Source of the DNA: an uncultured Mucispirillum sp.
GTDB taxonomy: Bacteria > Chrysiogenota > Deferribacteres > Deferribacterales > Mucispirillaceae
Direction of reading: 5' to 3'
Assembly: GCA_944324495.1 (NCBI GenBank)
Contig: CALUWN010000001.1
Span: 124,001 to 188,000, forward strand
Length of the DNA: 64,000 bases
The position numbers and the translations under genes are program-made. The notes beneath the pieces were generated by a model. That model saw only the letters and a list, made by a program, of their open reading frames with translations. It had not been told where the DNA came from and made no database searches. Below, piece by piece: positions 1 to 64,000 of the stretch. Positions within the stretch are counted from its first letter, which is position 1. Every line of letters begins with the position of its first letter.

Positions 1-405
1 ATATTTAGCATGGTTATAGGTGGTTTTGCAGGTCTTACTATGCTTACAAAAAATTCATTTCTTGATGAACTTCATAAGCAGTATGTTATTACAGCAAGAG
101 CAAAAGGAATATCAGAAAAAAGAGTACTTTATGGGCATATTTTTAGAAATGCTATGCTTATTGTTATATCTGGGCTTCCTGCAACTTTTATTTCCATGTT
201 TTTTTCAGGTTCATTACTTATTGAAGTAATTTTTTCATTAAATGGTATGGGGCTTATGGGTTTTGAAGCTGCTATTAACAGGGATTATCCTGTAATGTTT
301 AGCACTTTATATATTTTTACCTTAATTGGACTTTTGCTTAATCTAATAAGCGATATTACATATACACTTGTAGACCCTAGAATATCTTTTAAAGCCGTAA
401 AGTGA
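1..405 (+). CDS. yejB: Peptide ABC transporter permease, YejB-like (5' end cut off)
   Basis: The reading frame is open from base 1, so the N-terminal part lies outside the window; about 134 C-terminal residues remain. They contain the inner-membrane permease EAA loop (around [21 protein letters not shown]) followed by hydrophobic helices and a closing LVDPR motif typical of the DppB/OppB/YejB class. The following genes are a YejE-like permease and a fused double ATPase, which is the Yej arrangement (oligopeptide or microcin-C-type peptide import), so YejB is preferred over DppB. The substrate-binding protein (YejA) is not in the window and may lie upstream. The stop codon is 7 bases before the next ATG, consistent with an operon. 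Confidence 0.85.
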
Positions 406-412
406 GAGAAAT

Positions 413-1426
413 ATGAGCCCAATACTAAAAAGAAGATTAAAAAGATTTAAAAATAATAAAAGAGCATTTATTTCACTTATAATATTTATGTGTTTATTTA
501 TTACAAGTCTTTTTGCAGAATTTATTGCCAATGATAAACCAATCATTATGAAATATAAAGGTGAATTTTATTTTCCTGTTTTTTTTACATACAGCGATAA
601 AGAATTTAATGGTTTTTTTGATACAGAAGCTAACTATAAAGATGAATTTACCATAAATGAAATAACTAATAACGGTTGGATTATATGGCCTATTATTAAA
701 TACAGCTATGACACAATAGAATACAACATGTCATCACCACCACCACTGCCACCAACTTTAAATAACCCATTAGGTATAGATGCACAGGGCAGAGATGTTT
801 TTGCAAGATTAATATACGGCTTTAGGCTTTCTGTTATTTTTGGTATATTACTTACTATTACAACATCAATTATAGGCATTATTGCAGGAGCATTACAGGG
901 GTATTATGGTGGTAAGGTTGATATTGCAGGGCAAAGATTTATGGAAATATGGGCAGGTATACCAATGCTTTATTTGCTTATTATGATAAACAGTATCCTG
1001 CGGCCTGGTTTTTGGTGGCTGTTATTTTTAATGACGTTATTTGGCTGGATGAAACTTGTTGGTGTTGTCCGTGCCGAATTTTTAAAGGCTAGAAGTTTAG
1101 AATACGTTCAAGCAGCAAAAGCTATGGGAGTAAAAGACAGCGTAATAATTTTTAGGCATATTCTACCTAATGCACTTGTAGCAACTATCACATTTCTACC
1201 ATTTATTTTAAGTGGTTCAATTACATCTCTTACTTCCCTTGATTTTTTGGGGTTTGGTATGCCTGCAGGTTCACCATCTTTGGGCGAATTGCTATCATCT
1301 GGTAAAGCTAATATTCATGCCCCATGGCTTGGTATTTCTGCTTTTGTATTACTTTCATTGCTTTTAAGCCTGCTGGTTTTCATTGGAGAAGGGCTGCGAG
1401 ATGCTTTTGATCCTAATAAAATATAG
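413..1426 (+). CDS. yejE: Peptide ABC transporter permease, YejE-like
   Basis: The 337-residue protein has a basic N-terminus, one membrane helix near residues 18-38, and a long extracytoplasmic insertion to about residue 120 as in YejE. Five more helices follow. The EAA coupling loop (around EYVQAAKAMGVKDSVIIFRH) is near residues 226-246 and the C-terminus reads LRDAFDP, typical of DppC/OppC/YejE proteins. It would pair with the preceding permease as the transmembrane part of an oligopeptide importer. It lies between the yejB-like gene (7-base gap) and the ATPase gene (8-base gap), so co-transcription is very likely. The peptide substrate cannot be read from the sequence. Confidence 0.9.
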   Translation: MSPILKRRLKRFKNNKRAFISLIIFMCLFITSLFAEFIANDKPIIMKYKGEFYFPVFFTYSDKEFNGFFDTEANYKDEFTINEITNNGWIIWPIIKYSYDTIEYNMSSPPPLPPTLNNPLGIDAQGRDVFARLIYGFRLSVIFGILLTITTSIIGIIAGALQGYYGGKVDIAGQRFMEIWAGIPMLYLLIMINSILRPGFWWLLFLMTLFGWMKLVGVVRAEFLKARSLEYVQAAKAMGVKDSVIIFRHILPNALVATITFLPFILSGSITSLTSLDFLGFGMPAGSPSLGELLSSGKANIHAPWLGISAFVLLSLLLSLLVFIGEGLRDAFDPNKI

Positions 1427-1434
1427 GTGTATAT

Positions 1435-3003
1435 ATGTTAAAAGTTGAAAATATAGAAATTATATTTAATACAGAATTAGGACAAACAGTCGCTGTTAAA
1501 GATTTCTCTTTTCATGTGAAAAAAGGGGAAATTATGGCTGTTGTTGGAGAAAGTGGTTCTGGTAAATCAGTTTGTGCATTGTCTATTACAGCATTGTTAA
1601 AAGAACAAGGTGCAGTTCTAACGAAGGGAAAAATTATTTTTAATAATCAAATAATAGATTATAACGATGAAAAAAAACTACGGGAAATTCGTGGTGGTGA
1701 AATAGCTTATATATTTCAAGAACCTATGGTTTCATTAAACCCACTTCATACAATTGGCAGGCAAATTACAGAAAGGCTTATTTATGTTGAGGGTGTTTCA
1801 AAAACAGAAGCTTTAGAAAAAGCTGTGGAGCTTTTATCTTTATGTGGCATTAAAAATTCAAAATCAAGACTTAATGATTATCCACATAATTTTTCTGGTG
1901 GTGAAAGGCAAAGGATTATGATTGCTACTGCTCTTGCATGCAACCCAAAACTACTAATAGCAGATGAACCAACCACAGCATTAGATGTAACCGTTCAAAA
2001 ACAAATTTTAGATTTATTAAAGGATTTAAAAGAAAAGTTTAATATGTCTGTTTTATTAATTACTCATGATTTAAGAATAGTAAAAAAATATGCAGATAAT
2101 ATTGTGGTTGTGAGAAATGGAAATGTAATAGAGAAAGGCAGCTGTAAAGAGATTTTCTCTAATCCTTTTCATGAATACACAAAATTATTAATTAATACAG
2201 AGTATGGCAAGCCTGTAAAAGCATGCAGTAATAAAGAAATGTTTAAAGCAGAAAATATTAATGCTTACTATAAATTACCTAAAAAAGTATTTAGAAAACA
2301 GCAGTATTTTTATGCAGCTAAAAATATTAATTTATCTATATTAGAGGGAGATAGTTTAGGCATTGTTGGAGAAAGTGGTTCAGGTAAATCAAGCCTTGTT
2401 AAAGCATTTCTTCATTTAATTGATTTTACTGGAAATGTATATTTTGATAATATATGTTTTAGTCAGCTTAAAAAAGAGCATCTAAGAAAGCAGCGCAGAA
2501 ATATTCAAATTGTATTTCAAGACCCTTTTGGAAGTCTAAACCCTAGAATGACGGCTGAAATGATTATTAGCGAAGGTATAAAATCATGTGGTTACAGTAA
2601 AGATGAAATAAAAAAACAAGTGGAAGAAATATTAATAAAAATAGGACTTCCAGAAAACAGTAAAAATAAGTATCCACATGAATTTTCTGGAGGACAAAGA
2701 CAGCGTATTGCTATTGCTAGAGCAGTAATTATGAAGCCCAAAATCATTATTTTTGATGAACCAACATCATCACTTGATAAAAATGTGCAAATGCAGATAC
2801 TGGATATGCTAAGAGATTTGCAGCAGGAATATAAAATTACATATATTTTTATAAGCCATGACCTTCACGTAGTTCAATCTATATGCAACAATATGGCAGT
2901 AATGAAAGATGGCGAGATAATAGAATATGGTAAGAGCAATGAGATTATTAATAATCCAAAACATGAATATACAAGACAGCTAATAGAAGCAGCTTGGATT
3001 TAA
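1435..3003 (+). CDS. yejF: Peptide ABC transporter, fused double ATPase, YejF-like
   Basis: The 522-residue cytoplasmic protein holds two complete ABC ATPase domains in tandem. Walker A GESGSGKS occurs at residues 38-45 and again near 310-317. Signature motifs are FSGGERQR and FSGGQRQR, Walker B motifs LLIADEPTTALD and IIFDEPTSSLD, and each half has a His switch (ITHDL, ISHDL). This fused layout is typical of YejF/GsiA rather than separate OppD/OppF. It energises the two permeases just upstream. It is followed after 10 bases by a predicted outer-membrane protein gene with a good ribosome site (AAAGGAG). Confidence 0.92.
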   Translation: MLKVENIEIIFNTELGQTVAVKDFSFHVKKGEIMAVVGESGSGKSVCALSITALLKEQGAVLTKGKIIFNNQIIDYNDEKKLREIRGGEIAYIFQEPMVSLNPLHTIGRQITERLIYVEGVSKTEALEKAVELLSLCGIKNSKSRLNDYPHNFSGGERQRIMIATALACNPKLLIADEPTTALDVTVQKQILDLLKDLKEKFNMSVLLITHDLRIVKKYADNIVVVRNGNVIEKGSCKEIFSNPFHEYTKLLINTEYGKPVKACSNKEMFKAENINAYYKLPKKVFRKQQYFYAAKNINLSILEGDSLGIVGESGSGKSSLVKAFLHLIDFTGNVYFDNICFSQLKKEHLRKQRRNIQIVFQDPFGSLNPRMTAEMIISEGIKSCGYSKDEIKKQVEEILIKIGLPENSKNKYPHEFSGGQRQRIAIARAVIMKPKIIIFDEPTSSLDKNVQMQILDMLRDLQQEYKITYIFISHDLHVVQSICNNMAVMKDGEIIEYGKSNEIINNPKHEYTRQLIEAAWI

Positions 3004-3013
3004 AGGAGCTATA

Positions 3014-4093
3014 ATGAAAAAATTATTATATCTATTTTTATTTATATGTTTAAATTTTCAGATATCATATGCTATAGAATTAGAACATAATAACTTTAAA
3101 TTTAATATATATTCAAATATTTATGGAGATTTTTTTTATAAATATAATAAACCATCAAGTTATACTAATAATATAGAACATCAGTTTGCAAGCTATGCCT
3201 TTACAGGCTCATCAAATGCAGGTATTAGTATAGAATATGGTAAAACAAGTTTTACATTTGAAGCAGGTGTATCAGATATTATCCGTAAATATTATCTGCA
3301 GTATAATATTAATAAGGAAAACAAACATTTTATTTTAATAGGAAGGGATGCGACTATTGCCCATTTTACATTTGGCCAAATATCAAATAATTTAGCAGGC
3401 TTAAGCAATTACGGAACATTAATTAATAATAATAGACGTTTTCAGTTTCGTTATGGTATAAATGGTTTTCAAATAGCCTTAATTTTACCTTATTTAAGCA
3501 GCTGGAACCAAGAATATGTTAATGATCCAGCATCTTTATATGATGGATTCATAAATATTCCACGTTTTGAGATATCTTATGATTATTCAAATAAATATAT
3601 GGAATTAAAAACTTATGCAGGTTATGGTGCTTATTTATATGACAAAAATATTTACAATAAAATTATTCATTCTGGTAATATTGGTGTAGGATGTAAATTA
3701 TTAGTAGACGAAAAATCATCTGTATATTTATCATTATTTTATGGCTATAACCTTAGTATGACAAACTCACTTACAAATATGAATACTATAACTTTAATTA
3801 ATAATACTATAAATGTTACAAATATTCATTCTTTTGGTGTTGCTGCTGGATTTAAATATGATTATAATAAATATATAACAACTCAAACTGGATTAGGGTA
3901 CACATTTAATTATGCAAAAACTTATGAAAATATTGATGATGCACTAGGTGCCTATTTAAATATTCAAATAAAAATTAATAAATATTTCAGTATCATACCA
4001 GAAATATCTTTATTCAATAATATGCAGTCCAATACTAAGCAGTCAGAAGGGTATAGTTTTATGGCAGGTGTTTTAATTTTTCTTAAGATATAA
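3014..4093 (+). CDS. Predicted outer-membrane beta-barrel protein, family not recognised
   Basis: The 359-residue protein starts with a signal peptide: Lys-Lys, a hydrophobic run to about residue 18, then a likely cleavage after SYA. The mature part is rich in Tyr, Asn, Ile and Ser. It has alternating polar and hydrophobic strands and many Gly-Tyr or Tyr-Gly turns, as in outer-membrane barrels. No cysteine motif, enzyme signature or TonB plug is seen. It has a strong ribosome site (AAAGGAG) 10 bases after the Yej-type ATPase gene and is likely the last gene of that operon, so a role in peptide entry across the outer membrane is possible but is inference only. No hairpin terminator was found after it. 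Confidence 0.6.
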   Translation: MKKLLYLFLFICLNFQISYAIELEHNNFKFNIYSNIYGDFFYKYNKPSSYTNNIEHQFASYAFTGSSNAGISIEYGKTSFTFEAGVSDIIRKYYLQYNINKENKHFILIGRDATIAHFTFGQISNNLAGLSNYGTLINNNRRFQFRYGINGFQIALILPYLSSWNQEYVNDPASLYDGFINIPRFEISYDYSNKYMELKTYAGYGAYLYDKNIYNKIIHSGNIGVGCKLLVDEKSSVYLSLFYGYNLSMTNSLTNMNTITLINNTINVTNIHSFGVAAGFKYDYNKYITTQTGLGYTFNYAKTYENIDDALGAYLNIQIKINKYFSIIPEISLFNNMQSNTKQSEGYSFMAGVLIFLKI

Positions 4094-4158
4094 AAACTCT
4101 TAAGAATTCAATATGATTTCCGATAATCTGTAACAACAAAAAAATATAATTATCATTC

Positions 4159-4188
4159 TTGACTTATTTTGTGAAAGTGATATATATT
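4159..4188 (+). promoter_or_regulatory. Sigma-70-type promoter for tsaB (possibly leaderless)
   Basis: TTGACT at 4159-4164 and TATATT at 4183-4188 are separated by 18 bases (or TATATA at 4181-4186 with 16). Transcription expected about 7 bases downstream of the -10 would begin at or next to the tsaB ATG at 4195. The TTG inside the -35 is in frame with tsaB and could be mistaken for its start codon. Confidence 0.65.
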
Positions 4189-4194
4189 AGAAGC

Positions 4195-4782
4195 ATGACA
4201 CGTTTAATATTGGATACATCTAGTGATTATCTTGTAATAGTAATCTCTCAAGATAATACAGTTATTGCCAGTCAGGTTTTATATGCTGGTAAAAAGATGA
4301 GCGAGTTGTTACTTTTTCAGCTTGATAATATGCTTGAATCTTCATCTATCAATATTAATGATATAGATGAGTTTTATGCAGGTGTGGGTCCCGGTTCATT
4401 TACTGGTGTGCGTATAGGTGTAGCCCTTGTTTTAGGGTTATCTTCTGCACTTAATAAAAAAGCTTATGGTATATCATCATTAGATGTGGAAGCAATAGTG
4501 TCTGAAAAAGATTTGCTTAAAACAGCATCCTTATTAAAAGGTAATGTTTATGCTGTAAGAAATTATGATTTTACTAATAATGTTTTTTCCGAATATTATG
4601 TAGATGAAATCTGTGAAAATATAAATGATTATACTCTTGTAAATAACAACAAATCCTATTTTCCCAACATCAGTTTTGCTGTTCAAAGTGGCAGATTGTG
4701 GGATTTTCGTGCAGAATGCACGCCTATTTACTTGAGAAAATCAGAAGCAGAGCTTAATCTTGATAAGAAAAGCAACGCTTAA
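4195..4782 (+). CDS. tsaB: tRNA N6-threonylcarbamoyladenosine biosynthesis protein TsaB
   Basis: The 195-residue ASKHA-fold protein starts with the phosphate-binding strand MTRLILDTSSDYL. It has the TsaB hallmark GPGSFTGVRIGVALVLGL near residues 64-81. It partners TsaD and TsaE, outside this window, to make t6A37 in ANN-decoding tRNAs. The ATG at 4195 is preferred over an in-frame TTG at 4159: the family begins at this strand, and the TTG lies within a promoter -35 box. No Shine-Dalgarno sequence precedes the ATG, which fits a leaderless message. The gene overlaps rimI by 23 bases; tsaB-rimI is a common pair in bacteria. Confidence 0.92.
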   Translation: MTRLILDTSSDYLVIVISQDNTVIASQVLYAGKKMSELLLFQLDNMLESSSININDIDEFYAGVGPGSFTGVRIGVALVLGLSSALNKKAYGISSLDVEAIVSEKDLLKTASLLKGNVYAVRNYDFTNNVFSEYYVDEICENINDYTLVNNNKSYFPNISFAVQSGRLWDFRAECTPIYLRKSEAELNLDKKSNA

Positions 4783-5194
4783 TGATTTAGATAAAATATA
4801 TGATATTGCGGTGGCTTCTTTTGATACTCCATGGGAAAAGGTATCTATTGAAGCTGAGTTTTATAAAGACTACGCAAGTATTTATGTATGCGAACTAGAA
4901 AGTCAGATTAGGGCATATATTATTACATGGCTTATTGCTGATGAAGCTGAATTACTTACTATTGCAGTTGATGAAGGCTGGCGAAATAAGGGTATAGGTA
5001 AATCCCTTATGAATTATATGAAAGAGCTTTATGGCAGTAATGTTTTATGGCATTTAGAAGTTGCCTGTAGTAATAAAAGTGCTATACATTTATACAAGAG
5101 CTATGGGTTTGAAATAAATTCAATCATAGCAAATTATTATGGAGAAGGAAAAGATGCTTATCGCATGATACTTTCTCCAAACGCTAATATTTAA
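4760..5194 (+). CDS. rimI: Ribosomal-protein-alanine N-acetyltransferase RimI
   Basis: The 144-residue protein is a single GNAT domain. It opens with MIRKATLNDLDKIYDIA, contains the acetyl-CoA loop RNKGIGKSLM near residues 76-85, and ends with the usual ALHLYKSYGFE-like segment (here AIHLYKSYGFE). In E. coli RimI acetylates the N-terminal Ala of ribosomal protein S18. The start is a TTG inside the end of tsaB: the next ATG (4783) is out of frame and the N-terminal strand would otherwise be lost. The 23-base overlap indicates translational coupling with tsaB. Whether it acts on S18 here is unproven. Confidence 0.85.
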   Translation: MIRKATLNDLDKIYDIAVASFDTPWEKVSIEAEFYKDYASIYVCELESQIRAYIITWLIADEAELLTIAVDEGWRNKGIGKSLMNYMKELYGSNVLWHLEVACSNKSAIHLYKSYGFEINSIIANYYGEGKDAYRMILSPNANI

Positions 5195-5207
5195 GTAGGA
5201 GAATAAG

Positions 5208-5426
5208 ATGTTGGAAGATAAGTTTGAGCTGTATGAGCGTATTAGTAAGGAAAATGTTGAGTTTAAAAGGCTTTTTGATGAACATATTCGTTTAGAGCAG
5301 GATTTAGAAGCACTGTATAGCTTGAAATATTTTCCACCAGAAGTGGAAGTTAAAATAAAAGAAATAAAAAAGAAAAAACTTCTTGGTAAAGATAAAATGG
5401 AGCAGATTCTAGCTTCCTACCAATAA
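5208..5426 (+). CDS. DUF465 (YdcH-like) small helical protein
   Basis: The 72-residue, highly charged helical protein has the pattern of the DUF465 family: an early FxxLxxEHxRLExDL-type helix (here FKRLFDEHIRLEQDLEAL), then a second Lys-rich helix ending LGKDKMEQIL. The family is a short helical hairpin of unknown function. A good ribosome site (AGGAG) precedes the ATG. The gene sits between rimI and metK in the same direction, and its 3' flank carries a small hairpin around the metK ribosome site. Confidence 0.8.
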   Translation: MLEDKFELYERISKENVEFKRLFDEHIRLEQDLEALYSLKYFPPEVEVKIKEIKKKKLLGKDKMEQILASYQ

Positions 5427-5433
5427 GAATATG

Positions 5434-5455
5434 AACACTAGTAAAGGAGAGTGTT
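5434..5455 (+). promoter_or_regulatory. Hairpin presenting the metK ribosome site in its loop
   Basis: AACACT (5434-5439) pairs perfectly with AGTGTT (5450-5455), leaving the loop AGTAAAGGAG that holds the Shine-Dalgarno sequence. The linear distance from GGAG to the metK ATG (5462) is 12 bases; folding would change the effective spacing. There is no recognisable SAM riboswitch in this 35-base gap. Confidence 0.4.
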
Positions 5456-5461
5456 GGTTTA

Positions 5462-7877
<2,416 letters not shown>

Positions 7878-7878
<1 letters not shown>

Positions 7879-9239
7879 TGAGTAAATCAGTTGATTATAT
7901 TATTGTCGGTGCAGGTCCTGCTGGGGCCTGTGCTGCCAATATCCTTTCAAAAAGTGGAAAAAAAGTTATCATTGTCGGGAAAGTGTTGGGTGGCTCACAC
8001 TGTTCAATTAACAGCACATCTTCAGAAGTTTTAGTTAATTTTTCTAAATCATTTGAAAAATTTAGAGTTGTTAAAGATTCTTATTTATCTGATGATGTTG
8101 AAAATGTTGCTTTAGATTTTAAACGTATTAGAAAACTTGTTGATACTAATGCAAATAAATCTAAAAAAGTTTTTCTTGAAACATTAGAGGAAAGCGAAGT
8201 TGAATTTATTGAAGGAACTGCATGTTTTTCTGGCAGTAATATGATAGATATTACTACTGCAGAAGGGCAGACAGTAACTTATAAATTTAAAAAATGCTTA
8301 ATAGCAACTGGTGCTGTAGCTCCAAAAACATCTCTTTATAATAATAAGAAAAACCTTGATGTTGCAGCTTTTGTAAATATGGAAGAGCTGCCTGAAAGTG
8401 TTGCAATAATTGGTGGTGGTGCTCTCGGTGTTGAAGTTGCGTCATTTTTTACACGCTTTGGTTCAAAAGTAACTATTGTTGAAAAAAATGACAGATTACT
8501 TTCAATGTTTGACCCATATATTTCTAAAAAGTATGAAGATACACTAAAAAAACGCGGTGTTAATATAATAACCAGCCATGATATTACAAAGATAGAGCGT
8601 GTAGGACAAAAGTATATTGCATTATCAGAAGCTGGCCCTATTGAAAGTGAAGAGATATTTTTGTGTACTGGAAGAGTGGCTGCTGTTTCAGAATTAATGC
8701 TTGAAAGTGCAGGTATTAATACTGATGAAAAAGGCAGAATAATTTTTAGTAATAATTTACAGACTGATAATAAAAATGTATATGTTGCAGGTGATGTATC
8801 TCATATTATGATGAACAGCAGCTGGGCATATTATTCTGCTATGGTTGCAGCAAAAAATATGATGGGTGCAGATATTGAATATACTGCTGAAATACTGCCA
8901 GTATATATTGACAGCGACCCAGAAGTTGCGATGATTGGGATATCAGAAGAACAGGCAAAAGAACGCGGGCTTGATTATGGTACTTTTAAATATGTATTTG
9001 GCGATATATATGGGCTGGCAAGTTCATCTGGTTCTCAAACAGTAATAAAAACCGTTTATGAAAAGAGTAGTAAAACATTTTTAGGAATTCAAGCTATGGG
9101 GCGTGGAGCAAATAACTTAATTGGTATATTTGCTATTATTATTAAACTTAAATTAACTGTTGAGCAAATTCCAGATTTTGTGTACATTGACCCTGTATTT
9201 AATGAATTTTTTAATGAGGTAACTGAGAAATTATTATGA
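7878..9239 (+). CDS. Dihydrolipoamide dehydrogenase-like flavoprotein lacking the redox cysteines
   Basis: The 453-residue protein has the two-dinucleotide-domain fold of lipoamide dehydrogenases. The FAD site GAGPAG is at residues 11-16, the NAD(P) site GGGALGVEVASFF is mid-protein, and a second FAD motif VYVAGD is present. The active-site segment normally read as GGxCxxxGCIPSK is here LGGSHCSINSTSSEVL from residue 37. The two cysteine positions align with His41 and Ser46; the only nearby Cys (42) is off register. At the C-terminus the catalytic HPT-x-x-E becomes DPVFNE (Asp438, Glu443). Disulfide-dependent lipoamide or glutathione chemistry is therefore unlikely. It could be a transhydrogenase-like or diaphorase-type enzyme. 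Start is the ATG overlapping the ahcY stop; an earlier in-frame TTG at 7860 is not favoured. Confidence 0.8.
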
Positions 9240-9952
9240 AAAAATTTTTTGGTTTTTTAAGATTTTTAAAAGCAGTAGTATATGTAATGTATTATGCAAC
9301 TAATGCTACAATACTTAATATTTTTGGTAAAGGTGAATCTTATCTGCGTAAAAGGACAGGCCCTGCAGCTAAAAGGTTAATGAAAATTACAGGTGCAAAA
9401 TTCACTATAGAAGGGCTAGAAAACATTAAACCTGATAAGACATATGTTTTTACAGGTAACCATAGAAGTTATACAGATATTTTGGTGCTTTTTATGATAG
9501 GCGGTGAAGCAAACTGTCAGTTTACTTTTATGGCAAAAAAAGAATTATTTAGAATACCATTTTTAGGACCATCTATGAAAGCTATGCGTGTAATAGGGGT
9601 TGATAGAGGTTCTACTTCAAAAGCAATGAAAAGTCTATCTCAGGCAATAAATACAGTAAAAGAAGGTGGCAGAAATTTAATTATATTTCCAGAAGGTACA
9701 AGAAGTAATGACGGCCATACACTAAGCCCATTTAAAAAAGGTGCGTTTACTATTGCTAAAAGAGCTGAGCTTGATATATTACCTTTCGTATTAGAAGGGA
9801 CAGAAACATATATGCCTAAAAAAGGTTTTGGGATGTATGATGCAGAGATAAAAATTAGATTTTTCCCTGCTATTTCTACAAAAGATAAAACAGATGCTGA
9901 AGTAATGAAAGAAACTGAAGATTTAATTAAAGAAGCGTTATGTCAAAAATAA
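9236..9952 (+). CDS. plsC: 1-acyl-sn-glycerol-3-phosphate acyltransferase PlsC-like
   Basis: The 238-residue membrane-associated enzyme of the PlsC family adds the second fatty acyl chain to lysophosphatidic acid in phospholipid synthesis. It shows the catalytic HX4D box NHRSYTD near residue 75, the substrate box FPEGTRS near 151, and an N-terminal hydrophobic segment. The family has close paralogues acting on other lysophospholipids, so the exact acceptor is inferred. ATGA overlap with the upstream flavoprotein gene and a 13-base overlap with folK indicate a translationally coupled operon. Confidence 0.88.
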   Translation: MKKFFGFLRFLKAVVYVMYYATNATILNIFGKGESYLRKRTGPAAKRLMKITGAKFTIEGLENIKPDKTYVFTGNHRSYTDILVLFMIGGEANCQFTFMAKKELFRIPFLGPSMKAMRVIGVDRGSTSKAMKSLSQAINTVKEGGRNLIIFPEGTRSNDGHTLSPFKKGAFTIAKRAELDILPFVLEGTETYMPKKGFGMYDAEIKIRFFPAISTKDKTDAEVMKETEDLIKEALCQK

Positions 9953-10437
9953 TTTTGGGGCTTGGTTCTAATATTAATAATCCTTTAATACAATTACAAA
10001 ATGCTGTTGATTATCTGAAACAGCATTTTTTTATTTTAAAAGTATCAAGCATATATATTTCGCAGTCATTATTAAAAGATGAACAGCCAGATTATTATAA
10101 TATTATATTGTTTTGCAGCAGTGATAAAACCCCTCTTGAAATATTACAAATTGCAAAAGATATAGAAAATCAAATGGGGCGTATTAAAATAAAAGAATGG
10201 GGAGAGCGTGTTATAGACATTGATATAATTGATTATAATAATAGTATATATGATTATGATAATCTGAATATCCCCCATAAACAAATGAAATACAGAAGCT
10301 TTGTATTAAAGCCGCTTATGGAGATTATGCCTGATTATATTCATCCACAAACAAAACAGACAGTTATGGAAATGTATGAAAGTTTAGATGATGATTTTAA
10401 TATTAAAATTTTAGAAGGTACTTCAATTAATATATAA
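9940..10437 (+). CDS. folK: 2-amino-4-hydroxy-6-hydroxymethyldihydropteridine diphosphokinase
   Basis: The 165-residue HPPK enzyme transfers pyrophosphate from ATP to 6-hydroxymethyl-dihydropterin in folate synthesis. It shows the N-terminal ILGLGSNINNP, the central pterin/ATP segment MGRIKIKEWGERVIDIDII and the closing NIPHKQMKYRSFVLKPLMEI, all typical of FolK. Its partner folP lies about 12 kb downstream in another operon and 5-formyl-THF cyclo-ligase about 39 kb downstream. It overlaps plsC by 13 bases and appears to be the last gene of the tsaB-to-folK run. Confidence 0.93.
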   Translation: MSKIILGLGSNINNPLIQLQNAVDYLKQHFFILKVSSIYISQSLLKDEQPDYYNIILFCSSDKTPLEILQIAKDIENQMGRIKIKEWGERVIDIDIIDYNNSIYDYDNLNIPHKQMKYRSFVLKPLMEIMPDYIHPQTKQTVMEMYESLDDDFNIKILEGTSINI

Positions 10438-10461
10438 TTTTTAATTTTTAAAAGATTTTTA

Positions 10462-10490
10462 TTGATAGAAAATAATTATTGTTTTATATA
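10462..10490 (+). promoter_or_regulatory. Sigma-70-type promoter for hisS-aspS
   Basis: TTGATA at 10462-10467 and TATATA at 10485-10490 have the ideal 17-base spacing, placing the transcript start near 10497, about 27 bases before the hisS TTG. The region is very AT-rich, which weakens the call. Confidence 0.5.
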
Positions 10491-10523
10491 TAGTTTTTAT
10501 ATAAATCATAAAAGGATATTAAA

Positions 10524-11777
10524 TTGTTACAGAAAGTTAAAGGTTTCAGAGATATTTTTGGTGAAGATATAAAATACTGGCATATGGCAGAATCACTTAT
10601 CCAGTCTATTTTTAAGAGCTATGGGTTTAGTGAGTTTAGGCTTCCTGTGCTTGAAAAAACATCAGTATATAAACGCGGTATTGGCGAAACAACTGATATT
10701 GTAGAAAAAGAGATGTTTACATTTACTGACAGCGATGAGCTTGTAAGCCTTCGTCCAGAAGGTACAGCATCACTTATGCGTGCATATATTGAAAATAACC
10801 TTCATAACCCACCGGGTATAAAAAAATATTACTATCTTGGTAATATGTTTAGGCGTGAGCGTCCTCAAAAGGGCAGGTTTCGTCAGTTCAGCCAAATTGG
10901 CGTGGAGGTATTAGAAAGTGATGCTCCATTATTAGATGCTGAAATTATAGGGCTTTTATATAATGTTGCATTTGAACTTAGGTTATCAGAATACGTTAAT
11001 ATGGAAATAAACTCCATAGGATGCCCAGCATGCCGCCCAAAATATAAAGAAGATTTAGTAAAATATTTCTCAAGCCATAAGGATGATTTATGCGATGACT
11101 GTAAACGCAGGCTTGAAACAAATCCACTAAGAATACTAGACTGTAAAATAGAAAAATGTAAATCAATAGCAAAAGATGCTCCTGTTATACTTTCATACTT
11201 ATGTGATGACTGTAATAGTCATTTTGAAAGTGTAAAAGAATATCTTAATATGATGGAAATACCTTTTAAAGTAAATCCAAAAATGGTGAGAGGGCTTGAT
11301 TATTATGTAAAAACAGCCTTTGAACTAGTAACAGACAGGCTAGGTGCTGCAAGTGCTGTTGGTGCTGGTGGCAGGTATGATGGTCTTGTAAAAAGTTTAG
11401 GTGGTAAAGATACTCCGGGGATTGGTTTTGCAATAGGGCTTGATAGAATTGTAGAGCTTTTAAAAGATATTAAACCAATGGAAGAAAAAGGTGCTGATGT
11501 ATTTATTATGGCCTTTGATAAAGATAGTTTATCCCACTGCTTAAAACTTGTAAAAGAATTAAGAGCTCAAGGGTTTATTGTGGAGTATGATTATTCTTTA
11601 GCATCAATGAAAAGCCAGTTTAAAAAGGCAGATAAAACAAATGCTGCATATGCAGTTGTTTTAGGCAGTAATGAGCTTTCTGAAAATAAAGCTGCTGTTA
11701 AAGATTTAGTAACAGGTGCTCAGGAACTTGTTGAATTAAGTGAAATTATAAATTATATAAAAAATAAATTAATCTAA
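10524..11777 (+). CDS. hisS: Histidyl-tRNA synthetase
   Basis: The 417-residue class II aminoacyl-tRNA synthetase charges tRNA-His. It begins with the conserved KVKGFRDI, carries motif 2 around RPEGTASLMRAYIEN (near residue 77) and YYLGNMFRRERPQKGRFRQF, and the histidine-specific GLDYYVKTAFE and GAGGRYDGLVKSLGG. A C-terminal anticodon-binding domain completes the usual length. A Cys-rich stretch between residues 170 and 240 (several Cys-x-x-Cys pairs) is common in this branch and may bind metal. Start is TTG with AAAGGA 8 bases upstream. It is followed by aspS, a frequent hisS-aspS pairing. Confidence 0.96.
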   Translation: MLQKVKGFRDIFGEDIKYWHMAESLIQSIFKSYGFSEFRLPVLEKTSVYKRGIGETTDIVEKEMFTFTDSDELVSLRPEGTASLMRAYIENNLHNPPGIKKYYYLGNMFRRERPQKGRFRQFSQIGVEVLESDAPLLDAEIIGLLYNVAFELRLSEYVNMEINSIGCPACRPKYKEDLVKYFSSHKDDLCDDCKRRLETNPLRILDCKIEKCKSIAKDAPVILSYLCDDCNSHFESVKEYLNMMEIPFKVNPKMVRGLDYYVKTAFELVTDRLGAASAVGAGGRYDGLVKSLGGKDTPGIGFAIGLDRIVELLKDIKPMEEKGADVFIMAFDKDSLSHCLKLVKELRAQGFIVEYDYSLASMKSQFKKADKTNAAYAVVLGSNELSENKAAVKDLVTGAQELVELSEIINYIKNKLI

Positions 11778-11793
11778 TAAATTGGAGAAAGTT

Positions 11794-13584
11794 ATGTTAA
11801 CAAATATGGCAGATTGGAGAAGAACACATAGTTGTGGTGTTTTAACTGATAAAAATATCGGTGAAGAAGTATTACTTATGGGCTGGGTTCAAAGAAGACG
11901 CGACCATGGTGGTGTTATATTTATAGATTTAAGAGATAGAGAAGGTATCACTCAAATAGTTTTAAATGAATCAGCACCTGAGGCAAGAGAAACTGGTGAT
12001 GCAGTTAGAAGTGAATACGTAATTGCTGTAAAAGGTAAAGTTGTAGCTCGTCCAGATGGTATGGTAAACCCAAATATTAAAACTGGTATGATAGATGTTA
12101 TAGTTAGTGATATTAAAATATTAAACAATGCTTTAACTCCTCCATTTATGATAGATGAACACACTGATGCTGCTGAAGATGTACGTTTAAAATACAGATA
12201 TTTAGACCTTCGCCGTCCTCAGCTTCAAAAAAATATTATGATGCGTAATAACATATATAAATCTATTAGAGAATATATGTGGGGTAATGGTTTTATTGAT
12301 ATTGAAACTCCATTTTTAGGCAAAAGTACACCAGAAGGTGCAAGAGATTACCTTGTACCAAGCCGTGTAAATGCTGGAAAATTTTATGCACTTCCACAAT
12401 CACCACAACAATTTAAACAGCTTTTAATGGTTGGTGGTTTTGAACGTTACTATCAGATTGTTAAATGTTTTAGAGATGAGGATTTAAGGGCAGACAGACA
12501 GCCAGAATTTACTCAGCTTGATATAGAAATGTCATTTGTTGATAGAAATGATGTTATGGATATGATAGAAGGTTTAATTGTTAAACTTTTTAAAGATATT
12601 TTAGATATTGATGTACCACGTCCATTCCCAACAATTAACTATAAAGATGCTATGGAACTTTACGGTCATGATGCACCAGATACTCGTTTTGGTATGCATT
12701 TAAAAACTATTAATAATATGGTTGAAAACTGTTCATTTAAAGTATTTTCTGATACTGTTAAAAATGGTGGTATAGTAAAAGCATTAAATGCAAAAGGTGC
12801 AGGTAAAACTTTCAGTAGAAAAACTTTAGATGATTTAGGTGAATATGTAACAAGCCTTGGTGCAAAAGGTCTTGCTTATATTAAGATTAATGAAGATGGT
12901 ATCCAATCACCACTTGTTAAAAACTTAGGTGAAGAATTAACTCATGAAATTATTAAAGTAATGGAAGGCGTTCCGGGAGATATTATCTTCTTTGGAGCAG
13001 GGGAAGAAGGGCTTGTAAACCTTACTATGTCAAAACTTCGTTTACGTTTGGGAAGTCTTTTAAATTTAATTGACCCAAAACAGTATAATTTAGTATGGGT
13101 TTTAGAGTTCCCACTTTTAGAATGGTCGCCTGAAGATAAAAGATATGTGGCAGTACACCACCCATTTACTGCTCCAATGGATGAAGATATTGATAAATTA
13201 TACAGTGACCCAAAATCTGTTAGAGCAAAAGCCTATGACCTTGTATTAAATGGCTCAGAAATAGGCGGTGGCAGTATAAGGATTCATAGAAGTGATATTC
13301 AACAAAAAATGTTTGAACGCCTTGGTTTAGGTGAGGAAGAAATTAAAGAAAAATTTGGATATTTTGTGGATGCATTAAAATATGGTACACCTCCTCATGG
13401 TGGTATTGCTTTTGGTATAGATAGAATTGCTTCAATATTTGCAGGAGCAGAGTCTATACGTGACGTTATTGCTTTCCCTAAAACTCAGAAAGCAACTGAT
13501 TTAATGAGCGGTGCACCTGATTATGTAGAGCCAAAACAGCTTAAAGAATTATATATTAGAAGTGATGTTTCTGCTAATAAATGA
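11794..13584 (+). CDS. aspS: Aspartyl-tRNA synthetase
   Basis: The 596-residue bacterial-type class II synthetase has an N-terminal OB-fold anticodon domain (GWVQRRRDHGGVIFIDLRDREG). The catalytic domain has motif 2 FRDEDLRADRQPEFTQLDIEMSF (quoted here in part), a bacterial GAD insertion domain, and motif 3 GIAFGIDRI near the end. Length matches bacterial AspS. The ATG at 11794 is chosen because GGAG at 11784-11787 is 6 bases upstream; an in-frame TTG at 11782 overlaps that ribosome site and is unlikely. Whether it also mis-charges tRNA-Asn depends on gatCAB, which is not in the window. Confidence 0.95.
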   Translation: MLTNMADWRRTHSCGVLTDKNIGEEVLLMGWVQRRRDHGGVIFIDLRDREGITQIVLNESAPEARETGDAVRSEYVIAVKGKVVARPDGMVNPNIKTGMIDVIVSDIKILNNALTPPFMIDEHTDAAEDVRLKYRYLDLRRPQLQKNIMMRNNIYKSIREYMWGNGFIDIETPFLGKSTPEGARDYLVPSRVNAGKFYALPQSPQQFKQLLMVGGFERYYQIVKCFRDEDLRADRQPEFTQLDIEMSFVDRNDVMDMIEGLIVKLFKDILDIDVPRPFPTINYKDAMELYGHDAPDTRFGMHLKTINNMVENCSFKVFSDTVKNGGIVKALNAKGAGKTFSRKTLDDLGEYVTSLGAKGLAYIKINEDGIQSPLVKNLGEELTHEIIKVMEGVPGDIIFFGAGEEGLVNLTMSKLRLRLGSLLNLIDPKQYNLVWVLEFPLLEWSPEDKRYVAVHHPFTAPMDEDIDKLYSDPKSVRAKAYDLVLNGSEIGGGSIRIHRSDIQQKMFERLGLGEEEIKEKFGYFVDALKYGTPPHGGIAFGIDRIASIFAGAESIRDVIAFPKTQKATDLMSGAPDYVEPKQLKELYIRSDVSANK

Positions 13585-13601
13585 AAATAAGGCAAAAGCC
13601 C

Positions 13602-13630
13602 TTGACAAATATAAGAATTAATAATATTAT
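13602..13630 (+). promoter_or_regulatory. Strong sigma-70-type promoter for the LysM lipoprotein gene
   Basis: TTGACA at 13602-13607 and TATTAT at 13625-13630 are 17 bases apart. The predicted transcript starts near 13637 and gives a 33-base leader ending in a strong AAGGGGG ribosome site before the GTG at 13670. Confidence 0.75.
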
Positions 13631-13669
13631 ACTCTATATAAATGTGTATAGTCACAAGGGGGTTCTATT

Positions 13670-14449
13670 GTGAAAAAGAGTATAATTTTTGTGAGTGCTG
13701 TAGTACTGTTATTAACGGCGGCATGTGGCGGCAAGTCTTCTTCTGAGAATTTAACTCCAGAAGAAATGGTTAGGCAGGCTTTAGGTAGCCCAAACAAAGC
13801 TTGTGTTGACAAGTATTTACCTAAAACAAAAGCTAAAATGGCAGAAGCTGATAAGCTTGCAAAAGCAAATAATGCAGAAGGTGCAAAAAAAGCAGAAAGT
13901 GAAGCTGTTGAAATATTTAAGAAAGAAGATGTGGCATATAAAAGTGCTGTAGATTCTGTTAATGCTCAAAGCTCTAGATATGATGAAACTGTTGCTAGAA
14001 AAAACAATATAGCATCACATCCAGCAGCTGCAAAATCTAGCAAATGGGCTCAAGTACTGCCTAAAGTTGATAAACATTTAGCTAATGCAAAAAAAGCTAT
14101 TGATAATTGTGATGCAAATAAAGCTAAATCAGAGCTTGATGCAGCAAATGCATTACTTGCAGAAATGGAACAGCTTTTAGGTATTGGTGGGCAAAAAGCT
14201 GCAACAAGCGGTTCAGTTTATGTTGTTAACAAAGGTGATAACCTTTGGTATATAGCTGGCAAACAGTATTCTAATCCATTTATGTGGCCTATTATATACT
14301 GGACTAACCAGCAAAAAATTAAAGACCCTGATTTAATATTCCCTAAACAGGAATTTAATATAGTTCAGGATTCTTCTGCTGATGAAAAAGCAAAAGCAGA
14401 AAGATTAGCGAAAACAAGAGGTCCTTGGTCGCTTTACGATAATAAATAA
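13670..14449 (+). CDS. LysM-domain lipoprotein with helical repeat region
   Basis: The 259-residue protein has a lipoprotein signal: MKKSIIF, a hydrophobic run and the lipobox LTAAC, with Cys19 as lipidation site. The middle (about 35-170) is Ala/Lys/Glu-rich and helical, with repeated NA-x-x-AK-type segments. A single LysM domain follows near residues 183-231 (VYVVNKGDNLWYIAGKQY and a downstream PDLIFP-type end), expected to bind peptidoglycan glycan chains. It is probably an envelope protein linking a membrane to the wall. It has its own promoter and a strong terminator, so it is a one-gene unit. Start is GTG, supported by AAGGGGG upstream. Confidence 0.85.
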   Translation: MKKSIIFVSAVVLLLTAACGGKSSSENLTPEEMVRQALGSPNKACVDKYLPKTKAKMAEADKLAKANNAEGAKKAESEAVEIFKKEDVAYKSAVDSVNAQSSRYDETVARKNNIASHPAAAKSSKWAQVLPKVDKHLANAKKAIDNCDANKAKSELDAANALLAEMEQLLGIGGQKAATSGSVYVVNKGDNLWYIAGKQYSNPFMWPIIYWTNQQKIKDPDLIFPKQEFNIVQDSSADEKAKAERLAKTRGPWSLYDNK

Positions 14450-14474
14450 TAATATTATCATATTAAAATATTAT

Positions 14475-14501
14475 GCGGCTGCTATATGCGGCCGCTTTTT
14501 T
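14475..14501 (+). terminator. Rho-independent terminator after the LysM lipoprotein gene
   Basis: GCGGCTGC (14475-14482) pairs with GCGGCCGC (14488-14495), including one G-U pair, around a TATAT loop. It is followed directly by a run of T. It is GC-rich against very AT-rich surroundings and ends only 11 bases before the next gene's ATG. Confidence 0.9.
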
Positions 14502-14511
14502 GTGGTAGAAA

Positions 14512-15156
14512 ATGCATAAAGATGATGTTGTTTATAAAACTCCTAATGGGTTTGATTTATCTGATTATACGAATACTGTTGCAGATGAACTTAGAAATGG
14601 TTTAGCAGTATTTAAAAAAAATGAAAAAAAAGTTGTAGTGTTTGGTTCTGCTAGAGAAAAAAAACATCACGAATTTTATAAAGATGCGGAGATGCTTGGT
14701 AAAAAACTTTCTGAGAAAGGTTATGCTGTAGTTACTGGTGGTGGTCCGGGTATTATGGAAGCAGCTCTTAAAGGTGCATTTGAAAATAATGGTGAAACAT
14801 ACGGGGTAAATATTATACTTCCCCATGAGCAGCATGATAATAAGTATATAAAAAATAGTTATTTGTGTAATCATTTATTTACTAGAAAAGTGCTTTTAAT
14901 TAGAGAAATGCAGGCTTATTTTGTAATGCCTGGTGGGTTTGGTACTCTTGATGAACTTTTTGAAGTTTTAACATTAATTGCCACAAATATTCAGTATAAT
15001 GTACCTGTTATTTTAATAGGCAGAGAGTTTTGGTCTGGTTTACTTGAATGGATAAAAATGCAGCTGCTTGAAAAATACAGCTACATTAATGAAGATGAAT
15101 TTGAAATGTTAAAACTTACAGACTCAATTAAAGAAGCTGTTGATTTACTTGATTAA
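14512..15156 (+). CDS. LOG-family nucleotide 5'-monophosphate phosphoribohydrolase (TIGR00730 type)
   Basis: The 214-residue Rossmann-like protein has the two LOG family signatures: GGGPGIMEAALKGAF near residues 75-89 and PGGFGTLDELFE near 140-151, which form the nucleotide phosphate and catalytic site. Members hydrolyse nucleoside monophosphates (cytokinin-activating LOG or purine/pyrimidine nucleosidase types) and are often misnamed lysine decarboxylases. The first 30 residues extend beyond the core domain. The gene starts right after the lipoprotein terminator and its stop overlaps the convergent mobB stop by 4 bases. The physiological substrate is not evident. Confidence 0.85.
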   Translation: MHKDDVVYKTPNGFDLSDYTNTVADELRNGLAVFKKNEKKVVVFGSAREKKHHEFYKDAEMLGKKLSEKGYAVVTGGGPGIMEAALKGAFENNGETYGVNIILPHEQHDNKYIKNSYLCNHLFTRKVLLIREMQAYFVMPGGFGTLDELFEVLTLIATNIQYNVPVILIGREFWSGLLEWIKMQLLEKYSYINEDEFEMLKLTDSIKEAVDLLD

Positions 15157-15656
15157 TTAAAATTATCTATATAATTAATAATAAATTCTGCAATTTTTTC
15201 ATAATCATCAATATGAAATACATTATTTATATTTGCAAATTCATGTAATTCATCTGTTGCAACAGCAATAATATTTTTTTCTTCACCATATAAGTTAGGC
15301 TTATTATTAGCTTTTCTATGTACTAATATTTTTGGTATATGTTCATCTTTAAAGCCTTCGCCTATAATAATATCCACATCAACTGGAATTTGTTTCATTA
15401 ATTCTATAAAAGTAAATCTTTTAGGTGTATCACTTATAACTGCAAGTTTGCTGTTTGATGCAATAGCAACGCAATTTGCCCCTGCCTGTTTCATTCTATA
15501 AGTATCCTTTCCTTCCTTATCCATTTCAAAACTATGGCCGTCATGTTTTAATGCTGCTATTTTATATCCTTTACTTTTAAGATAATTAATTACTTTAATT
15601 ACAAGGGTTGTTTTTCCACTTCCAGAATAGCCTGCAAATGTTAAATATGGCGTCAT
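15153..15656 (-). CDS. mobB: Molybdopterin-guanine dinucleotide biosynthesis protein MobB
   Basis: The 167-residue P-loop GTPase has Walker A GYSGSGKT at residues 9-16 and the MobB-specific ALKHDGHSFEMDKEGKDTYR segment with its conserved His-Asp. Further on are DIIIGEGFK and PKILVHR. MobB binds GTP and assists MobA in attaching GMP to molybdopterin, implying molybdo- or tungsto-bis-MGD enzymes in this organism. A ribosome site (GGAGC on the minus strand) lies just upstream of the ATG. It is alone on the minus strand between two plus-strand units; mobA is not in the window. Confidence 0.92.
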   Translation of the reverse strand: MTPYLTFAGYSGSGKTTLVIKVINYLKSKGYKIAALKHDGHSFEMDKEGKDTYRMKQAGANCVAIASNSKLAVISDTPKRFTFIELMKQIPVDVDIIIGEGFKDEHIPKILVHRKANNKPNLYGEEKNIIAVATDELHEFANINNVFHIDDYEKIAEFIINYIDNFN

Positions 15657-15745
15657 TATTTGCTCCTTTTTTTATTATTATGATAAAACTATATACATAT
15701 TAGAAATAATATATTATAACTATAAAAGAAAATAAAGAGGACAAT

Positions 15746-17560
15746 ATGTCAGTATCGCAATTTTTTTTAGATGATAAGTATTTAAAATCAATTCTTCCAG
15801 ATTATGTATTAAGAAATACTCAAATTGAAATGGCAGAAATTATTGAATCTGCGCTTAATTCATATACAAATACTTTTATTGAAGCTCCAACAGGTTCTGG
15901 AAAAACTATGGCATATTTAATTCCATCCTTTGCTGGCGATAATAAAATAATACTATCTACCAAAACAAAACAACTTATGAACCAGCTTTTATATAAAGAT
16001 ATACCAGTTGTACAAAAAATTATAGGCAGTAAAAAATCTGTACGCTCATTAAAGGGCAGGAAAAATTATTTTTGTCCACACAGATATTATAAATTTGTAC
16101 ACTCAAAAGCTGCATTTTATATTGATGCTGTATCATGGTTTGAAGAAATGAGTAAGTATGGTGATATAATAGAAGCACCATGGGGTGTTTTAGATAATGA
16201 TGTATGCTCATTAATGACAGCAGACAGGTTTCAGTGTATTGGCAATAAATGTGCTTATTATGATGAATGTCCTTTTTATATGCAGAAGAAGGAAGCAAAT
16301 ATTGCAGATATTGTGGTTACAAATCACTTTTTACTGCTTTCTGATATTGCTATGAAAAGTAAGGAATCTTTTGGGTCTATCTTTGAGTATAGAGATAATA
16401 TTATTTTTGATGAAGCCCACTCTGTACCAGATATATTTTCTCAATATGCAGGGGTTGAATTTCCTCTTTCATCACTAATGATACTATTTTATGAAAATAA
16501 AGATATAATAAAAACAGAAAATGTGGATAAAGTATATAAAGCATATTCAAAAATTTTAGATAAAATAAAAGAACCAAAAATATTATATGAACCATTAGCT
16601 GATGATTTTAAAAAACTTATAGAGCTTGCTTCAAGTATTATATTATCAACAGATGATGAAGAAATAAAAGAAGAATTTGGTGTATATTTACTTTTATACG
16701 AAGAATTTAATTGTGATAAAGAAGGTGTACGGTTAATAGAAAAAACTATACAAAAAAATACTGTATATATTACATTAAAATTTATACCCTTTGAATCAGG
16801 TACGGATTTTGTAAAAGGTTTAAAAGATGCTGCCACATCATCAGTATTTGTAAGTGCAACATTAAGTTCTGGTGGTGATTTTGCATATATTATTAAAGAA
16901 ACAGGTATGCAGGATATGTGTGAAACATATATTCTTGATAATGTTTTTGATTTTAATGCTCAAGGTAAACTATTTGCGCCAAAAGTGTATAATAGTGAAA
17001 ATGATAAGAAAAATAAAATATATCTTGAATTACTAACACAAATGGAAGGCTCTGCCTTAATTATATGTAACAGTCTTGAAAGAATGCAGTTTATTGAAAA
17101 GCTGTTAAGAAGTGCTGAAATTAATAAAAAAATATATACTCAAGTAGGTGTTAATATAGGAGAGCTTGATTTTTGTAGTGAAGATATGGTATTAATAGGA
17201 AGTGCCACCTTAAGAGAGGGCATAGATATTTCAGGGGGCGGTTTTAAGGCTGTTATATTGGACCAGCTTCCTTTTGAATACCCTAAAGATATACTGCTTC
17301 AAAGCAAGGCAGAAAAACTTTCAGGGGAAAATGCAAACTCTTTTATTGATTTTTTCCTGCCACGTGCTGTATTATATTTTAAGCAGGCAGTAGGCAGGCT
17401 TATTCGTCATGAAGATGATTTTGGTATATGGGTAGTACTTGATTATAGAATAATTGATAAAAGTTATGGAAAGTATTTTTTAGATGTGATAAGTAATGTA
17501 GAGATAGTGGAAAATATAGAGGATGCACTCTATTTTATAAAGGAGGATATTCATGGCTAA
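15746..17560 (+). CDS. dinG: DinG/XPD-family ATP-dependent DNA helicase
   Basis: The 604-residue superfamily 2 helicase has Walker A EAPTGSGKT near residues 47-55, the DEAH box FDEAHSVPD near 221, and motif VI QAVGRLIRH near 547. Between motifs I and II are the spaced cysteines of an Fe-S domain (Cys near 110, 152, 164, 169 and 175), as in XPD/DinG proteins. Such enzymes unwind DNA, R-loops or D-loops 5' to 3'. There is no N-terminal exonuclease domain. The gene overlaps pgi by 8 bases (ATGGCTAA), with the pgi ribosome site AAGGAGG inside the helicase gene. Confidence 0.87.
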   Translation: MSVSQFFLDDKYLKSILPDYVLRNTQIEMAEIIESALNSYTNTFIEAPTGSGKTMAYLIPSFAGDNKIILSTKTKQLMNQLLYKDIPVVQKIIGSKKSVRSLKGRKNYFCPHRYYKFVHSKAAFYIDAVSWFEEMSKYGDIIEAPWGVLDNDVCSLMTADRFQCIGNKCAYYDECPFYMQKKEANIADIVVTNHFLLLSDIAMKSKESFGSIFEYRDNIIFDEAHSVPDIFSQYAGVEFPLSSLMILFYENKDIIKTENVDKVYKAYSKILDKIKEPKILYEPLADDFKKLIELASSIILSTDDEEIKEEFGVYLLLYEEFNCDKEGVRLIEKTIQKNTVYITLKFIPFESGTDFVKGLKDAATSSVFVSATLSSGGDFAYIIKETGMQDMCETYILDNVFDFNAQGKLFAPKVYNSENDKKNKIYLELLTQMEGSALIICNSLERMQFIEKLLRSAEINKKIYTQVGVNIGELDFCSEDMVLIGSATLREGIDISGGGFKAVILDQLPFEYPKDILLQSKAEKLSGENANSFIDFFLPRAVLYFKQAVGRLIRHEDDFGIWVVLDYRIIDKSYGKYFLDVISNVEIVENIEDALYFIKEDIHG

Positions 17561-18914
17561 ACTGATTTGTGATTACAATTTTGCCGCTTCCAAAAAAATA
17601 CTTGGTGGTATTTCTGAAGATGACCTTCAAGTTTATATGAAAAAAGCAGAATTAGGTTATGAAAGACTGCAAAAAATGGTGGAAGAAGGTAGTGTTGGTT
17701 TTCCAAAGCTGCCAGAGTATGACACAACAGAACTTAAAGAGTTTGCAAAGGATGTTAAAAGTAATTACAATGATTTAATTGTTGTAGGTATTGGTGGCTC
17801 AGCATTAGGTATTGAGGCAGTTGTAAATGCTGTACTCCCTTATGGTTATAATGCTATGAGCTATACAGATAGAGGCTGCATGCCTAGAGTTTGGGTTGCT
17901 GATAATGTAGACCCTTCCAAAATCCAGTCTATTTTGAAAATATGTGCACCTGAAGATACTCTTGCTGTTGTTATTTCTAAATCAGGCAATACTGTTGAAA
18001 CTGCTGAAAATTATTCTTTAATACACAGCTGGTTTAAAGCAAAAGTTCAGGATATGAAAAAGCATATTGTGGTTGTAACAGACCCAAACAAAGGTCCATT
18101 AAGAGAATATGCTGATAAAAACGGTTTAAAAAGTTTTCCAATCCATTCTTCTATTGGTGGCAGGTTTTCAGTAATGAGCCCAGTGGGCTTAGTTCCTGCA
18201 GCATTTTTAGGTATTGATATTGATAAAATGCTTAAAGGTGCAGCAAGCATTACAGAAGAAGGAATGAAACAAGTTTTAACTTTATCTGCAATTTATTTAT
18301 ATTATATGGATAAAGGTAAAAGTATAAATGTATTAATGCCATACAGCTCAAGGCTTGATAAATTTGCTGAATGGTTTTGCCAGTTATGGGGTGAAAGCCT
18401 TGGTAAAAAATACACTATGGATGGTAAAGAGATTACCTTTGGCACTACTCCTGTAAGAACTGTTGGTGCTATTGACCAGCACTCTCAAATTCAGCTTTTT
18501 AGAGAAGGTCCGCTTGATAAAGTTGTAACATTTATCAGCCTTGAAACTCATGATAATGATGTTAGTGTTAAAGGTGATTTTTATGAAGCGTTTAATTACT
18601 TAAATGGTCTTCATTTAGGTAAACTTTTAAATTCTGAGCTAAAAGCTACAGAAGCAGCACTTTTAACTTCAAAAGTACCATCTCTTAAAATTGGCGTAAA
18701 TATATTGGATGAATTCAGCCTTGGTCAATTATTTATGTTATTTCAATATATTGTACCAATCATTGGGCTTTCTGTTAATATTAACCCATTTGACCAGCCG
18801 GGTGTTGAGGAAGCAAAAGAATATGCTTATGGTATGATGAATAGAAGTGGTTTTGAAAATAAAAAAGCTCAGTTTGAGTCTATATATCAAAAAGATGATG
18901 ACTTTATTATTTGA
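17553..18914 (+). CDS. pgi: Glucose-6-phosphate isomerase
   Basis: The 453-residue SIS-fold enzyme interconverts glucose-6-phosphate and fructose-6-phosphate. Visible family elements are the phosphate-binding VISKSGNTVETAENY, GGRFSVMSPVGL, the catalytic-Glu region QLWGESLGKKY and GAIDQHSQIQLFREGP. The length matches the shorter bacterial class. The start ATG has an excellent AAGGAGG ribosome site within the end of the preceding helicase gene. The 3' end overlaps tilS. Fructose-6-phosphate also feeds the amino-sugar route served by glmM about 8 kb downstream. Confidence 0.95.
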   Translation: MAKLICDYNFAASKKILGGISEDDLQVYMKKAELGYERLQKMVEEGSVGFPKLPEYDTTELKEFAKDVKSNYNDLIVVGIGGSALGIEAVVNAVLPYGYNAMSYTDRGCMPRVWVADNVDPSKIQSILKICAPEDTLAVVISKSGNTVETAENYSLIHSWFKAKVQDMKKHIVVVTDPNKGPLREYADKNGLKSFPIHSSIGGRFSVMSPVGLVPAAFLGIDIDKMLKGAASITEEGMKQVLTLSAIYLYYMDKGKSINVLMPYSSRLDKFAEWFCQLWGESLGKKYTMDGKEITFGTTPVRTVGAIDQHSQIQLFREGPLDKVVTFISLETHDNDVSVKGDFYEAFNYLNGLHLGKLLNSELKATEAALLTSKVPSLKIGVNILDEFSLGQLFMLFQYIVPIIGLSVNINPFDQPGVEEAKEYAYGMMNRSGFENKKAQFESIYQKDDDFII

Positions 18915-20136
18915 GGAACTTTTATTTAAAGAACTTATAAAATATAAAAATAAAAAAATCCTTGTCGCTTTTTCAGGCGGCAAGGATTCTCTTGCGTTGC
19001 TTGACTTTTTAAATAGGAATAAAGATAACTTAAATATTTTAATTGGTGCATGCCACATTAACCATGGTTTAAGAGAAACAGCTTTTAGAGATGAGTGCTT
19101 TTGTAAGGCATATTGCGATGAAAGAAATATTAGTTTTTATACATTTAATATATCACAAGAACTTGCAGTGGATAAATCAGGCGGGGTAGAATCTGCTGCT
19201 AGAAAATATAGATATAAATATTTATTAGATGTTTTAAATCTTGAAAAATTTGATTATATTTTTACAGCGCACACTTATTCTGATAATATAGAAAACTTTT
19301 TTGTAGATTTATATACTGGAGCATCTATTTATACCATATCAGGTATTATGGAAAATAATAATAATATTATAAGACCAATGTTAAATATAAGTACAGAAAT
19401 GGTAAATGAATATATTAATAAGTATAATTTGTCACCAGTCTATGATGAAACTAATAGTGATACTAAATATGTACGTAATAAAGTTCGCCACAAACTTATT
19501 CCAGTACTATATGAATGTGGGAATGAATTTGAAAAATCAATTATAAGGCTGCAAAAAGAGTCGTTTAGACTGCATACATATTTTGATTTAAAAACAAAAC
19601 ATGTAGTTTTAAATATAGGCAGGACAGCATTAATTGATAGAAATAAATTTTTATTGTTAGAAGATATAGAAAAAGAATTTTTACTTGGAAAAGTTTTTTC
19701 CATATTTTTTAGAGTAACAAAAAGCATAATCTATGAAACTTTGATTTTTTTTAATGGTAACCATTCAAAAAGACTTGATTTGCCAAATGGTTATATGGTA
19801 GAACAATCTTTTAATAGAATTAGAGTTTTTCATAAAAGTATGGTGGAAGACTTTTTATACCATAAAGGAAATAATGAGGCTGTTTTAAAAACTGATGATT
19901 TTACTATAGAATTTATGGGCTCATTAAAGCAGGATGAGCTTATTATAAGAAATAGAAGAAAAGGAGACAGGCTTAGAAATAAAAAAGTAAAAGATATACT
20001 TATTGATAAGCATATGGAACTTTTTAGTAGAGACAGGCTTGTGATAGTTGAAAAAAAAGGTGAAATTATATGGGTTGAAAGTATCACCAGTAATGAAAAT
20101 ATAAAAATAAAAAGAGATGGAACAGATAATGAATAA
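18898..20136 (+). CDS. tilS: tRNA(Ile)-lysidine synthetase TilS
   Basis: The 412-residue N-type ATP-pyrophosphatase carries the PP-loop SGGKDS at residues 26-31. The AHTYSDNIENF segment and the VRNKVRHKLIPVL motif follow, with a C-terminal substrate-recognition domain. The enzyme converts C34 of tRNA-Ile(CAU) to lysidine so that it reads AUA. ATG at 18898 (or the adjacent ATG at 18895) is preferred; an in-frame earlier ATG at 18847 lies far inside pgi and would add a non-family extension. It overlaps pgi by 17 bases and hpt by a few bases, in the widespread tilS-hpt-ftsH order. Confidence 0.93.
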   Translation: MTLLFEELLFKELIKYKNKKILVAFSGGKDSLALLDFLNRNKDNLNILIGACHINHGLRETAFRDECFCKAYCDERNISFYTFNISQELAVDKSGGVESAARKYRYKYLLDVLNLEKFDYIFTAHTYSDNIENFFVDLYTGASIYTISGIMENNNNIIRPMLNISTEMVNEYINKYNLSPVYDETNSDTKYVRNKVRHKLIPVLYECGNEFEKSIIRLQKESFRLHTYFDLKTKHVVLNIGRTALIDRNKFLLLEDIEKEFLLGKVFSIFFRVTKSIIYETLIFFNGNHSKRLDLPNGYMVEQSFNRIRVFHKSMVEDFLYHKGNNEAVLKTDDFTIEFMGSLKQDELIIRNRRKGDRLRNKKVKDILIDKHMELFSRDRLVIVEKKGEIIWVESITSNENIKIKRDGTDNE

Positions 20137-20647
20137 TGTGGAAAAATTAATTTCTGAACAGGAAATTTTAAAAAAGGTTGAAGAGATTGGTAAAAAAATT
20201 ACTGATGATTTTAAAGATGAAAGCGTTACTATAGTATCTGTTCTAAAGGGCAGTTTTATTTTTACTGCTGATTTAGTACGGTTTATTAAAAGCCCTGTAG
20301 AAATTGCTTTTATAGCAGCTTCCAGCTATGGTGCTTCTACAGTTTCAAGTGGTGAATTAAAAATACGCTATGATATTGATATACCTGTGAAAGGTCAGAC
20401 GGTTATATTAGTTGAAGATATTGTAGATACTGGGCTTACTATTAGCAGGTTAAAAGAATATTTATATGAACTTGGTGCAAAAGATGTGAAAATATGCACA
20501 ATTTTTGATAAACCAGACAGGCGTGAAAAACAGGTTACAATAGACTACTGTGGGTTTGTAATACCTAATGAATTTGTGGTAGGATATGGGCTTGATTATA
20601 ATAATAAATATAGAAATTTAAGAAATCTATGCAAAATTACCATATAG
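20129..20647 (+). CDS. hpt: Hypoxanthine phosphoribosyltransferase
   Basis: The 172-residue purine-salvage enzyme makes IMP or GMP from hypoxanthine or guanine plus PRPP. It shows VSVLKGSFIFTADLVR, the PRPP-binding VEDIVDTGLT near residues 95-104 and the C-terminal FVVGYGLDYNNKYRNL. ATG at 20129 has GGA 8 bases upstream; ATG at 20117 is also in frame but has no room for a ribosome site, so it is less likely. It sits between tilS (8-base overlap) and ftsH (13-base gap), a conserved neighbourhood first known from Firmicutes. Confidence 0.93.
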   Translation: MNNVEKLISEQEILKKVEEIGKKITDDFKDESVTIVSVLKGSFIFTADLVRFIKSPVEIAFIAASSYGASTVSSGELKIRYDIDIPVKGQTVILVEDIVDTGLTISRLKEYLYELGAKDVKICTIFDKPDRREKQVTIDYCGFVIPNEFVVGYGLDYNNKYRNLRNLCKITI

Positions 20648-20660
20648 AATTGGAGGATAA

Positions 20661-22538
20661 ATGAATAGTGGTATTTACAAAAATCTAGCACTTTGGCTTG
20701 TAATTGCATTAATGATGGTGCTTGTTTTTAACCTTTTTAACACAAATACTCAAATAAATCAGAAAATTACTTATTCTGAATTTTTAGACAGTGTAGCTGA
20801 CTCTAAAGTGAAAAAGGTAACAATAAAAGAAAATAAAATAACAGGTGAATATGCTGATAATAACACTCGTTTTGAAACATATGCACCAGCTGATGTAAAT
20901 TTAATTAAAGAATTAAGGGATTTTGATGTTGATATTACTGCAACACCACCAGATACAACTCCATGGTATATGCAGCTGCTTATTTCATGGCTTCCTATTA
21001 TTCTGCTTATTGCTATCTGGATATTTTTTATGCGTCAAATGCAGGGTGGCAGTGGCTCAAAAGCATTTTCTTTTGGTAAAAGCAGAGCAAAACTTTTAAA
21101 TCAGGATAATTTAAAAGTTACATTTAAAGATGTTGCAGGTATTGAAGAAGCAAAAGAAGAACTGACAGAGATTGTAGACTTTTTAAAAGACCCAGCTAAA
21201 TTTCAAAAACTTGGCGGTAGAATACCAAAAGGTGTGCTTTTAGTTGGTCCTCCGGGAACTGGTAAAACATTACTTGCAAAAGCAGTTGCTGGTGAAGCAG
21301 GTGTTCCGTTTTACAGTATCAGCGGTTCTGACTTTGTGGAAATGTTTGTAGGTGTTGGTGCTGCAAGGATTAGAGATTTATTTGAACAAGGTAAAAAGAA
21401 TGCACCATGTATTATATTTATGGATGAAATAGATGCAGTTGGACGCCATAGAGGTGCAGGGCTTGGAGGCGGACATGATGAAAGAGAGCAGACTTTAAAT
21501 GCACTGCTTGTTGAAATGGACGGCTTTGATTCCAATGAAGGTGTTATTTTAATTGCTGCTACAAACAGACCTGATGTATTAGACCCAGCATTACTTCGCC
21601 CAGGCAGGTTTGACAGGCAGGTTGTAGTTCCTCGCCCTGATTTAAAAGGCAGGCTGCAAATATTAAAAGTACACGCTGCTAAAATTAAAATGGCAAGTAG
21701 TGTTGATTTAGAGATTATTGCAAAAGGTACTCCGGGTTTTTCTGGTGCTGATTTGGCTAACCTTATGAATGAATCTGCTTTACTTGCAGCAAGAGCTAAT
21801 AAAAATGAAGTAGATACTTCTGATATTGAATCAGCAAAAGACAGGGTAATTATGGGTGCAGAAAGACGCAGTATGGTTATTCCTGAAAAAGATAAACGTG
21901 TTACTGCTTTCCATGAAGCAGGGCATACTATTGTTGCAATTATGACAAAAGGAGCAGACCCTGTGCATAAAGTATCTATTATTCCACGTGGTATGGCTTT
22001 AGGTGTTACAATGCAGCTGCCTAGTGATGACAGGTATAATGAAACTAAAGACCATTTGTTAGGTATGATACGTATAATGTTAGGTGGCAGGATTGCTGAA
22101 GAAGTTGTTTTTGATTCTATGTCAACAGGGGCTTCAAATGATATTGAAAGGCTCACATCTATTGCAAGAAAAATGGTTATGAGCTGGGGTATGAGTGATA
22201 AATTAGGCACTATATCTTTTGGTAAAAGAGATGAAGCAATCTTTTTAGGTAAAGAAATATCAAGCCAAAAAGATTACAGTGAAAAAACAGCAGAATTAAT
22301 AGATGATGAAGTGGAAAGAATTATCACTACCTGCTATAATGAAGCTAGAAAAATAATTGAAGATAACAGACTGCTTCTTGATAAAACAGCAGAAGCTCTG
22401 CTTGAAAAAGAAACTATTGAAACTCCAGAAATTAAAGAGCTTGTTAAAGAGTATGCTGCTTCTGGTTATGAAGATAATATGTTCAGCCAGAGTGAAGAAG
22501 AAAAAAAAGAAAAAGAAAATATTGATGTAGAAGCATAG
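20661..22538 (+). CDS. ftsH: ATP-dependent zinc metalloprotease FtsH
   Basis: The 625-residue membrane-anchored AAA+ protease degrades misfolded membrane proteins and regulatory targets such as LpxC in E. coli. It has two membrane helices (about 8-26 and 105-124) flanking a short periplasmic domain. Walker A GPPGTGKT is near residue 196, Walker [16 protein letters not shown] follows, then the second region of homology ending RPGRFDRQ, and the zinc site HEAGH near 418. The C-terminus is a short charged tail. A good GGAGG site precedes the ATG. A 299-residue open frame on the opposite strand is a compositional shadow. Confidence 0.97.
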
Positions 22539-22552
22539 AAGGGCTGAAATAA

Positions 22553-23734
22553 ATGGAGATTTACAGGCTTACACCAGAACATAACCGTATATATAATGAA
22601 TTAAAGCGTATTGGCGTTGATGATTATGCTTTAAATATGGTTAATAAAGGTGAAAGCCTGAATGTACTTATAAAAGATGTAACATCACCTGAAGCTAATA
22701 TTTTAAAACAGGAAAGTATAGCTTCAGGAATGGATGCTGCTGTTAAAAAGGGTGTTATATCCTGCAGTGTAGAAAAAAGTGATGTGCTACTTTTAGGAAA
22801 TATTGCAACTTTTAAAAGGCTTATAAAAAGGCTTTCTATACAAGCTTTTAGGTTAAAACAAGTTGCAGATGAGCTTAAAAATTTAATAAATAAGAAAGAT
22901 GAAAGATTTATTACTCATAATAAAGGGAAAATTGAGTTAACCAAAACTCAGTGTATGTGTATTTTAAATACTACACCAGATTCTTTTAGTGACGGTAATA
23001 AATTTGTTACAGAAGAAGCAATAGCAAAGCAGATTGATGCAATGGCAGATTCAGGCGTTGATATTATAGATATTGGTGGAATGTCATCAAGACCGTATTC
23101 TGAAAGTATATCCGCAGAAGAGGAGATAAATAGAATAAAACTTGCTCTTGATTACGCAAAACAATATGATATGATAATATCAGTAGATACAAATAACTAT
23201 AAAACAGCAGAGTATGCTTTAAATAATGGTGCTAATTTAATAAATGATATTTCAGGTATGGAAGATGATAAGATGGTATCTCTCTGTGCTGAATCAAGAT
23301 GTGCTGTTTGTATTATGCATATGAAAGGAAGCCCTAAAAATATGCAGCAAAATATTGAATATAACCATATAATATATGATATACAAATGTTTTTTGAAAA
23401 TCGTATAGAAAAATGTATTAAAGCAGGCATTAATTACTCATCTATAATATTAGATGTAGGGTTTGGGTTTGGAAAAACATTGGAGCAGAACTATATTTTA
23501 TTGAAATATATGAAAGAGTTTAAAATATACTCTCTGCCACTTTTAGCAGGTATTTCAAGAAAGTCTATGATTGGCGGAGTACTTGATAAAAGTGTTAATG
23601 AAAGGCTTGCTGGTACAATAAGTGCAAATACTGCTGCTATTTTAAATGGTGCAGATATTATAAGATTTCATGATATTAAAGAAGGGATAGATACGGCTAA
23701 AATTGCTGATTTTATTCTGAAGGCGAATATATGA
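22553..23734 (+). CDS. folP: Dihydropteroate synthase with N-terminal extension
   Basis: The 393-residue protein has a typical dihydropteroate synthase TIM barrel from about residue 128: CMCILNTTPDSFSDG, DIIDIGGMSSRP, ISVDTNNYKTAEYAL, then GFGFGKTLEQN and AGISRKSMIGG. It condenses p-aminobenzoate with hydroxymethyl-dihydropterin pyrophosphate. About 120 residues precede the barrel, with no motif I recognise. Extended FolP proteins of this size occur in Campylobacterota and some thermophiles, so the extension looks like a family feature, not a start error. It follows ftsH by 14 bases and overlaps cdaA by ATGA. Confidence 0.9.
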   Translation: MEIYRLTPEHNRIYNELKRIGVDDYALNMVNKGESLNVLIKDVTSPEANILKQESIASGMDAAVKKGVISCSVEKSDVLLLGNIATFKRLIKRLSIQAFRLKQVADELKNLINKKDERFITHNKGKIELTKTQCMCILNTTPDSFSDGNKFVTEEAIAKQIDAMADSGVDIIDIGGMSSRPYSESISAEEEINRIKLALDYAKQYDMIISVDTNNYKTAEYALNNGANLINDISGMEDDKMVSLCAESRCAVCIMHMKGSPKNMQQNIEYNHIIYDIQMFFENRIEKCIKAGINYSSIILDVGFGFGKTLEQNYILLKYMKEFKIYSLPLLAGISRKSMIGGVLDKSVNERLAGTISANTAAILNGADIIRFHDIKEGIDTAKIADFILKANI

Positions 23735-24510
23735 CAACAGTATTAGAGTTTATCAAAAGCTATGTAAGTATTGTAGATGTTATTGATGTGGCGTTTATCA
23801 GCTATATTATTTACAGGATACTTTTACTTCTTCGTGGTACACGGGCAATTTATATGCTTGTAACAATTATGATTTTACTGCTTATTTTAAGCCTTTCAGA
23901 TTTTGTGGGGTTAAGAGTTACAGGCTGGGTATTAAGTAATATGTCCGGTTATTTATTTTTGGCTTTAATTATAATATTTCAGCCAGAATTAAGGCGAGCA
24001 CTGGCTTTTATTGGTGAATCAAAATTTTTTGAACGTACTGTATCACTTAACTCTCAAATAGTTGATGAACTTGTTAGAACTGCTACTATTCTTGCAAACA
24101 GGCAGCTTGGTGCATTAATTATTATTCAACGTAATACAGATATTTCCCATTATGTAACTTTAGGGCAAAAAATTGATTCTGTTGTTAGTAAAGACTTACT
24201 TTTAAGTATATTTATACCATACTCTCCACTTCATGATGGTGCTGTTTTGTTAGAAGGTACAAGGCTGACTTATGCTGGTTGTATTTTACCTCTTACTAAA
24301 AGAGAAGATATTGCTCAGCAGTATGGAACAAGGCACAGGGCAGCAATAGGCATTACTGAAGAAACTGATGCTGTTGCAATAGTTGTCAGTGAAGAACGTG
24401 GTGAGATTTCTGTTAGTGTTGGTGGAAAAATAATACCTAATTTAGACGCTAATACATTAAAAGAAACTCTTGGTGAAATAATAAAAATAAAAAAAGCAGC
24501 GGAAGATTAA
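23731..24510 (+). CDS. cdaA: Diadenylate cyclase CdaA (c-di-AMP synthase)
   Basis: The 259-residue protein has three N-terminal membrane helices (about residues 15-85) followed by a DisA_N/DAC domain. Both catalytic signatures are present: LHDGAVLLEG near residues 166-175 and GTRHRAAIG near 199-207. It condenses two ATP into c-di-AMP at the inner membrane. It overlaps folP by ATGA and is followed by its usual regulator gene cdaR and by glmM, the classic three-gene module known from Firmicutes. This implies c-di-AMP signalling in a Gram-negative-envelope organism. Confidence 0.94.
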   Translation: MTTVLEFIKSYVSIVDVIDVAFISYIIYRILLLLRGTRAIYMLVTIMILLLILSLSDFVGLRVTGWVLSNMSGYLFLALIIIFQPELRRALAFIGESKFFERTVSLNSQIVDELVRTATILANRQLGALIIIQRNTDISHYVTLGQKIDSVVSKDLLLSIFIPYSPLHDGAVLLEGTRLTYAGCILPLTKREDIAQQYGTRHRAAIGITEETDAVAIVVSEERGEISVSVGGKIIPNLDANTLKETLGEIIKIKKAAED

Positions 24511-24511
24511 T

Positions 24512-25414
24512 ATGTTAAACAATAAAACATTATTAAAAATACTTAGTGTTTTAATAGCCCTTGGTATGTGGTTTATGGTTGTGGCAGGTCATGAAGAAAT
24601 GAAAGAAATGACAGTGCCTGTTAAGTTTACAAATATACCAAAAGACCGTATTGCCATGTCTGATGACACAAGTGTTACAATAACTATTAAAGGTGCGGCA
24701 CGACTTTTACAAGGATTAGAAAATTCTGATGTTTTATTAAATATAGATGTTTCATCTTTTCCTGAAGGGCAGTCCAGCAGAAGAATTCTTCCTACAGATT
24801 TTAAAACACCACTTAGAATGGAAGTGGTTGATGTAAAACCTAATTCTCTTTTAGTGACAATTGATAAACTTGCCACAAAAGAAGTGCGTGTGCTTCCTTC
24901 TGTAATTGGTGATGTTAATAAAGGCTATAAAGTTGAAAAAATAACAATTAAACCTAATACTGCCACTATTACTGGTGCAGAAAATGTGGTAAACCATTTA
25001 GAAAATATTTCAACAATGCAGATAAACTTATCAGATAGAAGTGAAAATTTTGCATTAAATGTTTCTATGAAAGAATATGAAGGTGTTACACGTATTGAGC
25101 CAGAAAATGTGGAAGTTATGGTAAAATTAAAAGAAGATTTAGTTGAGCATGAGTTTAATAACGTGCCTGTTGAATGTATGAACCTTAAAAGTGATTTGAT
25201 GCTTTCTAATGCTCCATCACTTGATTATGTGGTCGTTCGTGGCAGGGAAGATGTTATAGATACGTTTTTAGACCATGTTACATTTTTAACAGACTGCTCT
25301 CATATTAATGAGGCAGGCAATTATTCAGGTTCTGTAGCTTATAAAACAAATTTAATGGTTGATATATTAGAATTGACACCACAAAAAATAAACTTAGAGA
25401 TAAAAAAACGATGA
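24512..25414 (+). CDS. cdaR: YbbR-domain regulator of diadenylate cyclase, CdaR-like
   Basis: The 300-residue protein has one N-terminal membrane helix (LLKILSVLIALGMWFMVVAG) and then an extracytoplasmic region built of YbbR repeats. Recurring pieces such as VPVKFTNIPKD, VRVLPSVIGDVNKGYKVEKI and PVECMNLKSD mark their starts. In Bacillus and Listeria CdaR binds and modulates CdaA. It starts 1 base after cdaA and overlaps glmM by ATGA. No catalytic motif is expected or seen. Confidence 0.9.
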   Translation: MLNNKTLLKILSVLIALGMWFMVVAGHEEMKEMTVPVKFTNIPKDRIAMSDDTSVTITIKGAARLLQGLENSDVLLNIDVSSFPEGQSSRRILPTDFKTPLRMEVVDVKPNSLLVTIDKLATKEVRVLPSVIGDVNKGYKVEKITIKPNTATITGAENVVNHLENISTMQINLSDRSENFALNVSMKEYEGVTRIEPENVEVMVKLKEDLVEHEFNNVPVECMNLKSDLMLSNAPSLDYVVVRGREDVIDTFLDHVTFLTDCSHINEAGNYSGSVAYKTNLMVDILELTPQKINLEIKKR

Positions 25415-26754
25415 GAAAGTATTTTGGAACAGACGGAGTTCGTGGCAGAGCAAATGTTGAGCCACTAACGGCAGATTTTGCATTAAAACTTGGTAGAGCA
25501 GCTGCTGGTTTATTTAAAAATAATGATACACATGGAAAAATTATAATAGGTAAAGATACAAGGCTTTCCTGTTACATGTTTGAAAATGCACTTGTATCTG
25601 GTATATGCTCAGCAGGAATTGATGCTGTTATGGTAGGTGTTTTACCTACGCCTGCTATTGCATTTTTAACAAAATCTATTAGAGCAGATGCAGGGGTTGT
25701 TATAAGTGCATCTCATAACCCATACTATGATAATGGCATTAAATTTTTTAACTCTCAAGGCTATAAACTTCCAGATATTACAGAGCATGAAATAGAAAGA
25801 ATGATTGATAATAATGAGCCAGCATTAGACCCTGATTCTATAGGTAAGGCATATAGAATAGAAGGTATAGGAAGATATGTTGAGTTTGTAAAAAATACGT
25901 TTCCTAAAAATATTGACTTAAAAGGGCTTAAAATTGTGCTTGATTGTGCAAATGGTGCATCATATAAGGCAGCTCCACTTGCTTTAAGAGAATTAGGTGC
26001 AGAGTTAATATTAATGAATGTTGAGCCAAATGGTACAAATATTAATGATAACTGCGGTGCAGTACACCCTGAAAATATGGCAAAAGCAGTAGTAGAACAC
26101 AAAGCTGATGTGGGTATTTCTTTTGACGGTGATGCTGACAGAGTTGTTTTTTCTGATGAGTATGGCAATATTGTTGATGGCGATAAAATCATGGGTATAT
26201 GTGCCATTGATATGATGGAGCAGGGAAAATTAAAAAACAACACCATTGTAGCCACAGTTATGAGTAATATTGGTTTTGAATTTTCTATGAATAAAAAAGG
26301 CGTATCTCTTATCCGTTCACAAGTAGGGGATAGGTATGTTATGGAAGATATGGTGAAAAATAACTGTAATCTTGGTGGAGAGCAGTCTGGTCATTTAATT
26401 TTTTCTGATTTTAATACTACAGGTGATGGTTTAATTAGTGCTATGCAGGTGCTTGCATTAATGGTTAAAAAAGGTAAAGGACTTTTTGAGCTGTGTAATT
26501 TTATAGAAACATACCCTCAGGTATTAAAAAATGTAATGGTTGATAAAAAAGTACCAATTGAAGAATTATCTGAAACTACTAAATTAATGAAAAAAATAGA
26601 AAATGATTTAGGTACTTCTGGCAGGCTTTTAGTTAGGTATTCTGGAACAGAAAATAAATTAAGGGTTATGCTTGAAGGAAAAGATGAAAAAATTATAACT
26701 GATTATGCAGATAGTATTGCAGAATTAGCAGTAAAAGAAATAAAAGGTAAGTAG
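25411..26754 (+). CDS. glmM: Phosphoglucosamine mutase
   Basis: The 447-residue enzyme interconverts glucosamine-6-phosphate and glucosamine-1-phosphate for UDP-GlcNAc, the precursor of both peptidoglycan and lipid A. Typical features are the N-terminal YFGTDGVRGRAN, the active-serine loop ISASHNPYYDNGIKFF near residues 98-113, the metal site DGDADR near 240, GGEQSGH and the C-terminal RYSGTENKLRVMLEG. In Firmicutes GlmM binds and inhibits CdaA, so its place directly after cdaA-cdaR is functionally meaningful. It overlaps cdaR by ATGA. Confidence 0.96.
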   Translation: MRKYFGTDGVRGRANVEPLTADFALKLGRAAAGLFKNNDTHGKIIIGKDTRLSCYMFENALVSGICSAGIDAVMVGVLPTPAIAFLTKSIRADAGVVISASHNPYYDNGIKFFNSQGYKLPDITEHEIERMIDNNEPALDPDSIGKAYRIEGIGRYVEFVKNTFPKNIDLKGLKIVLDCANGASYKAAPLALRELGAELILMNVEPNGTNINDNCGAVHPENMAKAVVEHKADVGISFDGDADRVVFSDEYGNIVDGDKIMGICAIDMMEQGKLKNNTIVATVMSNIGFEFSMNKKGVSLIRSQVGDRYVMEDMVKNNCNLGGEQSGHLIFSDFNTTGDGLISAMQVLALMVKKGKGLFELCNFIETYPQVLKNVMVDKKVPIEELSETTKLMKKIENDLGTSGRLLVRYSGTENKLRVMLEGKDEKIITDYADSIAELAVKEIKGK

Positions 26755-26756
26755 GT

Positions 26757-27470
26757 ATGATAAAACTTGGTGTAAATATTGACCATACTGCTACACTTCG
26801 TCAAGCACGAATGGGTGATGAACCAGATATTTTACAGGCTGCTTTAACAGCTGAAAAAGCAGGGGCAGATGGTATAACAGTTCATTTAAGAGAAGACAGA
26901 CGTCATATTCAAGACAGCGATGTATATAATATAAAAAAACATATATCTATTCCTCTTAATTTGGAAATGGCTTGCAGTGAAGATATAATAAATATAGCCT
27001 GCGATGTACTTCCTAACACTTGTACTATAGTACCAGAAAAACGTATGGAAATAACAACAGAAGGTGGTTTAGATGCAGCAGGGCTGTATGATGTGGTTTC
27101 TGCTGCTGTAAAAAAATTGCAGAGCAAAGGAATAAAAGTAAGCCTTTTTATAGAGCCAGATAATAAGCAGATAGATGCTGCTAAGAAAATGGGTGCTGAG
27201 TTTATTGAAATACACACGGGGCTTTATGCAAACAGTACTGGAGAAAAGCAGCTTCAGGAATTAGAACGTATAAAAAATGCTGTAAAATATGCCCATAATC
27301 TTGGCTTAATAGTTAATGCAGGGCATGGGTTAAATTATACAAACACTAAGGCTGTTGCAGAGATTGAACATATGAATGAATTTAATATTGGTCATTCTAT
27401 TATTTCTCGTGCAATATTTTGCGGGCTTCATGAAGCTGTTATAGAAATGAAAAAAATTATGAGAAGTTAG
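26757..27470 (+). CDS. pdxJ: Pyridoxine 5'-phosphate synthase PdxJ
   Basis: The 237-residue TIM-barrel enzyme joins 1-deoxyxylulose-5-phosphate with 3-amino-2-oxopropyl phosphate to form pyridoxine 5'-phosphate. Diagnostic segments are the start LGVNIDHTATLRQAR, ADGITVHLREDRRHI, EMACSEDI, FIEIHTGLYAN and NAGHGLNY. The length is normal. It begins 2 bases after glmM and is followed after 3 bases by acpS; the pdxJ-acpS pair is common in bacteria. It implies the DXP-dependent vitamin B6 route; pdxA is not in the window. Confidence 0.96.
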   Translation: MIKLGVNIDHTATLRQARMGDEPDILQAALTAEKAGADGITVHLREDRRHIQDSDVYNIKKHISIPLNLEMACSEDIINIACDVLPNTCTIVPEKRMEITTEGGLDAAGLYDVVSAAVKKLQSKGIKVSLFIEPDNKQIDAAKKMGAEFIEIHTGLYANSTGEKQLQELERIKNAVKYAHNLGLIVNAGHGLNYTNTKAVAEIEHMNEFNIGHSIISRAIFCGLHEAVIEMKKIMRS

Positions 27471-27473
27471 TTT

Positions 27474-27824
27474 ATGCTGGGCTGTGATATTATTGAGATA
27501 AGTAGAATTGCAAGTTCTATAAGTAAATTTGGTTATAGTTTTTTACATCACATTTTATCTGATAATGAAATAGCCCTTTATAATAATAAAGGTAAAAAAG
27601 CCGAATTTGTTTCTGGCAGGTTTGCAGCAAAAGAAGCAGTTTCAAAAGCACTGGGAACAGGTATTGGCAGAGGGTATGCCTTTACTGATATTGAAATACT
27701 GCCTGATGAACTTGGGAAACCATGGGTGTATTTAAAAGGGGAAAGGGCAGAAAATATTGAGGTATCAATATCCCATTCAAGAGATAATGCTATTGCAGTT
27801 TGCTTAATAAAAGAGGATTTATGA
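27474..27824 (+). CDS. acpS: Holo-[acyl-carrier-protein] synthase
   Basis: The 116-residue AcpS-type phosphopantetheinyl transferase activates acyl carrier protein using CoA. It shows LGCDIIEISRI with the Mg-binding Asp, the central GRFAAKEAVSKALGTGIG and the C-terminal VSISHSRDNAIAVC. It starts 3 bases after pdxJ and overlaps kdsB by ATGA, bridging the glmM-pdxJ group and the LPS group. Confidence 0.94.
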   Translation: MLGCDIIEISRIASSISKFGYSFLHHILSDNEIALYNNKGKKAEFVSGRFAAKEAVSKALGTGIGRGYAFTDIEILPDELGKPWVYLKGERAENIEVSISHSRDNAIAVCLIKEDL

Positions 27825-28552
27825 GTGCGGTAATTATTCCAGCAAGGTATGGTTCTACAAGATTTCCAGGTAAAGTTTTAGCAGATATAGACGGCAAGCC
27901 TATGATAGTCAGGGTTGCAGAACAGGCAGTGCAGACTAAATGTGATAAAGTTATTGTGGTAACTGATAATGAGCAGGTATATAAAGCCTGCGAAAATTTA
28001 GATAAAGTAACAGTTATGATGAGCCCTGAGAATTTATCTACAGGAACTGACAGGGTTGCATATGCTGCTAAAAACATTGATGATGATATTATTATTAATG
28101 TGCAGGGTGATGAGCCTTTTATTCCACCTGCATTAATTGATGAATTAATAGATGGTTTAAAAAACGATAATTCTTTAAAAATGATAACAGCCTGCGTCCC
28201 TTTTGCAGATATTAATAATTCAGAAAACCCGTCGGCTGTTAAAGTGATTTTAGATGAAAATGATTTTGCAGTATATTTTTCAAGGTATCCGATACCTTAT
28301 AACAGAGATAATATTGAAGATATTGTAAGATACCGCCATATTGGTATATATGGCTTTAGAAGGGATTATCTTTTTGAATTTGCATCTCAAGAAAGAACAT
28401 TTTTAGAAAAATGCGAAAACTTGGAGCAGTTAAGAGCAATAGAAAAAGGTGTAAAAATAAAAGTTATTAAAACAGATTATAACCCATTATCTGTTGATAC
28501 ATATGAAGATTTACAAAATATATTAAAAATTTTAGAAATGAGGAATAATTAG
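27821..28552 (+). CDS. kdsB: CMP-Kdo synthetase (3-deoxy-manno-octulosonate cytidylyltransferase)
   Basis: The 243-residue nucleotidyltransferase activates Kdo with CTP for lipid A core synthesis. It has the N-terminal IIPARYGSTRFPGKVLADI, VVTDNEQV, STGTDRVAYAAK and IINVQGDEPFI. ATG at 27821 overlaps the acpS stop (ATGA) and begins at the first beta-strand; an in-frame upstream start at 27800 would add a non-conserved segment. It is followed directly by pyrG, whose product supplies its CTP. Confidence 0.95.
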   Translation: MSAVIIPARYGSTRFPGKVLADIDGKPMIVRVAEQAVQTKCDKVIVVTDNEQVYKACENLDKVTVMMSPENLSTGTDRVAYAAKNIDDDIIINVQGDEPFIPPALIDELIDGLKNDNSLKMITACVPFADINNSENPSAVKVILDENDFAVYFSRYPIPYNRDNIEDIVRYRHIGIYGFRRDYLFEFASQERTFLEKCENLEQLRAIEKGVKIKVIKTDYNPLSVDTYEDLQNILKILEMRNN

Positions 28553-28553
28553 T

Positions 28554-30179
28554 ATGGCAAAGTACATATTTGTAACGGGTGGAGTTTTATCGTCATTAGG
28601 TAAGGGGATAACAGCAGCATCCCTTGGTGCATTAATGGAATCACGTGGTTACAAAGTAGCATTAAGGAAATTTGACCCTTATTTAAACTATGGCCCGGGA
28701 ACTATGAGCCCATTACAGCATGGTGAAATATTTGTAACAGCAGACGGCTGCGAAGGTGACTTAGATTTAGGGCATTATGAAAGGTTTACTACAACTAATA
28801 CAGATGAATTTTCTGATATTACTTCTGGTAAAATATATTACACTGTTATTGAAAGAGAACGCAGAGGTGAATATTTAGGAGCTACTGTTCAAGTTATTCC
28901 TCATATTACTGATGAGATAAAAAGGTGTATTACAGCAGGTGCAGAAGATTATGATATAGTGATTACTGAAATTGGTGGCACTGTAGGTGATATTGAAGGC
29001 CTGCCGTTTTTAGAAGCTATTAGGCAGATGAAGTTTGATAGTGATGAAGATGATGTATTATTTTTACACGTTACATTAGTACCATATATTAAAAGTGCAG
29101 GTGAGCTTAAAACTAAACCAACTCAGCACTCTGTAAGGCAGCTGCAGGAGATTGGCATAAGCCCTGATATTTTAGTATGCAGAAGTGAATACCCATTAAG
29201 CGAAGGTGTTAGAAATAAGCTTGCATTATTTTGTAATGTAGAAAAATCATCAGTTATTAACTGTATGGATGCAGCTACGATATACCAAGTACCACTTGTT
29301 TTAAATGAAGAAGGCCTTGACAGTGAAGTTATTAAAAAACTTCATTTAGAAGAAAGAGAGTACGATTTATCATTATGGCAGGATATTGTAAGAAGGATTA
29401 AACAACCAAAAGACACTGTAACTATTGCTGTTGTTGGTAAATATTTAGAAACTAAAGATGCTTATTTAAGTTTAACAGAAGCCCTTCTTCATGGTGCAGT
29501 TGCAAATTATTTAAAAGCAGAAATAAAATGGGTAGATGCTGAACTTTTAGAAAACAGAATGGCTAACGAATACCTTAATAATGTAGACGGTATTTTAATA
29601 CCTGCTGGCTTTGGTGAGCGTGGTATGGAAGGTAAAATCTCTGCTGTTAATTTTGCTAGAACGAAAGATATACCGTTTTTTGGTATTTCTATGGGTTTAC
29701 AGGCTGCTGTTATTGAATATGCACGCAGTGTATTAAAACTGGAAGATGCAAAAAGTGCAGAGATGTCTAAACCTGCAGGCAGTAATAATTTAGTTATAGA
29801 TTATAAACATGATGAGCATTATAATGAAGAAATGGGTGCATCTATGCGTCTTGGCTCTTATGTTACTACATTATTAGATGGCAGTTTAGTTAAAGAAATA
29901 TATAATACTGATACTGTAACAGAAAGGCACAGGCACAGGCTTGAAATAAATGACAGTTACAGGCAGATGCTTGAAAATTCAGGTATGGTAATATCTGGCA
30001 ATAATGATGAAAGTGGGTTTGCAGATGTTATAGAGCTTCATTCTCACAGGTGGTTTATAGCTACTCAGTTTTGCCCTGAGTTTCAATCTAAACCATTTAA
30101 TCCTCACCCATTATTTAATGCATTTATTCAAGCAGCTTATAAATTTAAGCAGGATAGAAACGGTAAAGAACAAGAATAA
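28554..30179 (+). CDS. pyrG: CTP synthase with inactivated glutaminase site
   Basis: The 541-residue protein aligns over its full length with PyrG: an N-terminal synthetase domain (VTGGVLSSLGKG, GDLDLGHYERF with the Mg-binding Asps, EIGGTVGDIEGLPFLEAIRQ) and a C-terminal class I glutamine amidotransferase domain. In that domain the nucleophile elbow, normally GICLGMQ, reads GISMGLQ, with Ser at 379 where E. coli has the catalytic Cys379. The catalytic His, normally QFHPEF, reads QFCPEF (Cys507); Glu509 is kept. The PGGFG oxyanion loop reads PAGFGERG. The synthetase site looks intact, so the enzyme may aminate UTP with free ammonia. It lies between kdsB (1-base gap) and kdsD. Confidence 0.93.
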   Translation: MAKYIFVTGGVLSSLGKGITAASLGALMESRGYKVALRKFDPYLNYGPGTMSPLQHGEIFVTADGCEGDLDLGHYERFTTTNTDEFSDITSGKIYYTVIERERRGEYLGATVQVIPHITDEIKRCITAGAEDYDIVITEIGGTVGDIEGLPFLEAIRQMKFDSDEDDVLFLHVTLVPYIKSAGELKTKPTQHSVRQLQEIGISPDILVCRSEYPLSEGVRNKLALFCNVEKSSVINCMDAATIYQVPLVLNEEGLDSEVIKKLHLEEREYDLSLWQDIVRRIKQPKDTVTIAVVGKYLETKDAYLSLTEALLHGAVANYLKAEIKWVDAELLENRMANEYLNNVDGILIPAGFGERGMEGKISAVNFARTKDIPFFGISMGLQAAVIEYARSVLKLEDAKSAEMSKPAGSNNLVIDYKHDEHYNEEMGASMRLGSYVTTLLDGSLVKEIYNTDTVTERHRHRLEINDSYRQMLENSGMVISGNNDESGFADVIELHSHRWFIATQFCPEFQSKPFNPHPLFNAFIQAAYKFKQDRNGKEQE

Positions 30180-30181
30180 TT

Positions 30182-31165
30182 ATGGAAAATAATATGGATA
30201 AAGAACTTATAATTAAAAATGGCAGGCAGACTTTTGAAATAGAAATAGAGGCTATGAAAAGAGCTATGAACAGCCTTGATGACAGCTTTGCAAAAGCAGT
30301 TGAAATAATTCTTGGCTGTAAAGGCAGAGTTGTAGTTATTGGTATGGGTAAGTCTGGTTTAATAGGTAAAAAGATAGCAGCAACCCTTGCAAGTACAGGA
30401 ACACCTGCATTTTTTATGCACCCAGCAGAAGGTATGCATGGTGATTTAGGTATGCTTGTTAAAGGTGATGTGGTTATTGGCATTTCAAACAGTGGTGAAA
30501 CTGAAGAAATGAAAGTATTACTGCCATTAATTAAAAGATTAGGTTCTAAATTAATTGCAATAGTTGGGAAAAAGGATTCTACTTTAGGCAGAGAATCAGA
30601 CTGCATATTAGATGCTTCAATAGAAAAAGAAGCCTGCCCTTTAAATTTAGCGCCTACTGCAAGTACCACAGTTGCTTTAGCATTAGGGGATGCTTTAGCA
30701 GTTGCTTTAGTAGAATGCAGGGGCTTTAAGGCAGAAGATTTTGCAATGTTTCACCCATCTGGTTCTTTAGGTAAAAGACTGCTTACTACTGTAGATGATT
30801 TAATGCATAAAGGTAATGAAGTACCAAAAGTATATGAAAGTGATACAGTAGAAAAAGCTGTGCAGGAAATAAATGAAAAAAGATTTGGCTGTACTGCTGT
30901 AATGAATGATAAAAATGAGCTTACAGGTATTATCACAGACGGTGATTTAAGGCGTGCCTTAACAAAATATAATACGGTACAAAATTTAAAAGTATCAGAT
31001 ATTATGACTCATAACCCTAAAATGATTAAAAAGCATGAGTTGGCAGCAAAAGCTTTGCATATTATGGAAGAATATAAAATATCTTCACTCTTTATAATAG
31101 ATAATAATAAAACTCCAGAAGGTATATTACACTTTCAGGATTTATTAAAGTACGGTTTAGTATAG
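30182..31165 (+). CDS. kdsD: D-arabinose-5-phosphate isomerase (KdsD/KpsF)
   Basis: The 327-residue protein has an N-terminal SIS sugar-isomerase domain (VVVIGMGKSGLIGKKIAATLASTG, GISNSGETEEM, and the HPSGSLGKRL segment) and two C-terminal CBS domains (about 200-320). This is the standard KdsD/KpsF layout. It converts ribulose-5-phosphate to arabinose-5-phosphate for Kdo synthesis. The start follows pyrG by 2 bases; a second in-frame ATG 12 bases later is also possible. The next Kdo enzymes, KdsA and KdsC, are not in this cluster. Confidence 0.94.
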   Translation: MENNMDKELIIKNGRQTFEIEIEAMKRAMNSLDDSFAKAVEIILGCKGRVVVIGMGKSGLIGKKIAATLASTGTPAFFMHPAEGMHGDLGMLVKGDVVIGISNSGETEEMKVLLPLIKRLGSKLIAIVGKKDSTLGRESDCILDASIEKEACPLNLAPTASTTVALALGDALAVALVECRGFKAEDFAMFHPSGSLGKRLLTTVDDLMHKGNEVPKVYESDTVEKAVQEINEKRFGCTAVMNDKNELTGIITDGDLRRALTKYNTVQNLKVSDIMTHNPKMIKKHELAAKALHIMEEYKISSLFIIDNNKTPEGILHFQDLLKYGLV

Positions 31166-31168
31166 CTT

Positions 31169-31738
31169 ATGTTAAGCGTTGCAGGTAAAAAGAGAATCAT
31201 AAATATTTTTGTTGGTTTATCTATATTAATATTTGCAATTGCTGTTATTACTATTATTTTACGCACTGAAGATAATATGGTTCCCTATAAATCAGAACTT
31301 TTAGAAAATATTGTTACATTAAAAGATGTTGATTTATTATATATTGTTGATAACAATACTTACGTATCCTTAAAATCAAAAACTGGCAGTGCTAATATTG
31401 TTAACTATAATTTTAATCTGCAAAATTTGAATATTAATTATAAAAGCTCTGATTATTCCATTAATGCCTTTGCAGAAAGAGGTAATTATATATCTCAGCG
31501 TTTTGTAAAAGCTTATGATAATATTACAGGGTATATGGATAATATGACATTTAAAACAGGTGCTGATGGTATTTTTGAGTATGATTATAAAAGTGGTAAG
31601 GGAAATATTTTTAATAATATTACTGTAATGCAGGGAGCAAATTCAATATCCTCTGATGAGGCTTCTTTTGATGTAAATAATAACTATATTTTTTTTAAAG
31701 ATAATGTTACAGTATATTATGTACCAGAGGAAAAATAA
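31169..31738 (+). CDS. lptC: LPS export protein LptC
   Basis: The 189-residue protein has a single N-terminal membrane helix (about residues 12-33) followed by a periplasmic beta-rich domain of the LptC/OstA-like type. YSINAFAERGNY and FKDNVTVYYVPEE near the ends fit a beta-jellyroll. It would link the inner-membrane LptBFG exporter to periplasmic LptA. Sequence signatures in LptC are weak, so the call rests on topology, size and its position between kdsD and lptA-lptB. Confidence 0.82.
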   Translation: MLSVAGKKRIINIFVGLSILIFAIAVITIILRTEDNMVPYKSELLENIVTLKDVDLLYIVDNNTYVSLKSKTGSANIVNYNFNLQNLNINYKSSDYSINAFAERGNYISQRFVKAYDNITGYMDNMTFKTGADGIFEYDYKSGKGNIFNNITVMQGANSISSDEASFDVNNNYIFFKDNVTVYYVPEEK

Positions 31739-31753
31739 AGGAATTGATGTATT

Positions 31754-32242
31754 ATGATATATAACAAACATAAACTTTTAATACTTCTTATTATTTTGGT
31801 ATTTGCTCCGCTGCTGACAGGAGCTAAAAAAGATGCTGCTAATGCACCTGTAAAAGTGCAGGCAGATGAAATGCGTTATTATGGTACAGAGCGTAAATCA
31901 ACTTTCCATGGTAATGTGGTTGCTGTTAGTGATAATTATACATTAACTGCTGATGATGTAACTGTTTTTCTTGATAAAGCCAATGAAATCTCAAAAATTA
32001 AATGCGTTGGTAATGTGAACTTCAGAAGTGATGATATTATATCTATTTCTAAACAGGCAGATTTGGACCAGAAGAAAAAAGTAGCTGTTATTACTGGTAA
32101 TGTAAAAGTATGGCAGGGCGAAAATTATCTTGAAGGTGAAAAAGTTTTTATATACTATGAAGAAGAGCGTATTATTGTAGATAAAGGTACAAATAAAAGA
32201 GTAACTATAATTTTTAAACCAACGGATGAGGGGAAAAAATAG
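31754..32242 (+). CDS. lptA: LPS periplasmic bridge protein LptA
   Basis: The 162-residue protein has a signal peptide (hydrophobic residues 8-20, cleavage near LLTGA-KK) and an OstA/LptA domain. [33 protein letters not shown] and [21 protein letters not shown] show the repeating jellyroll strands that carry LPS across the periplasm. The final A-G of its stop codon is shared with the GTG start of lptB. Neighbours lptC and lptB confirm the role. Confidence 0.9.
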
Positions 32243-32961
32243 TGGCTTTAGAAGTTTTAGATTTAAAAAAATCATTTAAGAAAAGGACAGTTGTTAATGG
32301 TGTTTCTTTAAATGTTTCTAAAGGGGAAATAGTTGGTCTTTTAGGCCCTAATGGTGCTGGTAAAAGTACATCATTTTATATGATAGTAGGGCTTTTAAAA
32401 CCTGAAAATGGTAAAATATTACTTGACGGGGAAGATATTACTAAAATGCCTATGCATAAAAGATGTAAAGCAGGTATCGGCTATCTTCCACAGGAAGCAT
32501 CTGTTTTTAGGAAAATGACTGTGTATGATAATATTATGTCAGCATTGGAATTTACTTTTGATGATGATAAAATACGAAAAGAAAGAGCACAGGTATTAAT
32601 TGATGAGTTTCATTTAAACCATGTTGCAAAAAGCTATGGTTACGCACTTTCTGGTGGGGAGAGAAGAAGGGTGGAAATAGCAAGATGCTTAGCTACTGAG
32701 CCAGATTTTATTCTTCTTGATGAGCCATTTGCAGGTATTGACCCTATCTCTGTTGCAGATATTCAGGAAATGGTACACTCTTTGAAAGACAGAGGAATTG
32801 GGGTATTAATTACAGACCACAATGTGCGTGATACTTTAAAAATTACAGATAGAGGATATATTATTACAGAAGGCAGAGTGTTAACTCAAGGCTCGCCAGA
32901 AGAAATACTTGCTAATAAAGATGTTAGAGAAAAATATTTAGGAAAAGGGTTTTCTATTTAA
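32242..32961 (+). CDS. lptB: LPS export ABC transporter ATPase LptB
   Basis: The 239-residue ABC ATPase has Walker [10 protein letters not shown] at 35-43, the LptB-specific [15 protein letters not shown] segment, signature [13 protein letters not shown], Walker [14 protein letters not shown] and [10 protein letters not shown] with the switch His. It powers LPS extraction from the inner membrane with LptF/LptG, which are not in the window. GTG start at 32242 overlaps the lptA stop by one base; the lptB stop overlaps rpoN by one base. Confidence 0.96.
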
Positions 32962-34448
32962 TGAATAACATTAACCAAAATTTAGACATTAAAACATCGC
33001 TGCAGACAACCGTATTCATTACTCCACAAATGAAACAGTCCCTTGCTATTTTGCAGATGCCTATTTTGGAGCTGGAGCAGGAAATCTCTGCTATTTTAGA
33101 AGAAAACCCAGTGTTAGAAGTTGCAGAAGATGGTGGAGATGAATTTAATGATATTGAAGATTATGACGATATAGATAACTATGAAAGCAATACTCAAGAT
33201 GATGAAGTTATAGAGAAAACTTCCGATGATGATAACCTAAATAACCTTGTTGAAAAAGTAACAGGTGATGACTGGGATGAATATATAGGTTATGAAAAAT
33301 TAGACGATATAAGCTATAAATCAAATAATGATGAAAATAATTTTGATTTAGAGCAGGTAATAGGTGCAAAAGAGTCGTTATATGAACATTTAATGTATCA
33401 GCTAAATATAGTAGTAACTGATGAAACAAAATGGAAAATAGGCGAATATATAATAGGCAACCTTTCAGAAGATGGTTATTTTCGTGTAGATTTTTCCCAA
33501 GCCTGTGAAGAATTAAATGTTAGCATGGAGCTTTTTGAAGAGGTGTTATCTATTATAAAAACATTTACACCATCAGGGATTGCTTCATCAACTTTACAGG
33601 AATGTATTATCACTCAAATAAAAGATATGAAATGTGATGATGTATATGTTGAGTTTGCCAGTGAGTTACTAAGAGATTATTCTACAGAACTTGCAGCTTT
33701 TAAATATGATGATATACTAAAAGGAATGAGTATAGAGCGTGATACTTTTGATTATCTGCTCTCATTAATAAAAAAGACGGACCCTCGTCCCGGGCTTAAT
33801 TTTACAGGGGGCGATACAAAATTTGTTACACCAGATGTTTTTATAGTGCCAAATGAAGAAAATTTTGATATAATAGTAAATGATAAAGGCATTCCTAATA
33901 TTCGCCTTAATAATTACTATATAAAAATGCTTCAAGGAACTAATTTAGACAGTGAAGCGAAAAGTTATATTAAAGATAAAGTAAAAAATGCAGTATGGGT
34001 GATTGAAAGTTTACAAAAACGCCAAAAAGCTATATATAAAGTAGTAAAAGCAATAGCAGATTATCAAGGTGATTTTCTACAAAATGGTATTACAAGTTTA
34101 AAACCTTTGAAATTAAAAGATATTGCCGAAGTTACAGGGCTGCACGAATCAACAGTCAGCAGGGTTACTTCTGGCAAATATGCTATGACAAAACATGGCT
34201 TAATAGAATTGAAATCATTTTTCTCTAAAAGCTTGGAAAGTGAAAGCGGTGATATGTCAATTGGAGTTATTAAACAAAAAATCAAAGAGTTAATTGATAA
34301 TGAGGACAAAGAAACTTGCTTATCTGACCAGCGTATAGTAGAGATAATGGAAGAAAAAGGAATAAAAATTGCTAGGCGAACTGTTGCTAAGTATAGAGAT
34401 GAAATGAATATACCAACAATGTCGCAAAGAAGAAGGCTAAGGAGGTAA
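32961..34448 (+). CDS. rpoN: RNA polymerase sigma-54 factor RpoN
   Basis: The 495-residue sigma-54 has the Gln/Leu-rich activator-interacting region I (FITPQMKQSLAILQMPILEL) and a long acidic region II (about 55-125). The core-binding domain follows, then the helix-turn-helix LHESTVSRVTSGKYAMTKHG near 395-415 and the C-terminal RpoN box ARRTVAKYRDEMNIPTMSQRRR, read here in part as ARRTVAKYR. It needs enhancer-binding ATPases, none of which is seen here. The order lptB-rpoN-hpf-rapZ is conserved in many Gram-negatives. Confidence 0.96.
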   Translation: MNNINQNLDIKTSLQTTVFITPQMKQSLAILQMPILELEQEISAILEENPVLEVAEDGGDEFNDIEDYDDIDNYESNTQDDEVIEKTSDDDNLNNLVEKVTGDDWDEYIGYEKLDDISYKSNNDENNFDLEQVIGAKESLYEHLMYQLNIVVTDETKWKIGEYIIGNLSEDGYFRVDFSQACEELNVSMELFEEVLSIIKTFTPSGIASSTLQECIITQIKDMKCDDVYVEFASELLRDYSTELAAFKYDDILKGMSIERDTFDYLLSLIKKTDPRPGLNFTGGDTKFVTPDVFIVPNEENFDIIVNDKGIPNIRLNNYYIKMLQGTNLDSEAKSYIKDKVKNAVWVIESLQKRQKAIYKVVKAIADYQGDFLQNGITSLKPLKLKDIAEVTGLHESTVSRVTSGKYAMTKHGLIELKSFFSKSLESESGDMSIGVIKQKIKELIDNEDKETCLSDQRIVEIMEEKGIKIARRTVAKYRDEMNIPTMSQRRRLRR

Positions 34449-34452
34449 TATT

Positions 34453-34992
34453 ATGAATATTACAGTGAACGCAAAACACACAACATTAACAGATGCTATT
34501 AAGGATTATTCTGAGAAAAAAATCCAAAAAATAGCTAAATATTTTGACGATAATATGGATGTGCATGTTAATTTAAATGTGGAAAAAAATATGCATATTG
34601 CAGAAATATTTGTTAATGTAAAAGGTATGTTTTTAAAAGGTATAGAAAAATCAGAAGATATGTATGCTTCCATAGATATGGCTATGGATAAAATTGAAAG
34701 GCAGGTAGTTAAATACAAAGAAAAACTCCAAAGCAGAAAAAATGCTGAAAATAGAGCATCTATGGAAGATTTAAAACTTAATGTTTATGACTACAACGAA
34801 GAAAGTGCTATTGACGAACCAAAAATAGTTATCACAAAAAGTCTGCCTGCAAAACCTATGGATATTGAAGAAGCTATTATGCAAATGGACTTAATGAATA
34901 AAAACTTTTTCGTATTTCGTAATGCAGAAAACTCAGAAATTAATGTTGTATATAAAAGAGATGACGGCAAAGTAGGTTTAATAGAATCATAA
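34453..34992 (+). CDS. hpf: Ribosome hibernation-promoting factor, long form
   Basis: The 179-residue protein has an N-terminal YfiA/HPF domain (MNITVNAKHTTLTDAIKDY and the Lys-rich second helix). After a linker near residues 95-115 comes the C-terminal dimerisation domain (IVITKSLPAKPMDIEEAIMQM, FFVFRNAENSEINVVYKRDDGK). This is the long HPF type that forms 100S ribosome dimers alone. An AAGGAGG site inside the end of rpoN precedes it. A 14-bp hairpin follows its stop codon. Confidence 0.93.
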   Translation: MNITVNAKHTTLTDAIKDYSEKKIQKIAKYFDDNMDVHVNLNVEKNMHIAEIFVNVKGMFLKGIEKSEDMYASIDMAMDKIERQVVKYKEKLQSRKNAENRASMEDLKLNVYDYNEESAIDEPKIVITKSLPAKPMDIEEAIMQMDLMNKNFFVFRNAENSEINVVYKRDDGKVGLIES

Positions 34993-34998
34993 TGTATT

Positions 34999-35030
34999 GA
35001 TACCTGCTCTTTTTATAAGGGGCAGGTATC
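34999..35030 (+). other. Perfect 14-bp RNA hairpin between hpf and rapZ, without a T tract
   Basis: GATACCTGC (34999-35007) pairs with GCAGGTATC (35022-35030). The pairing continues inward, with two G-U pairs, to a 4-base TTAT loop (35013-35016), giving 14 pairs in all. It is followed by TTAAAAGGAAAAG, not a T run, so it is not a standard intrinsic terminator. It may be an mRNA-processing or stabilising structure, or an attenuator upstream of rapZ. Confidence 0.65.
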
Positions 35031-35046
35031 TTAAAAGGAAAAGTTT

Positions 35047-35895
35047 ATGAACAACCTTTCTATTGTAATCATAACAGGGCTTTCTGGAGCAGGAAAGTCA
35101 CACGCTGCAAAAGTATTCGAAGATTTAGGCTATTACACAATAGATAATATGCCACTGCCCATTTTAGATAAAGTTATTGAGCTTTTTTATAATATAGATA
35201 ACGGTATAACAAAAGTAGCATTTGTTATAGATGCCAGAGCAAAAGATATTAATCTTGTTTTTCAATTTATTAAACTGCTGCGTGAAAAATATAATGCAAC
35301 ATCTATCTTTATGGATGCTTCATTTGAAACTCTTGTAAAAAGATATAAAGAAACAAGAAGAAAACATCCATTAGGCAGTGACCTTCAGGAATCTATTAAA
35401 AAAGAAATATCTTTAATGGAAAATGTAAAAGGTATTTCAGATATTGTATTAAATACCGATAATAAAAATATACATGATTTAACAAGAGAAATTGTAGATA
35501 TTTTTAATCATCATAAAAATGATTTTACTCTTACTCTGCAATCATTTGGGTTTAAGAATGGACTTCCTCATGATGCTGATATGGTAATGGATGTACGTTT
35601 TATGCGTAACCCTCATTTTGATGATGGTTTAAGAACTATGACAGGTCTTAATGAAGAAGTACAAAACTATGTTAAAGCAGATGAAAATTATGATAAATTT
35701 ATAACTCAATTAAAAGAAATGGTTTTATTTTTACTGCCCCAGTATATACGCGAAGGGAAAAAATATTTTAATATCTCTATTGGATGCACGGGTGGAAAGC
35801 ATCGTTCTGTTACTATTGTTGAAGATTTGGCAAATATATTAACAGAATCTGGCATTAAAGACATTATTAAAAAACACAGGGATATAGATAAATAA
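35047..35895 (+). CDS. rapZ: RapZ/YvcJ-family nucleotide-binding RNase adapter
   Basis: The 282-residue protein has Walker A GLSGAGKS at residues 11-18 and FEDLGYYTIDNMPLPIL. The Walker B-like VAFVIDARAKDI follows, then the RapZ C-terminal domain ending in FNISIGCTGGKHRSVTIVEDLA. In E. coli RapZ senses glucosamine-6-phosphate and directs RNase E on GlmZ RNA; in Bacillus YvcJ is a GTPase linked to competence. Its target here is unknown; the genome may use RNase Y, also in this window. It precedes the PTS operon and follows the hpf hairpin. No hprK is present beside it. Confidence 0.92.
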   Translation: MNNLSIVIITGLSGAGKSHAAKVFEDLGYYTIDNMPLPILDKVIELFYNIDNGITKVAFVIDARAKDINLVFQFIKLLREKYNATSIFMDASFETLVKRYKETRRKHPLGSDLQESIKKEISLMENVKGISDIVLNTDNKNIHDLTREIVDIFNHHKNDFTLTLQSFGFKNGLPHDADMVMDVRFMRNPHFDDGLRTMTGLNEEVQNYVKADENYDKFITQLKEMVLFLLPQYIREGKKYFNISIGCTGGKHRSVTIVEDLANILTESGIKDIIKKHRDIDK

Positions 35896-35916
35896 ATTTT
35901 AAAAGGATAAAAAGCG

Positions 35917-36318
35917 ATGGTTATAGTGATACTAACTCATGGTATGTTTGGCGAAGAACTGCTTCGTTCTGCTGAAATGATAATAGGAAGGCAGGATAAA
36001 GTGGAAGTTATTTCTATAAGCAGTGGTGCATTAATGGATGATGTTTCATTAAAAATGGAAGAAATATTATCTAAATATAAAAATGAAAGCTGTCTATTAT
36101 TTACAGATATGTTTGGTGGAAGCCCATCAAATATTTCTATGGCATATCTAAATCAAGATAGTGTAGAAGTTGTTTCTGGAGTTAACCTTCCAATGCTTAT
36201 AAAAGCCTGTACTATGCGTATGGACAGCCAAAATAGTTTATCTAAAATAGCAAGAGAATCATCAGAAGCAGGAATTGCAAGTATTAAAGTTGCAGGAGAA
36301 TTACTTAATAAAAAATGA
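35917..36318 (+). CDS. PTS Man-family EIIA component
   Basis: The 133-residue protein is a single EIIA-Man domain. It opens with VIVILTHGMFGEELLRSAEMI, where His8 is the phosphorylation site, and has the family LLFTDMFGGSPSNISM loop near residues 64-79. It would accept phosphate from HPr and pass it to the separate EIIB encoded next, with which it overlaps by ATGA. The sugar substrate cannot be predicted. Confidence 0.92.
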   Translation: MVIVILTHGMFGEELLRSAEMIIGRQDKVEVISISSGALMDDVSLKMEEILSKYKNESCLLFTDMFGGSPSNISMAYLNQDSVEVVSGVNLPMLIKACTMRMDSQNSLSKIARESSEAGIASIKVAGELLNKK

Positions 36319-36791
36319 AGTATATTATATACAGAGTAGATGATAGGTTTATTCATGGTCAAGTATTAGAAGGTTGGGTAAACTATCTTAAAATATCAAA
36401 TGTGATAATTGTAAATGATTTGCTGGCAGAAGACAGTATTCGTGCGTCTATTTATGCAAGCACATTACCTGCCAGTACTAAATTTTCTGTATATTCTATA
36501 AAAGATTTTTGTGCTAAAAAACCATATACCAAATTTAAGAAAAAATATACTTTAGTTATTGTTGGTTCAATTGAAGACCTGTTAAAACTTGGAGAAACTT
36601 TTTCTAATAACATATATTTTAATATAGGCTGCGTAACTAATTGTTCGCAAGAAGTCTGTATTAATGACAGCGTGTTTTTATCCCTTAGTGATTTCCATAA
36701 GGTGCAGGAGCTTTCTCAGTCCTATGATATATATTTCCATAAAGTCCCGTGGGAAAAGCCTGTAATATTTTCTAACCATAATAGAGCTTAG
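36315..36791 (+). CDS. PTS Man-family EIIB component
   Basis: The 158-residue protein is an EIIB of the mannose/fructose/sorbose class. YRVDDRFIHGQVLEGWV at residues 6-22 contains the phosphoryl-accepting His14, and IIVNDLLAEDSIR follows. It carries phosphate from EIIA to the incoming sugar at the EIIC/EIID channel. It overlaps EIIA by 4 bases and is 8 bases before EIIC. Confidence 0.92.
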   Translation: MKYIIYRVDDRFIHGQVLEGWVNYLKISNVIIVNDLLAEDSIRASIYASTLPASTKFSVYSIKDFCAKKPYTKFKKKYTLVIVGSIEDLLKLGETFSNNIYFNIGCVTNCSQEVCINDSVFLSLSDFHKVQELSQSYDIYFHKVPWEKPVIFSNHNRA

Positions 36792-36799
36792 GGTGTGAT

Positions 36800-37480
36800 A
36801 TGGAAGAAATAACCCTTTCTCAAATCATATTTTTATTTTTCTTTTCTGGTTTTATTTCTATTGACAGGCTTGCAGGTCTAAATATTATGCTTTCTCGTCC
36901 TATTGTTGTTTCTGGAATAATTGGGATTGTTTTCAGCGATATATATGCAGCATTAATGATAGGTTTAATTTTTGAATTTATTGGTATGCTTGAAGTGCCA
37001 GTTGGTACAACTATTACCCATGATGATACTTTTGGTGGGTATGCTTCATCACTTGCAATGGTGTTAGGAATAGTCAGCCCTGATGCTATTAATATATTAG
37101 CAGCAATACTTATTACATCTCTTTTAATGTACCCTGTTACATATTCTGATAAAGCTTTTAGAAATATTAACCGTTATTTAGTAAATAAAAGCATTATAAA
37201 AAATACATATAACAATGAAAATAAGCTCATTGGTTTGGGTGTTGTATTAGCATTTTTACGTGGTGTAATAATTTATAATATTGGTTTTTTTATAATATTT
37301 TTGTTTATGAAATATTTTAAATTAATTAAATTAGATATTACCAACTTGTACGACCCAGTGTTGGCGTTAACATTGATTGCTACATTTATGGGTGGTTATC
37401 TTTTACGTTTTCTTACAATTAACAGGCTTCATAAAATTATTTTATTAGGTTTGGGGCTTTTAATAGGGTGGTTTATATAA
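36800..37480 (+). CDS. PTS Man-family EIIC membrane component
   Basis: The 226-residue, very hydrophobic protein has six or more predicted membrane segments and the EIIC-Man-like features DRLAGLNIMLSRPIVVSGIIG near residues 23-43 (quoted in part) and EVPVGTTITHDDTFGGYAS in a loop. It forms the sugar channel with EIID. It is somewhat shorter than E. coli ManY (about 266 residues). Its TAA overlaps the EIID ATG by one base. Confidence 0.82.
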   Translation: MEEITLSQIIFLFFFSGFISIDRLAGLNIMLSRPIVVSGIIGIVFSDIYAALMIGLIFEFIGMLEVPVGTTITHDDTFGGYASSLAMVLGIVSPDAINILAAILITSLLMYPVTYSDKAFRNINRYLVNKSIIKNTYNNENKLIGLGVVLAFLRGVIIYNIGFFIIFLFMKYFKLIKLDITNLYDPVLALTLIATFMGGYLLRFLTINRLHKIILLGLGLLIGWFI

Positions 37481-38184
37481 TGAGAAAGCTTGTAATTCTA
37501 CCCACACTTTTAAAAAGTATGTTTTATCAAGGGAACTGGAATATTACCAATATGCAGGGTACTGGTTTTAGGTGGCTTTTAAAAGATTTTTTTAAACATA
37601 ATAAAACAGAGCTACCATCAGATTTTGATTTATCCCCAGTATATTATTTTAATACCAATCCATATTTAGTTACATTTATACTTGGTCTTTTATTAAAAGA
37701 AACACAGATGCGTGGTAAAATTAGTGATTATGATAAAATTTATGCATCTGCCTTAGCTGCTCTTGGTGACACATTTTTTTGGCATTCGCTTCGTCCATTT
37801 GCGTTTTTTATATCCTTATGGGCAATACTAATCAACCCTGTCCTGTTGATAATATTATATTTTGTAGTATTTAATTTATTTAATATAGTTTTTAGAATTC
37901 TTGGTTTTTATTATGGTTATACTTTTGGTGCAAATGTTATGCAGCTTTTTAATCAAATAAAGTTTAATAAGTGGAGCAGAGTGTATGATGGTATAACAAC
38001 CTTTATGGCAGGTATTGTTATAGCTTATGTTATAAAATATCAAGCCGTAACGGATTCTATAAATATTATAAAATCTATTTTACTGTTTATTGTGGGTGTG
38101 ATTATTTCAAAATGGGTGAGAGGACCGTTGGAGTTAATAATTGTTGTCACAATACTTGCAGTTTTAATATTGTTTGGGGTGTAA
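37480..38184 (+). CDS. PTS Man-family EIID membrane component
   Basis: The 234-residue protein matches ManZ-type EIID: N-terminal LLKSMFYQGNWNITNMQGTG, then PYLVTFILGLLLKE, ALAALGDTFFWHSLRP and C-terminal hydrophobic helices. ATG at 37480 overlaps the EIIC stop and begins at the conserved region; a GTG 12 bases earlier is in frame but unsupported. It completes a full IIA-IIB-IIC-IID mannose-class permease. It is followed 1 base later by HPr. Confidence 0.87.
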   Translation: MRKLVILPTLLKSMFYQGNWNITNMQGTGFRWLLKDFFKHNKTELPSDFDLSPVYYFNTNPYLVTFILGLLLKETQMRGKISDYDKIYASALAALGDTFFWHSLRPFAFFISLWAILINPVLLIILYFVVFNLFNIVFRILGFYYGYTFGANVMQLFNQIKFNKWSRVYDGITTFMAGIVIAYVIKYQAVTDSINIIKSILLFIVGVIISKWVRGPLELIIVVTILAVLILFGV

Positions 38185-38185
38185 T

Positions 38186-38458
38186 ATGAACAGTATTATT
38201 AAAGCAATAGTTACAAATAATGATGGAATTCATGCAAGAACTGCGGCTATGCTTTTAAATATTATTAATAAATATGATGTAGAAGCCCATATTACATATA
38301 GAGAAAATACTGTAAATCTAAAGCATATAATAGATGTTATTGCTCTTTCAATAGGGCAGGATGCAAAAATTGAAATAATTATAGAAGGAAAGGATAGTGC
38401 AAAATGTGCAGCAGAACTTTCTCAAGTAATTAGTAACAGTTTAGGAGAGATACTGTGA
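38186..38458 (+). CDS. ptsH: Phosphocarrier protein HPr with His at the Ser46 position
   Basis: The 90-residue HPr has the active-site loop NDGIHARTAAML, with His16 as the Enzyme I phosphorylation site; Pro after the Arg is replaced by Thr. The regulatory segment, VNLKSIMGVMSLGI in Bacillus, reads VNLKHIIDVIALSI, so His47 occupies the place of the HPr-kinase target Ser46. That form of regulation is therefore not possible at this site. ATG at 38186 follows the EIID stop by 1 base; an earlier TTG lies within EIID. The stop overlaps the GTG start of Enzyme I. Confidence 0.92.
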   Translation: MNSIIKAIVTNNDGIHARTAAMLLNIINKYDVEAHITYRENTVNLKHIIDVIALSIGQDAKIEIIIEGKDSAKCAAELSQVISNSLGEIL

Positions 38459-40167
38459 TTATTAAAAAAGGAACCACTATTTCTAACGGTATTGCAATAG
38501 GAAAGGCTTTAATTATTTACAGGGATAAGATTAGTGTAAAAGGTTATAATATAAATGATATAGAGCAGGAAATAGAAAAGTTAAATTCTGCTGTATCATA
38601 TATTTTAAAACTGTTAGACCAAATGCAGCTTTTAAGTAAAACGTATAAAGAGCTGTATGATGTATATAAGCTTTTACTAACAGATGAATCTTTTATAGGA
38701 AAGGCAGTATCTATTATAAAGGAAGAAAAAGTTAATGCAGAATATGCTTTAAAAAAAGTAACTGATGGGCTTATGAATAAGCTTTCACTTTCAGATAATG
38801 ATTACTTTAAAGCTAGAATGCATGATATAAAAGATATTTATTTGCGTTTAATAAGCCATATGTCAAATATTTTAGTTGAAAATCTTGATGATGCAGATGA
38901 AAATACAATATTAGTATTTAATGATTTTGCAGTTTCAGATATTGATACAATGGTAAAACGCAAAGTAAAAGGCTTTATATCTGATGTTGGCAGTAAAATT
39001 TCCCATAAAAGTATTATAGTACGAGAATCTGGGCTTGTGGCAGTTTCTGGTATACGAAATGCTGATACATATATAAAGAATGGCGATACTCTTATCGTAG
39101 ATGGGTTTTTAGGTTATGTTGCTGTTAATCCTGATAAAGCAAGTATGGCTAAATATGAAAAGAAGAAAGCAGATTATGAAAGCTATCTTAATTCAGTGAA
39201 AAATGAACATGATACAAGCTGTAAAACGCTTGATGGCAGTATGGTATCACTTTATGCAAATATAAACAGCAATGATGAGCTTACCCATTTAAATGTCCAT
39301 GGCATGCAGGGTGTAGGATTATATAGAACAGAATTTTTATATATTAACAATGGTTTTTTAGGTGAAGAAGAGCAGTATAATATTTTAAGAACAGCACTTT
39401 TATCAATGCAAAACAAACCGCTTACTGTTAGAACATTTGATTTAGGTGGGGACAAAGTAAGCAGATTTATGCCAAACTCTGTAGAAGAAAATCCTGCTTT
39501 AGGGCTAAGGGCTATAAGGTATAGTATGAAATACCGTGATTTCTTTTCCGCTCAAATTAGGGCAGTTTTAAGAGCAGGTATATCTGGTGATGTTAGGCTT
39601 TTGTTGCCAATGGTTTCATCTATTGATGAACTTTTAGAAGTGAAAATGTTAATAGAAAGCGAGAAAAAACGCTTACAGGAAATGAATATACCATACAGAG
39701 ATAACATACCTTTGGGTATAATGATAGAAGTACCGTCTACTGCTATATTGATTGAGAAATTTATTAAATATGTAGATTTTTTTAGTGTTGGAACAAACGA
39801 TTTGATTCAGTATGTACTTGGAGTAGATAGGAATAACGAAAATGTAAGCCATTTATATGCATCAGCTCATCCTGCTGTACTTTCTCTTTTAAAAAATGTG
39901 TATGATAAAGTAAGTGCTGCAGGAAAGCCTATATCTATTTGTGGTGAGCTTGCAGGTGATTGCAGGTATACTGCCATTTTGATTGGAATGGGTTATCGTT
40001 CTTTTAGTATGAACCCACGTTCTTCATATATGATTAGAAAAACAATCTCATCATTTAGTGCAAAAGATTGCGAAAAATTGGTAAATATATTGCTAAGTAT
40101 TGATACAGTAGAAGAAATAGAGGCACTTATAAGTGACTTTAACAGCAAAAAAATATTGTCAGATTAA
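38455..40167 (+). CDS. ptsI: PTS Enzyme I (phosphoenolpyruvate-protein phosphotransferase)
   Basis: The 570-residue enzyme transfers phosphate from phosphoenolpyruvate to HPr. The phospho-His region reads SKISHKSIIVRE with His184 at the catalytic place; family consensus is GGRTSH, so the loop is divergent but the His is kept. The PEP-binding barrel has RTFDLGGDK, NPALGLRAIRYS, FFSVGTNDLIQY and the catalytic-Cys ICGELAGD (Cys496). The GTG start overlaps the HPr stop (GTGA). With the four EII genes and HPr, this one operon encodes a whole phosphotransfer chain. Confidence 0.94.
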   Translation: MIIKKGTTISNGIAIGKALIIYRDKISVKGYNINDIEQEIEKLNSAVSYILKLLDQMQLLSKTYKELYDVYKLLLTDESFIGKAVSIIKEEKVNAEYALKKVTDGLMNKLSLSDNDYFKARMHDIKDIYLRLISHMSNILVENLDDADENTILVFNDFAVSDIDTMVKRKVKGFISDVGSKISHKSIIVRESGLVAVSGIRNADTYIKNGDTLIVDGFLGYVAVNPDKASMAKYEKKKADYESYLNSVKNEHDTSCKTLDGSMVSLYANINSNDELTHLNVHGMQGVGLYRTEFLYINNGFLGEEEQYNILRTALLSMQNKPLTVRTFDLGGDKVSRFMPNSVEENPALGLRAIRYSMKYRDFFSAQIRAVLRAGISGDVRLLLPMVSSIDELLEVKMLIESEKKRLQEMNIPYRDNIPLGIMIEVPSTAILIEKFIKYVDFFSVGTNDLIQYVLGVDRNNENVSHLYASAHPAVLSLLKNVYDKVSAAGKPISICGELAGDCRYTAILIGMGYRSFSMNPRSSYMIRKTISSFSAKDCEKLVNILLSIDTVEEIEALISDFNSKKILSD

Positions 40168-40218
40168 TAAAAAATGTTTAAATTTTGAGAAAATTCCTGT
40201 ATAGTTACTTATTCATAT

Positions 40219-40224
40219 TTGACA
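40219..40224 (+). promoter_or_regulatory. Candidate -35 box upstream of the efflux operon
   Basis: A consensus TTGACA is at 40219-40224 in the 108-base gap after ptsI. The expected -10 place holds only a poor match (TAGAAG at 40242-40247, 17 bases on). The gap contains no hairpin terminator that I can see, so read-through from ptsI is also possible. Confidence 0.3.
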
Positions 40225-40275
40225 AATTAAACTAATTTTGATAGAAGATAGATATTTACATAAATAGGTGAATGT

Positions 40276-41061
40276 ATGAAAAAAGTAATAATTTCGTTAG
40301 TTATAATAGTGGTGCTTGCCATTGGTTTTTTTGCAGGATATAGATATTTATATAAAAAAGCAGACCAAGAGTTTAGGCTTTTTGGTCAGTTGCAAATTAG
40401 TCAGGTAGATGTTGCTTTTAGAGTTCCCGGAGTTATTGCTCACAGCTATTTTTCTGAAGGTATGCAGGTATCAAAAGACCAGCTGCTTGCAGAACTTAAT
40501 AATGAAACATATTTATCTCAGCAAAAATTAGCTAAAGCAAATGAAGATGCTGCTAAATGGGGATTAGAAGAATTAAAAGATAATCTTAAAAAAGCAGGCA
40601 GAAAAGATGAAAATTTAGTTAATAAAACTCAAGCCCAGCTTGATGCAGCTACAGCTAACAGAGAGTTAGCAGATTTTCAAGTTAATTATACAAAACTTAC
40701 ATCGCCTATTAAAGGTACTGTCTTAGCTGTATATAAAGAAGAAGGTGAAGTTGTTCAGGCTGGTTCAACAGTGTTTTCTATTGGTGACCCTAATAAACTT
40801 TGGTTACGAGCATACCTTCCTGAAACTAAAATGGATAAAATAAAAGTTGGTCAAAAAATGGTAATAAAAGTGGACAGCCTTCCTAATGAAAAATTTGAAG
40901 GAAAAGTTACTTATATTTCAGATACAGCAGAATTTACACCAAAACAAATATATACTACAGAAGAACGTGTGAAACTTGTCTATAGAGTAAAAATTGAAGT
41001 AACTGATTCTAAAGGGTTATTAAAACCGGGCATTCCTGCGGACGCTTATATAGAGGAATAG
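40276..41061 (+). CDS. Membrane-fusion (HlyD-type) subunit of an ABC exporter, YbhG-like
   Basis: The 261-residue periplasmic adaptor has an N-terminal membrane anchor (about 4-22). A lipoyl-like half is QVDVAFRVPGVIAHSYFSEGMQVSKDQ, read here in part as VAFRVPGVI, then a short helical hairpin (about 75-130). The second half is KLTSPIKGTVLAVYKEEGEVV, then a beta-barrel (VKVDSLPNEKFEGKVTYIS in part). It precedes two ATPases and two ABC-2 permeases, the same set as E. coli ybhGFSR, a drug or cation exporter. The hairpin is short. The exported substrate is unknown. Confidence 0.85.
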   Translation: MKKVIISLVIIVVLAIGFFAGYRYLYKKADQEFRLFGQLQISQVDVAFRVPGVIAHSYFSEGMQVSKDQLLAELNNETYLSQQKLAKANEDAAKWGLEELKDNLKKAGRKDENLVNKTQAQLDAATANRELADFQVNYTKLTSPIKGTVLAVYKEEGEVVQAGSTVFSIGDPNKLWLRAYLPETKMDKIKVGQKMVIKVDSLPNEKFEGKVTYISDTAEFTPKQIYTTEERVKLVYRVKIEVTDSKGLLKPGIPADAYIEE

Positions 41062-41064
41062 CAG

Positions 41065-41985
41065 ATGGTTAAATCTGAATTGATTATTTCTGAAAATATA
41101 TCAAAATCTTTTGGAGATAATCATGCTGTGGTTGATTTTTCTTTAACAGTTAAACAAGGTGAGATTTCTGGCATTGTAGGTCCTGATGGTGCGGGGAAAA
41201 CTACTGCTATGCGTATGCTTTCAACAGTTTCTACTCCTGATAGTGGTTCACTTTATATAAATGGAGTTAATGCTTTAAGAGATTGCCGCGGAGCAAGAAA
41301 AAGCATTGGATATATGAGCCAAAAGTTTGGTTTATATTCAGATATGAGTGTTGAAGAAAATATTAATTTCTTTGCAGATTTGCAAGGTGTCCCATATAAA
41401 GAAATAGCAGATAGAAGTAAAATGCTTTTAACTGCTAGTGGAATGTATCAATTTAGAAGTCGTCTTGCTGGCAGGCTTTCTGGTGGTATGAAGCAAAAAC
41501 TTGCATTATGTTGTGCATTAATTCATGAGCCTAAAGTATTGATATTAGATGAACCAACCAACGGAGTGGACCCTGTTTCCCGCCGTGAATTTTGGCAGAT
41601 ATTGAATAGTTTTGCATCAGATGGTACAGCTATTGTTTATGCTACAAGTTATCTTGATGAAGCAGAAAGATGTAATACTATTAATTTAATGAATAAAGGA
41701 AAAATTATTGCTTCAGGTACATTAGACTATTTAAGGGCGTTGCCAGAAATTGATATTATTGAAATTAAAGGCGAAAAAGTTAGGAATATAATGTCGCAAA
41801 TACCAAAAGAATATGGAAAAGTATGGTCTTTTGGTTCCACACTTCACCTTCATTCATCAAAAGGTATGGTAGATATTAATAAAGTAAAATCACTGCTTAA
41901 TAATAACTATGAAGTTTCTATTATTTTACCTACTCTTGAAGATATTTTTACATACTTAACTTATACTGGTGATGAAAATGAGTAG
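41065..41985 (+). CDS. ABC-2 exporter ATPase, first of two (YbhF N-half-like)
   Basis: The 306-residue ATPase has Walker A GPDGAGKTT near residues 39-47, signature RLSGGMKQKLAL, Walker B VLILDEPTNGVDPVSRREFW and YATSYLDEAERC, where Ser-Tyr replaces the usual switch Thr-His. The missing switch His (Ser at that position) suggests a weakly hydrolysing partner. About 80 C-terminal residues form the extra domain usual in DrrA-type ATPases. It starts 3 bases after the adaptor gene and overlaps the second ATPase gene. Confidence 0.87.
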   Translation: MVKSELIISENISKSFGDNHAVVDFSLTVKQGEISGIVGPDGAGKTTAMRMLSTVSTPDSGSLYINGVNALRDCRGARKSIGYMSQKFGLYSDMSVEENINFFADLQGVPYKEIADRSKMLLTASGMYQFRSRLAGRLSGGMKQKLALCCALIHEPKVLILDEPTNGVDPVSRREFWQILNSFASDGTAIVYATSYLDEAERCNTINLMNKGKIIASGTLDYLRALPEIDIIEIKGEKVRNIMSQIPKEYGKVWSFGSTLHLHSSKGMVDINKVKSLLNNNYEVSIILPTLEDIFTYLTYTGDENE

Positions 41986-42904
41986 TATTGCAGTATCAGT
42001 CCAAAACCTTACAAAAATGTTTGGAGATTTTAAAGCTGTATCAGATGTTACATTTGATGTAGAAAAGGGTGAAATATTTGGCTTTTTAGGTGCAAATGGA
42101 GCTGGTAAGTCTACTACAATTAGAATGCTTTGTGGAATACTGCCACCAACTTCTGGTACAGGTATAATAGCTGGGTATGATGTATCAAAAAATCCCGGCA
42201 TGGTTAGGCAGAATATAGGCTATATGAGCCAAAAGTTTTCATTATATGATGAGCTTACAGTATATGAGAATATGAAATTTTTTGCAAAGCTATACAGTAT
42301 TGACGGTAAAAATATTGATAGTGCAGTTAGTGAAGCTGTGGAGCTTGTTAATTTAACAGGTTATGAAAAAGAAAAAACAAAAAGTTTATCAGCAGGTATT
42401 AAGCAAAGGCTTTCTTTAGCCTGTGCTATTATTCATAAACCGCAGATTATATTTTTAGATGAGCCAACTTCTGGTGTAGACCCTGTATCAAGGCGTAATT
42501 TTTGGGATTTAATTTATATGTTTGCCTCAAAAAAAGTTACAATATTTGTTACAACTCATTATATGGATGAGGCAGAATATTGCGATAGAATAGCTATGAT
42601 TAGCTCTGGTACATTAAAAGAAATAGGCACTCCAGAAGAATTAAAAACATCTAAAATGATATGGAATGTGTATAAAATTAAAGGCTTTGGGCTTTATGAT
42701 GTGGCTCAAGTTATATTACGTATGGAAAATGTATTTGATGTGGGGCTTCTTTCTGATTCTATTAGGATTTTATCTACCAACTTAACACCTAAAGATATAA
42801 TGAATTTCTTAGATAAAAATGGATATAGAGGCTATATTGTTGAGGAGGCAGAAGCTGTACTTGAGGATGTATTTGTTAGTTATGCTGGAGGGCAGAACAG
42901 ATGA
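41978..42904 (+). CDS. ABC-2 exporter ATPase, second of two (YbhF C-half-like)
   Basis: The 308-residue ATPase has Walker A GANGAGKST, the Q-loop YMSQKFSLYDELTV, Walker B IIFLDEPTSGVDPVSRRNFW and the switch VTTHYMDEAEYC. The signature is LSAGIKQRLSL, where Ala replaces the first Gly of LSGGQ. In E. coli YbhF the two ATPase halves are one polypeptide; here they are two genes overlapping by 8 bases. ATG at 41978 is chosen; ATG at 41972 and GTG at 41969 are in-frame alternatives. ATGA overlap with the next permease. Confidence 0.87.
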   Translation: MSSIAVSVQNLTKMFGDFKAVSDVTFDVEKGEIFGFLGANGAGKSTTIRMLCGILPPTSGTGIIAGYDVSKNPGMVRQNIGYMSQKFSLYDELTVYENMKFFAKLYSIDGKNIDSAVSEAVELVNLTGYEKEKTKSLSAGIKQRLSLACAIIHKPQIIFLDEPTSGVDPVSRRNFWDLIYMFASKKVTIFVTTHYMDEAEYCDRIAMISSGTLKEIGTPEELKTSKMIWNVYKIKGFGLYDVAQVILRMENVFDVGLLSDSIRILSTNLTPKDIMNFLDKNGYRGYIVEEAEAVLEDVFVSYAGGQNR

Positions 42905-44031
42905 ATATTAGGCGAGTTAAAGCAATAAGCTATAAAGAATTTATCCATTTGTTTAGAGATATTAGAAGCCTTATGGTTATAATATTAGTGCCTGTTATTT
43001 TACTATTTTTATTTGGTTATGCCTTAAAGCTTGATGTGGAAAATGTGTCTGTAGGTGTAATAGATTTTAATAACAGTGTGAAAAGTAAAGAATTTATTTC
43101 ATATTTTGAATCAAATAATGCTTTTAAGATAAACTATTATACAGATAATTATAAGGATGCAGAATTACTTTTAGATACAAATAAAATAAAAATGATAATA
43201 GTAATACCTTCATCTTTTGCAGAAGATTTAGAAAATAAAATGAATACAAAAGTGCAGGTTATAATTGATGGAAGTGATATAACAACTGCTTCATCAATTA
43301 TTAACTACACGGCAGGTGTTACAGCATCATACAACCAGATGTTTATTGAAAATATAATAAGAACAAATGGTATTAATATCTCTTATGGTAGTGCAGTACC
43401 AGAAATTAGATACTGGTTTAATGAAGATATGCGTAGTGTAAACTATCTTTTTCCGGGTCTTGTTGCAATTATTATGTCTGTTGTAGCAGGGTTTTTAACT
43501 TCTCTTACAATTTCAAGAGAGTGGGAAACAGGCACAATGGAACAGCTTATCCCAACTCCTGTAACAGAAGGGGAAGTTATTAGTGGTAAATTAATCACAT
43601 ATTTTCTTATTGGTTTAATTGATGTAATAATCTATATTTTAATAGGTGAATTCGTATTCCATGTGCCATTAAAGGGAAATACTTTATTAGTATTTTTATT
43701 TGCAACTATATTTTTATTATGTATGCTTTCTTTTGGTATATTCGTAAGTATTGTAATGAAAAGCCAGTTAGCCTCAAGTCAGGTAACAACAACTACTACA
43801 CTGCTTCCTGCATTTTTATTATCGGGCTTTGTGTTTGATATAAATAATATGCCAATAGTTATACAATGGATTACATATTTTTTCCCAGCCAGATATTTTG
43901 TAGATATTTTAAGAGGGCTTTATTTAAAGGGTGTAGGCATAGAGTATTTATACTTAAATGCAGGTTTTTTAATATTTTATTCTGTAATACTGCTTGTGTT
44001 ATGCAGGCTTTTCTTTAAGTTGAGAGCATAG
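42901..44031 (+). CDS. ABC-2 family exporter permease, first of two (YbhS-like)
   Basis: The 376-residue permease has one N-terminal helix (about 22-43), a large extracytoplasmic domain (about 45-180), then five C-terminal helices. The ABC-2 motif ISREWETGTMEQLIPTPVTEGE near 203-224 (quoted in part) is clear, as is the closing PIVIQWITYFFPARYFVDILR. This is the DrrB/YbhS/YbhR layout. It overlaps the ATPase gene by ATGA and is 2 bases before its partner permease. Confidence 0.88.
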   Translation: MNIRRVKAISYKEFIHLFRDIRSLMVIILVPVILLFLFGYALKLDVENVSVGVIDFNNSVKSKEFISYFESNNAFKINYYTDNYKDAELLLDTNKIKMIIVIPSSFAEDLENKMNTKVQVIIDGSDITTASSIINYTAGVTASYNQMFIENIIRTNGINISYGSAVPEIRYWFNEDMRSVNYLFPGLVAIIMSVVAGFLTSLTISREWETGTMEQLIPTPVTEGEVISGKLITYFLIGLIDVIIYILIGEFVFHVPLKGNTLLVFLFATIFLLCMLSFGIFVSIVMKSQLASSQVTTTTTLLPAFLLSGFVFDINNMPIVIQWITYFFPARYFVDILRGLYLKGVGIEYLYLNAGFLIFYSVILLVLCRLFFKLRA

Positions 44032-44033
44032 AT

Positions 44034-45155
44034 ATGAAGAATGTAATAAACCGTATAATGGCAATGCTTTATAAAGAATTCATTTATTTAATACGCGATA
44101 AAAAAATGCGTATTATTATTGTTGCTGTGCCTATTATACAGGCAGTTCTTTTAGGTTATGCTGTTAATATGGACTTAAAACACGTAAAAACAGCTGTTGT
44201 GGATATGGATAATACAATAGAAAGCAGCAACTTTATAAGTCATTTCTTTGCAAATAATATTTTTTCTCACATAGAAGCAGATAGTATGGAGCAGGCTGAA
44301 AAACTGGTTCTTGCAGGAAAAGCTCTAATGATAATATCTATTCCAGCAGGGTTTGAAGAAAAGCTTTTAAATAATAAGGTTTCTAAGGTTCAAGTTGTTT
44401 TAGATGCTACAAACTCTGTAAATGCAGGTATGGCTTCTGGCTATGTTGTTGAAGTAATGAAATTATTTAATTCAAACTACGTTACTCAAAAAACAGGTGT
44501 AAAAGGTAGTATTGGTGTAGATACAGAATATAGAACATGGTTTAACGATAATTTTGAAAGTAAAAATTTCTTTGTACCTTCTATGCTTGCTATGCTTTTA
44601 ATAATTGTTACTGTAATGCTTTCTGGTATGGCAATAGTGCAGGAAAAAGAATCAGGCACTTTAGAACAGTTGACAGTCAGCCCAATTACAGCGTGGGAGT
44701 TTATTATTGGTAAATGTATCCCTTTTGCTGTAGTTAGCTTTATTGATGTACTTCTTATTATTGGTATTTCTGTTTTTTGGTTTAACATACATATAACAGG
44801 AAGTTTTTTACTTTTACTATTTTCTTCTGTTTTATATATTATGTGTACGCTTGGTATAGGTTTACTTATTTCTGCTATAAGCTCTACTCAGCAGCAGGCT
44901 TCTATGAGTATGTTTATGATAATATTTCCATTAATACTGCTTTCTGGGTTTGCTTTTCCAATAGTCAATATGCCTGAAGTAATACAGTGGATAACATATA
45001 TTAACCCAATGAGATATTATCTTGATATAATAGTGGGAGTATTTTTAAAAGGGCTGTATTTTGACAGACTTCAAGAGCAGACAGCAGCATTATTTGTATT
45101 AAGTATTTTATATATTGGGCTTGCAGCACTTTATTTAAAAAGGAAATTAAAATAA
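44034..45155 (+). CDS. ABC-2 family exporter permease, second of two (YbhR-like)
   Basis: The 373-residue permease is a paralogue of the gene just upstream. It has the same topology and the matching motif VQEKESGTLEQLTVSPITAWEF and ending PEVIQWITYINPMRYYLDI. The two permeases probably form a heterodimer driven by the two ATPases, with the adaptor spanning the periplasm. It is the last gene of the five-gene unit and is followed by a strong terminator. Confidence 0.88.
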   Translation: MKNVINRIMAMLYKEFIYLIRDKKMRIIIVAVPIIQAVLLGYAVNMDLKHVKTAVVDMDNTIESSNFISHFFANNIFSHIEADSMEQAEKLVLAGKALMIISIPAGFEEKLLNNKVSKVQVVLDATNSVNAGMASGYVVEVMKLFNSNYVTQKTGVKGSIGVDTEYRTWFNDNFESKNFFVPSMLAMLLIIVTVMLSGMAIVQEKESGTLEQLTVSPITAWEFIIGKCIPFAVVSFIDVLLIIGISVFWFNIHITGSFLLLLFSSVLYIMCTLGIGLLISAISSTQQQASMSMFMIIFPLILLSGFAFPIVNMPEVIQWITYINPMRYYLDIIVGVFLKGLYFDRLQEQTAALFVLSILYIGLAALYLKRKLK

Positions 45156-45165
45156 TAGATAAAAT

Positions 45166-45201
45166 AAAAGCCTTATAAATATTAATTTATAAGGCTTTTT
45201 T
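45166..45201. terminator. Bidirectional terminator between the efflux operon and the nitroreductase gene
   Basis: A perfect 15-bp stem, from AAAAGCCTTATAAAT (45166-45180) and its complement (45185-45199), surrounds an ATTA loop and is flanked by T runs on the plus side and A-rich sequence on the other. It sits between convergent genes and would stop transcription both ways. Confidence 0.93.
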
Positions 45202-45205
45202 TATG

Positions 45206-46024
45206 TTATATATATGTAATATTATTAGGTTTTCTTGAAGTTATCTGCCTTGTTTTATATATTGGGTTTCCAAAAAGCTGAGCACCTGCAATATATTCAT
45301 CATCTTTAATGCCTAAAGCATCTCTTAGTGGCTTATATTTTCTTGTAGCACTTGTAAAATAACCAGCCCACACACAGCCCACATTATGAGCATGAGCTGA
45401 AAGCTCAAAATATGCAAGGGCAGTATTTCCGTCTTCTGCTTTCCAAGCATATTCATCAGGAAGCACTGAAATGATAATATGTGGTGCACCACGAGCAATT
45501 ACATCATTACCATTTTTATATGCTCTTACTAATAATTTGTAATGAAGAGCATCTTTTTCTGGCAGTTCATATACATTAGCCTGCATATATTCTATAACTA
45601 AATCAGAAAGGCGTATGGTTTCTTCTCTTGATTTTGTAATAATCCATCTATTGTTATGTGTATTTTTAGCAGATGGTGCATAGCGAACATTATCCATTAT
45701 TTTATTAAGTGTTTCTTCATCTACTTCAGTTTTTCTAAAGTTTCTAACACTTCTTCTAGTTTTTATGAAAGTATCTAACTGTTCTGGTGTAGCTAGGCTG
45801 TTAAAATCCACTTTACTAAATTGTGCAGGGTTAAGGTTTTCAACATAGCATGCTTCATGAGGGCAGTATGCAACACAAAGACCGCAGGAAATACATTTAT
45901 ATACGTTTTTTTCATCAATATATGGTGAACGTTCCTCATCATTTCTAATGATACCTGTAACGCAAACAGAAGAGCAAATACCATCTCTCTTACATTTTTC
46001 TTTATCTAAGTGAAAAAAAGCCAT
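45206..46024 (-). CDS. Nitroreductase with N-terminal ferredoxin domain
   Basis: The 272-residue protein has two [4Fe-4S] Cys clusters at the N-terminus (CKRDGICSSVC and CISCGLCVAYCPHEAC, about residues 10-60). An FMN-dependent nitroreductase domain follows: IKTRRSVRNFRKTEV, MDNVRYAPSAKN and a C-terminal GAQLFGNPIYK. Such fusions are common in anaerobes, where ferredoxin-linked electrons reduce nitro compounds or other acceptors. The ATG at 46024 is chosen because the minus-strand GGAGGAG lies just upstream of it; an earlier in-frame ATG overlaps that ribosome site. It ends next to the shared terminator. Confidence 0.9.
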   Translation of the reverse strand: MAFFHLDKEKCKRDGICSSVCVTGIIRNDEERSPYIDEKNVYKCISCGLCVAYCPHEACYVENLNPAQFSKVDFNSLATPEQLDTFIKTRRSVRNFRKTEVDEETLNKIMDNVRYAPSAKNTHNNRWIITKSREETIRLSDLVIEYMQANVYELPEKDALHYKLLVRAYKNGNDVIARGAPHIIISVLPDEYAWKAEDGNTALAYFELSAHAHNVGCVWAGYFTSATRKYKPLRDALGIKDDEYIAGAQLFGNPIYKTRQITSRKPNNITYI

Positions 46025-46049
46025 AATCTCCTCCATACATATTTTATGC

Positions 46050-46078
46050 TTTATACATAATTTTTAAGTCTTTTACAA
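46050..46078 (-). promoter_or_regulatory. Sigma-70-type promoter for the nitroreductase gene
   Basis: On the minus strand TTGTAA (46078-46073) and TATAAA (46055-46050) are 17 bases apart, giving a transcript start about 20 bases before the chosen ATG. The stop codon of the glycosyltransferase gene lies just upstream, so both read-through and own expression are possible. Confidence 0.5.
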
Positions 46079-46085
46079 TAAATTT

Positions 46086-47018
46086 TTATATAAACGCATA
46101 TATTAAACCAAGATTTTTTAGTATTCCAGATTTATAAAATTTATTGTGTACCATAGATTTTATAAAACTTATATTTCTTTTATCTCTTAATTTTATAAAT
46201 TCTTTTAATATATATTTATTACTATCAGAAAGTATATTTTCATACTGGTTATAAAAAGCTTCTGCTTGTGTAATATTTTTAAAGACCATATTTTTTAGAT
46301 TTTGTTTTCCAGTTTTTATATTTTTTAAAGCATTAAGTATTGAATTATTTTGTGCTCCTAATTGATTATTATTATGCTGCCTGTAATACATTGTAGGAAT
46401 ATTTATATATCCAATATGGCCAAAAGCAGCAGCTGTAAGCATAAGCCAGTAATCATGCATTAAAGCGTTTGAGTTGATTGTACCGCATATTTTCCTTAAA
46501 GCAGCATTAACCATAATAGTACAGCCAGAAGCAACATTTCCTATAAGCAGCCTGTTAAGAGAAAAATTATTAGTATTAAATTTTTCACTTTTATTGTGAG
46601 ATTTTGCAGTAATATTTAATTTATCATCTGTTACAAATTTATCAGTAAACACTAATATAGGGGTGTCTTTTGAATATGTATTTTCAAGTTCAATTATTTT
46701 ATTATATGTTACTTCTATTTTATTATTAAGCCATACATCATCATGGTCTGAAAACATTACATAATCTGCTTGAGAATTTTGAAATAAACTTGAAAAATTA
46801 TATTTTGCACCTTTATTAGTTTCATTTTTTAGTATGGAGATTGTATTATTATATTGCAATTTATATTCTGATAATATATTACTTGTACTATCGGTAGATA
46901 CATCATCACATATATATAGATGAAAGTCTTTATAAGTTTGGTTTATAATTGATTGCAGCTGTTCTGATATATATTTTTCAGAATTATATGTGGCCATTAA
47001 AATATCTATTTTATGCAC
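46086..47018 (-). CDS. Family 2 glycosyltransferase (rhamnosyltransferase-like)
   Basis: The 310-residue GT-A fold enzyme begins with ILMATYNSEKYISEQLQSIINQTYKDF. It has the nucleotide-sugar motif ICDDVSTDST and the metal-binding VMFSDHDDVWL near residue 90, then MHDYWLMLTAAAFG and YYRQHNNNQLG. This pattern is typical of O-antigen or capsule glycosyltransferases that act from the cytoplasm. It is not next to other polysaccharide genes, so its acceptor is unknown; LPS is a reasonable guess given the Kdo/Lpt genes. It reads very AT-rich even for this region. Confidence 0.87.
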   Translation of the reverse strand: MHKIDILMATYNSEKYISEQLQSIINQTYKDFHLYICDDVSTDSTSNILSEYKLQYNNTISILKNETNKGAKYNFSSLFQNSQADYVMFSDHDDVWLNNKIEVTYNKIIELENTYSKDTPILVFTDKFVTDDKLNITAKSHNKSEKFNTNNFSLNRLLIGNVASGCTIMVNAALRKICGTINSNALMHDYWLMLTAAAFGHIGYINIPTMYYRQHNNNQLGAQNNSILNALKNIKTGKQNLKNMVFKNITQAEAFYNQYENILSDSNKYILKEFIKLRDKRNISFIKSMVHNKFYKSGILKNLGLIYAFI

Positions 47019-47053
47019 AATATCTACCTAAAAGAAATTAATATTAATAGTTG

Positions 47054-47081
47054 ATTATATCATTGTACTTATAATTGTCAA
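47054..47081 (-). promoter_or_regulatory. Strong sigma-70-type promoter for the glycosyltransferase gene
   Basis: On the minus strand consensus TTGACA (47081-47076) and consensus TATAAT (47059-47054) are 16 bases apart. A plus-strand TATAAT at 47070-47075 within the same region could serve queE, so the divergent promoters may overlap. Confidence 0.7.
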
Positions 47082-47105
47082 TAAATTAGTGTTTAGAGGT
47101 ATTTA

Positions 47106-47807
47106 ATGCAGGCAAATATTTCCGAAATATTTTATTCAGCTCAAGGTGAGGGGAAGTATATTGGTGTTGCTCAGGTTTTTATTAGGCTTTCTGGCTGCCC
47201 ATATGACTGCCCATATTGTGATACAGATACAGATGAGAAAGATTATTTTATTGTAAATAATAATAAATATTTAAACCCAGTATCAGTAGATGAACTTTAT
47301 AATATATTAATAAAAGAGTTTGGTGATGGCAGTACTTTTCACAGCTATTCTATTACAGGTGGCGAACCACTTATGAATTATGAGTTTGTTAAGGCTCTGG
47401 CAAATAAGTTAAGGGAAAATACAAAAGCAAAAGTATTTTTAGAAACAAGCGGATTGATAACAAAATATTTTAAAGAGCTTGATGATGTATTTCATATAAT
47501 GAGTATAGATATTAAAACTCATTCTGAAAAAGTATTAAATCATCTGCCAAGCCTGCTTGAAAGCCTGTGTGATTTAAAAAATACAGATTATTATTTAAAA
47601 CTTTTACTACCTGTTGAAAATGCTAAGAAAATTATTGATTATACAGCAGAAGAGTTACATAATTATAATATAAAAAGTATAATCATTCAGCCAGTAGATA
47701 GTAAAATTACAAAAGATATACTTGATTACTTGTACAATAAGTATTATACTAATGGTATAGAGGCAAGGTTAATTCCTCAAACACATAAAATTCTTTCTAT
47801 ACCATAG
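47106..47807 (+). CDS. queE: 7-carboxy-7-deazaguanine synthase QueE
   Basis: The 233-residue radical SAM enzyme contracts the ring of 6-carboxytetrahydropterin in queuosine synthesis. It starts with the family segment IFYSAQGEGKYIGVAQVFIRL and has the Fe-S motif Cys31-x3-Cys35-x2-Cys38 (GCPYDCPYCDTD). SITGGEPLM and a conserved FLETSG follow. The usual queC and queD partners are not adjacent. It stands between a divergent glycosyltransferase and the zapB-like gene. Confidence 0.9.
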   Translation: MQANISEIFYSAQGEGKYIGVAQVFIRLSGCPYDCPYCDTDTDEKDYFIVNNNKYLNPVSVDELYNILIKEFGDGSTFHSYSITGGEPLMNYEFVKALANKLRENTKAKVFLETSGLITKYFKELDDVFHIMSIDIKTHSEKVLNHLPSLLESLCDLKNTDYYLKLLLPVENAKKIIDYTAEELHNYNIKSIIIQPVDSKITKDILDYLYNKYYTNGIEARLIPQTHKILSIP

Positions 47808-47836
47808 TTGACTTTTTACTTTAAAGGTGCTATGAT
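47808..47836 (+). promoter_or_regulatory. Extended -10 promoter for zapB-zapA (possibly leaderless)
   Basis: TTGACT at 47808-47813 and TATGAT at 47831-47836 are exactly 17 bases apart, with TGC just before the -10 as in extended -10 promoters. The expected start of transcription, about 7 bases on, falls on the A of the zapB ATG at 47843. Confidence 0.72.
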
Positions 47837-47842
47837 TAACTT

Positions 47843-48061
47843 ATGATGGTACAGGATAAATTAAATATTCTTGAAGAAAAGCTTAATAATTTACTTACTG
47901 AATATTCAAAAGTGAAGCAGGAAAGGGATGAATTGCTTAGTAAGCAGGAAGATTTAAAAAGCCACATTAAAGATATAGAAGCAGAAAACAACCTTTTAAA
48001 ACAAAGCAAAGAGGTTGTTAAAGCAAAAATAGAAAAGATGCTTCAAAAATTAGATGCTTAG
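47843..48061 (+). CDS. zapB: Small coiled-coil protein, ZapB-like
   Basis: The 72-residue protein is one continuous heptad-repeat coiled coil (LNILEEKLNNLLTEYSKVKQ, then KQEDLKSHIKDIEAENNLL), rich in Lys, Glu and Leu, like ZapB/DUF904. ZapB joins the FtsZ ring through ZapA in E. coli. The next gene, overlapping by a few bases, encodes ZapA, which supports the call. Coiled coils give weak family evidence, so the name rests partly on context. A second in-frame ATG follows the first directly. No Shine-Dalgarno sequence is visible, consistent with a leaderless transcript. Confidence 0.72.
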   Translation: MMVQDKLNILEEKLNNLLTEYSKVKQERDELLSKQEDLKSHIKDIEAENNLLKQSKEVVKAKIEKMLQKLDA

Positions 48062-48071
48062 TTGGGATAAA

Positions 48072-48341
48072 ATGAATTCTGTTGATTTAAAAGTACTTGG
48101 GCAGTCTTTAAAATTAAATGTTTCTAAAGGTGAGGAACAGTATTATAAAGATATTGCTAAAGAACTTAATGAGATGCTGGAAGAATTTTTACAAAAATCT
48201 CAACTTAGGTCTGAAATAAAAGCAGCAGTTAGTGTTGCATATAAGCTTTTATTAGATAATAAAAAGTTAAAAGAGCAACTTTCCTGCTATGATAATATTG
48301 ATAGCAAGATTGATGATTTAATTAGTAAATTAGATATTTAA
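48072..48341 (+). CDS. zapA: Cell division protein ZapA
   Basis: The 89-residue protein matches ZapA: N-terminal strand VDLKVLGQSLKLNVSKGEEQYY, read here in part, then a long helix (IAKELNEMLEEFLQ) and a C-terminal coiled coil. ZapA cross-links FtsZ filaments at midcell. ATG at 48072 follows a GGGA ribosome-like site; an in-frame ATG at 48054 inside the zapB-like gene is an alternative. Directly downstream is the 6S RNA gene, the same zapA-ssrS order found in proteobacteria. Confidence 0.85.
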   Translation: MNSVDLKVLGQSLKLNVSKGEEQYYKDIAKELNEMLEEFLQKSQLRSEIKAAVSVAYKLLLDNKKLKEQLSCYDNIDSKIDDLISKLDI

Positions 48342-48360
48342 ATAATTAAATGGAATATAT

Positions 48361-48541
48361 AATCCCCTGCGGTGTTCGCTTAGCATTACGACACGCTGGA
48401 GCCAACACTTTATAATTTTTTGTTGCGATGCATGTTGTGGTGTGCAGGTCGGGCTTGTACTCGAAAGCCTAAAGCAACACAGAGCGACACCTGTTTACAA
48501 CAGGCTACAGTGTCCATTGCAATACGGCATATGCGGGGGTT
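48361..48541 (+). ncRNA. ssrS: 6S RNA
   Basis: This roughly 180-base stretch is far richer in G and C than its flanks. It matches 6S RNA: a 5' arm CCCCTGCGGTGTTCG and a 3' arm near CGGCATATGCGGGGG that pair as a closing stem, and GAGCC near 48400. The downstream arm carries CGGGCTTGTACTCGAAAGCC (48450-48469), like the 3' half of the E. coli RNA. 6S RNA mimics an open promoter and sequesters sigma-70 RNA polymerase in stationary phase. Position after zapA and near the 5-FCL gene is the conserved ssrS neighbourhood. A TATAAT at 48358-48363 overlaps the predicted 5' arm, so the exact 5' end is uncertain. No clear terminator is seen after it. Confidence 0.88.
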
Positions 48542-48604
48542 AAAAAATTATTTCGTTGTTTGATAAAAACACGGATTTTTATAGATTTATCGGATATTTT
48601 TTAA

Positions 48605-49816
48605 ATGAATTTAGCTGATGCAATGCGTCCGCAAACATTTGATGATATAGTTGGTCAGGAACATTTAACGTCTTCTGGCTCCTTATTAATATCGTTAATA
48701 GAAAGCGCATCTTTTGATTCTATTATGTTTGTTGGTCCACCGGGGACTGGAAAAACTAGTATGGCAGAGGTTACTGGCAGGGTGATTAGTGCGCCAGTAT
48801 ATAAAATTCATGCTGCTGTTAGTGGTGCAGCTGAACTGAAAAAACTTTCAGAGCAGGCTGCTTTTGAACGTAATATAATAGTTTTTATAGATGAAATTCA
48901 TAGATACAATAAATCTCAGCAGGATATCCTATTAAAATTAATTGATGATAGGAAAGTCAAGCTAATTGGTGCTTCAGCCGAAAATCCGTACTTTAATCTT
49001 ATACCCGCTTTACGCTCAAGAAGTATTATGTTTAGGTTTAATGCGTTAAGTGATGAGGCTTTTGAGAAACTTTATATGAAAGCTGTGCCTTATTTAAAAG
49101 AGCAGCATAGTGTTTCTGAAATAGCTGAAAATGGTGTATTAAAGCATATTATTGCTTTATCACAAGGGGATAGCAGAAGATTTTTAAATCTTTTAGAAAT
49201 ATCTGCCTTAACAGGTTCTAAAGATAATGGTGTTTTAACTCTTTCTACAAAAGAGATTGAAAACCTGATGCCTGTTAATAATTTTTCAGACGATGAGTTT
49301 TATGACAATTTATCAGCAATGATTAAAAGTATTAGGGGAAGCGACCCTGATGCTGCATTATTATGGTGTTTTAAATTAATAAAAAATGGGGTTGCACCTG
49401 AAGCTGTATTTAGAAGGCTTATGATTTCAGCTTCGGAAGATGTGGGAAATGCTTTTCCTGATGGGCAGGTTTTTGTGAATGCATGTTATAATTCTTTTAT
49501 GAATGTAGGTATTCCTGAAGGTTATATTATTCTTGCTCATGCTGTTACATTTCTTGCCAGCTGCCCAAAAAGTAATAGAAGTTATAACGGTTATCATGGT
49601 GTTATGGATTATTTAAAAAACCATGAGCCTGTAGTGCCTGAAAACATAAGGCAAAACCCCAAAGGGTATAAATATCCTTTTGATTACGGTAATTTTGTAA
49701 AGCAAAAATATATGCAGGAAAACCTTTTGTTTTATAACCCATCTGACTTTGGGTTTGAGCAAAAAATAAAAGAACGACTGCATAAATTATGGCATAATTT
49801 TAAAGATTATGAATAA
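48605..49816 (+). CDS. rarA: Replication-associated recombination protein RarA (MgsA)
   Basis: The 403-residue AAA+ clamp-loader-like ATPase has the N-terminal LADAMRPQTFDDIVGQEHL, Walker A GPPGTGKT at 44-51, Walker B VFIDEIHRYNKSQQD, LIGASAENPYF with sensor 1, and the C-terminal MgsA tetramerisation part (YPFDYGNFVKQKY). It acts at stalled forks. It is placed between the 6S RNA gene and the 5-FCL gene, with an 8-base overlap to the latter. The ATG has no clear ribosome site. A weak promoter (TTGTTT 48556-48561, TATAGA 48580-48585, 18-base gap) lies upstream. Confidence 0.93.
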   Translation: MNLADAMRPQTFDDIVGQEHLTSSGSLLISLIESASFDSIMFVGPPGTGKTSMAEVTGRVISAPVYKIHAAVSGAAELKKLSEQAAFERNIIVFIDEIHRYNKSQQDILLKLIDDRKVKLIGASAENPYFNLIPALRSRSIMFRFNALSDEAFEKLYMKAVPYLKEQHSVSEIAENGVLKHIIALSQGDSRRFLNLLEISALTGSKDNGVLTLSTKEIENLMPVNNFSDDEFYDNLSAMIKSIRGSDPDAALLWCFKLIKNGVAPEAVFRRLMISASEDVGNAFPDGQVFVNACYNSFMNVGIPEGYIILAHAVTFLASCPKSNRSYNGYHGVMDYLKNHEPVVPENIRQNPKGYKYPFDYGNFVKQKYMQENLLFYNPSDFGFEQKIKERLHKLWHNFKDYE

Positions 49817-50354
49817 GGATATTTTACGCAGACAAATTTTAAAACAGAGAGATTTATTGCCAGAAAGTACAGTAATGGAAAAATCCGCTGTTATTATTGA
49901 CAGGTTTTGTGAAAAATACTCTTATTTAACTACTTTTCTTCTTTATTACCCTTTAGGTAAAGAAGTTAGTACAATAAATCTTATAAAAAAGCTTAATGCA
50001 TTGGAAAAACATATTTATCTTCCTGTAGTATGTGGAGATAAAATGGAATTTAGGAAGTTTGAAACTTTTGAAAGTTTAAAAAAAGGCAGATTTGGAATAT
50101 ATGAGCCAGCAGGCAAACTTCTTGATGTAACACCCGATATTATGTGTGTTCCCGGTGTTGTTTTTGATGAAGAATGTAACCGTATTGGTTATGGTGGCGG
50201 GTTTTATGATAAGTATTTATCGGCAGGTGGTACTTTTATAAAATCAGCCTTAGCTTATGATTTTCAAGTAGTGGATAAAATTGAAACGGAATGTTTTGAT
50301 ATTCCTGTAGATGAAATATTTACAGATAAACGAGTTATTAGTAGGAGGATATAA
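49809..50354 (+). CDS. fthC: 5-formyltetrahydrofolate cyclo-ligase
   Basis: The 181-residue 5-FCL family protein opens with [14 protein letters not shown] and has [16 protein letters not shown]. The closing catalytic part is [24 protein letters not shown]. It converts 5-formyl-THF to 5,10-methenyl-THF, returning an inactive folate to the pool. In proteobacteria this gene (ygfA) follows ssrS directly; here rarA has come between. It overlaps rarA by 8 bases and its TAA overlaps the RNase Y ATG. Confidence 0.93.
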
Positions 50355-51910
50355 TGGGTTATATTGCAATAATAGGACCTGTTTGCGTACTTGTTGGTTT
50401 GGTGGTTGGCTACTTGTTCGCAAAAAAATTAAAAGAAGAAGAAAATAAAAAATTAAACAATACTGCTGAAGATATAATCTCTAAAGCAAAAAAGGAAGGC
50501 GAAGAAATTATTAAGGAAGCTAAACTTGAGTCTAAAGAGATTATTTTTAGAGGCAGGCAGGATTTAGAAAAAGAAATTAAAGAGAAAAAGAAAGATATCA
50601 GCCATATTGAGCGTAAACTTGAGGTTAGGGAAGAATCTTTAGAAAAGAAAATGGAAGCAGCTCTTAAAAAAGAAGAGCAGCTTGTAAAACGTGACCAAGA
50701 GTTTGATAAACGTATGAAGGATATTGATGTTTTAAAAGCAAAAAACGAAGAAATCAAACAAAACCTTATAAAAGAAGTTGAACGCGTTGCCTGCATGACA
50801 GGTGAAGAAGCTAAAAAAATGCTTATGGTTCAGATGATTGATGAAGCAAAAAAAGATGCTGCCAGGTCAATTAGAGAGCTTGAAGAAGAAGCTAAAAACG
50901 AATCAGAAAAAAGAGCAAGAAGCATTATTTCAACAGCTATTCAACGTTGTGCGTCTGAATTTACAAATGATATAACTGTTACTTTAGTAAACCTTCCAAG
51001 TGACGAGATGAAAGGTAGAATAATTGGTAGAGAAGGTAGAAATATTAGAACCTTTGAAACTATTACAGGTGTTGATATAATAGTTGATGATACACCAGAA
51101 GCAGTTATTTTATCATCATATGACCCATTTCGCAGAGAAACTGCAAAATTAACTTTAGAGAAATTAATCACAGATGGAAGAATTCACCCTGCAAGAATTG
51201 AAGAGCTTCATCAAAAAAGCAGGCAGGAAATGGATAAGTATATTTTAGAACTGGGTGAAGAAACAGTTTTTAACTTAGGTATCCATAATATTAGTCAGGA
51301 AATTTTAAAACTTATTGGCAGGCTTAAATATAGAACAAGTTATGGTCAAAATGTATTAGGCCATTCTATTGAAGTTGCGACTATTGCAGGTATTATGGCA
51401 GCAGAACTTGGGCTTGACCCAAAAATTGCAAAACGTGCAGGCTTGCTCCATGATATTGGTAAAGCAATTGACTATGAAGCAGAAGGCTCTCACACTACAA
51501 TAGGTGTGGAAGTTGCTAAAAAGAATAAGGAGGACTGGCGTGTAATTAACGCAATTGCCAGCCATCATGGCGAAGAAGAGTTTAAATGTATTGAAGCTAT
51601 TTTAGTGCAGGCAAGTGATGCAATATCAGCATCTCGTCCGGGAGCAAGACGCGAAGTATTAGAAAGCTATATAAAACGACTAGAGCAGCTTGAAGAAGTG
51701 GCATCATCTTTTGATGGTGTAGCAAAATCGTTTGCTATTCAAGCAGGCAGGGAAGTTCGTATTATTGTAGAGCCAGATAAAGTAAACGATGATGGCTTAG
51801 TAATGCTTTCAAAGGATATTTCTAAAAAAGTGGAAGAAGAGCTTACATATCCGGGGCAGATAAAAGTAATGGTTATACGAGAATCTCGTGCAATAGAATA
51901 TGCTAAATAA
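50354..51910 (+). CDS. rny: Ribonuclease Y
   Basis: The 518-residue membrane-anchored endoribonuclease has an N-terminal helix (about 3-22) and a long Lys/Glu coiled coil (about 25-190). A KH domain with the loop [13 protein letters not shown] follows near 219-231, and an HD domain with [20 protein letters not shown] near 363-382. RNase Y starts mRNA decay in many bacteria lacking RNase E. An AGGAGG site precedes the ATG. The antisense frames here are composition shadows. A large hairpin follows the gene. Confidence 0.96.
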
Positions 51911-51941
51911 ATTTTTTATAAATAAAAGCCAGATTTAATAT

Positions 51942-51984
51942 GAGATGAACCCCATTTATTGGACAAATGAATGGGGTTCGCCTC
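51942..51984 (+). terminator. Large hairpin downstream of rny
   Basis: GAACCCCATTTATT (51947-51960) pairs with AATGAATGGGGTTC (51966-51979), one G-U pair, around a 5-base loop. GAG/CTC extends it across a 2x2 internal loop. The T-rich tract (TTTTTTTATTTATTTTTT) starts only about 12 bases later, so it is an atypical intrinsic terminator or an RNA 3'-end stabiliser. Confidence 0.55.
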
Positions 51985-52124
51985 ACAAACAACCACTTTT
52001 TTTATTTATTTTTTCGCAATCGTTTTTAGAATTTACTCTCATAAGCCATTATAAGCGAATGCGAAAGTTAGTAAAATATTAATAGTTTTTATCCATATTT
52101 AGGAGCTAAAGTTATATTATCACT

Positions 52125-52260
52125 GAGCGACTTATTTCATACGCAGTGTTTTTTGCGTAATGGTTATGGAATTTTTGTTTGAGTATTACTAATGTTTTTT
52201 ATTAGTAATGCGAGTTCAAATTTCATATGGAGAAAAAAACACGGAGTGGTTATGGAATTT
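52125..52260 (+). repeat. Pair of degenerate ~50-base direct repeats
   Basis: 52125-52174 and 52210-52260 align end to end. Both have TTTCATA near the start and both end with the identical 14 bases TGGTTATGGAATTT (52161-52174, 52247-52260). Between them lies a perfect 9-bp inverted repeat (ATTACTAAT 52185-52193, ATTAGTAAT 52201-52209). Each shared block begins a tiny frame (8 and 9 codons) starting ATG-GAA-TTT; these are probably chance. Confidence 0.6.
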
Positions 52261-52340
52261 GGAGACGAAGGGATAATATAACATTTCTACACATTTTTGA
52301 GATTTTCGGCGTAAAAATATGGAAAGGTAAAAATATGGCA

Positions 52341-52469
52341 GTAAGATATTAATAGATTATACTTAATTTTAATATATCTGAAACTGTTATATTTTTTAAG
52401 TTTACAATTTCATTTTCTTACGCTCAATATTACACAGTAGTAATATCAATAATCTATTAATAATATTAC
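52341..52469. repeat. Long inverted repeat, ends GTAAnATATTAATAGATTAT
   Basis: 52341-52360 and the reverse complement of 52449-52469 match over about 20 bases, with an exact 13-base core (52348-52360 and 52449-52461). The 88 bases between show no gene. A third partial copy (GTAAAATATTAATAG) lies at 52071-52085. The layout resembles a small non-autonomous element, but the AT-rich composition makes chance similarity possible. Confidence 0.45.
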
Positions 52470-52495
52470 AACCCTATACAATTAAAAAGGTTAAA

Positions 52496-52535
52496 AGAAA
52501 CTGCTTCGCCTACTATCGTAGGCTCTGAATGACAG
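52496..52535 (-). repeat. Palindromic interspersed element, GTCATTC-type
   Basis: Read on the minus strand this 40-base stretch is CTGTCATTCAGAGCC, then a 6-bp hairpin (GCCTAC 52508-52513 with GTAGGC 52518-52523, loop TATC), then GCGAAGCAGTTTC. It resembles the GTCATTCTGAGC...GAAGAATCT repeats scattered through many bacterial genomes. Family membership is by my recollection of that consensus. Confidence 0.5.
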
Positions 52536-52622
52536 TTATTGTAATTGTTTCTATTTTTACATATATTATCAAGTAGTTATAGCATTTTTTAATAAAAATG
52601 TGGGTGAAGTAAAAATATTATA

Positions 52623-52651
52623 TTGACAAAAATAATGCTTATCTATAATAT
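52623..52651 (+). promoter_or_regulatory. Strong sigma-70-type promoter for carA-carB
   Basis: TTGACA at 52623-52628 is followed by TATAAT at 52644-52649 (15 bases) overlapping TAATAT at 52646-52651 (17 bases). The transcript would start near 52657. A small inverted repeat, CCTAAA (52664-52669) and TTTAGG (52675-52680), lies just inside the leader and could be an operator or short hairpin. Confidence 0.72.
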
Positions 52652-52701
52652 ACTGAAGTTTTGCCTAAAATTAATTTAGGATATTAAATATGGAGTAAAT
52701 A

Positions 52702-53805
52702 ATGGAATACAGCTGGAAAGAAAAACGCAAAAAATCTGCTTTTCTTGCTCTTGAAAATGGAGAAATATTTAAAGGATATTCTTTCGGAGCAAAAGTGGAT
52801 AAGCTTGGAGAAACTGTTTTTAATACAGGTATGAGCGGCTATGAAGGAATTATTAGTGACCCATCATATGCAGGGCAGTTCGTATCATTAACTGCACCAG
52901 AAATAGGTAACTATGGTGTTGATTTAAATTATTTAGAATCTCGCAGTCTTTTCTTAAATGGTTTAATTGTTTGTAATATAAATGAACCATCTAACTTTTC
53001 TTCTCAAATTAGCTTACAAGAAATGCTTAAAAAACACAATATTCCAGCTATTGCAGGTATTGATGTAAGGCGTCTTACATTAATGATTAGAGAGCAGGGC
53101 TCATTAAAAGGTTATCTTCACTGCTCAGATGAAAATATTTCTTATGATGAAGCAGTAGAAAAAGCAAGAGCATGGGAAGGGCTTGATAACCAAGACTATG
53201 CTAAAAAAGTTACAGCTGGGGAAGTTTTTAAATGGAACGAAACTGGTACATATAAAATAGCAGCTTATGATTTTGGTATTAAATATAATATATTAAGGAG
53301 CTTAGCAGCTCATGATATGCAGGTAACAGTAGTACCTGCTGGGTATGACCCTAAAAAAGTAATGGAAATGAATGTTGATGGCGTGTTTTTATCAAATGGC
53401 CCAGCAGACCCATCTTCACTTACTTATGCAATAGAAGCAGCAAAATATTTTACAGGTAAAAAACCTTTAATGGGTATATGTTTGGGGCATCAGATTATGG
53501 GAATATCTGCAGGCTGCTCTTGTTACAGGCTTAAATTTGGCCATCATGGTTTAAATCATCCTGTAAAAAACCTGCTTAATAATCAAGTGGAAATCACTTC
53601 TCAAAACCATAACTTTGCTTTATCTATGGATAATATACCATCTTGCTTAGAAGTAACACATATTAATATGAATGATAATACAGTAGAAGGTATCAGGCAT
53701 AAAACAGAACCATTTTTTAGTGTGCAGTATCACCCAGAAGCAGCACCGGGACCAAATGATTCTCTTTATCTTTTTGAAATTTTTAGAAAAATGATGGAGC
53801 GTTAA
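52702..53805 (+). CDS. carA: Carbamoyl-phosphate synthase small subunit
   Basis: The 367-residue glutaminase subunit supplies ammonia to CarB for pyrimidine and arginine synthesis. The N-terminal domain shows [15 protein letters not shown] and [20 protein letters not shown]. The class I amidotransferase domain has the intact nucleophile MGICLGHQ (Cys260), QNHNFALS, and YHPEAAPGP with His344 and Glu346. This intact triad contrasts with the altered one in PyrG of the same window. It has its own promoter and is followed after 1 base by carB. Confidence 0.96.
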
Positions 53806-53806
53806 A

Positions 53807-56800
53807 ATGCCAAAACGTAATGATATAAAAAAAATTATGATAATCGGTGCTGGCCCTATTGTAATAGGTCAGGGCTGCGAGTTTGACTATTCTGGTGTGC
53901 AGGCTTGTAAAGCACTTAAAAATGAAGGGTTTGAAATAGTTCTTGTAAACTCAAACCCAGCTACAATTATGACAGACCCAGAGTTTGCAGATAGAACATA
54001 TATTGAACCATTATCTGTAGATATATTACAGGAAATAATCAGGCGTGAAAGACCAGATGCTGTGCTTCCAACTTTAGGCGGGCAGACTGCGTTAAATTTA
54101 GCTGTAGAGCTTTATGATAAAGGTATTTTAAAACGCTATGGTGTTGAGATGATTGGTGCTTCTGTTAAAAGTATTAATAAAGCAGAGGACAGGCAGTTAT
54201 TTAAAAAGACTATGAAAGAAATAGGGCTTGACTTGCCGCGTTCTGGCTCTGCTCACACTATGCAGGAAGCAGTAGCAGTTGCAGAAGCAATAGGTACTTG
54301 GCCATTAATTATTCGCCCGGGCTTTACTTTAGGTGGTACTGGTGGCGGTATTGCTCATAATAAAGAAGAATTTCATCAAATAGTATCCCGCGGGCTTTTT
54401 GAAAGTAGAAACAGCGAAGTTTTAATTGAAGAATCTCTTTTAGGCTGGAAAGAGTTTGAAATGGAAGTAATGCGTGATAGGAAAAATAATGCAGTTATAG
54501 TATGTTCCATTGAAAACTTTGATCCAATGGGTGTGCATACTGGTGATTCTATTACTGTTGCACCAATACAGACTTTAACAGATAGAGAATATCAGGCTAT
54601 GCGTGATGATAGTTTAAGGGTAATGGAAGCAATTGGGGTAGAAACTGGTGGTGCTAATGTGCAGTGGGCAGTAAACCCAGTAGATGGCAGAAGAATAATT
54701 ATTGAGATGAACCCTCGTGTTTCTCGTTCTTCAGCTCTTGCTTCAAAAGCAACAGGCTTTCCTATAGCTAAGATTGCGGCTCTTTTAGCAGTTGGTTATA
54801 CTTTAGATGAATTAATAAATGATATTACAGGTGAAACACCTGCCTGCTTTGAACCAGCACTTGACTATATTGTTACAAAAATACCTCGCTTCACTTTTGA
54901 AAAATTTCAAAAGGCAGATTCAACATTAGGTACGCAGATGAAATCAGTAGGGGAAGCTATGGCAATAGGTAAGACTTTTAAACAGTCTTTCCAAAAAGCG
55001 CTCCGTTCTCTTGAAATTGGCAGAAGTGGTTTTGGTGCTGATGGTAAAGATGAAGCATATGAAAATATGACAGAGGAAGAATTAAATATTGCCATTCAAG
55101 TTCCAAAGGCAGATAGAGTATTTGCTGTTCGTGCAGCATTTAAAAGAGGTTATTCTGTAGATGATGTTTATAACCATTCTAAAATAGATAAATATTTTCT
55201 ACGCCATTTAGCTGAAATTACAGCATTTGAAGATGAAATAAAATCATATAAAACTTTAAAAGAATTATCTCATGATAAAGAAGTATTTATTCAAGCAAAA
55301 GAGTTTGGTTTTTCTGATAAACAGATTGCATTTTTATTAAATGCAACAGAGAAAGAAGTAAGAGATTGCAGAAAAGAAAACGGCATTACGCCAAGTTATG
55401 CTGCTGTTGATACTTGTGCTGGTGAATTTTATGCAAAAACACCTTACTATTATTCATCATACAGCGAATATTCTGAGCCAGCAAGAATTGATAATAATAA
55501 AAAATCAATTATGGTATTAGGTGGTGGTCCTAATAGAATTGGTCAGGGAATAGAATTTGATTACTGCTGTGTGCATGCATCATTTGCATTAAAAGCAGCA
55601 GGCTATGAATGTATTATGGTAAACTCAAACCCAGAAACAGTATCAACAGATTATGATATTAGCGATAAACTGTATTTTGAGCCGTTAACTATTGAAGATG
55701 TACTGCATATTTATGAAAGAGAGCAGTGTGTAGGTGCAATAGTGCAGTTTGGTGGCCAAACTCCATTAAACCTTGCAAGACAGTTAGAGCAAAATGGCGT
55801 TAAAATTATAGGCACAGCACCTGATAGCATTGAGTTTGCAGAAGACAGGGATAGATTCCAAAAACTTATTAATAAGTTAAACATTAAACAGCCAGAAAGC
55901 GGTATTGCTTATAAAGAAAAAGAAGCTTTAAATATAGCAGAACGCATTGGCTACCCTGTACTTGTACGCCCATCATTTGTACTTGGTGGCAGGGGTATGG
56001 TAATAGCTTATACTAGAGAAACCCTTGAAAAATATATAAAATATGCAGTTCAGTTATCAGATGATAACCCAATCTTAATTGATAAATTTTTAAACGATAC
56101 AACTGAAGTAGATGTGGATTGTATATCTGATGGTAAAACTACAGTTATAGGTGGTATTATGGAACACGTTGAGCCTGCTGGCATTCACTCTGGTGATTCT
56201 GCTGCTGTTATACCAACTATGACTTTAAGCAAAGAAGTTCTTGATACCATAAGAGCCCATACGTTTGCTTTAGCAAAAGAATTAAATGTGTGTGGTCTTA
56301 TGAATATTCAATATGCAGTTCATAATAATGAAGTCTATATTATTGAAGCAAACCCTAGGGCATCAAGAACTGCTCCATTTGTAAGCAAATCTATTGGTGC
56401 ACCACTTGTTAAATATGCTGTTAGATGTATGCTTGGTGAAACATTAAGTGAGATAGGATATACTGAAGAAATTATTCCACCATATACAACTGTAAAAGAG
56501 GCAGTTTTCCCATTTTCTAAATTTATTGGTGCAGATATAATATTAAGCCCAGAAATGCATTCAACAGGCGAAGTTATGGGTATGGATGCTAGTAAAGGCT
56601 TAGCATACTTAAAATCACAAATTGCTTCAGGTGGCAAGCTTCCTGAAAACGGCAATATATTTGTATCTTTAAATAATAAGGATAAAGAAAGAGCAGTGCC
56701 ATATTTAAAAGATTTAGCAGAGCTTGGGTTTAATATTTATGCAACAGAAGGTACTTCTACAATGCTTTATGACCATAATATTAAATCTAATGCAGTATTT

Positions 56801-57070
56801 AAAATATCAAAAGGCCGCCCAAATCTAGTTGATTTATTAAATGAAGATAAAATTCAATGGATTATTATGACAAGAGAAGAGGGTGAAGATGCTGTTATTG
56901 ATGAAATAAAAACTCGTTCAATAGCACTTTTAAAAGGAGTACCTATGACTTCCACATTCTCAGGCATTGTTGCAGCAGTTGACGGCTTAAAAGAAAAAGC
57001 TGATTTTGGCAGATTTGAAGTATATTCTCTGCAGGAATACCATAGAAAAATAAAACTTAAAAATAATTAA
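53807..57070 (+). CDS. carB: Carbamoyl-phosphate synthase large subunit
   Basis: The 1087-residue enzyme has the expected duplicated architecture. The first ATP-grasp half begins [21 protein letters not shown] and includes [16 protein letters not shown]. The second begins [19 protein letters not shown] and includes [15 protein letters not shown]. The C-terminal allosteric MGS-like domain (from about 940) contains [18 protein letters not shown]. It uses ammonia from CarA, bicarbonate and two ATP. Length is normal and no interruption is seen. It is followed at once by a terminator. Confidence 0.97.
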
Positions 57071-57075
57071 TAAAT

Positions 57076-57102
57076 AAAGGCTGCCATAAAAGCAGCCTTT
57101 TT
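57076..57102. terminator. Terminator between carB and the SPFH protein gene
   Basis: AAAGGCTGC (57076-57084) pairs with GCAGCCTTT (57092-57100) around a 7-base loop and ends in a run of five T. The A run on its left gives the minus-strand gene a matching T run, so it probably works in both directions. Confidence 0.9.
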
Positions 57103-57105
57103 GCA

Positions 57106-58008
57106 TTATTGGTTGTTATTAATATTATCTCTTAAATCAAGAATAGGTAATGCGTTAGGAGAAGATACATAAGGCAGTATACCATTCCATTTTTGTACTT
57201 CATAGTACCTAACAAGGTTTTTAGTTAATGATTTAGAAATAAGCTCGTTTGCTTGAGCTTGAGATTCTGCTTCAATTCTTAAAGCTTCTGCTTTACCTTT
57301 AGCTTCAATAATCCTCATATTAGCTTCATTTTGAGCAACTGCTTCTTTTTTAGCATTTTCTGCTAAAGTAATATCAAGCTCCCTTTTTACTTTTTCAGCT
57401 TCTTGAGTTTTTTCTACTTTTTCATTAATTCTATCAACTATTTTTTGGTCGTATTTTGGTGGGCGTACAAAAGTTATAGTATCAATCATAAAGCCTTCTG
57501 GTTCAAGTTTTGCTTTAGCAGCAACGTTTAATTCTGATAAAAACTCTGTTTGTTTTTCAATTAATTCTTCAACAGAGTATTTATTAGCATTTTCAATTAA
57601 AATATTACGTATTTGAGTTCTTAAATAACCTGCCTGAATATCTTCTAATGGTTTTCTAAACTTTTTAAAAAGTTCAGGTACTTTTTCACTGTTTATAGTG
57701 TAGTTTACACCAACAGGTACAGAAGTTGTAAGCCCTTCTTTTGTTTGAAACTGCATCATATTTTCATTATCATATACAGCATTTTGCATGAAAATAGGAA
57801 ATTTGTAAATTTCTTGAGTAAGTGGATTATACCATACTCTACCAGAAACTATTGCAACATCATCAACACCTCTTTCAGAGCCATAAAGATTTACCCTAAT
57901 ACCAGTATAACCAGCATCTATTTTTTCTGTAAAAGCAAAGGTAGCTATGATAATTAGCAGTATAACAGATAAGATTACTACAGGTATAACAGCAAAAGAA
58001 AATTTCAT
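57106..58008 (-). CDS. SPFH-domain (prohibitin/HflC-like) membrane protein
   Basis: The 300-residue protein has one N-terminal membrane helix (about 4-26) and an SPFH domain (AGYTGIRVNLYGSERGVDD, VNYTINSEKVPELFKKF). A long Glu/Lys/Ala coiled coil follows (about 185-265), with a closing YYEVQKWNGILPYV as in prohibitin-like proteins. Such proteins form membrane scaffolds and can modulate FtsH. The ATG at 58008 is chosen because minus-strand GGAGG lies 6 bases upstream; the ATG two codons earlier abuts it and another start further upstream precedes it. FtsH is in this window but not adjacent. Confidence 0.88.
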   Translation of the reverse strand: MKFSFAVIPVVILSVILLIIIATFAFTEKIDAGYTGIRVNLYGSERGVDDVAIVSGRVWYNPLTQEIYKFPIFMQNAVYDNENMMQFQTKEGLTTSVPVGVNYTINSEKVPELFKKFRKPLEDIQAGYLRTQIRNILIENANKYSVEELIEKQTEFLSELNVAAKAKLEPEGFMIDTITFVRPPKYDQKIVDRINEKVEKTQEAEKVKRELDITLAENAKKEAVAQNEANMRIIEAKGKAEALRIEAESQAQANELISKSLTKNLVRYYEVQKWNGILPYVSSPNALPILDLRDNINNNQ

Positions 58009-58034
58009 ATTCATCCTCCAATTTTTGATGGTAT

Positions 58035-58062
58035 ATAATAGATGCAATCATAAAAAAGTCAA
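58035..58062 (-). promoter_or_regulatory. Sigma-70-type promoter for the SPFH gene
   Basis: On the minus strand TTGACT (58062-58057) and TATTAT (58040-58035) are 16 bases apart, placing the transcript start near 58028, about 20 bases before the chosen ATG and just ahead of the GGAGG site. Confidence 0.6.
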
Positions 58063-58209
58063 GATAATCTTTTTAATAAATTTCTTAGTTATGGCTAATA
58101 ATTTATTAAAAATACTTAAAATAATTAAATAATACAAAAACAATTATACTAATTTATATTTATATATTAGTAATTTATAATATAAATGTATGTTTATTTT
58201 AAAAATTTA

Positions 58210-58262
58210 TTGATAATTTATATCAAAAATTTCTTGCAATTAATTTATTTATAGTGTATAGA
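58210..58262 (+). promoter_or_regulatory. Candidate promoter and operator for the hutW-like operon
   Basis: TTGCAA at 58234-58239 and TATAGA at 58257-58262 are 17 bases apart. Just upstream is the inverted repeat TTGATA-ATTTA-TATCAA (58210-58226), a possible repressor or activator site. It is not a proper FNR box (spacing too long) and only loosely resembles a Fur box. The 253-base gap holds nothing else I recognise. Confidence 0.42.
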
Positions 58263-58300
58263 TTGTTGAGAAATAAAATCAATAATATAGGAAGTGATAG

Positions 58301-59704
58301 ATGGATACTTTTCATAAAAAGATAGAATATATTAATCCAGAAGAAAATTTTGAAAGATATTGTGTTAATGAAAGTGAAAATGTTATTGTAGATGCTTTTA
58401 GTAAAAAAACAGCAGTTCATGCAGGGCTTATGGATAGGTTTGCACCAAAAGAGCAGACTCAGGAAGTTTTAAAAAATGTTTTAAATCAAGAAAGGAATAA
58501 TAGAACTGCTGCATATATTCATGTTCCATTTTGTGAAACCCACTGTTTATACTGTGGATTTTATAATCAGCCTTATAGAAAAGAGCAGAGTAGAATATAT
58601 ACAGATGTTTTAATTCAGGAAATTAAACTTTGGGAAAATACTACTGCATTTAAAACAAAACCAATTAATGCTTTATATTTTGGTGGCGGAACTCCTACAG
58701 CCTTAGAAGTGGAAGATATATCAAGGCTTTTAACTTATATTCGTAATACATTTCCTCTTGCAAATGACTGTGAAATCACTATGGAAGGTAGAATATCTAA
58801 TATGACAAGAGATAAAGTTGAAGCATATCTTCAAGGGGGAGTAAACAGATTTTCTTTAGGAGTGCAAAGTTTTAATACTGATTTAAGACGCTCAATGGGT
58901 AGAAGAAGTGACAGGGATACAATCATAGAAAGAATTAATATGATAAAAGAATATAATCAGGCTGCTGTTGTGCTTGATTTAATATATGGGTTTCCTAATC
59001 AGACTATGGATATTTGGGAAGATGATATAAAACTTGCTCAAAGTTTAGAAATAGATGGGTTTGACTGTTACCAGTTAAATGTATTTCCAAACACCCCTCT
59101 TGGTAAACGTATTGCAGATGGCAGTATGAACCCTGCCTTAAATGTTAAAGAGAAAACAGAGCTGTTTATAAAAAGTGTAGAACTTATGCAGAAGGCACTA
59201 TACACAAGAATTAGTGTAAACCACTGGCAGAGAACTACAAGAGAAAGAAATATATATAACAGGCTTGCTCGTGGTTATGCCAGCTGCCTTTCTTTTGGTG
59301 CAGGAGCAGGTGGAAATATTAATGGGTACAGCTATATGATACTGCGTGATTATCAAGGCTATTTAGCAGCTGTGAAAAATGGCGTAAAACCAATTATGGG
59401 TATAAGCATACCAGGTGAAAATTACAGCATGTATAAAGAAATAAGTGAATATTTTGAAACAGGTTATTTAGATTTAGCATATTTAGAAAATAAATATAAC
59501 CTGCCACTTACTGATATTTGCAGCAGGTTATTAAGCCAGTGGGAAAATGCAGGTGTTATTAAATATGAAAATAATAAAATTATTTTAACACTTGCAGGTC
59601 AGTTTTGGTTTGTAAACCTTTCACAGCTTTTGCAGGAATATATTAAACTGACTTTGCAGTTTAACAGTAGTAATAATTTAACAGGTGAAAAGGTGAGTTT
59701 ATGA
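58301..59704 (+). CDS. hutW: HutW/ChuW-like radical SAM protein (putative anaerobic heme utilisation)
   Basis: The 467-residue protein resembles the HemW/HutW class of radical SAM enzymes. The Fe-S site is Cys78-x3-Cys82-x2-Cys85 in IHVPFCETHCLYCGFY, followed by LYFGGGTPTALE, FSLGVQSFN and LIYGFPNQT. It is longer than HemW and has about 65 residues before the radical SAM core, as in HutW/ChuW. ChuW of E. coli O157 opens heme without oxygen. The adjacent TonB-dependent receptor favours the heme-utilisation subgroup, but substrate is inferred. It has an AGGAAG ribosome site and its own candidate promoter, and overlaps the receptor gene by ATGA. Confidence 0.8.
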   Translation: MDTFHKKIEYINPEENFERYCVNESENVIVDAFSKKTAVHAGLMDRFAPKEQTQEVLKNVLNQERNNRTAAYIHVPFCETHCLYCGFYNQPYRKEQSRIYTDVLIQEIKLWENTTAFKTKPINALYFGGGTPTALEVEDISRLLTYIRNTFPLANDCEITMEGRISNMTRDKVEAYLQGGVNRFSLGVQSFNTDLRRSMGRRSDRDTIIERINMIKEYNQAAVVLDLIYGFPNQTMDIWEDDIKLAQSLEIDGFDCYQLNVFPNTPLGKRIADGSMNPALNVKEKTELFIKSVELMQKALYTRISVNHWQRTTRERNIYNRLARGYASCLSFGAGAGGNINGYSYMILRDYQGYLAAVKNGVKPIMGISIPGENYSMYKEISEYFETGYLDLAYLENKYNLPLTDICSRLLSQWENAGVIKYENNKIILTLAGQFWFVNLSQLLQEYIKLTLQFNSSNNLTGEKVSL

Positions 59705-61791
59705 TAAAAATAGTCGTTTGTACTGTTTTAATATTATTTATAAGTTTTAATACTTATGCTCAGGAAGAAAATCATATAAAAACTACAGCAGTAAAAGTAA
59801 CTGCTACAAAAGTTGAAAAAGAACTTTTAGAAGTGCCTTCATCTGTTTCTATAGTAACAGAAGAAGATATTAAAAAATCTTCAGCTAGAACAGTTGGTGA
59901 ACTTTTGCAGGATGTGCCGGGTGTGCAGATTTCAAATTCTGGAGGTCAGGGTTTAAAAAGAATATCACTTAGAGGAGAGGGCGTTAATAGAACATTAATA
60001 TTAATTGACGGCCAGCAGATTGTTGAAAATAAATCAATGGATGGTACAGCATTAATGATAGATACTGCTTTAATTGAGCGTATAGAAATTATTCGTGGGC
60101 CATCATCTGTGCTTTATGGTTCTAATGCTATTGGTGGTGTTATTAATATTATTACTAAAAAAGGTGGTAAAAAGCCAATAGAAGGCTCTATTAACCTTTC
60201 TTATAACGGTGCTTCACAAGGTCATTCTGAATCTGCTTCTATTTTTGGAAAAACTCATGGGGTAGAATACAGAGTTACAGCATCAAACAATATGCAGCAG
60301 CAGTTAAGAACACCTGTTGGATTGGTACCGTATTCTGCTTTTGAACAGCAAAATTATAGTGCATATTTAGCGTATAATTTTAATGATAACTATAAACTAG
60401 GCGCAAGTTATGATTATTTTACTTCAGATATATCTTCAGGCAGTCAGGCTGTAGGGTATGAAAAATTTTATGTGGATTTACCATTGTGGTCTCGCCAAAA
60501 AGCAGCATTATTTTTTGAAGTAAAAGAAGCTGTATCTTTTATGCCAAAACTTAGGCTTGATGTATTTTATCAGCAAAGCCATAAAAAAATGCATAACCAT
60601 GTGGAGCTTGACCCAAATGTAGTATTTATGCCAGCAGTAATGGATAACTATGCAGATAATTATAATAACCAATGGGGATTACAGCTTCAAAGCGACTGGG
60701 CTATAAGCGACCATACATATATTATTGCAGGCTATGAATTTAATTATAATATTTTAGATGCTGATACAAGTGTTGATTCTACAAGTACTATCATAGATAC
60801 TATGAACTACAATAAATATGTAAAAAACTACGGCTATGAACAGGTGCATGCTTTATATGCTCAGGCAGAATCTTACCTTCCTTTAGATTTTACATTATTT
60901 TATGGAGTAAGGTGGACATATAACACTGCAAATATGGAAAAAGCAGAAGGGGAAAAGGTAGATAAAGCTACAGGCAGTTCATTACCTTTAAGTGTGGAAG
61001 ATATAGGAAGTACTGGTATTTCTTCAACTAATGCTCCAGTATTTGCAGCAGGTATCATGTGGTCTGGAATAGAAAATTTTAGTGTAAGGTTTAATTTTTC
61101 CCAAGGCTTTCGTTCGCCTAATTTACAGGAAAGGTATTTGTTATCATCTATGGGCGGAGGTACAATTTACCCTAACCCTGATTTAAAATCTGAAACAAGC
61201 AATAATTTTGAGTTTGGTATTAGATATAATGATTATGGTGTTGGTTTAGATGCTGTGTACTTTGTATCACTTGCAGATAACTATATAGCACAAGTGCCAG
61301 TTAGTACAGGTTCTTCTGCTACAAAATATAAAAATGTATCAAACGCTTTAACCCATGGTGCAGAGCTTTCTTTATCTTATACATCACCTATTGGGCTAAA
61401 ACCCTATACTTCACTTACCATAATGCAAAGAAGGTATAGTGATAATGGTGTGGATACATGGAAAACTGGCGTACCTTTAGTTTCAGGCAGAGCAGGGCTT
61501 GCATATTTACACACATTTAATGATTATGTTGATTTATCTATTGATTTATTCAGCAGATTTGCAAGTGAAACCATAGACAGCCTTGATTCTATCCATTCAG
61601 AGTTTACATCAGACTTATATTATGCACCGTGGGGCACAGCAAATATAGCAATTAGTGTAGATTTTGGTAAGGATAGACAATATAGCTTGTCTACAGAAGT
61701 TTATAACCTGTTGAATACACTATATAAAACATCTGTAGATATATATGAACCGGGCTTATATGGAGCCGTAAAATTTTCGGCAGCTTTTTAA
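59701..61791 (+). CDS. TonB-dependent outer-membrane receptor
   Basis: The 696-residue protein has a signal peptide (cleavage after TYAQ-like residues near 20) and a TonB-box region near VKVTATKVEKELLEVPSS. A plug domain follows (VGELLQDVPGVQIS, RGPSSVLYGSNAIGGVINIIT near residues 137-157). The C-terminal barrel includes FRSPNLQERY and NPDLKSET, related to the FRAP and NPNL boxes of heme, cobalamin and siderophore receptors. The conserved His found between those boxes in classic heme receptors is absent here. The last residue is Phe. ExbB/ExbD/TonB are not in the window. Start overlaps hutW by ATGA. Confidence 0.9.
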   Translation: MIKIVVCTVLILFISFNTYAQEENHIKTTAVKVTATKVEKELLEVPSSVSIVTEEDIKKSSARTVGELLQDVPGVQISNSGGQGLKRISLRGEGVNRTLILIDGQQIVENKSMDGTALMIDTALIERIEIIRGPSSVLYGSNAIGGVINIITKKGGKKPIEGSINLSYNGASQGHSESASIFGKTHGVEYRVTASNNMQQQLRTPVGLVPYSAFEQQNYSAYLAYNFNDNYKLGASYDYFTSDISSGSQAVGYEKFYVDLPLWSRQKAALFFEVKEAVSFMPKLRLDVFYQQSHKKMHNHVELDPNVVFMPAVMDNYADNYNNQWGLQLQSDWAISDHTYIIAGYEFNYNILDADTSVDSTSTIIDTMNYNKYVKNYGYEQVHALYAQAESYLPLDFTLFYGVRWTYNTANMEKAEGEKVDKATGSSLPLSVEDIGSTGISSTNAPVFAAGIMWSGIENFSVRFNFSQGFRSPNLQERYLLSSMGGGTIYPNPDLKSETSNNFEFGIRYNDYGVGLDAVYFVSLADNYIAQVPVSTGSSATKYKNVSNALTHGAELSLSYTSPIGLKPYTSLTIMQRRYSDNGVDTWKTGVPLVSGRAGLAYLHTFNDYVDLSIDLFSRFASETIDSLDSIHSEFTSDLYYAPWGTANIAISVDFGKDRQYSLSTEVYNLLNTLYKTSVDIYEPGLYGAVKFSAAF

Positions 61792-61809
61792 GAATAAAGG
61801 AGCAAAAAA

Positions 61810-62355
61810 ATGTATAAAAACTTAAAACATCACTGGAGTATACAAGAGCTTGTAACAATAGGTGTTTTTGCAGCTGCTGCAAAAGTAATAACAATGGTTG
61901 TTGCTTTAGCAGGTGGTGGAATGAACCCTGTTACTCTGCTTATAAAAAACCTTATATTTACTACTTTTTTCATAGTTATGCTTTACAAGGTAAGAAAAAG
62001 TGGAACGATTATGCTTTTTACATTTGTATCATTAATAGTATCACTGCTTTTGATGGGGGCAGAAGCTTCCACCTCTTTAGGAATGTTTATGGCTTCATTT
62101 ATTGGTGAGTTTTTTATACTTCTTTTTGGTGGTATGAAGAATAAATATGCTCCAATTATTGGTGTGGCAGCTTTTGATTTATCTTACAGAGTGCTTTCTA
62201 TGTTTATAGCTTATATGGTTATGAGAGAAACACCTGAAATTGTATATGCTGTTATACCTATTATTGCTATAGGGTATCTAGGAGCTGTAATTGGGTTATA
62301 TACAGGAATAAAAGCTGTTAAGGAGTTAAGGTATGCAGGAATCGTTCGCAGTTAA
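61810..62355 (+). CDS. ECF transporter S component (substrate-binding membrane protein, Trep_Strep-like)
   Basis: The 181-residue, strongly hydrophobic protein has about six membrane segments and begins SIQELVTIGVFAAAAKVITM, the usual first helix of ECF S components. The overall pattern resembles the Trep_Strep/MptD subgroup, which has no settled substrate. It has an AAGGAG ribosome site and is followed by EcfT with a 23-base overlap, so S, T and A parts form a dedicated (group I) importer. Its position after a TonB receptor suggests it takes over the same ligand in the periplasm; this is inference. Confidence 0.78.
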   Translation: MYKNLKHHWSIQELVTIGVFAAAAKVITMVVALAGGGMNPVTLLIKNLIFTTFFIVMLYKVRKSGTIMLFTFVSLIVSLLLMGAEASTSLGMFMASFIGEFFILLFGGMKNKYAPIIGVAAFDLSYRVLSMFIAYMVMRETPEIVYAVIPIIAIGYLGAVIGLYTGIKAVKELRYAGIVRS

Positions 62356-63136
62356 TACAAGTTTATCTGTTAAAAATAATATTCAATTAAAAGGTTTATA
62401 TTTAATAGATGTTAGAACAAAGCTCATTATTACAGCATTTACTTCGCTTGCTGCTATTATATTAAGCAGTATATATTCTCAAATAGTGCTTTTAGCTGCT
62501 TCATTTATATATGCATTATATATGAGAAAACCAAAAGTAATGGTTCTTACTTATCTTTTTGTAACTATTATTATGATAATTGCTGTTACAAGCATATATA
62601 TAATAAATTATTTTACAAATTTTATGCAGGGCAGGTCATATTTTGCCATAACAGTTCCTTTTATGCGTATGGTCACTATGGTAAATGTAGTGCTTCCCTT
62701 AGCTTTTACTACAAATATACAAAGTATATTAACAGCACTAAAAAGTTTTAATCTGCCATTATTTATCTACCTGCCAGTAGCTGTAATGATAAGGTTTATA
62801 CCTGCTTTTATAAACGATATAAAGCAGATAATGCAGTCGCTTGCAACAAGGGGTATTGAAGTAAAATTTATTACTCTTTTAAAGCAACCTGTAAAAATGG
62901 GACGCTACCTTTTTATGCCACTGCTTTTTAGGTCTTTAAGAGCTTCAGAAGAATTGGGAATAGCTGCTGAATTAAAAGGAATAGGAAACGATGTAAAAGT
63001 AACACCGTATAAGAGATTATCGTTTTCTATAAATGATTTATTGCTTCTTATAAGTTTTGCAACAGTATTAGTAAGTGCATTTTTTGTACAAAGCTATATT
63101 GAAGTGCCTGAAAGCTTAAGGAGTTTACATAGATGA
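62333..63136 (+). CDS. ecfT: ECF transporter T component (EcfT)
   Basis: The 267-residue membrane protein starts with a soluble stretch and the conserved LIDVRTKLIITAF, then four or five helices. Two coupling motifs that contact the ATPases are seen: ATRGIE near residue 178 and AELKGIG near 215. The gene overlaps the S component by 23 bases, with AAGGAG in the right place for ATG at 62333, and overlaps the ATPase gene by ATGA. It transmits ATPase movement to the S component. Confidence 0.88.
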   Translation: MQESFAVNTSLSVKNNIQLKGLYLIDVRTKLIITAFTSLAAIILSSIYSQIVLLAASFIYALYMRKPKVMVLTYLFVTIIMIIAVTSIYIINYFTNFMQGRSYFAITVPFMRMVTMVNVVLPLAFTTNIQSILTALKSFNLPLFIYLPVAVMIRFIPAFINDIKQIMQSLATRGIEVKFITLLKQPVKMGRYLFMPLLFRSLRASEELGIAAELKGIGNDVKVTPYKRLSFSINDLLLLISFATVLVSAFFVQSYIEVPESLRSLHR

Positions 63137-64000
63137 TAAGGTTAGAAAATGTAACATACAAATACCCATATCAAAATAAAGAGGCTGTAAAAAATATTAA
63201 TTTATCAGTTAAATCTGGTGAAGTGGTGGTTTGTACTGGTGTCAGCGGATGTGGCAAAACTACACTTATTAGGCTTATTAATGGGCTTTGCCCTCATTAT
63301 TATAAAGGTGAATTAAGTGGTAATGTATTTATTTGTAATGAAAATACAAAAGAAAAAACCATAGGAGAGCTTTCAAGTTATACAGGCTCACTTTTTCAAG
63401 ACCCAGAACAGCAGTTTTTCGCATTAAATGTGGATGATGAGCTTGCATTTGCTTTAGAGTGCAAGGGATTAGATGCAGATACAATAAAAAAAGAAATAAA
63501 TAAAACAGCTCATGAATTTAAAATACAGCATATTTTATCATCATCTGTAAATGATTTATCAGAAGGGCAGAAACAAAAAGTTGGGCTTGCAGGTATAATA
63601 TTACAAAAAGCAAAAGTCATTATTTTAGATGAACCTACTGCTAATTTAGATGTGGAATCAACTGATGAATTAGCAGAGAAAATAAAATATTTAAAATTAC
63701 AAGGTTATGCCATTTTAATTGTAGACCACAGGCTTTACTGGACAAAAGATATAGCAGATAGATTTATAGTTATGAGTAAAGGCGAAATAGTAAAAGAAGG
63801 TGATTTTAGTATTTTACTTAATAATGAATTTAGAAAAATATATGGTTTAAGAGATATAGAAATTACTGATAATCGCAGCACGCTGGCAGATTATAAAAAC
63901 AGCAGTAAAAATATTATTAATATTGAAAACCTTTCATTTAACTATAAGGGTAAAGAAAATCTTTTTAATAATGCATCATTTACTGTTCCTTTTGGAGTAA
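63133..64000 (+). CDS. ecfA: ECF transporter fused double ATPase (3' end cut off)
   Basis: The frame opens at ATG 63133, overlapping the EcfT stop (ATGA), and runs off the window after about 289 residues. The first ATPase domain is complete: Walker A GVSGCGKTT near residues 38-46, Q-loop LFQDPEQQFF, signature LSEGQKQKVGLAG, Walker B VIILDEPTANLD and VDHRLYW with the switch His. Near residue 259 a second domain starts (NIENLSFNYKGKENLFNN), so both EcfA ATPases are on one chain. It energises the S-T pair upstream. Confidence 0.9.
   Translation, partial: MIRLENVTYKYPYQNKEAVKNINLSVKSGEVVVCTGVSGCGKTTLIRLINGLCPHYYKGELSGNVFICNENTKEKTIGELSSYTGSLFQDPEQQFFALNVDDELAFALECKGLDADTIKKEINKTAHEFKIQHILSSSVNDLSEGQKQKVGLAGIILQKAKVIILDEPTANLDVESTDELAEKIKYLKLQGYAILIVDHRLYWTKDIADRFIVMSKGEIVKEGDFSILLNNEFRKIYGLRDIEITDNRSTLADYKNSSKNIINIENLSFNYKGKENLFNNASFTVPFGV

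Follow-up and report, generated by a model that had tools for sequence, protein, structure and literature searches.

Synthetase or isomerase parts that occur without a glutaminase are known from other lineages, in the form of archaeal GuaA subunit B and GlmD/NagB-II. Human CPS1, an enzyme of the urea cycle, uses ammonia only and carries Ser in place of the same kind of Cys (PMC4655335). In the CTP synthase PyrG of Escherichia coli, the substitution G352P abolishes CTP formation from glutamine and leaves almost full activity with NH4Cl, and the substitutions D107A and L109A break the coupling of glutamine hydrolysis to CTP formation with the use of ammonia intact (PMC9138612). In this enzyme the L2 loop, which contacts GTP and forms part of the wall of the ammonia tunnel, follows Asp48; Thr69 is next to Glu68, a residue of the GTP site; and the basic residues of L13 are important for GTP activation (PMC9138612, PMC8325340). 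In vivo, E. coli CarB forms carbamoyl phosphate from NH3 by itself (Rubino 1987, as cited in PMC3017870), and the part of that report drawn on here proposes the use of CarAB with ammonia in Blochmannia vafer (PMC3017870). Mucispirillum schaedleri reduces nitrate to ammonium (PMC5285517). An earlier description of a glutaminase-dead PyrG was not found in the limited literature searched.

The pyrG gene described here, pyrG-A, lies in a stretch of 64,000 nucleotides from an uncultured Mucispirillum sp., the whole of which is called the window. Its product shares with E. coli PyrG and the TIGR00337 family the two-domain build and identical synthetase-site residues, and differs from them in that Cys379 and His515 are replaced and Asp48 and Thr69 are changed. 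With CPS1 it has in common a retained class I GATase domain with a nucleophile changed from Cys to Ser, ammonia as the probable donor, and the presence in the same organism of a counterpart that uses glutamine. However, CPS1 is another enzyme in another pathway, whereas PyrG-A is bacterial and biosynthetic, and the counterpart of CPS1 is a diverged duplicate, whereas that of PyrG-A, PyrG-B, looks foreign. Like archaeal GuaA subunit B and GlmD/NagB-II, the GuaA and GlmS proteins of a related family (f4) are glutaminase-less, but in f4 several losses coincide within one bacterial lineage. Blochmannia vafer is also host-associated, with a glutamine and ammonia economy altered by the loss of glutamine synthetase, but the part of the report drawn on here describes no loss of an amidotransferase catalytic site (PMC3017870).

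Results

The coordinates of pyrG-A, of its domains and altered codons, and of the other genes considered are given in Table 1.

Table 1. Features of the window discussed in the text
Feature	Position	Strand	Remarks
pyrG-A	28554..30179	+	Native CTP synthase, 541 aa; glutaminase site predicted to be dead
Synthetase domain of PyrG-A	28560..29348	+	Residues 3-265; Pfam PF06418 (CTP_synth_N), 408 bits
GATase-like domain of PyrG-A	29454..30131	+	Residues 301-526; Pfam PF00117, 114 bits
Gly47	28692..28694	+	E. coli Asp48; Asp in 110/110 intact PyrGs and 0/16 clade members
Gly68	28755..28757	+	E. coli Thr69; Gly in 16/16 clade members
Ala351	29604..29606	+	GCT; oxyanion region, PAGFG for PGGFG
Ser379	29688..29690	+	TCT; replaces the glutaminase nucleophile Cys
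Cys507	30072..30074	+	TGC; replaces the triad His (E. coli His515)
kdsB	27821..28552	+	Conserved neighbour, ending 1 bp before pyrG-A; internal ATG chosen as start
kdsD	30182..31165	+	Conserved neighbour, 2 bp after pyrG-A
carA	52702..53805	+	Intact glutaminase subunit; glutamine-dependent set
carB	53807..57070	+	Partner of carA

The glutaminase site of PyrG-A

Both Pfam and NCBIfam confirmed the architecture of a synthetase followed by a class I GATase, and the match to TIGR00337 (750 bits, cut-off 463) covers the whole two-domain protein. The NCBIfam name that comes with this match, 'glutamine hydrolyzing CTP synthase', would be wrong for PyrG-A, to judge from its catalytic residues. A preliminary description of the locus had recognized a full-length PyrG with Cys379 replaced by Ser and His507 by Cys, and this is confirmed by Pfam, by the codons, and by the absence of the Cys in 14/14 members of the Mucispirillum family (f1). 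The third triad residue, Glu509, is retained, as are Glu403 and the Gln-binding Arg.

Cys379 is invariant in 110/110 intact reference PyrGs, and so is His515 (E. coli number), which places the substitutions of PyrG-A far outside chance or error. Conservation of the loss among relatives, which the preliminary description had proposed to check, is complete for the nucleophile: position 379 is Ser or Gly in 16/16 members of the PyrG-A clade. The 77 PyrG matches outside the clade, among the matches listed in a contig scan, carry the normal Cys. All nine A copies of the genus Mucispirillum (9/9) have Ser (TCT/TCA) and Cys (TGC/TGT) at positions 379 and 507, respectively. In the other five A copies of the family Cys379 is changed to Ser or Gly, the latter in genus g2, and the triad His is kept (G011 and g2); in f4 the His is Leu, and the Ser is accompanied by an inserted residue at the nucleophile turn. 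Sequencing error was rejected as a source of the substitutions, the same residues being found in nine species, including a single-contig genome. The glutaminase function of PyrG-A should be gone, and its loss, as first described, is supported by these replacements.

Of the 137 alignment columns kept in at least 98% of the 110 intact PyrGs, only Cys379 and Asp48 are gone in 16/16 clade members. PyrG-A of the window departs from this set at two columns of the synthetase domain (Asp48 and Val60) and at six in the GATase half. The residue inventory of the preliminary description holds for Ser379, Cys507 and Ala351, but had overlooked the changes of Asp48 and Thr69 to Gly and a second pyrG elsewhere in the genome; the oxyanion change is indeed present in PyrG-A, but is restricted to the genus and one f4 genome. 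An AlphaFold model of PyrG-A (eight sequences) was poor, with a mean pLDDT of 62.5, and was excluded from the argument.

Synthetase, GTP and tunnel residues

All of the checked ATP, UTP and Mg residues (S14, K18, K40, D42, H57, D72, E140, K187, K189, Q192 and K223) are unchanged in 16/16 clade members, in agreement with the earlier claim that the synthetase site is kept, and the CTP-feedback residues of PyrG-A are also unchanged. The Thr69 column is slightly less conserved elsewhere than those of Asp48 and Cys379. At the tunnel gate, the genus has Ile in place of V60. The GTP-site residues E68, R356, R468 and R470 are largely retained, and the basic residues of L13 are replaced by acidic or neutral ones.

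Gene neighbourhood

The preliminary description had linked PyrG-A to Kdo activation through the adjacent kdsB. This link was not sustained: the order kdsB-pyrG-kdsD spans the whole taxonomic order and is also found around intact PyrGs, so that it reflects old synteny only. In relatives from the order (L187, L188) an extra gene of about 260 aa, possibly kdsA, lies between pyrG and kdsD; it is absent from this place in the family (window 30179-30182) and in the f4 genomes G017 and G031. A search around pyrG-A for promoter and terminator signals gave none above shuffles.

Selection and phylogeny

PyrG-A is under strong purifying selection. Within the genus, its median dN/dS is 0.060 (0.037 for the synthetase and 0.070 for the GATase domain), about the same as the 0.064 of PyrG-B (0.039 and 0.081, respectively). 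The pyrG-A frame is open in all genomes, with no frameshifts, and dS is near 1 across the nine species.

In a tree of 66 proteins, the A copies and the single PyrGs of G017 and G031, which represent two genera of the sister family f4, formed one clade (support 99/98) placed inside the Deferribacterales, and none of its 16 members has the catalytic Cys. PyrG-A is the native copy in Mucispirillum. The KdsD tree united all five f4 genomes (98/97); the remaining three lack an A copy; their PyrG is of another, intact kind and falls with the only alphaproteobacterial sequence included in the tree. The PyrG-B copies formed a separate clade, whose placement inside the order was weakly rejected (p = 0.029, with long branches). 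A recent duplication into A and B was discarded, as PyrG-B in the position of sister to the f1 A copies was rejected (AU p = 0.0005).

The second copy, PyrG-B, and its gene block

The source genome (2.43 Mb, 98% complete) contains a second pyrG at C25:20904-22466. PyrG-B has 524 residues, is 49% identical to PyrG-A and keeps the motifs GICLGMQ and QFHPEF intact. It is present in 13/14 family genomes having an A copy, the exception being the draft G004, and the single-contig genome G007 has exactly two pyrG genes. The proposal that CTP, and with it Kdo activation, is tied to ammonia in Mucispirillum is contradicted by this intact pyrG-B.

The gene is flanked by guaA, divergent in most members, and by glmS, 16 bp downstream, all of them intact. 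This cluster of three intact glutamine amidotransferases (L033:11144-16336) is conserved across the family. Family GuaA is 49-57% identical to that of other order members, which are 55-71% identical to each other (88% in one congeneric pair); for GlmS the figures are 37-48% and 40-60%. Given these low values, the block of guaA, pyrG-B and glmS looks foreign, as judged for GuaA and GlmS from identities within the order only. In PyrG-B the coupling residues of the L4 loop are replaced in 13/13 copies (R104I/M, D107Q/Y/H and L109N/K) and the triad is intact (e.g., L002:1495-3069).

CarA, CarB2 and other amidotransferases

CarA of the window keeps an intact glutaminase site, as had been stated. 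The further claim of a loss confined to PyrG holds in part only: Mucispirillum has its CarA intact, but a CarB without CarA (CarB2) accompanies PyrG-A across the clade, and GuaA, GlmS and PurF have losses in f4. CarB2, with no second CarA, was located at G000:C6:122385-125615 (L299:8392-11619, - strand). It occurs in the f1 genomes checked and in G017 and G031 of f4, and was absent from six other order members searched. CarB2 proteins are roughly 61-80% identical within the clade (95% in one congeneric pair) and 47-58% identical to the other CarBs of the order. CarB2 is without a CarA in most members of the clade: a genome search found none in G010, G012, G013, G014, G017 and G031. A CarAB pair is present in addition in G000 and G011, and the CarB of this pair clusters with those of G024 and G035. 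In G037 (L307, L304), CarA lies beside pyrB/pyrC-like genes and a divergent CarB is on another contig.

In G017 (95% complete) and G031 (87%), a PyrG of the A type is the only one found; since these f4 genomes are drafts, the lack of an intact pyrG is not fully certain. GuaA of G017 has no GATase domain, for which the guaB directly upstream leaves no room, and in G031 about 60 residues of this domain remain in GuaA. In G017, GlmS is reduced to its SIS isomerase part, its gene following directly on glmU; in G031 it has full length and altered glutaminase motifs (HTRWATHG to HIRWQAHT, HNG to HDG). In both genomes PurF is missing its N-terminal Cys along with other motifs, and PurQ and HisH of G031 look intact. 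The altered GuaA, GlmS and PurF loci are on contigs C89, C98 and C106 of G017 and C30, C1 and C149 of G031 (L255, L256, L257, L259, L260 and L261). Glutamine synthetase has a long, type 3-like frame in the family and part of f4, namely in G000 (C9), G011 (C34 and C25), G012 (C21), G017 (C5), G024 (C42) and G035 (C145), and is of type I length in G031, G037 and other order members.

Discussion

We consider it probable that PyrG-A is a working CTP synthase no longer able to hydrolyse glutamine, as the result of a single ancestral shift to ammonia in f1 and f4. The enzyme would make CTP from UTP, ATP and free ammonia, and its GATase domain would be retained as a structural, perhaps GTP-sensing, part. 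PyrG-A would have arisen once, in the ancestor of the Mucispirillum family and f4, during a shift that may have moved both the carbamoyl phosphate step (CarB without CarA) and the CTP step to ammonia. Two f4 genera would have gone further, including GuaA, GlmS and PurF. The Mucispirillum family would later have gained the foreign-looking intact block, and carAB may also have been gained, in Mucispirillum and one other genus; the family would now run ammonia and glutamine versions in parallel. The activity, the donor and the order of these gains and losses are read here from sequences and trees, and ammonia-dependent CTP formation, already suggested in the preliminary description, is well supported and kept as the best reading, as one element of a wider pattern that lies beyond the window.

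Some observations count against it. The GTP-site residues are largely retained, although an enzyme using ammonia alone could do without them, and a cell that has an intact PyrG-B has no obvious need of PyrG-A. Moreover, the loss of Asp48 beside the GTP site and tunnel, or the change of V60 to Ile, could impair the synthetase. A further option is that PyrG-B, with its changed coupling residues, leaks glutamine-derived ammonia for use by PyrG-A. On the broader proposal, that nitrogen for nucleotides and amino sugars came to be drawn throughout the lineage from free ammonia in place of glutamine, first through CarB without CarA and PyrG-A and then through GuaA, GlmS and PurF without glutaminase, and that part of the lineage regained the glutamine-dependent block, giving Mucispirillum its present paired pathways for the two nitrogen steps in pyrimidine synthesis, our opinion is evenly balanced.

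PyrG-A might instead be a silent regulatory partner of PyrG-B in mixed tetramers, for example lending its L4 loop to the adjacent PyrG-B subunit or damping the activity of PyrG-B. CTP synthase does work as tetramers in which L4 reaches the GTP site of the next subunit (PMC9138612), and this loop is unusual in 13/13 PyrG-B copies and near-normal in Mucispirillum PyrG-A. Yet L4 is also changed in the A copy of genus g2 (L109E), strong selection preserves every substrate residue, and two f4 genomes have PyrG-A with no other pyrG found; such a role is therefore unlikely. PyrG-A as the sole PyrG found in two genomes also argues against the adoption of a new acceptor or nucleophile, that is, a new amidoligase reaction marked by the changes at Asp48 and Thr69. 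The fixation of two synthetase-domain changes in 16/16 clade members would suit this idea, which is nevertheless quite improbable, as no UTP, ATP or CTP-feedback residue has changed and ammonia chemistry is indicated by CarB2 and by the losses in the other amidotransferases.

Erosion of the active site appears to be ongoing, the His being gone in the genus and f4 and kept in the other two family genera, as would be expected of a decaying relic replaced by PyrG-B. We regard this as very improbable in view of a dN/dS of about 0.06 over nine species with dS near 1, the lack of frameshifts and the kept operon position; a pseudogene is ruled out by dN/dS. It is scarcely credible that glutaminase activity persists with Ser379 as a weak nucleophile: Glu509, Glu403 and the Gln-binding Arg would still be at hand, but the Gly of genus g2 cannot serve as a nucleophile, the His of Mucispirillum is also gone, and in f4 a residue is inserted at the nucleophile turn.

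If the ammonia reading of PyrG-A is true, a glutaminase-dead PyrG maintained by selection would stand to CTP synthases as CPS1 does to carbamoyl phosphate synthetases, and would offer a natural experiment on the role of the GATase domain and its GTP site after glutamine hydrolysis is lost. The requirements for abandoning ammonia channelling would become directly testable through PyrG-A. Together with CarB2 and the stripped GuaA, GlmS and PurF of f4, it would then portray a bacterium of an ammonia-producing niche in which free ammonia serves for the synthesis of nucleotides.

What the first reader, a model, noticed from the sequence alone, without database searches (positions are those of the whole stretch)
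58301..64000. HutW-like radical SAM + TonB receptor + dedicated ECF importer in one operon
Four overlapping or closely spaced genes and one cut by the edge form a path: outer-membrane receptor, inner-membrane ECF importer (S, T, fused A-A), and a cytoplasmic HutW/ChuW-like enzyme. Heme systems of Gram-negatives usually use a HmuTUV-type ABC importer with a periplasmic binding protein. An ECF importer taking over from a TonB receptor, next to an anaerobic heme-opening-type enzyme, would be an unusual iron or tetrapyrrole acquisition system for an anaerobe.
Basis: partly seen in the sequence, partly recalled or inferred. Interest (0 to 1): 0.75.

Follow-up and report, generated by a model that had tools for sequence, protein, structure and literature searches.

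The report
Gut bacterium's ECF-type anaerobic heme importer
A gut mucus bacterium carries one gene cluster that appears to take heme in through both of its membranes and break it open without oxygen to get iron, using an inner-membrane transporter type (ECF) reported for heme, as far as I know, only from Gram-positive bacteria.

Summary
In a Mucispirillum genome, hutW, a TonB-dependent receptor, ECF S, T and a fused A-A ATPase are followed past the window edge by a HutX-flavodoxin fusion, exbB, exbD and tonB. HutW scores 499.7 bits against a 400-bit equivalog cut-off and is not HemW, a separate gene. Across a 384-genome sample this S family hit 11 genomes. In the nine with enough contig it lies in the HutW operon; the other two hits lie on short contigs ending inside the receptor gene. 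One of the nine is in another phylum, beside a HmuY-domain gene. In nine relatives of the same order the HutW locus carries a binding-protein/FecCD/ATPase importer instead of ECF. Vitamin B12 uptake is encoded elsewhere, under cobalamin riboswitches. A conserved Fur-like palindrome precedes the operon in 6 of 6 Mucispirillaceae. Best reading: heme crosses the outer membrane through the receptor and the inner membrane through ECF without an encoded binding protein, then is opened by HutW and reduced by the fusion protein. Heme ECF importers are known in Gram-positives; pairing one with a TonB receptor and HutW is a new variant. Substrate and transport are inferred, not shown.

The parts
58210..58226 (.). 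Fur-like palindrome TTGATAATTTATATCAA, about 75 bp before hutW, just upstream of a -35-like TTGCAA (58234-58239)
   Evidence: 15-bp core within 2 mismatches of TGATAATNATTATCA in 6 of 6 Mucispirillaceae upstreams, 0 of 2 in the f10 loci; genome-wide such sites are not above a reversed-pattern control, 113 against 143
58301..59704 (+). hutW: anaerobilin synthase-type radical SAM methyltransferase, 467 aa, CETHCLYC cluster motif
   Evidence: TIGR04107 499.7 bits, cut-off 400; motif intact in 18 of 18 HutW proteins listed
59701..61791 (+). TonB-dependent outer-membrane receptor, heme-receptor-like, 696 aa; Met484 where related receptors have His
   Evidence: Plug and barrel; best NCBIfam model TIGR01785 hemin, 201.8 bits but below its 316.85 cut-off; for Met/His
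61810..62355 (+). ECF S component (substrate binder), 181 aa, six predicted long helices, Trep_Strep/MptD family
   Evidence: PF09605 35.3 bits, cut-off 28.7; AlphaFold2 pLDDT 84, pTM 0.79; the seven best structural neighbours are S-type ECF subunits, Z 12.7 to 8.2, next row 5.6
62333..63136 (+). ECF T component, 267 aa
   Evidence: CbiQ 70.7 bits, cut-off 25; overlaps S by 23 bp
63133..64000 (+). fused ECF A-A ATPase, 477 aa, cut by the window edge (frame ends 566 bases beyond). The operon continues beyond the edge (L002 coordinate = window minus 54000): HutX-flavodoxin fusion L002:10582-11799, ExbB 11803-12411, ExbD 12420-12806, TonB 12813-13535
   Evidence: two Walker A, two signature and two Walker B motifs

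Best explanation
This is a complete heme-to-iron pathway of an anaerobic diderm in one operon. Step 1: the receptor, driven by the co-encoded ExbB-ExbD-TonB, brings heme across the outer membrane (inferred from family and neighbours). Step 2: with no periplasmic binding protein encoded in the operon, heme is captured directly by the membrane-embedded S component and moved inward by the dedicated T and A-A module (S, T and A-A identity shown by sequence and fold; heme as ligand inferred from conserved gene association and from replacement by a binding-protein importer in relatives). Step 3: the HutX half of the fusion receives heme in the cytoplasm, HutW opens the ring by radical SAM methylation and frees Fe(II), and the FldH/HmuF-like flavodoxin half delivers heme and electrons and reduces the toxic anaerobilin (inferred from characterised homologues). 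A Fur-type repressor probably controls the operon (inferred from a conserved site).
For: HutW equivalog score. HutX above its cut-off, and flavodoxin half matching heme-bound FldH 8G64, whose heme ligand His134 aligns to a His kept in 10 of 10 proteins. S-family hits in 11 of 384 genomes: 9 of 9 with enough contig lie in the HutW operon; the other 2 are contig-end fragments. In another phylum the order is HmuY-receptor-HutW-S-T-AA-flavodoxin, HmuY 144 bits. 9 of 17 HutW loci of the phylum have PBP-FecCD-ATPase-type frames and no ECF; 8 of 17 have ECF and no such frames between HutW and the end of the operon (Pfam checked on L036 only). The other-phylum genome has only a 30.9-bit FecCD match (Pfam cut-off 26.5) and a single T gene, the one in this locus. 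The HutW tree splits ECF from PBP loci. B12 uptake is elsewhere. ECF heme import is demonstrated in S. lugdunensis (PMC7299338, passages).
Against: No ligand evidence for S itself: no PDB sequence relative, Foldseek gave nothing at E 0.001 or better, and S is below the NCBIfam MptD cut-off (25.1 against 76.45). The receptor is below the hemin cut-off and has Met where related receptors have His; the other-phylum receptor scores B12 172.2 over hemin 146.2. G000 holds a FecCD importer of unknown substrate on C4, and G003 has a FecCD/binding-protein cluster a few kb upstream of hutW, so ECF need not be the only heme route. G285 has a related HutW but no S hit.
Confidence: 0.85

Rival explanations
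1. The ECF unit imports cobalamin or a cobalamin precursor that merely shares the operon with heme genes.
For: T is CbiQ-like; B12 ECF importers exist in Gram-negatives (BtuM, recalled); the other-phylum receptor scores somewhat better on the B12 model.
Against: A separate receptor/TonB/PBP/ATPase/FecCD cassette lies under two cobalamin riboswitches and its receptor scores best on the B12 model, 194 against 89 for hemin. No cobalamin riboswitch in L002 or L081. The S gene goes with HutW.
Confidence: 0.04
2. The ECF unit imports another tetrapyrrole or a metal (protoporphyrin, coproporphyrin, cobalt or nickel), while heme enters through one of the FecCD importers elsewhere in the genome.
For: G000 has a FecCD importer on C4 of unknown substrate; G003 has a FecCD cluster upstream of hutW; S ligand untested.
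Against: The other-phylum genome has only a weak, 30.9-bit FecCD match yet the same HutW-ECF operon with HmuY. The G007 genome has a FecCD gene that scores and measures like the C4 one but no HutW, HutX or S, so such an importer does not imply heme breakdown. HutW relatives swap ECF for PBP-FecCD in the HutW locus.
Confidence: 0.08
3. The operon brings in heme mainly as a cofactor, and HutW acts as a heme chaperone or a detoxifier of excess heme.
For: HemW-like relatives are heme chaperones (recalled); free heme in excess is harmful (PMC10404700, passages).
Against: Ferrochelatase is present in 12 of 12 genomes checked, including own, so heme can probably be made; HutW passes the degrader equivalog cut-off, not HemW's; a Fur-like site fits iron supply.
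Confidence: 0.03

Closest known systems
hmuTRUVWF of Fusobacterium nucleatum (PMC10404700; abstract, genetic analysis and passages read)
   Same: TonB receptor, HutW-type enzyme and a flavodoxin (HmuF) that traffics heme and reduces anaerobilin, in one locus of an anaerobic diderm; related clusters there include exbB, exbD and tonB
   Different: There the inner-membrane importer is the binding-protein type HmuTUV; here it is ECF. HmuF is a separate protein; here the flavodoxin is fused to HutX
LhaSTA of Staphylococcus lugdunensis (PMC7299338; passages read) and the streptococcal heme ECF transporter (seen as citation only)
   Same: ECF importer with S, T and A for heme as iron source, iron-regulated in S. 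lugdunensis
   Different: Monoderm, no outer membrane or TonB receptor in the path; one separate A gene; the paper says heme S components share little sequence
hutWXZ of Vibrio cholerae and chu of E. coli O157:H7 (PMC12670364, passages)
   Same: HutW/ChuW enzyme; HutX-type heme carrier
   Different: Vibrio adds heme oxygenase HutZ; none of the genes of this operon matched one
PBP-FecCD-type HutW loci in nine genomes of the same order (L034-L042)
   Same: ExbBD-TonB (upstream, in eight of the nine), receptor, HutW, HutX
   Different: PBP-FecCD-ATPase plus an ABC-2 pair instead of ECF

Membership tests
HutW/ChuW anaerobilin synthase | TIGR04107 score above the equivalog cut-off | tested here: met
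   499.7 against 400
HutW/ChuW anaerobilin synthase | radical SAM CxxxCxxC motif | tested here: met
   CETHCLYC; present in 18 of 18 HutW proteins listed
HutW/ChuW anaerobilin synthase | makes anaerobilin from heme | not testable with these tools
   needs enzyme assay
HemW heme chaperone | TIGR00539 above cut-off | tested here: not met
   172.7 against 205.4; HemW is a separate gene on C7
ECF transporter | S component fold, T with CbiQ domain, two ABC ATPase units, in one operon | tested here: met
heme ECF importer (LhaSTA kind) | S component binds heme | not testable with these tools
   inferred from gene association only
MptD family S component (TIGR02185) | score above NCBIfam cut-off | tested here: not met
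   25.1 against 76.45; Pfam PF09605 is met, 35.3 against 28.7
TonB-dependent heme receptor (TIGR01785) | score above subfamily cut-off | tested here: not met
   201.8 against 316.85, though the best model hit
TonB-dependent heme receptor | His between the FRxP and NPDL motifs (recalled signature) | tested here: not met
   Met484 in 6 of 6 Mucispirillaceae; His in 8 of 8 other receptors aligned
FldH/HmuF heme-binding flavodoxin | sequence similarity and heme-ligand His134 | tested here: met
   89.9 bits to 8G64; aligned His in 10 of 10
HutX/ChuX heme carrier | TIGR04108 above cut-off | tested here: met
   136.9 against 110
HmuTUV-type heme importer | PBP and FecCD genes in the heme operon | tested here: not met
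   none between hutW and tonB

The most novel reading that the evidence does not exclude
Heme crosses a diderm envelope without a soluble binding protein: the TonB receptor releases heme to a high-affinity ECF S component in the inner membrane. In Mucispirillum the receptor has swapped the usual heme-binding His for Met, which could suit ferrous heme in the anoxic gut. The cassette, with a HutX-flavodoxin fusion that joins heme delivery to anaerobilin reduction in one chain, has moved between distant lineages as a unit.
Probability: 0.4. Interest if true: 0.75.

Novelty: new variant of a known kind. Interest (0 to 1): 0.6.

Why it matters
It would be, to my knowledge, the first ECF-type heme importer in a bacterium with an outer membrane, and the first tied to oxygen-free heme opening. 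It gives a testable substrate to a branch of an S-component family that Pfam calls hypothetical, and it suggests how a resident of gut mucus could obtain iron from host or dietary heme. The comparison inside one phylum (ECF or binding-protein importer beside the same enzymes) is a natural experiment on how importers are exchanged.

Tried and rejected
Considered and rejected: HemN/HemW identity (below cut-offs); cobalamin as ECF ligand; a chance cluster. Fur sites genome-wide gave no excess, 113 against 143 for the reversed pattern, so only the conserved position upstream of the operon is used. Sequence search of solved structures with the S family found nothing and Foldseek found nothing at E 0.001 or better; VIA-align gave the S-component fold. 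A plasmid search with S found nothing. The genome-contig scan with HutW gave two Mucispirillum contigs and one weak 23% match that was not followed. A further sample centred on G271 added nothing (1 of 386, the centre itself); it seems largely to repeat the same outside genomes. Phylum of G271: 1 of 13. Literature: heme + energy-coupling factor + HutW, 0 papers; heme + ECF transporter + S component + TonB, 1 paper, on cobalt and B12, seen in the listing only; ECF-type + heme uptake + Gram-negative + TonB-dependent, 1 paper, where ECF means sigma factor; the Mucispirillum genome paper PMC5285517 has no 'heme', 'TonB' or 'ECF' in its main text; Chrysiogenes/Desulfurispirillum search, 1 paper, listing only, no 'ECF transporter'. 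These cover open-licence PMC papers only. The first HutW tree used a wrong outgroup (a neighbouring ABC protein picked by length instead of HemW); it was rebuilt with HemW and the tree is not relied on. Rows left out: the receptor alignment used 14 receptors; L033 (split in two frames), L038, L039 and L042 and the fragments in L069 and L082 were not included.

Full report
Place and organism. The window is contig C1:124001-188000 of a 2.43 Mb genome in 62 contigs, 98% complete. HutW is 97% and 95% identical to proteins on two contigs labelled Mucispirillum, so the source is a Mucispirillum (Deferribacterota, Mucispirillaceae).

Observation. Reading on past the edge, the A-A protein is 477 aa with two ATPase units, followed by: a 405-aa protein with a His-rich start (10 His in 60), a HutX domain (136.9 bits, cut-off 110) and a flavodoxin domain (PF12641 162.9 bits; BilS model 95, below its cut-off of 155); ExbB; ExbD; TonB. 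Gaps in this part are 3 to 15 bases. A lipoprotein-like frame of no known family follows 71 bases later.

Enzymes. HutW passes its equivalog cut-off and fails those of HemN and HemW; HemW lies elsewhere in the genome. The closest solved relatives by sequence are HemN (1OLT) and NocN. The HutX half of the fusion matches solved ChuX/HutX-type proteins, and the flavodoxin half matches 8G64, which is heme-bound FldH of F. nucleatum, a protein shown to carry heme to HmuW and reduce anaerobilin (PMC10404700; abstract and passages). FldH's heme ligand His134 aligns with His367 of the fusion and is kept in 10 of 10 proteins compared. In the two f10 loci HutX and flavodoxin are separate neighbouring genes (Pfam on L032), so the fusion joins existing partners.

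Transporter. S belongs to PF09605 but is far below the NCBIfam MptD cut-off, so it is a separate branch. Its model has six long helices, pLDDT 84. By VIA-align the seven best chains are ECF S components or transition-metal S-type subunits (Z 12.7 to 8.2; next row 5.6). The tool warns that Z below about 13 can be a common arrangement in helical proteins; here the matches stand well above unrelated rows and cover most of the model. Foldseek gave no match at E 0.001 or better. A fold shows no ligand.

Comparative evidence. TIGR04107 is over its cut-off in 19 of 384 genomes: 17 in this phylum, plus G271 and G285. I read the loci of all 19. Eight of the 17 have HutW-receptor-S-T-AA-HutX-flavodoxin-ExbB-ExbD, then TonB (in the two f10 loci the next frame, in the TonB place, gave no hit to our TonB). 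Nine of the 17, all of family f6, have receptor, a frame that in L036 is a flavodoxin (in two loci my frame picker took an opposite frame at that spot), HutW, HutX, then frames that in L036 are PBP, FecCD, ATPase and an ABC-2 pair; the other eight were matched by order and length only. G271, in another phylum, has HmuY-receptor-HutW-S-T-AA-flavodoxin, with HutX alone on another contig. G285's contig is 3.7 kb and shows HutW and ExbB among the genes recognised. The S profile hit 11 of 384 genomes: 9 lie in these operons; G002 and G008 hits lie on short contigs that end in the receptor gene, and no HutW over cut-off was found elsewhere in those two incomplete genomes. G004 and G007, 96 and 98% complete members of the genus, have no S, HutX or HutW over cut-off, so the operon is patchy within the genus.

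Phylogeny. HutW of ECF loci and of PBP loci fall on opposite sides of one branch (100/100 without HemW and G271; 99/100 with them). The ECF side joins Mucispirillaceae with f10, a family of another class, although the PBP family f6 is in the same order as Mucispirillaceae. That fits the cassette moving as a unit, or ancient duplication and loss. Long branches, flagged by the program, make the places of G271 and G285 unsure; G285 falls on the ECF side though its genome shows no S.

Is ECF the only heme route? In G271 the only FecCD match is 30.9 bits (cut-off 26.5), and its only T gene is the one in this locus, so there ECF is the obvious inner-membrane route. In the window's genome there are two strong FecCD genes: C36, a B12 cassette under two cobalamin riboswitches, and C4, beside an FmdE gene, substrate unknown; G007, which lacks HutW, has a FecCD gene of similar score and length. 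A second T gene on C3 was not studied. In G003 a TonB/FecCD/PBP cluster lies upstream of hutW. So elsewhere than G271 a second route cannot be excluded.

Receptor. Its best family model is the hemin one, below cut-off. Between the FRxP and NPDL motifs, 8 of 8 receptors aligned from f10, f6 and G271 have His; 6 of 6 Mucispirillaceae have Met. That His is, from recall, the barrel heme ligand of known heme receptors. Met can also bind heme iron, so this is either loss or a change of preference.

Regulation. A palindrome within 2 mismatches of the Fur core is present in 6 of 6 Mucispirillaceae upstreams; shuffles of the same upstream reached the best score in 8, 1, 0, 10, 0 and 0 of 300 (L002, L028, L027, L029, L030, L031). 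The two f10 upstreams lack it. Because such sites are no more common in the genome than the reversed pattern, the case rests on conserved position.

Use of heme. Ferrochelatase is present in 12 of 12 genomes checked, so heme can probably be made and imported heme is more likely an iron source; inferred.

Known and new. Heme ECF importers are published for Gram-positives (PMC7299338, passages). HutW operons with binding-protein importers are published for Gram-negatives (PMC10404700). I found no open-licence paper that joins the two. I therefore rate it a new variant of a known kind: well supported by genomics, unproven by experiment.

Noticed in passing
L002:13607-14503 (beyond window), L028:4373-5647, L029:495-1820: Lipoprotein-like gene of no known family right after tonB in Mucispirillum; 298 aa here against 424 and 441 aa in relatives, lacking much of their C-terminal part. 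Could be a cell-envelope partner or unrelated.
   Followed up: partly
L002:10582-10700: His-rich start of the HutX-flavodoxin fusion: 10 to 12 His in the first 60 residues in five Mucispirillum proteins, none in L030 and L031; possible heme or metal store.
   Followed up: partly
window 59701-61791: Met484 replaces the barrel His of related receptors in all six Mucispirillaceae.
   Followed up: partly
L033:7012-9134: The receptor of G049 is split over two overlapping frames, unlike its near relative in L032; frameshift or assembly error.
   Followed up: no
L036:4693-6257 and equivalents in L034-L042: An ABC-2 ATPase/permease pair ends the PBP-type HutW loci; possibly exports excess heme or anaerobilin.
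   Followed up: no
L099:3185-3582: Two divergent cobalamin riboswitches between a B12 uptake cassette and an oppositely oriented 560-aa lipoprotein-like gene.
   Followed up: no
window 48361-48543: 6S RNA gene, 87.7 bits.
   Followed up: no
G000:C3:120844-121476: A second ECF T gene away from the heme operon; its S partner was not sought.
   Followed up: no
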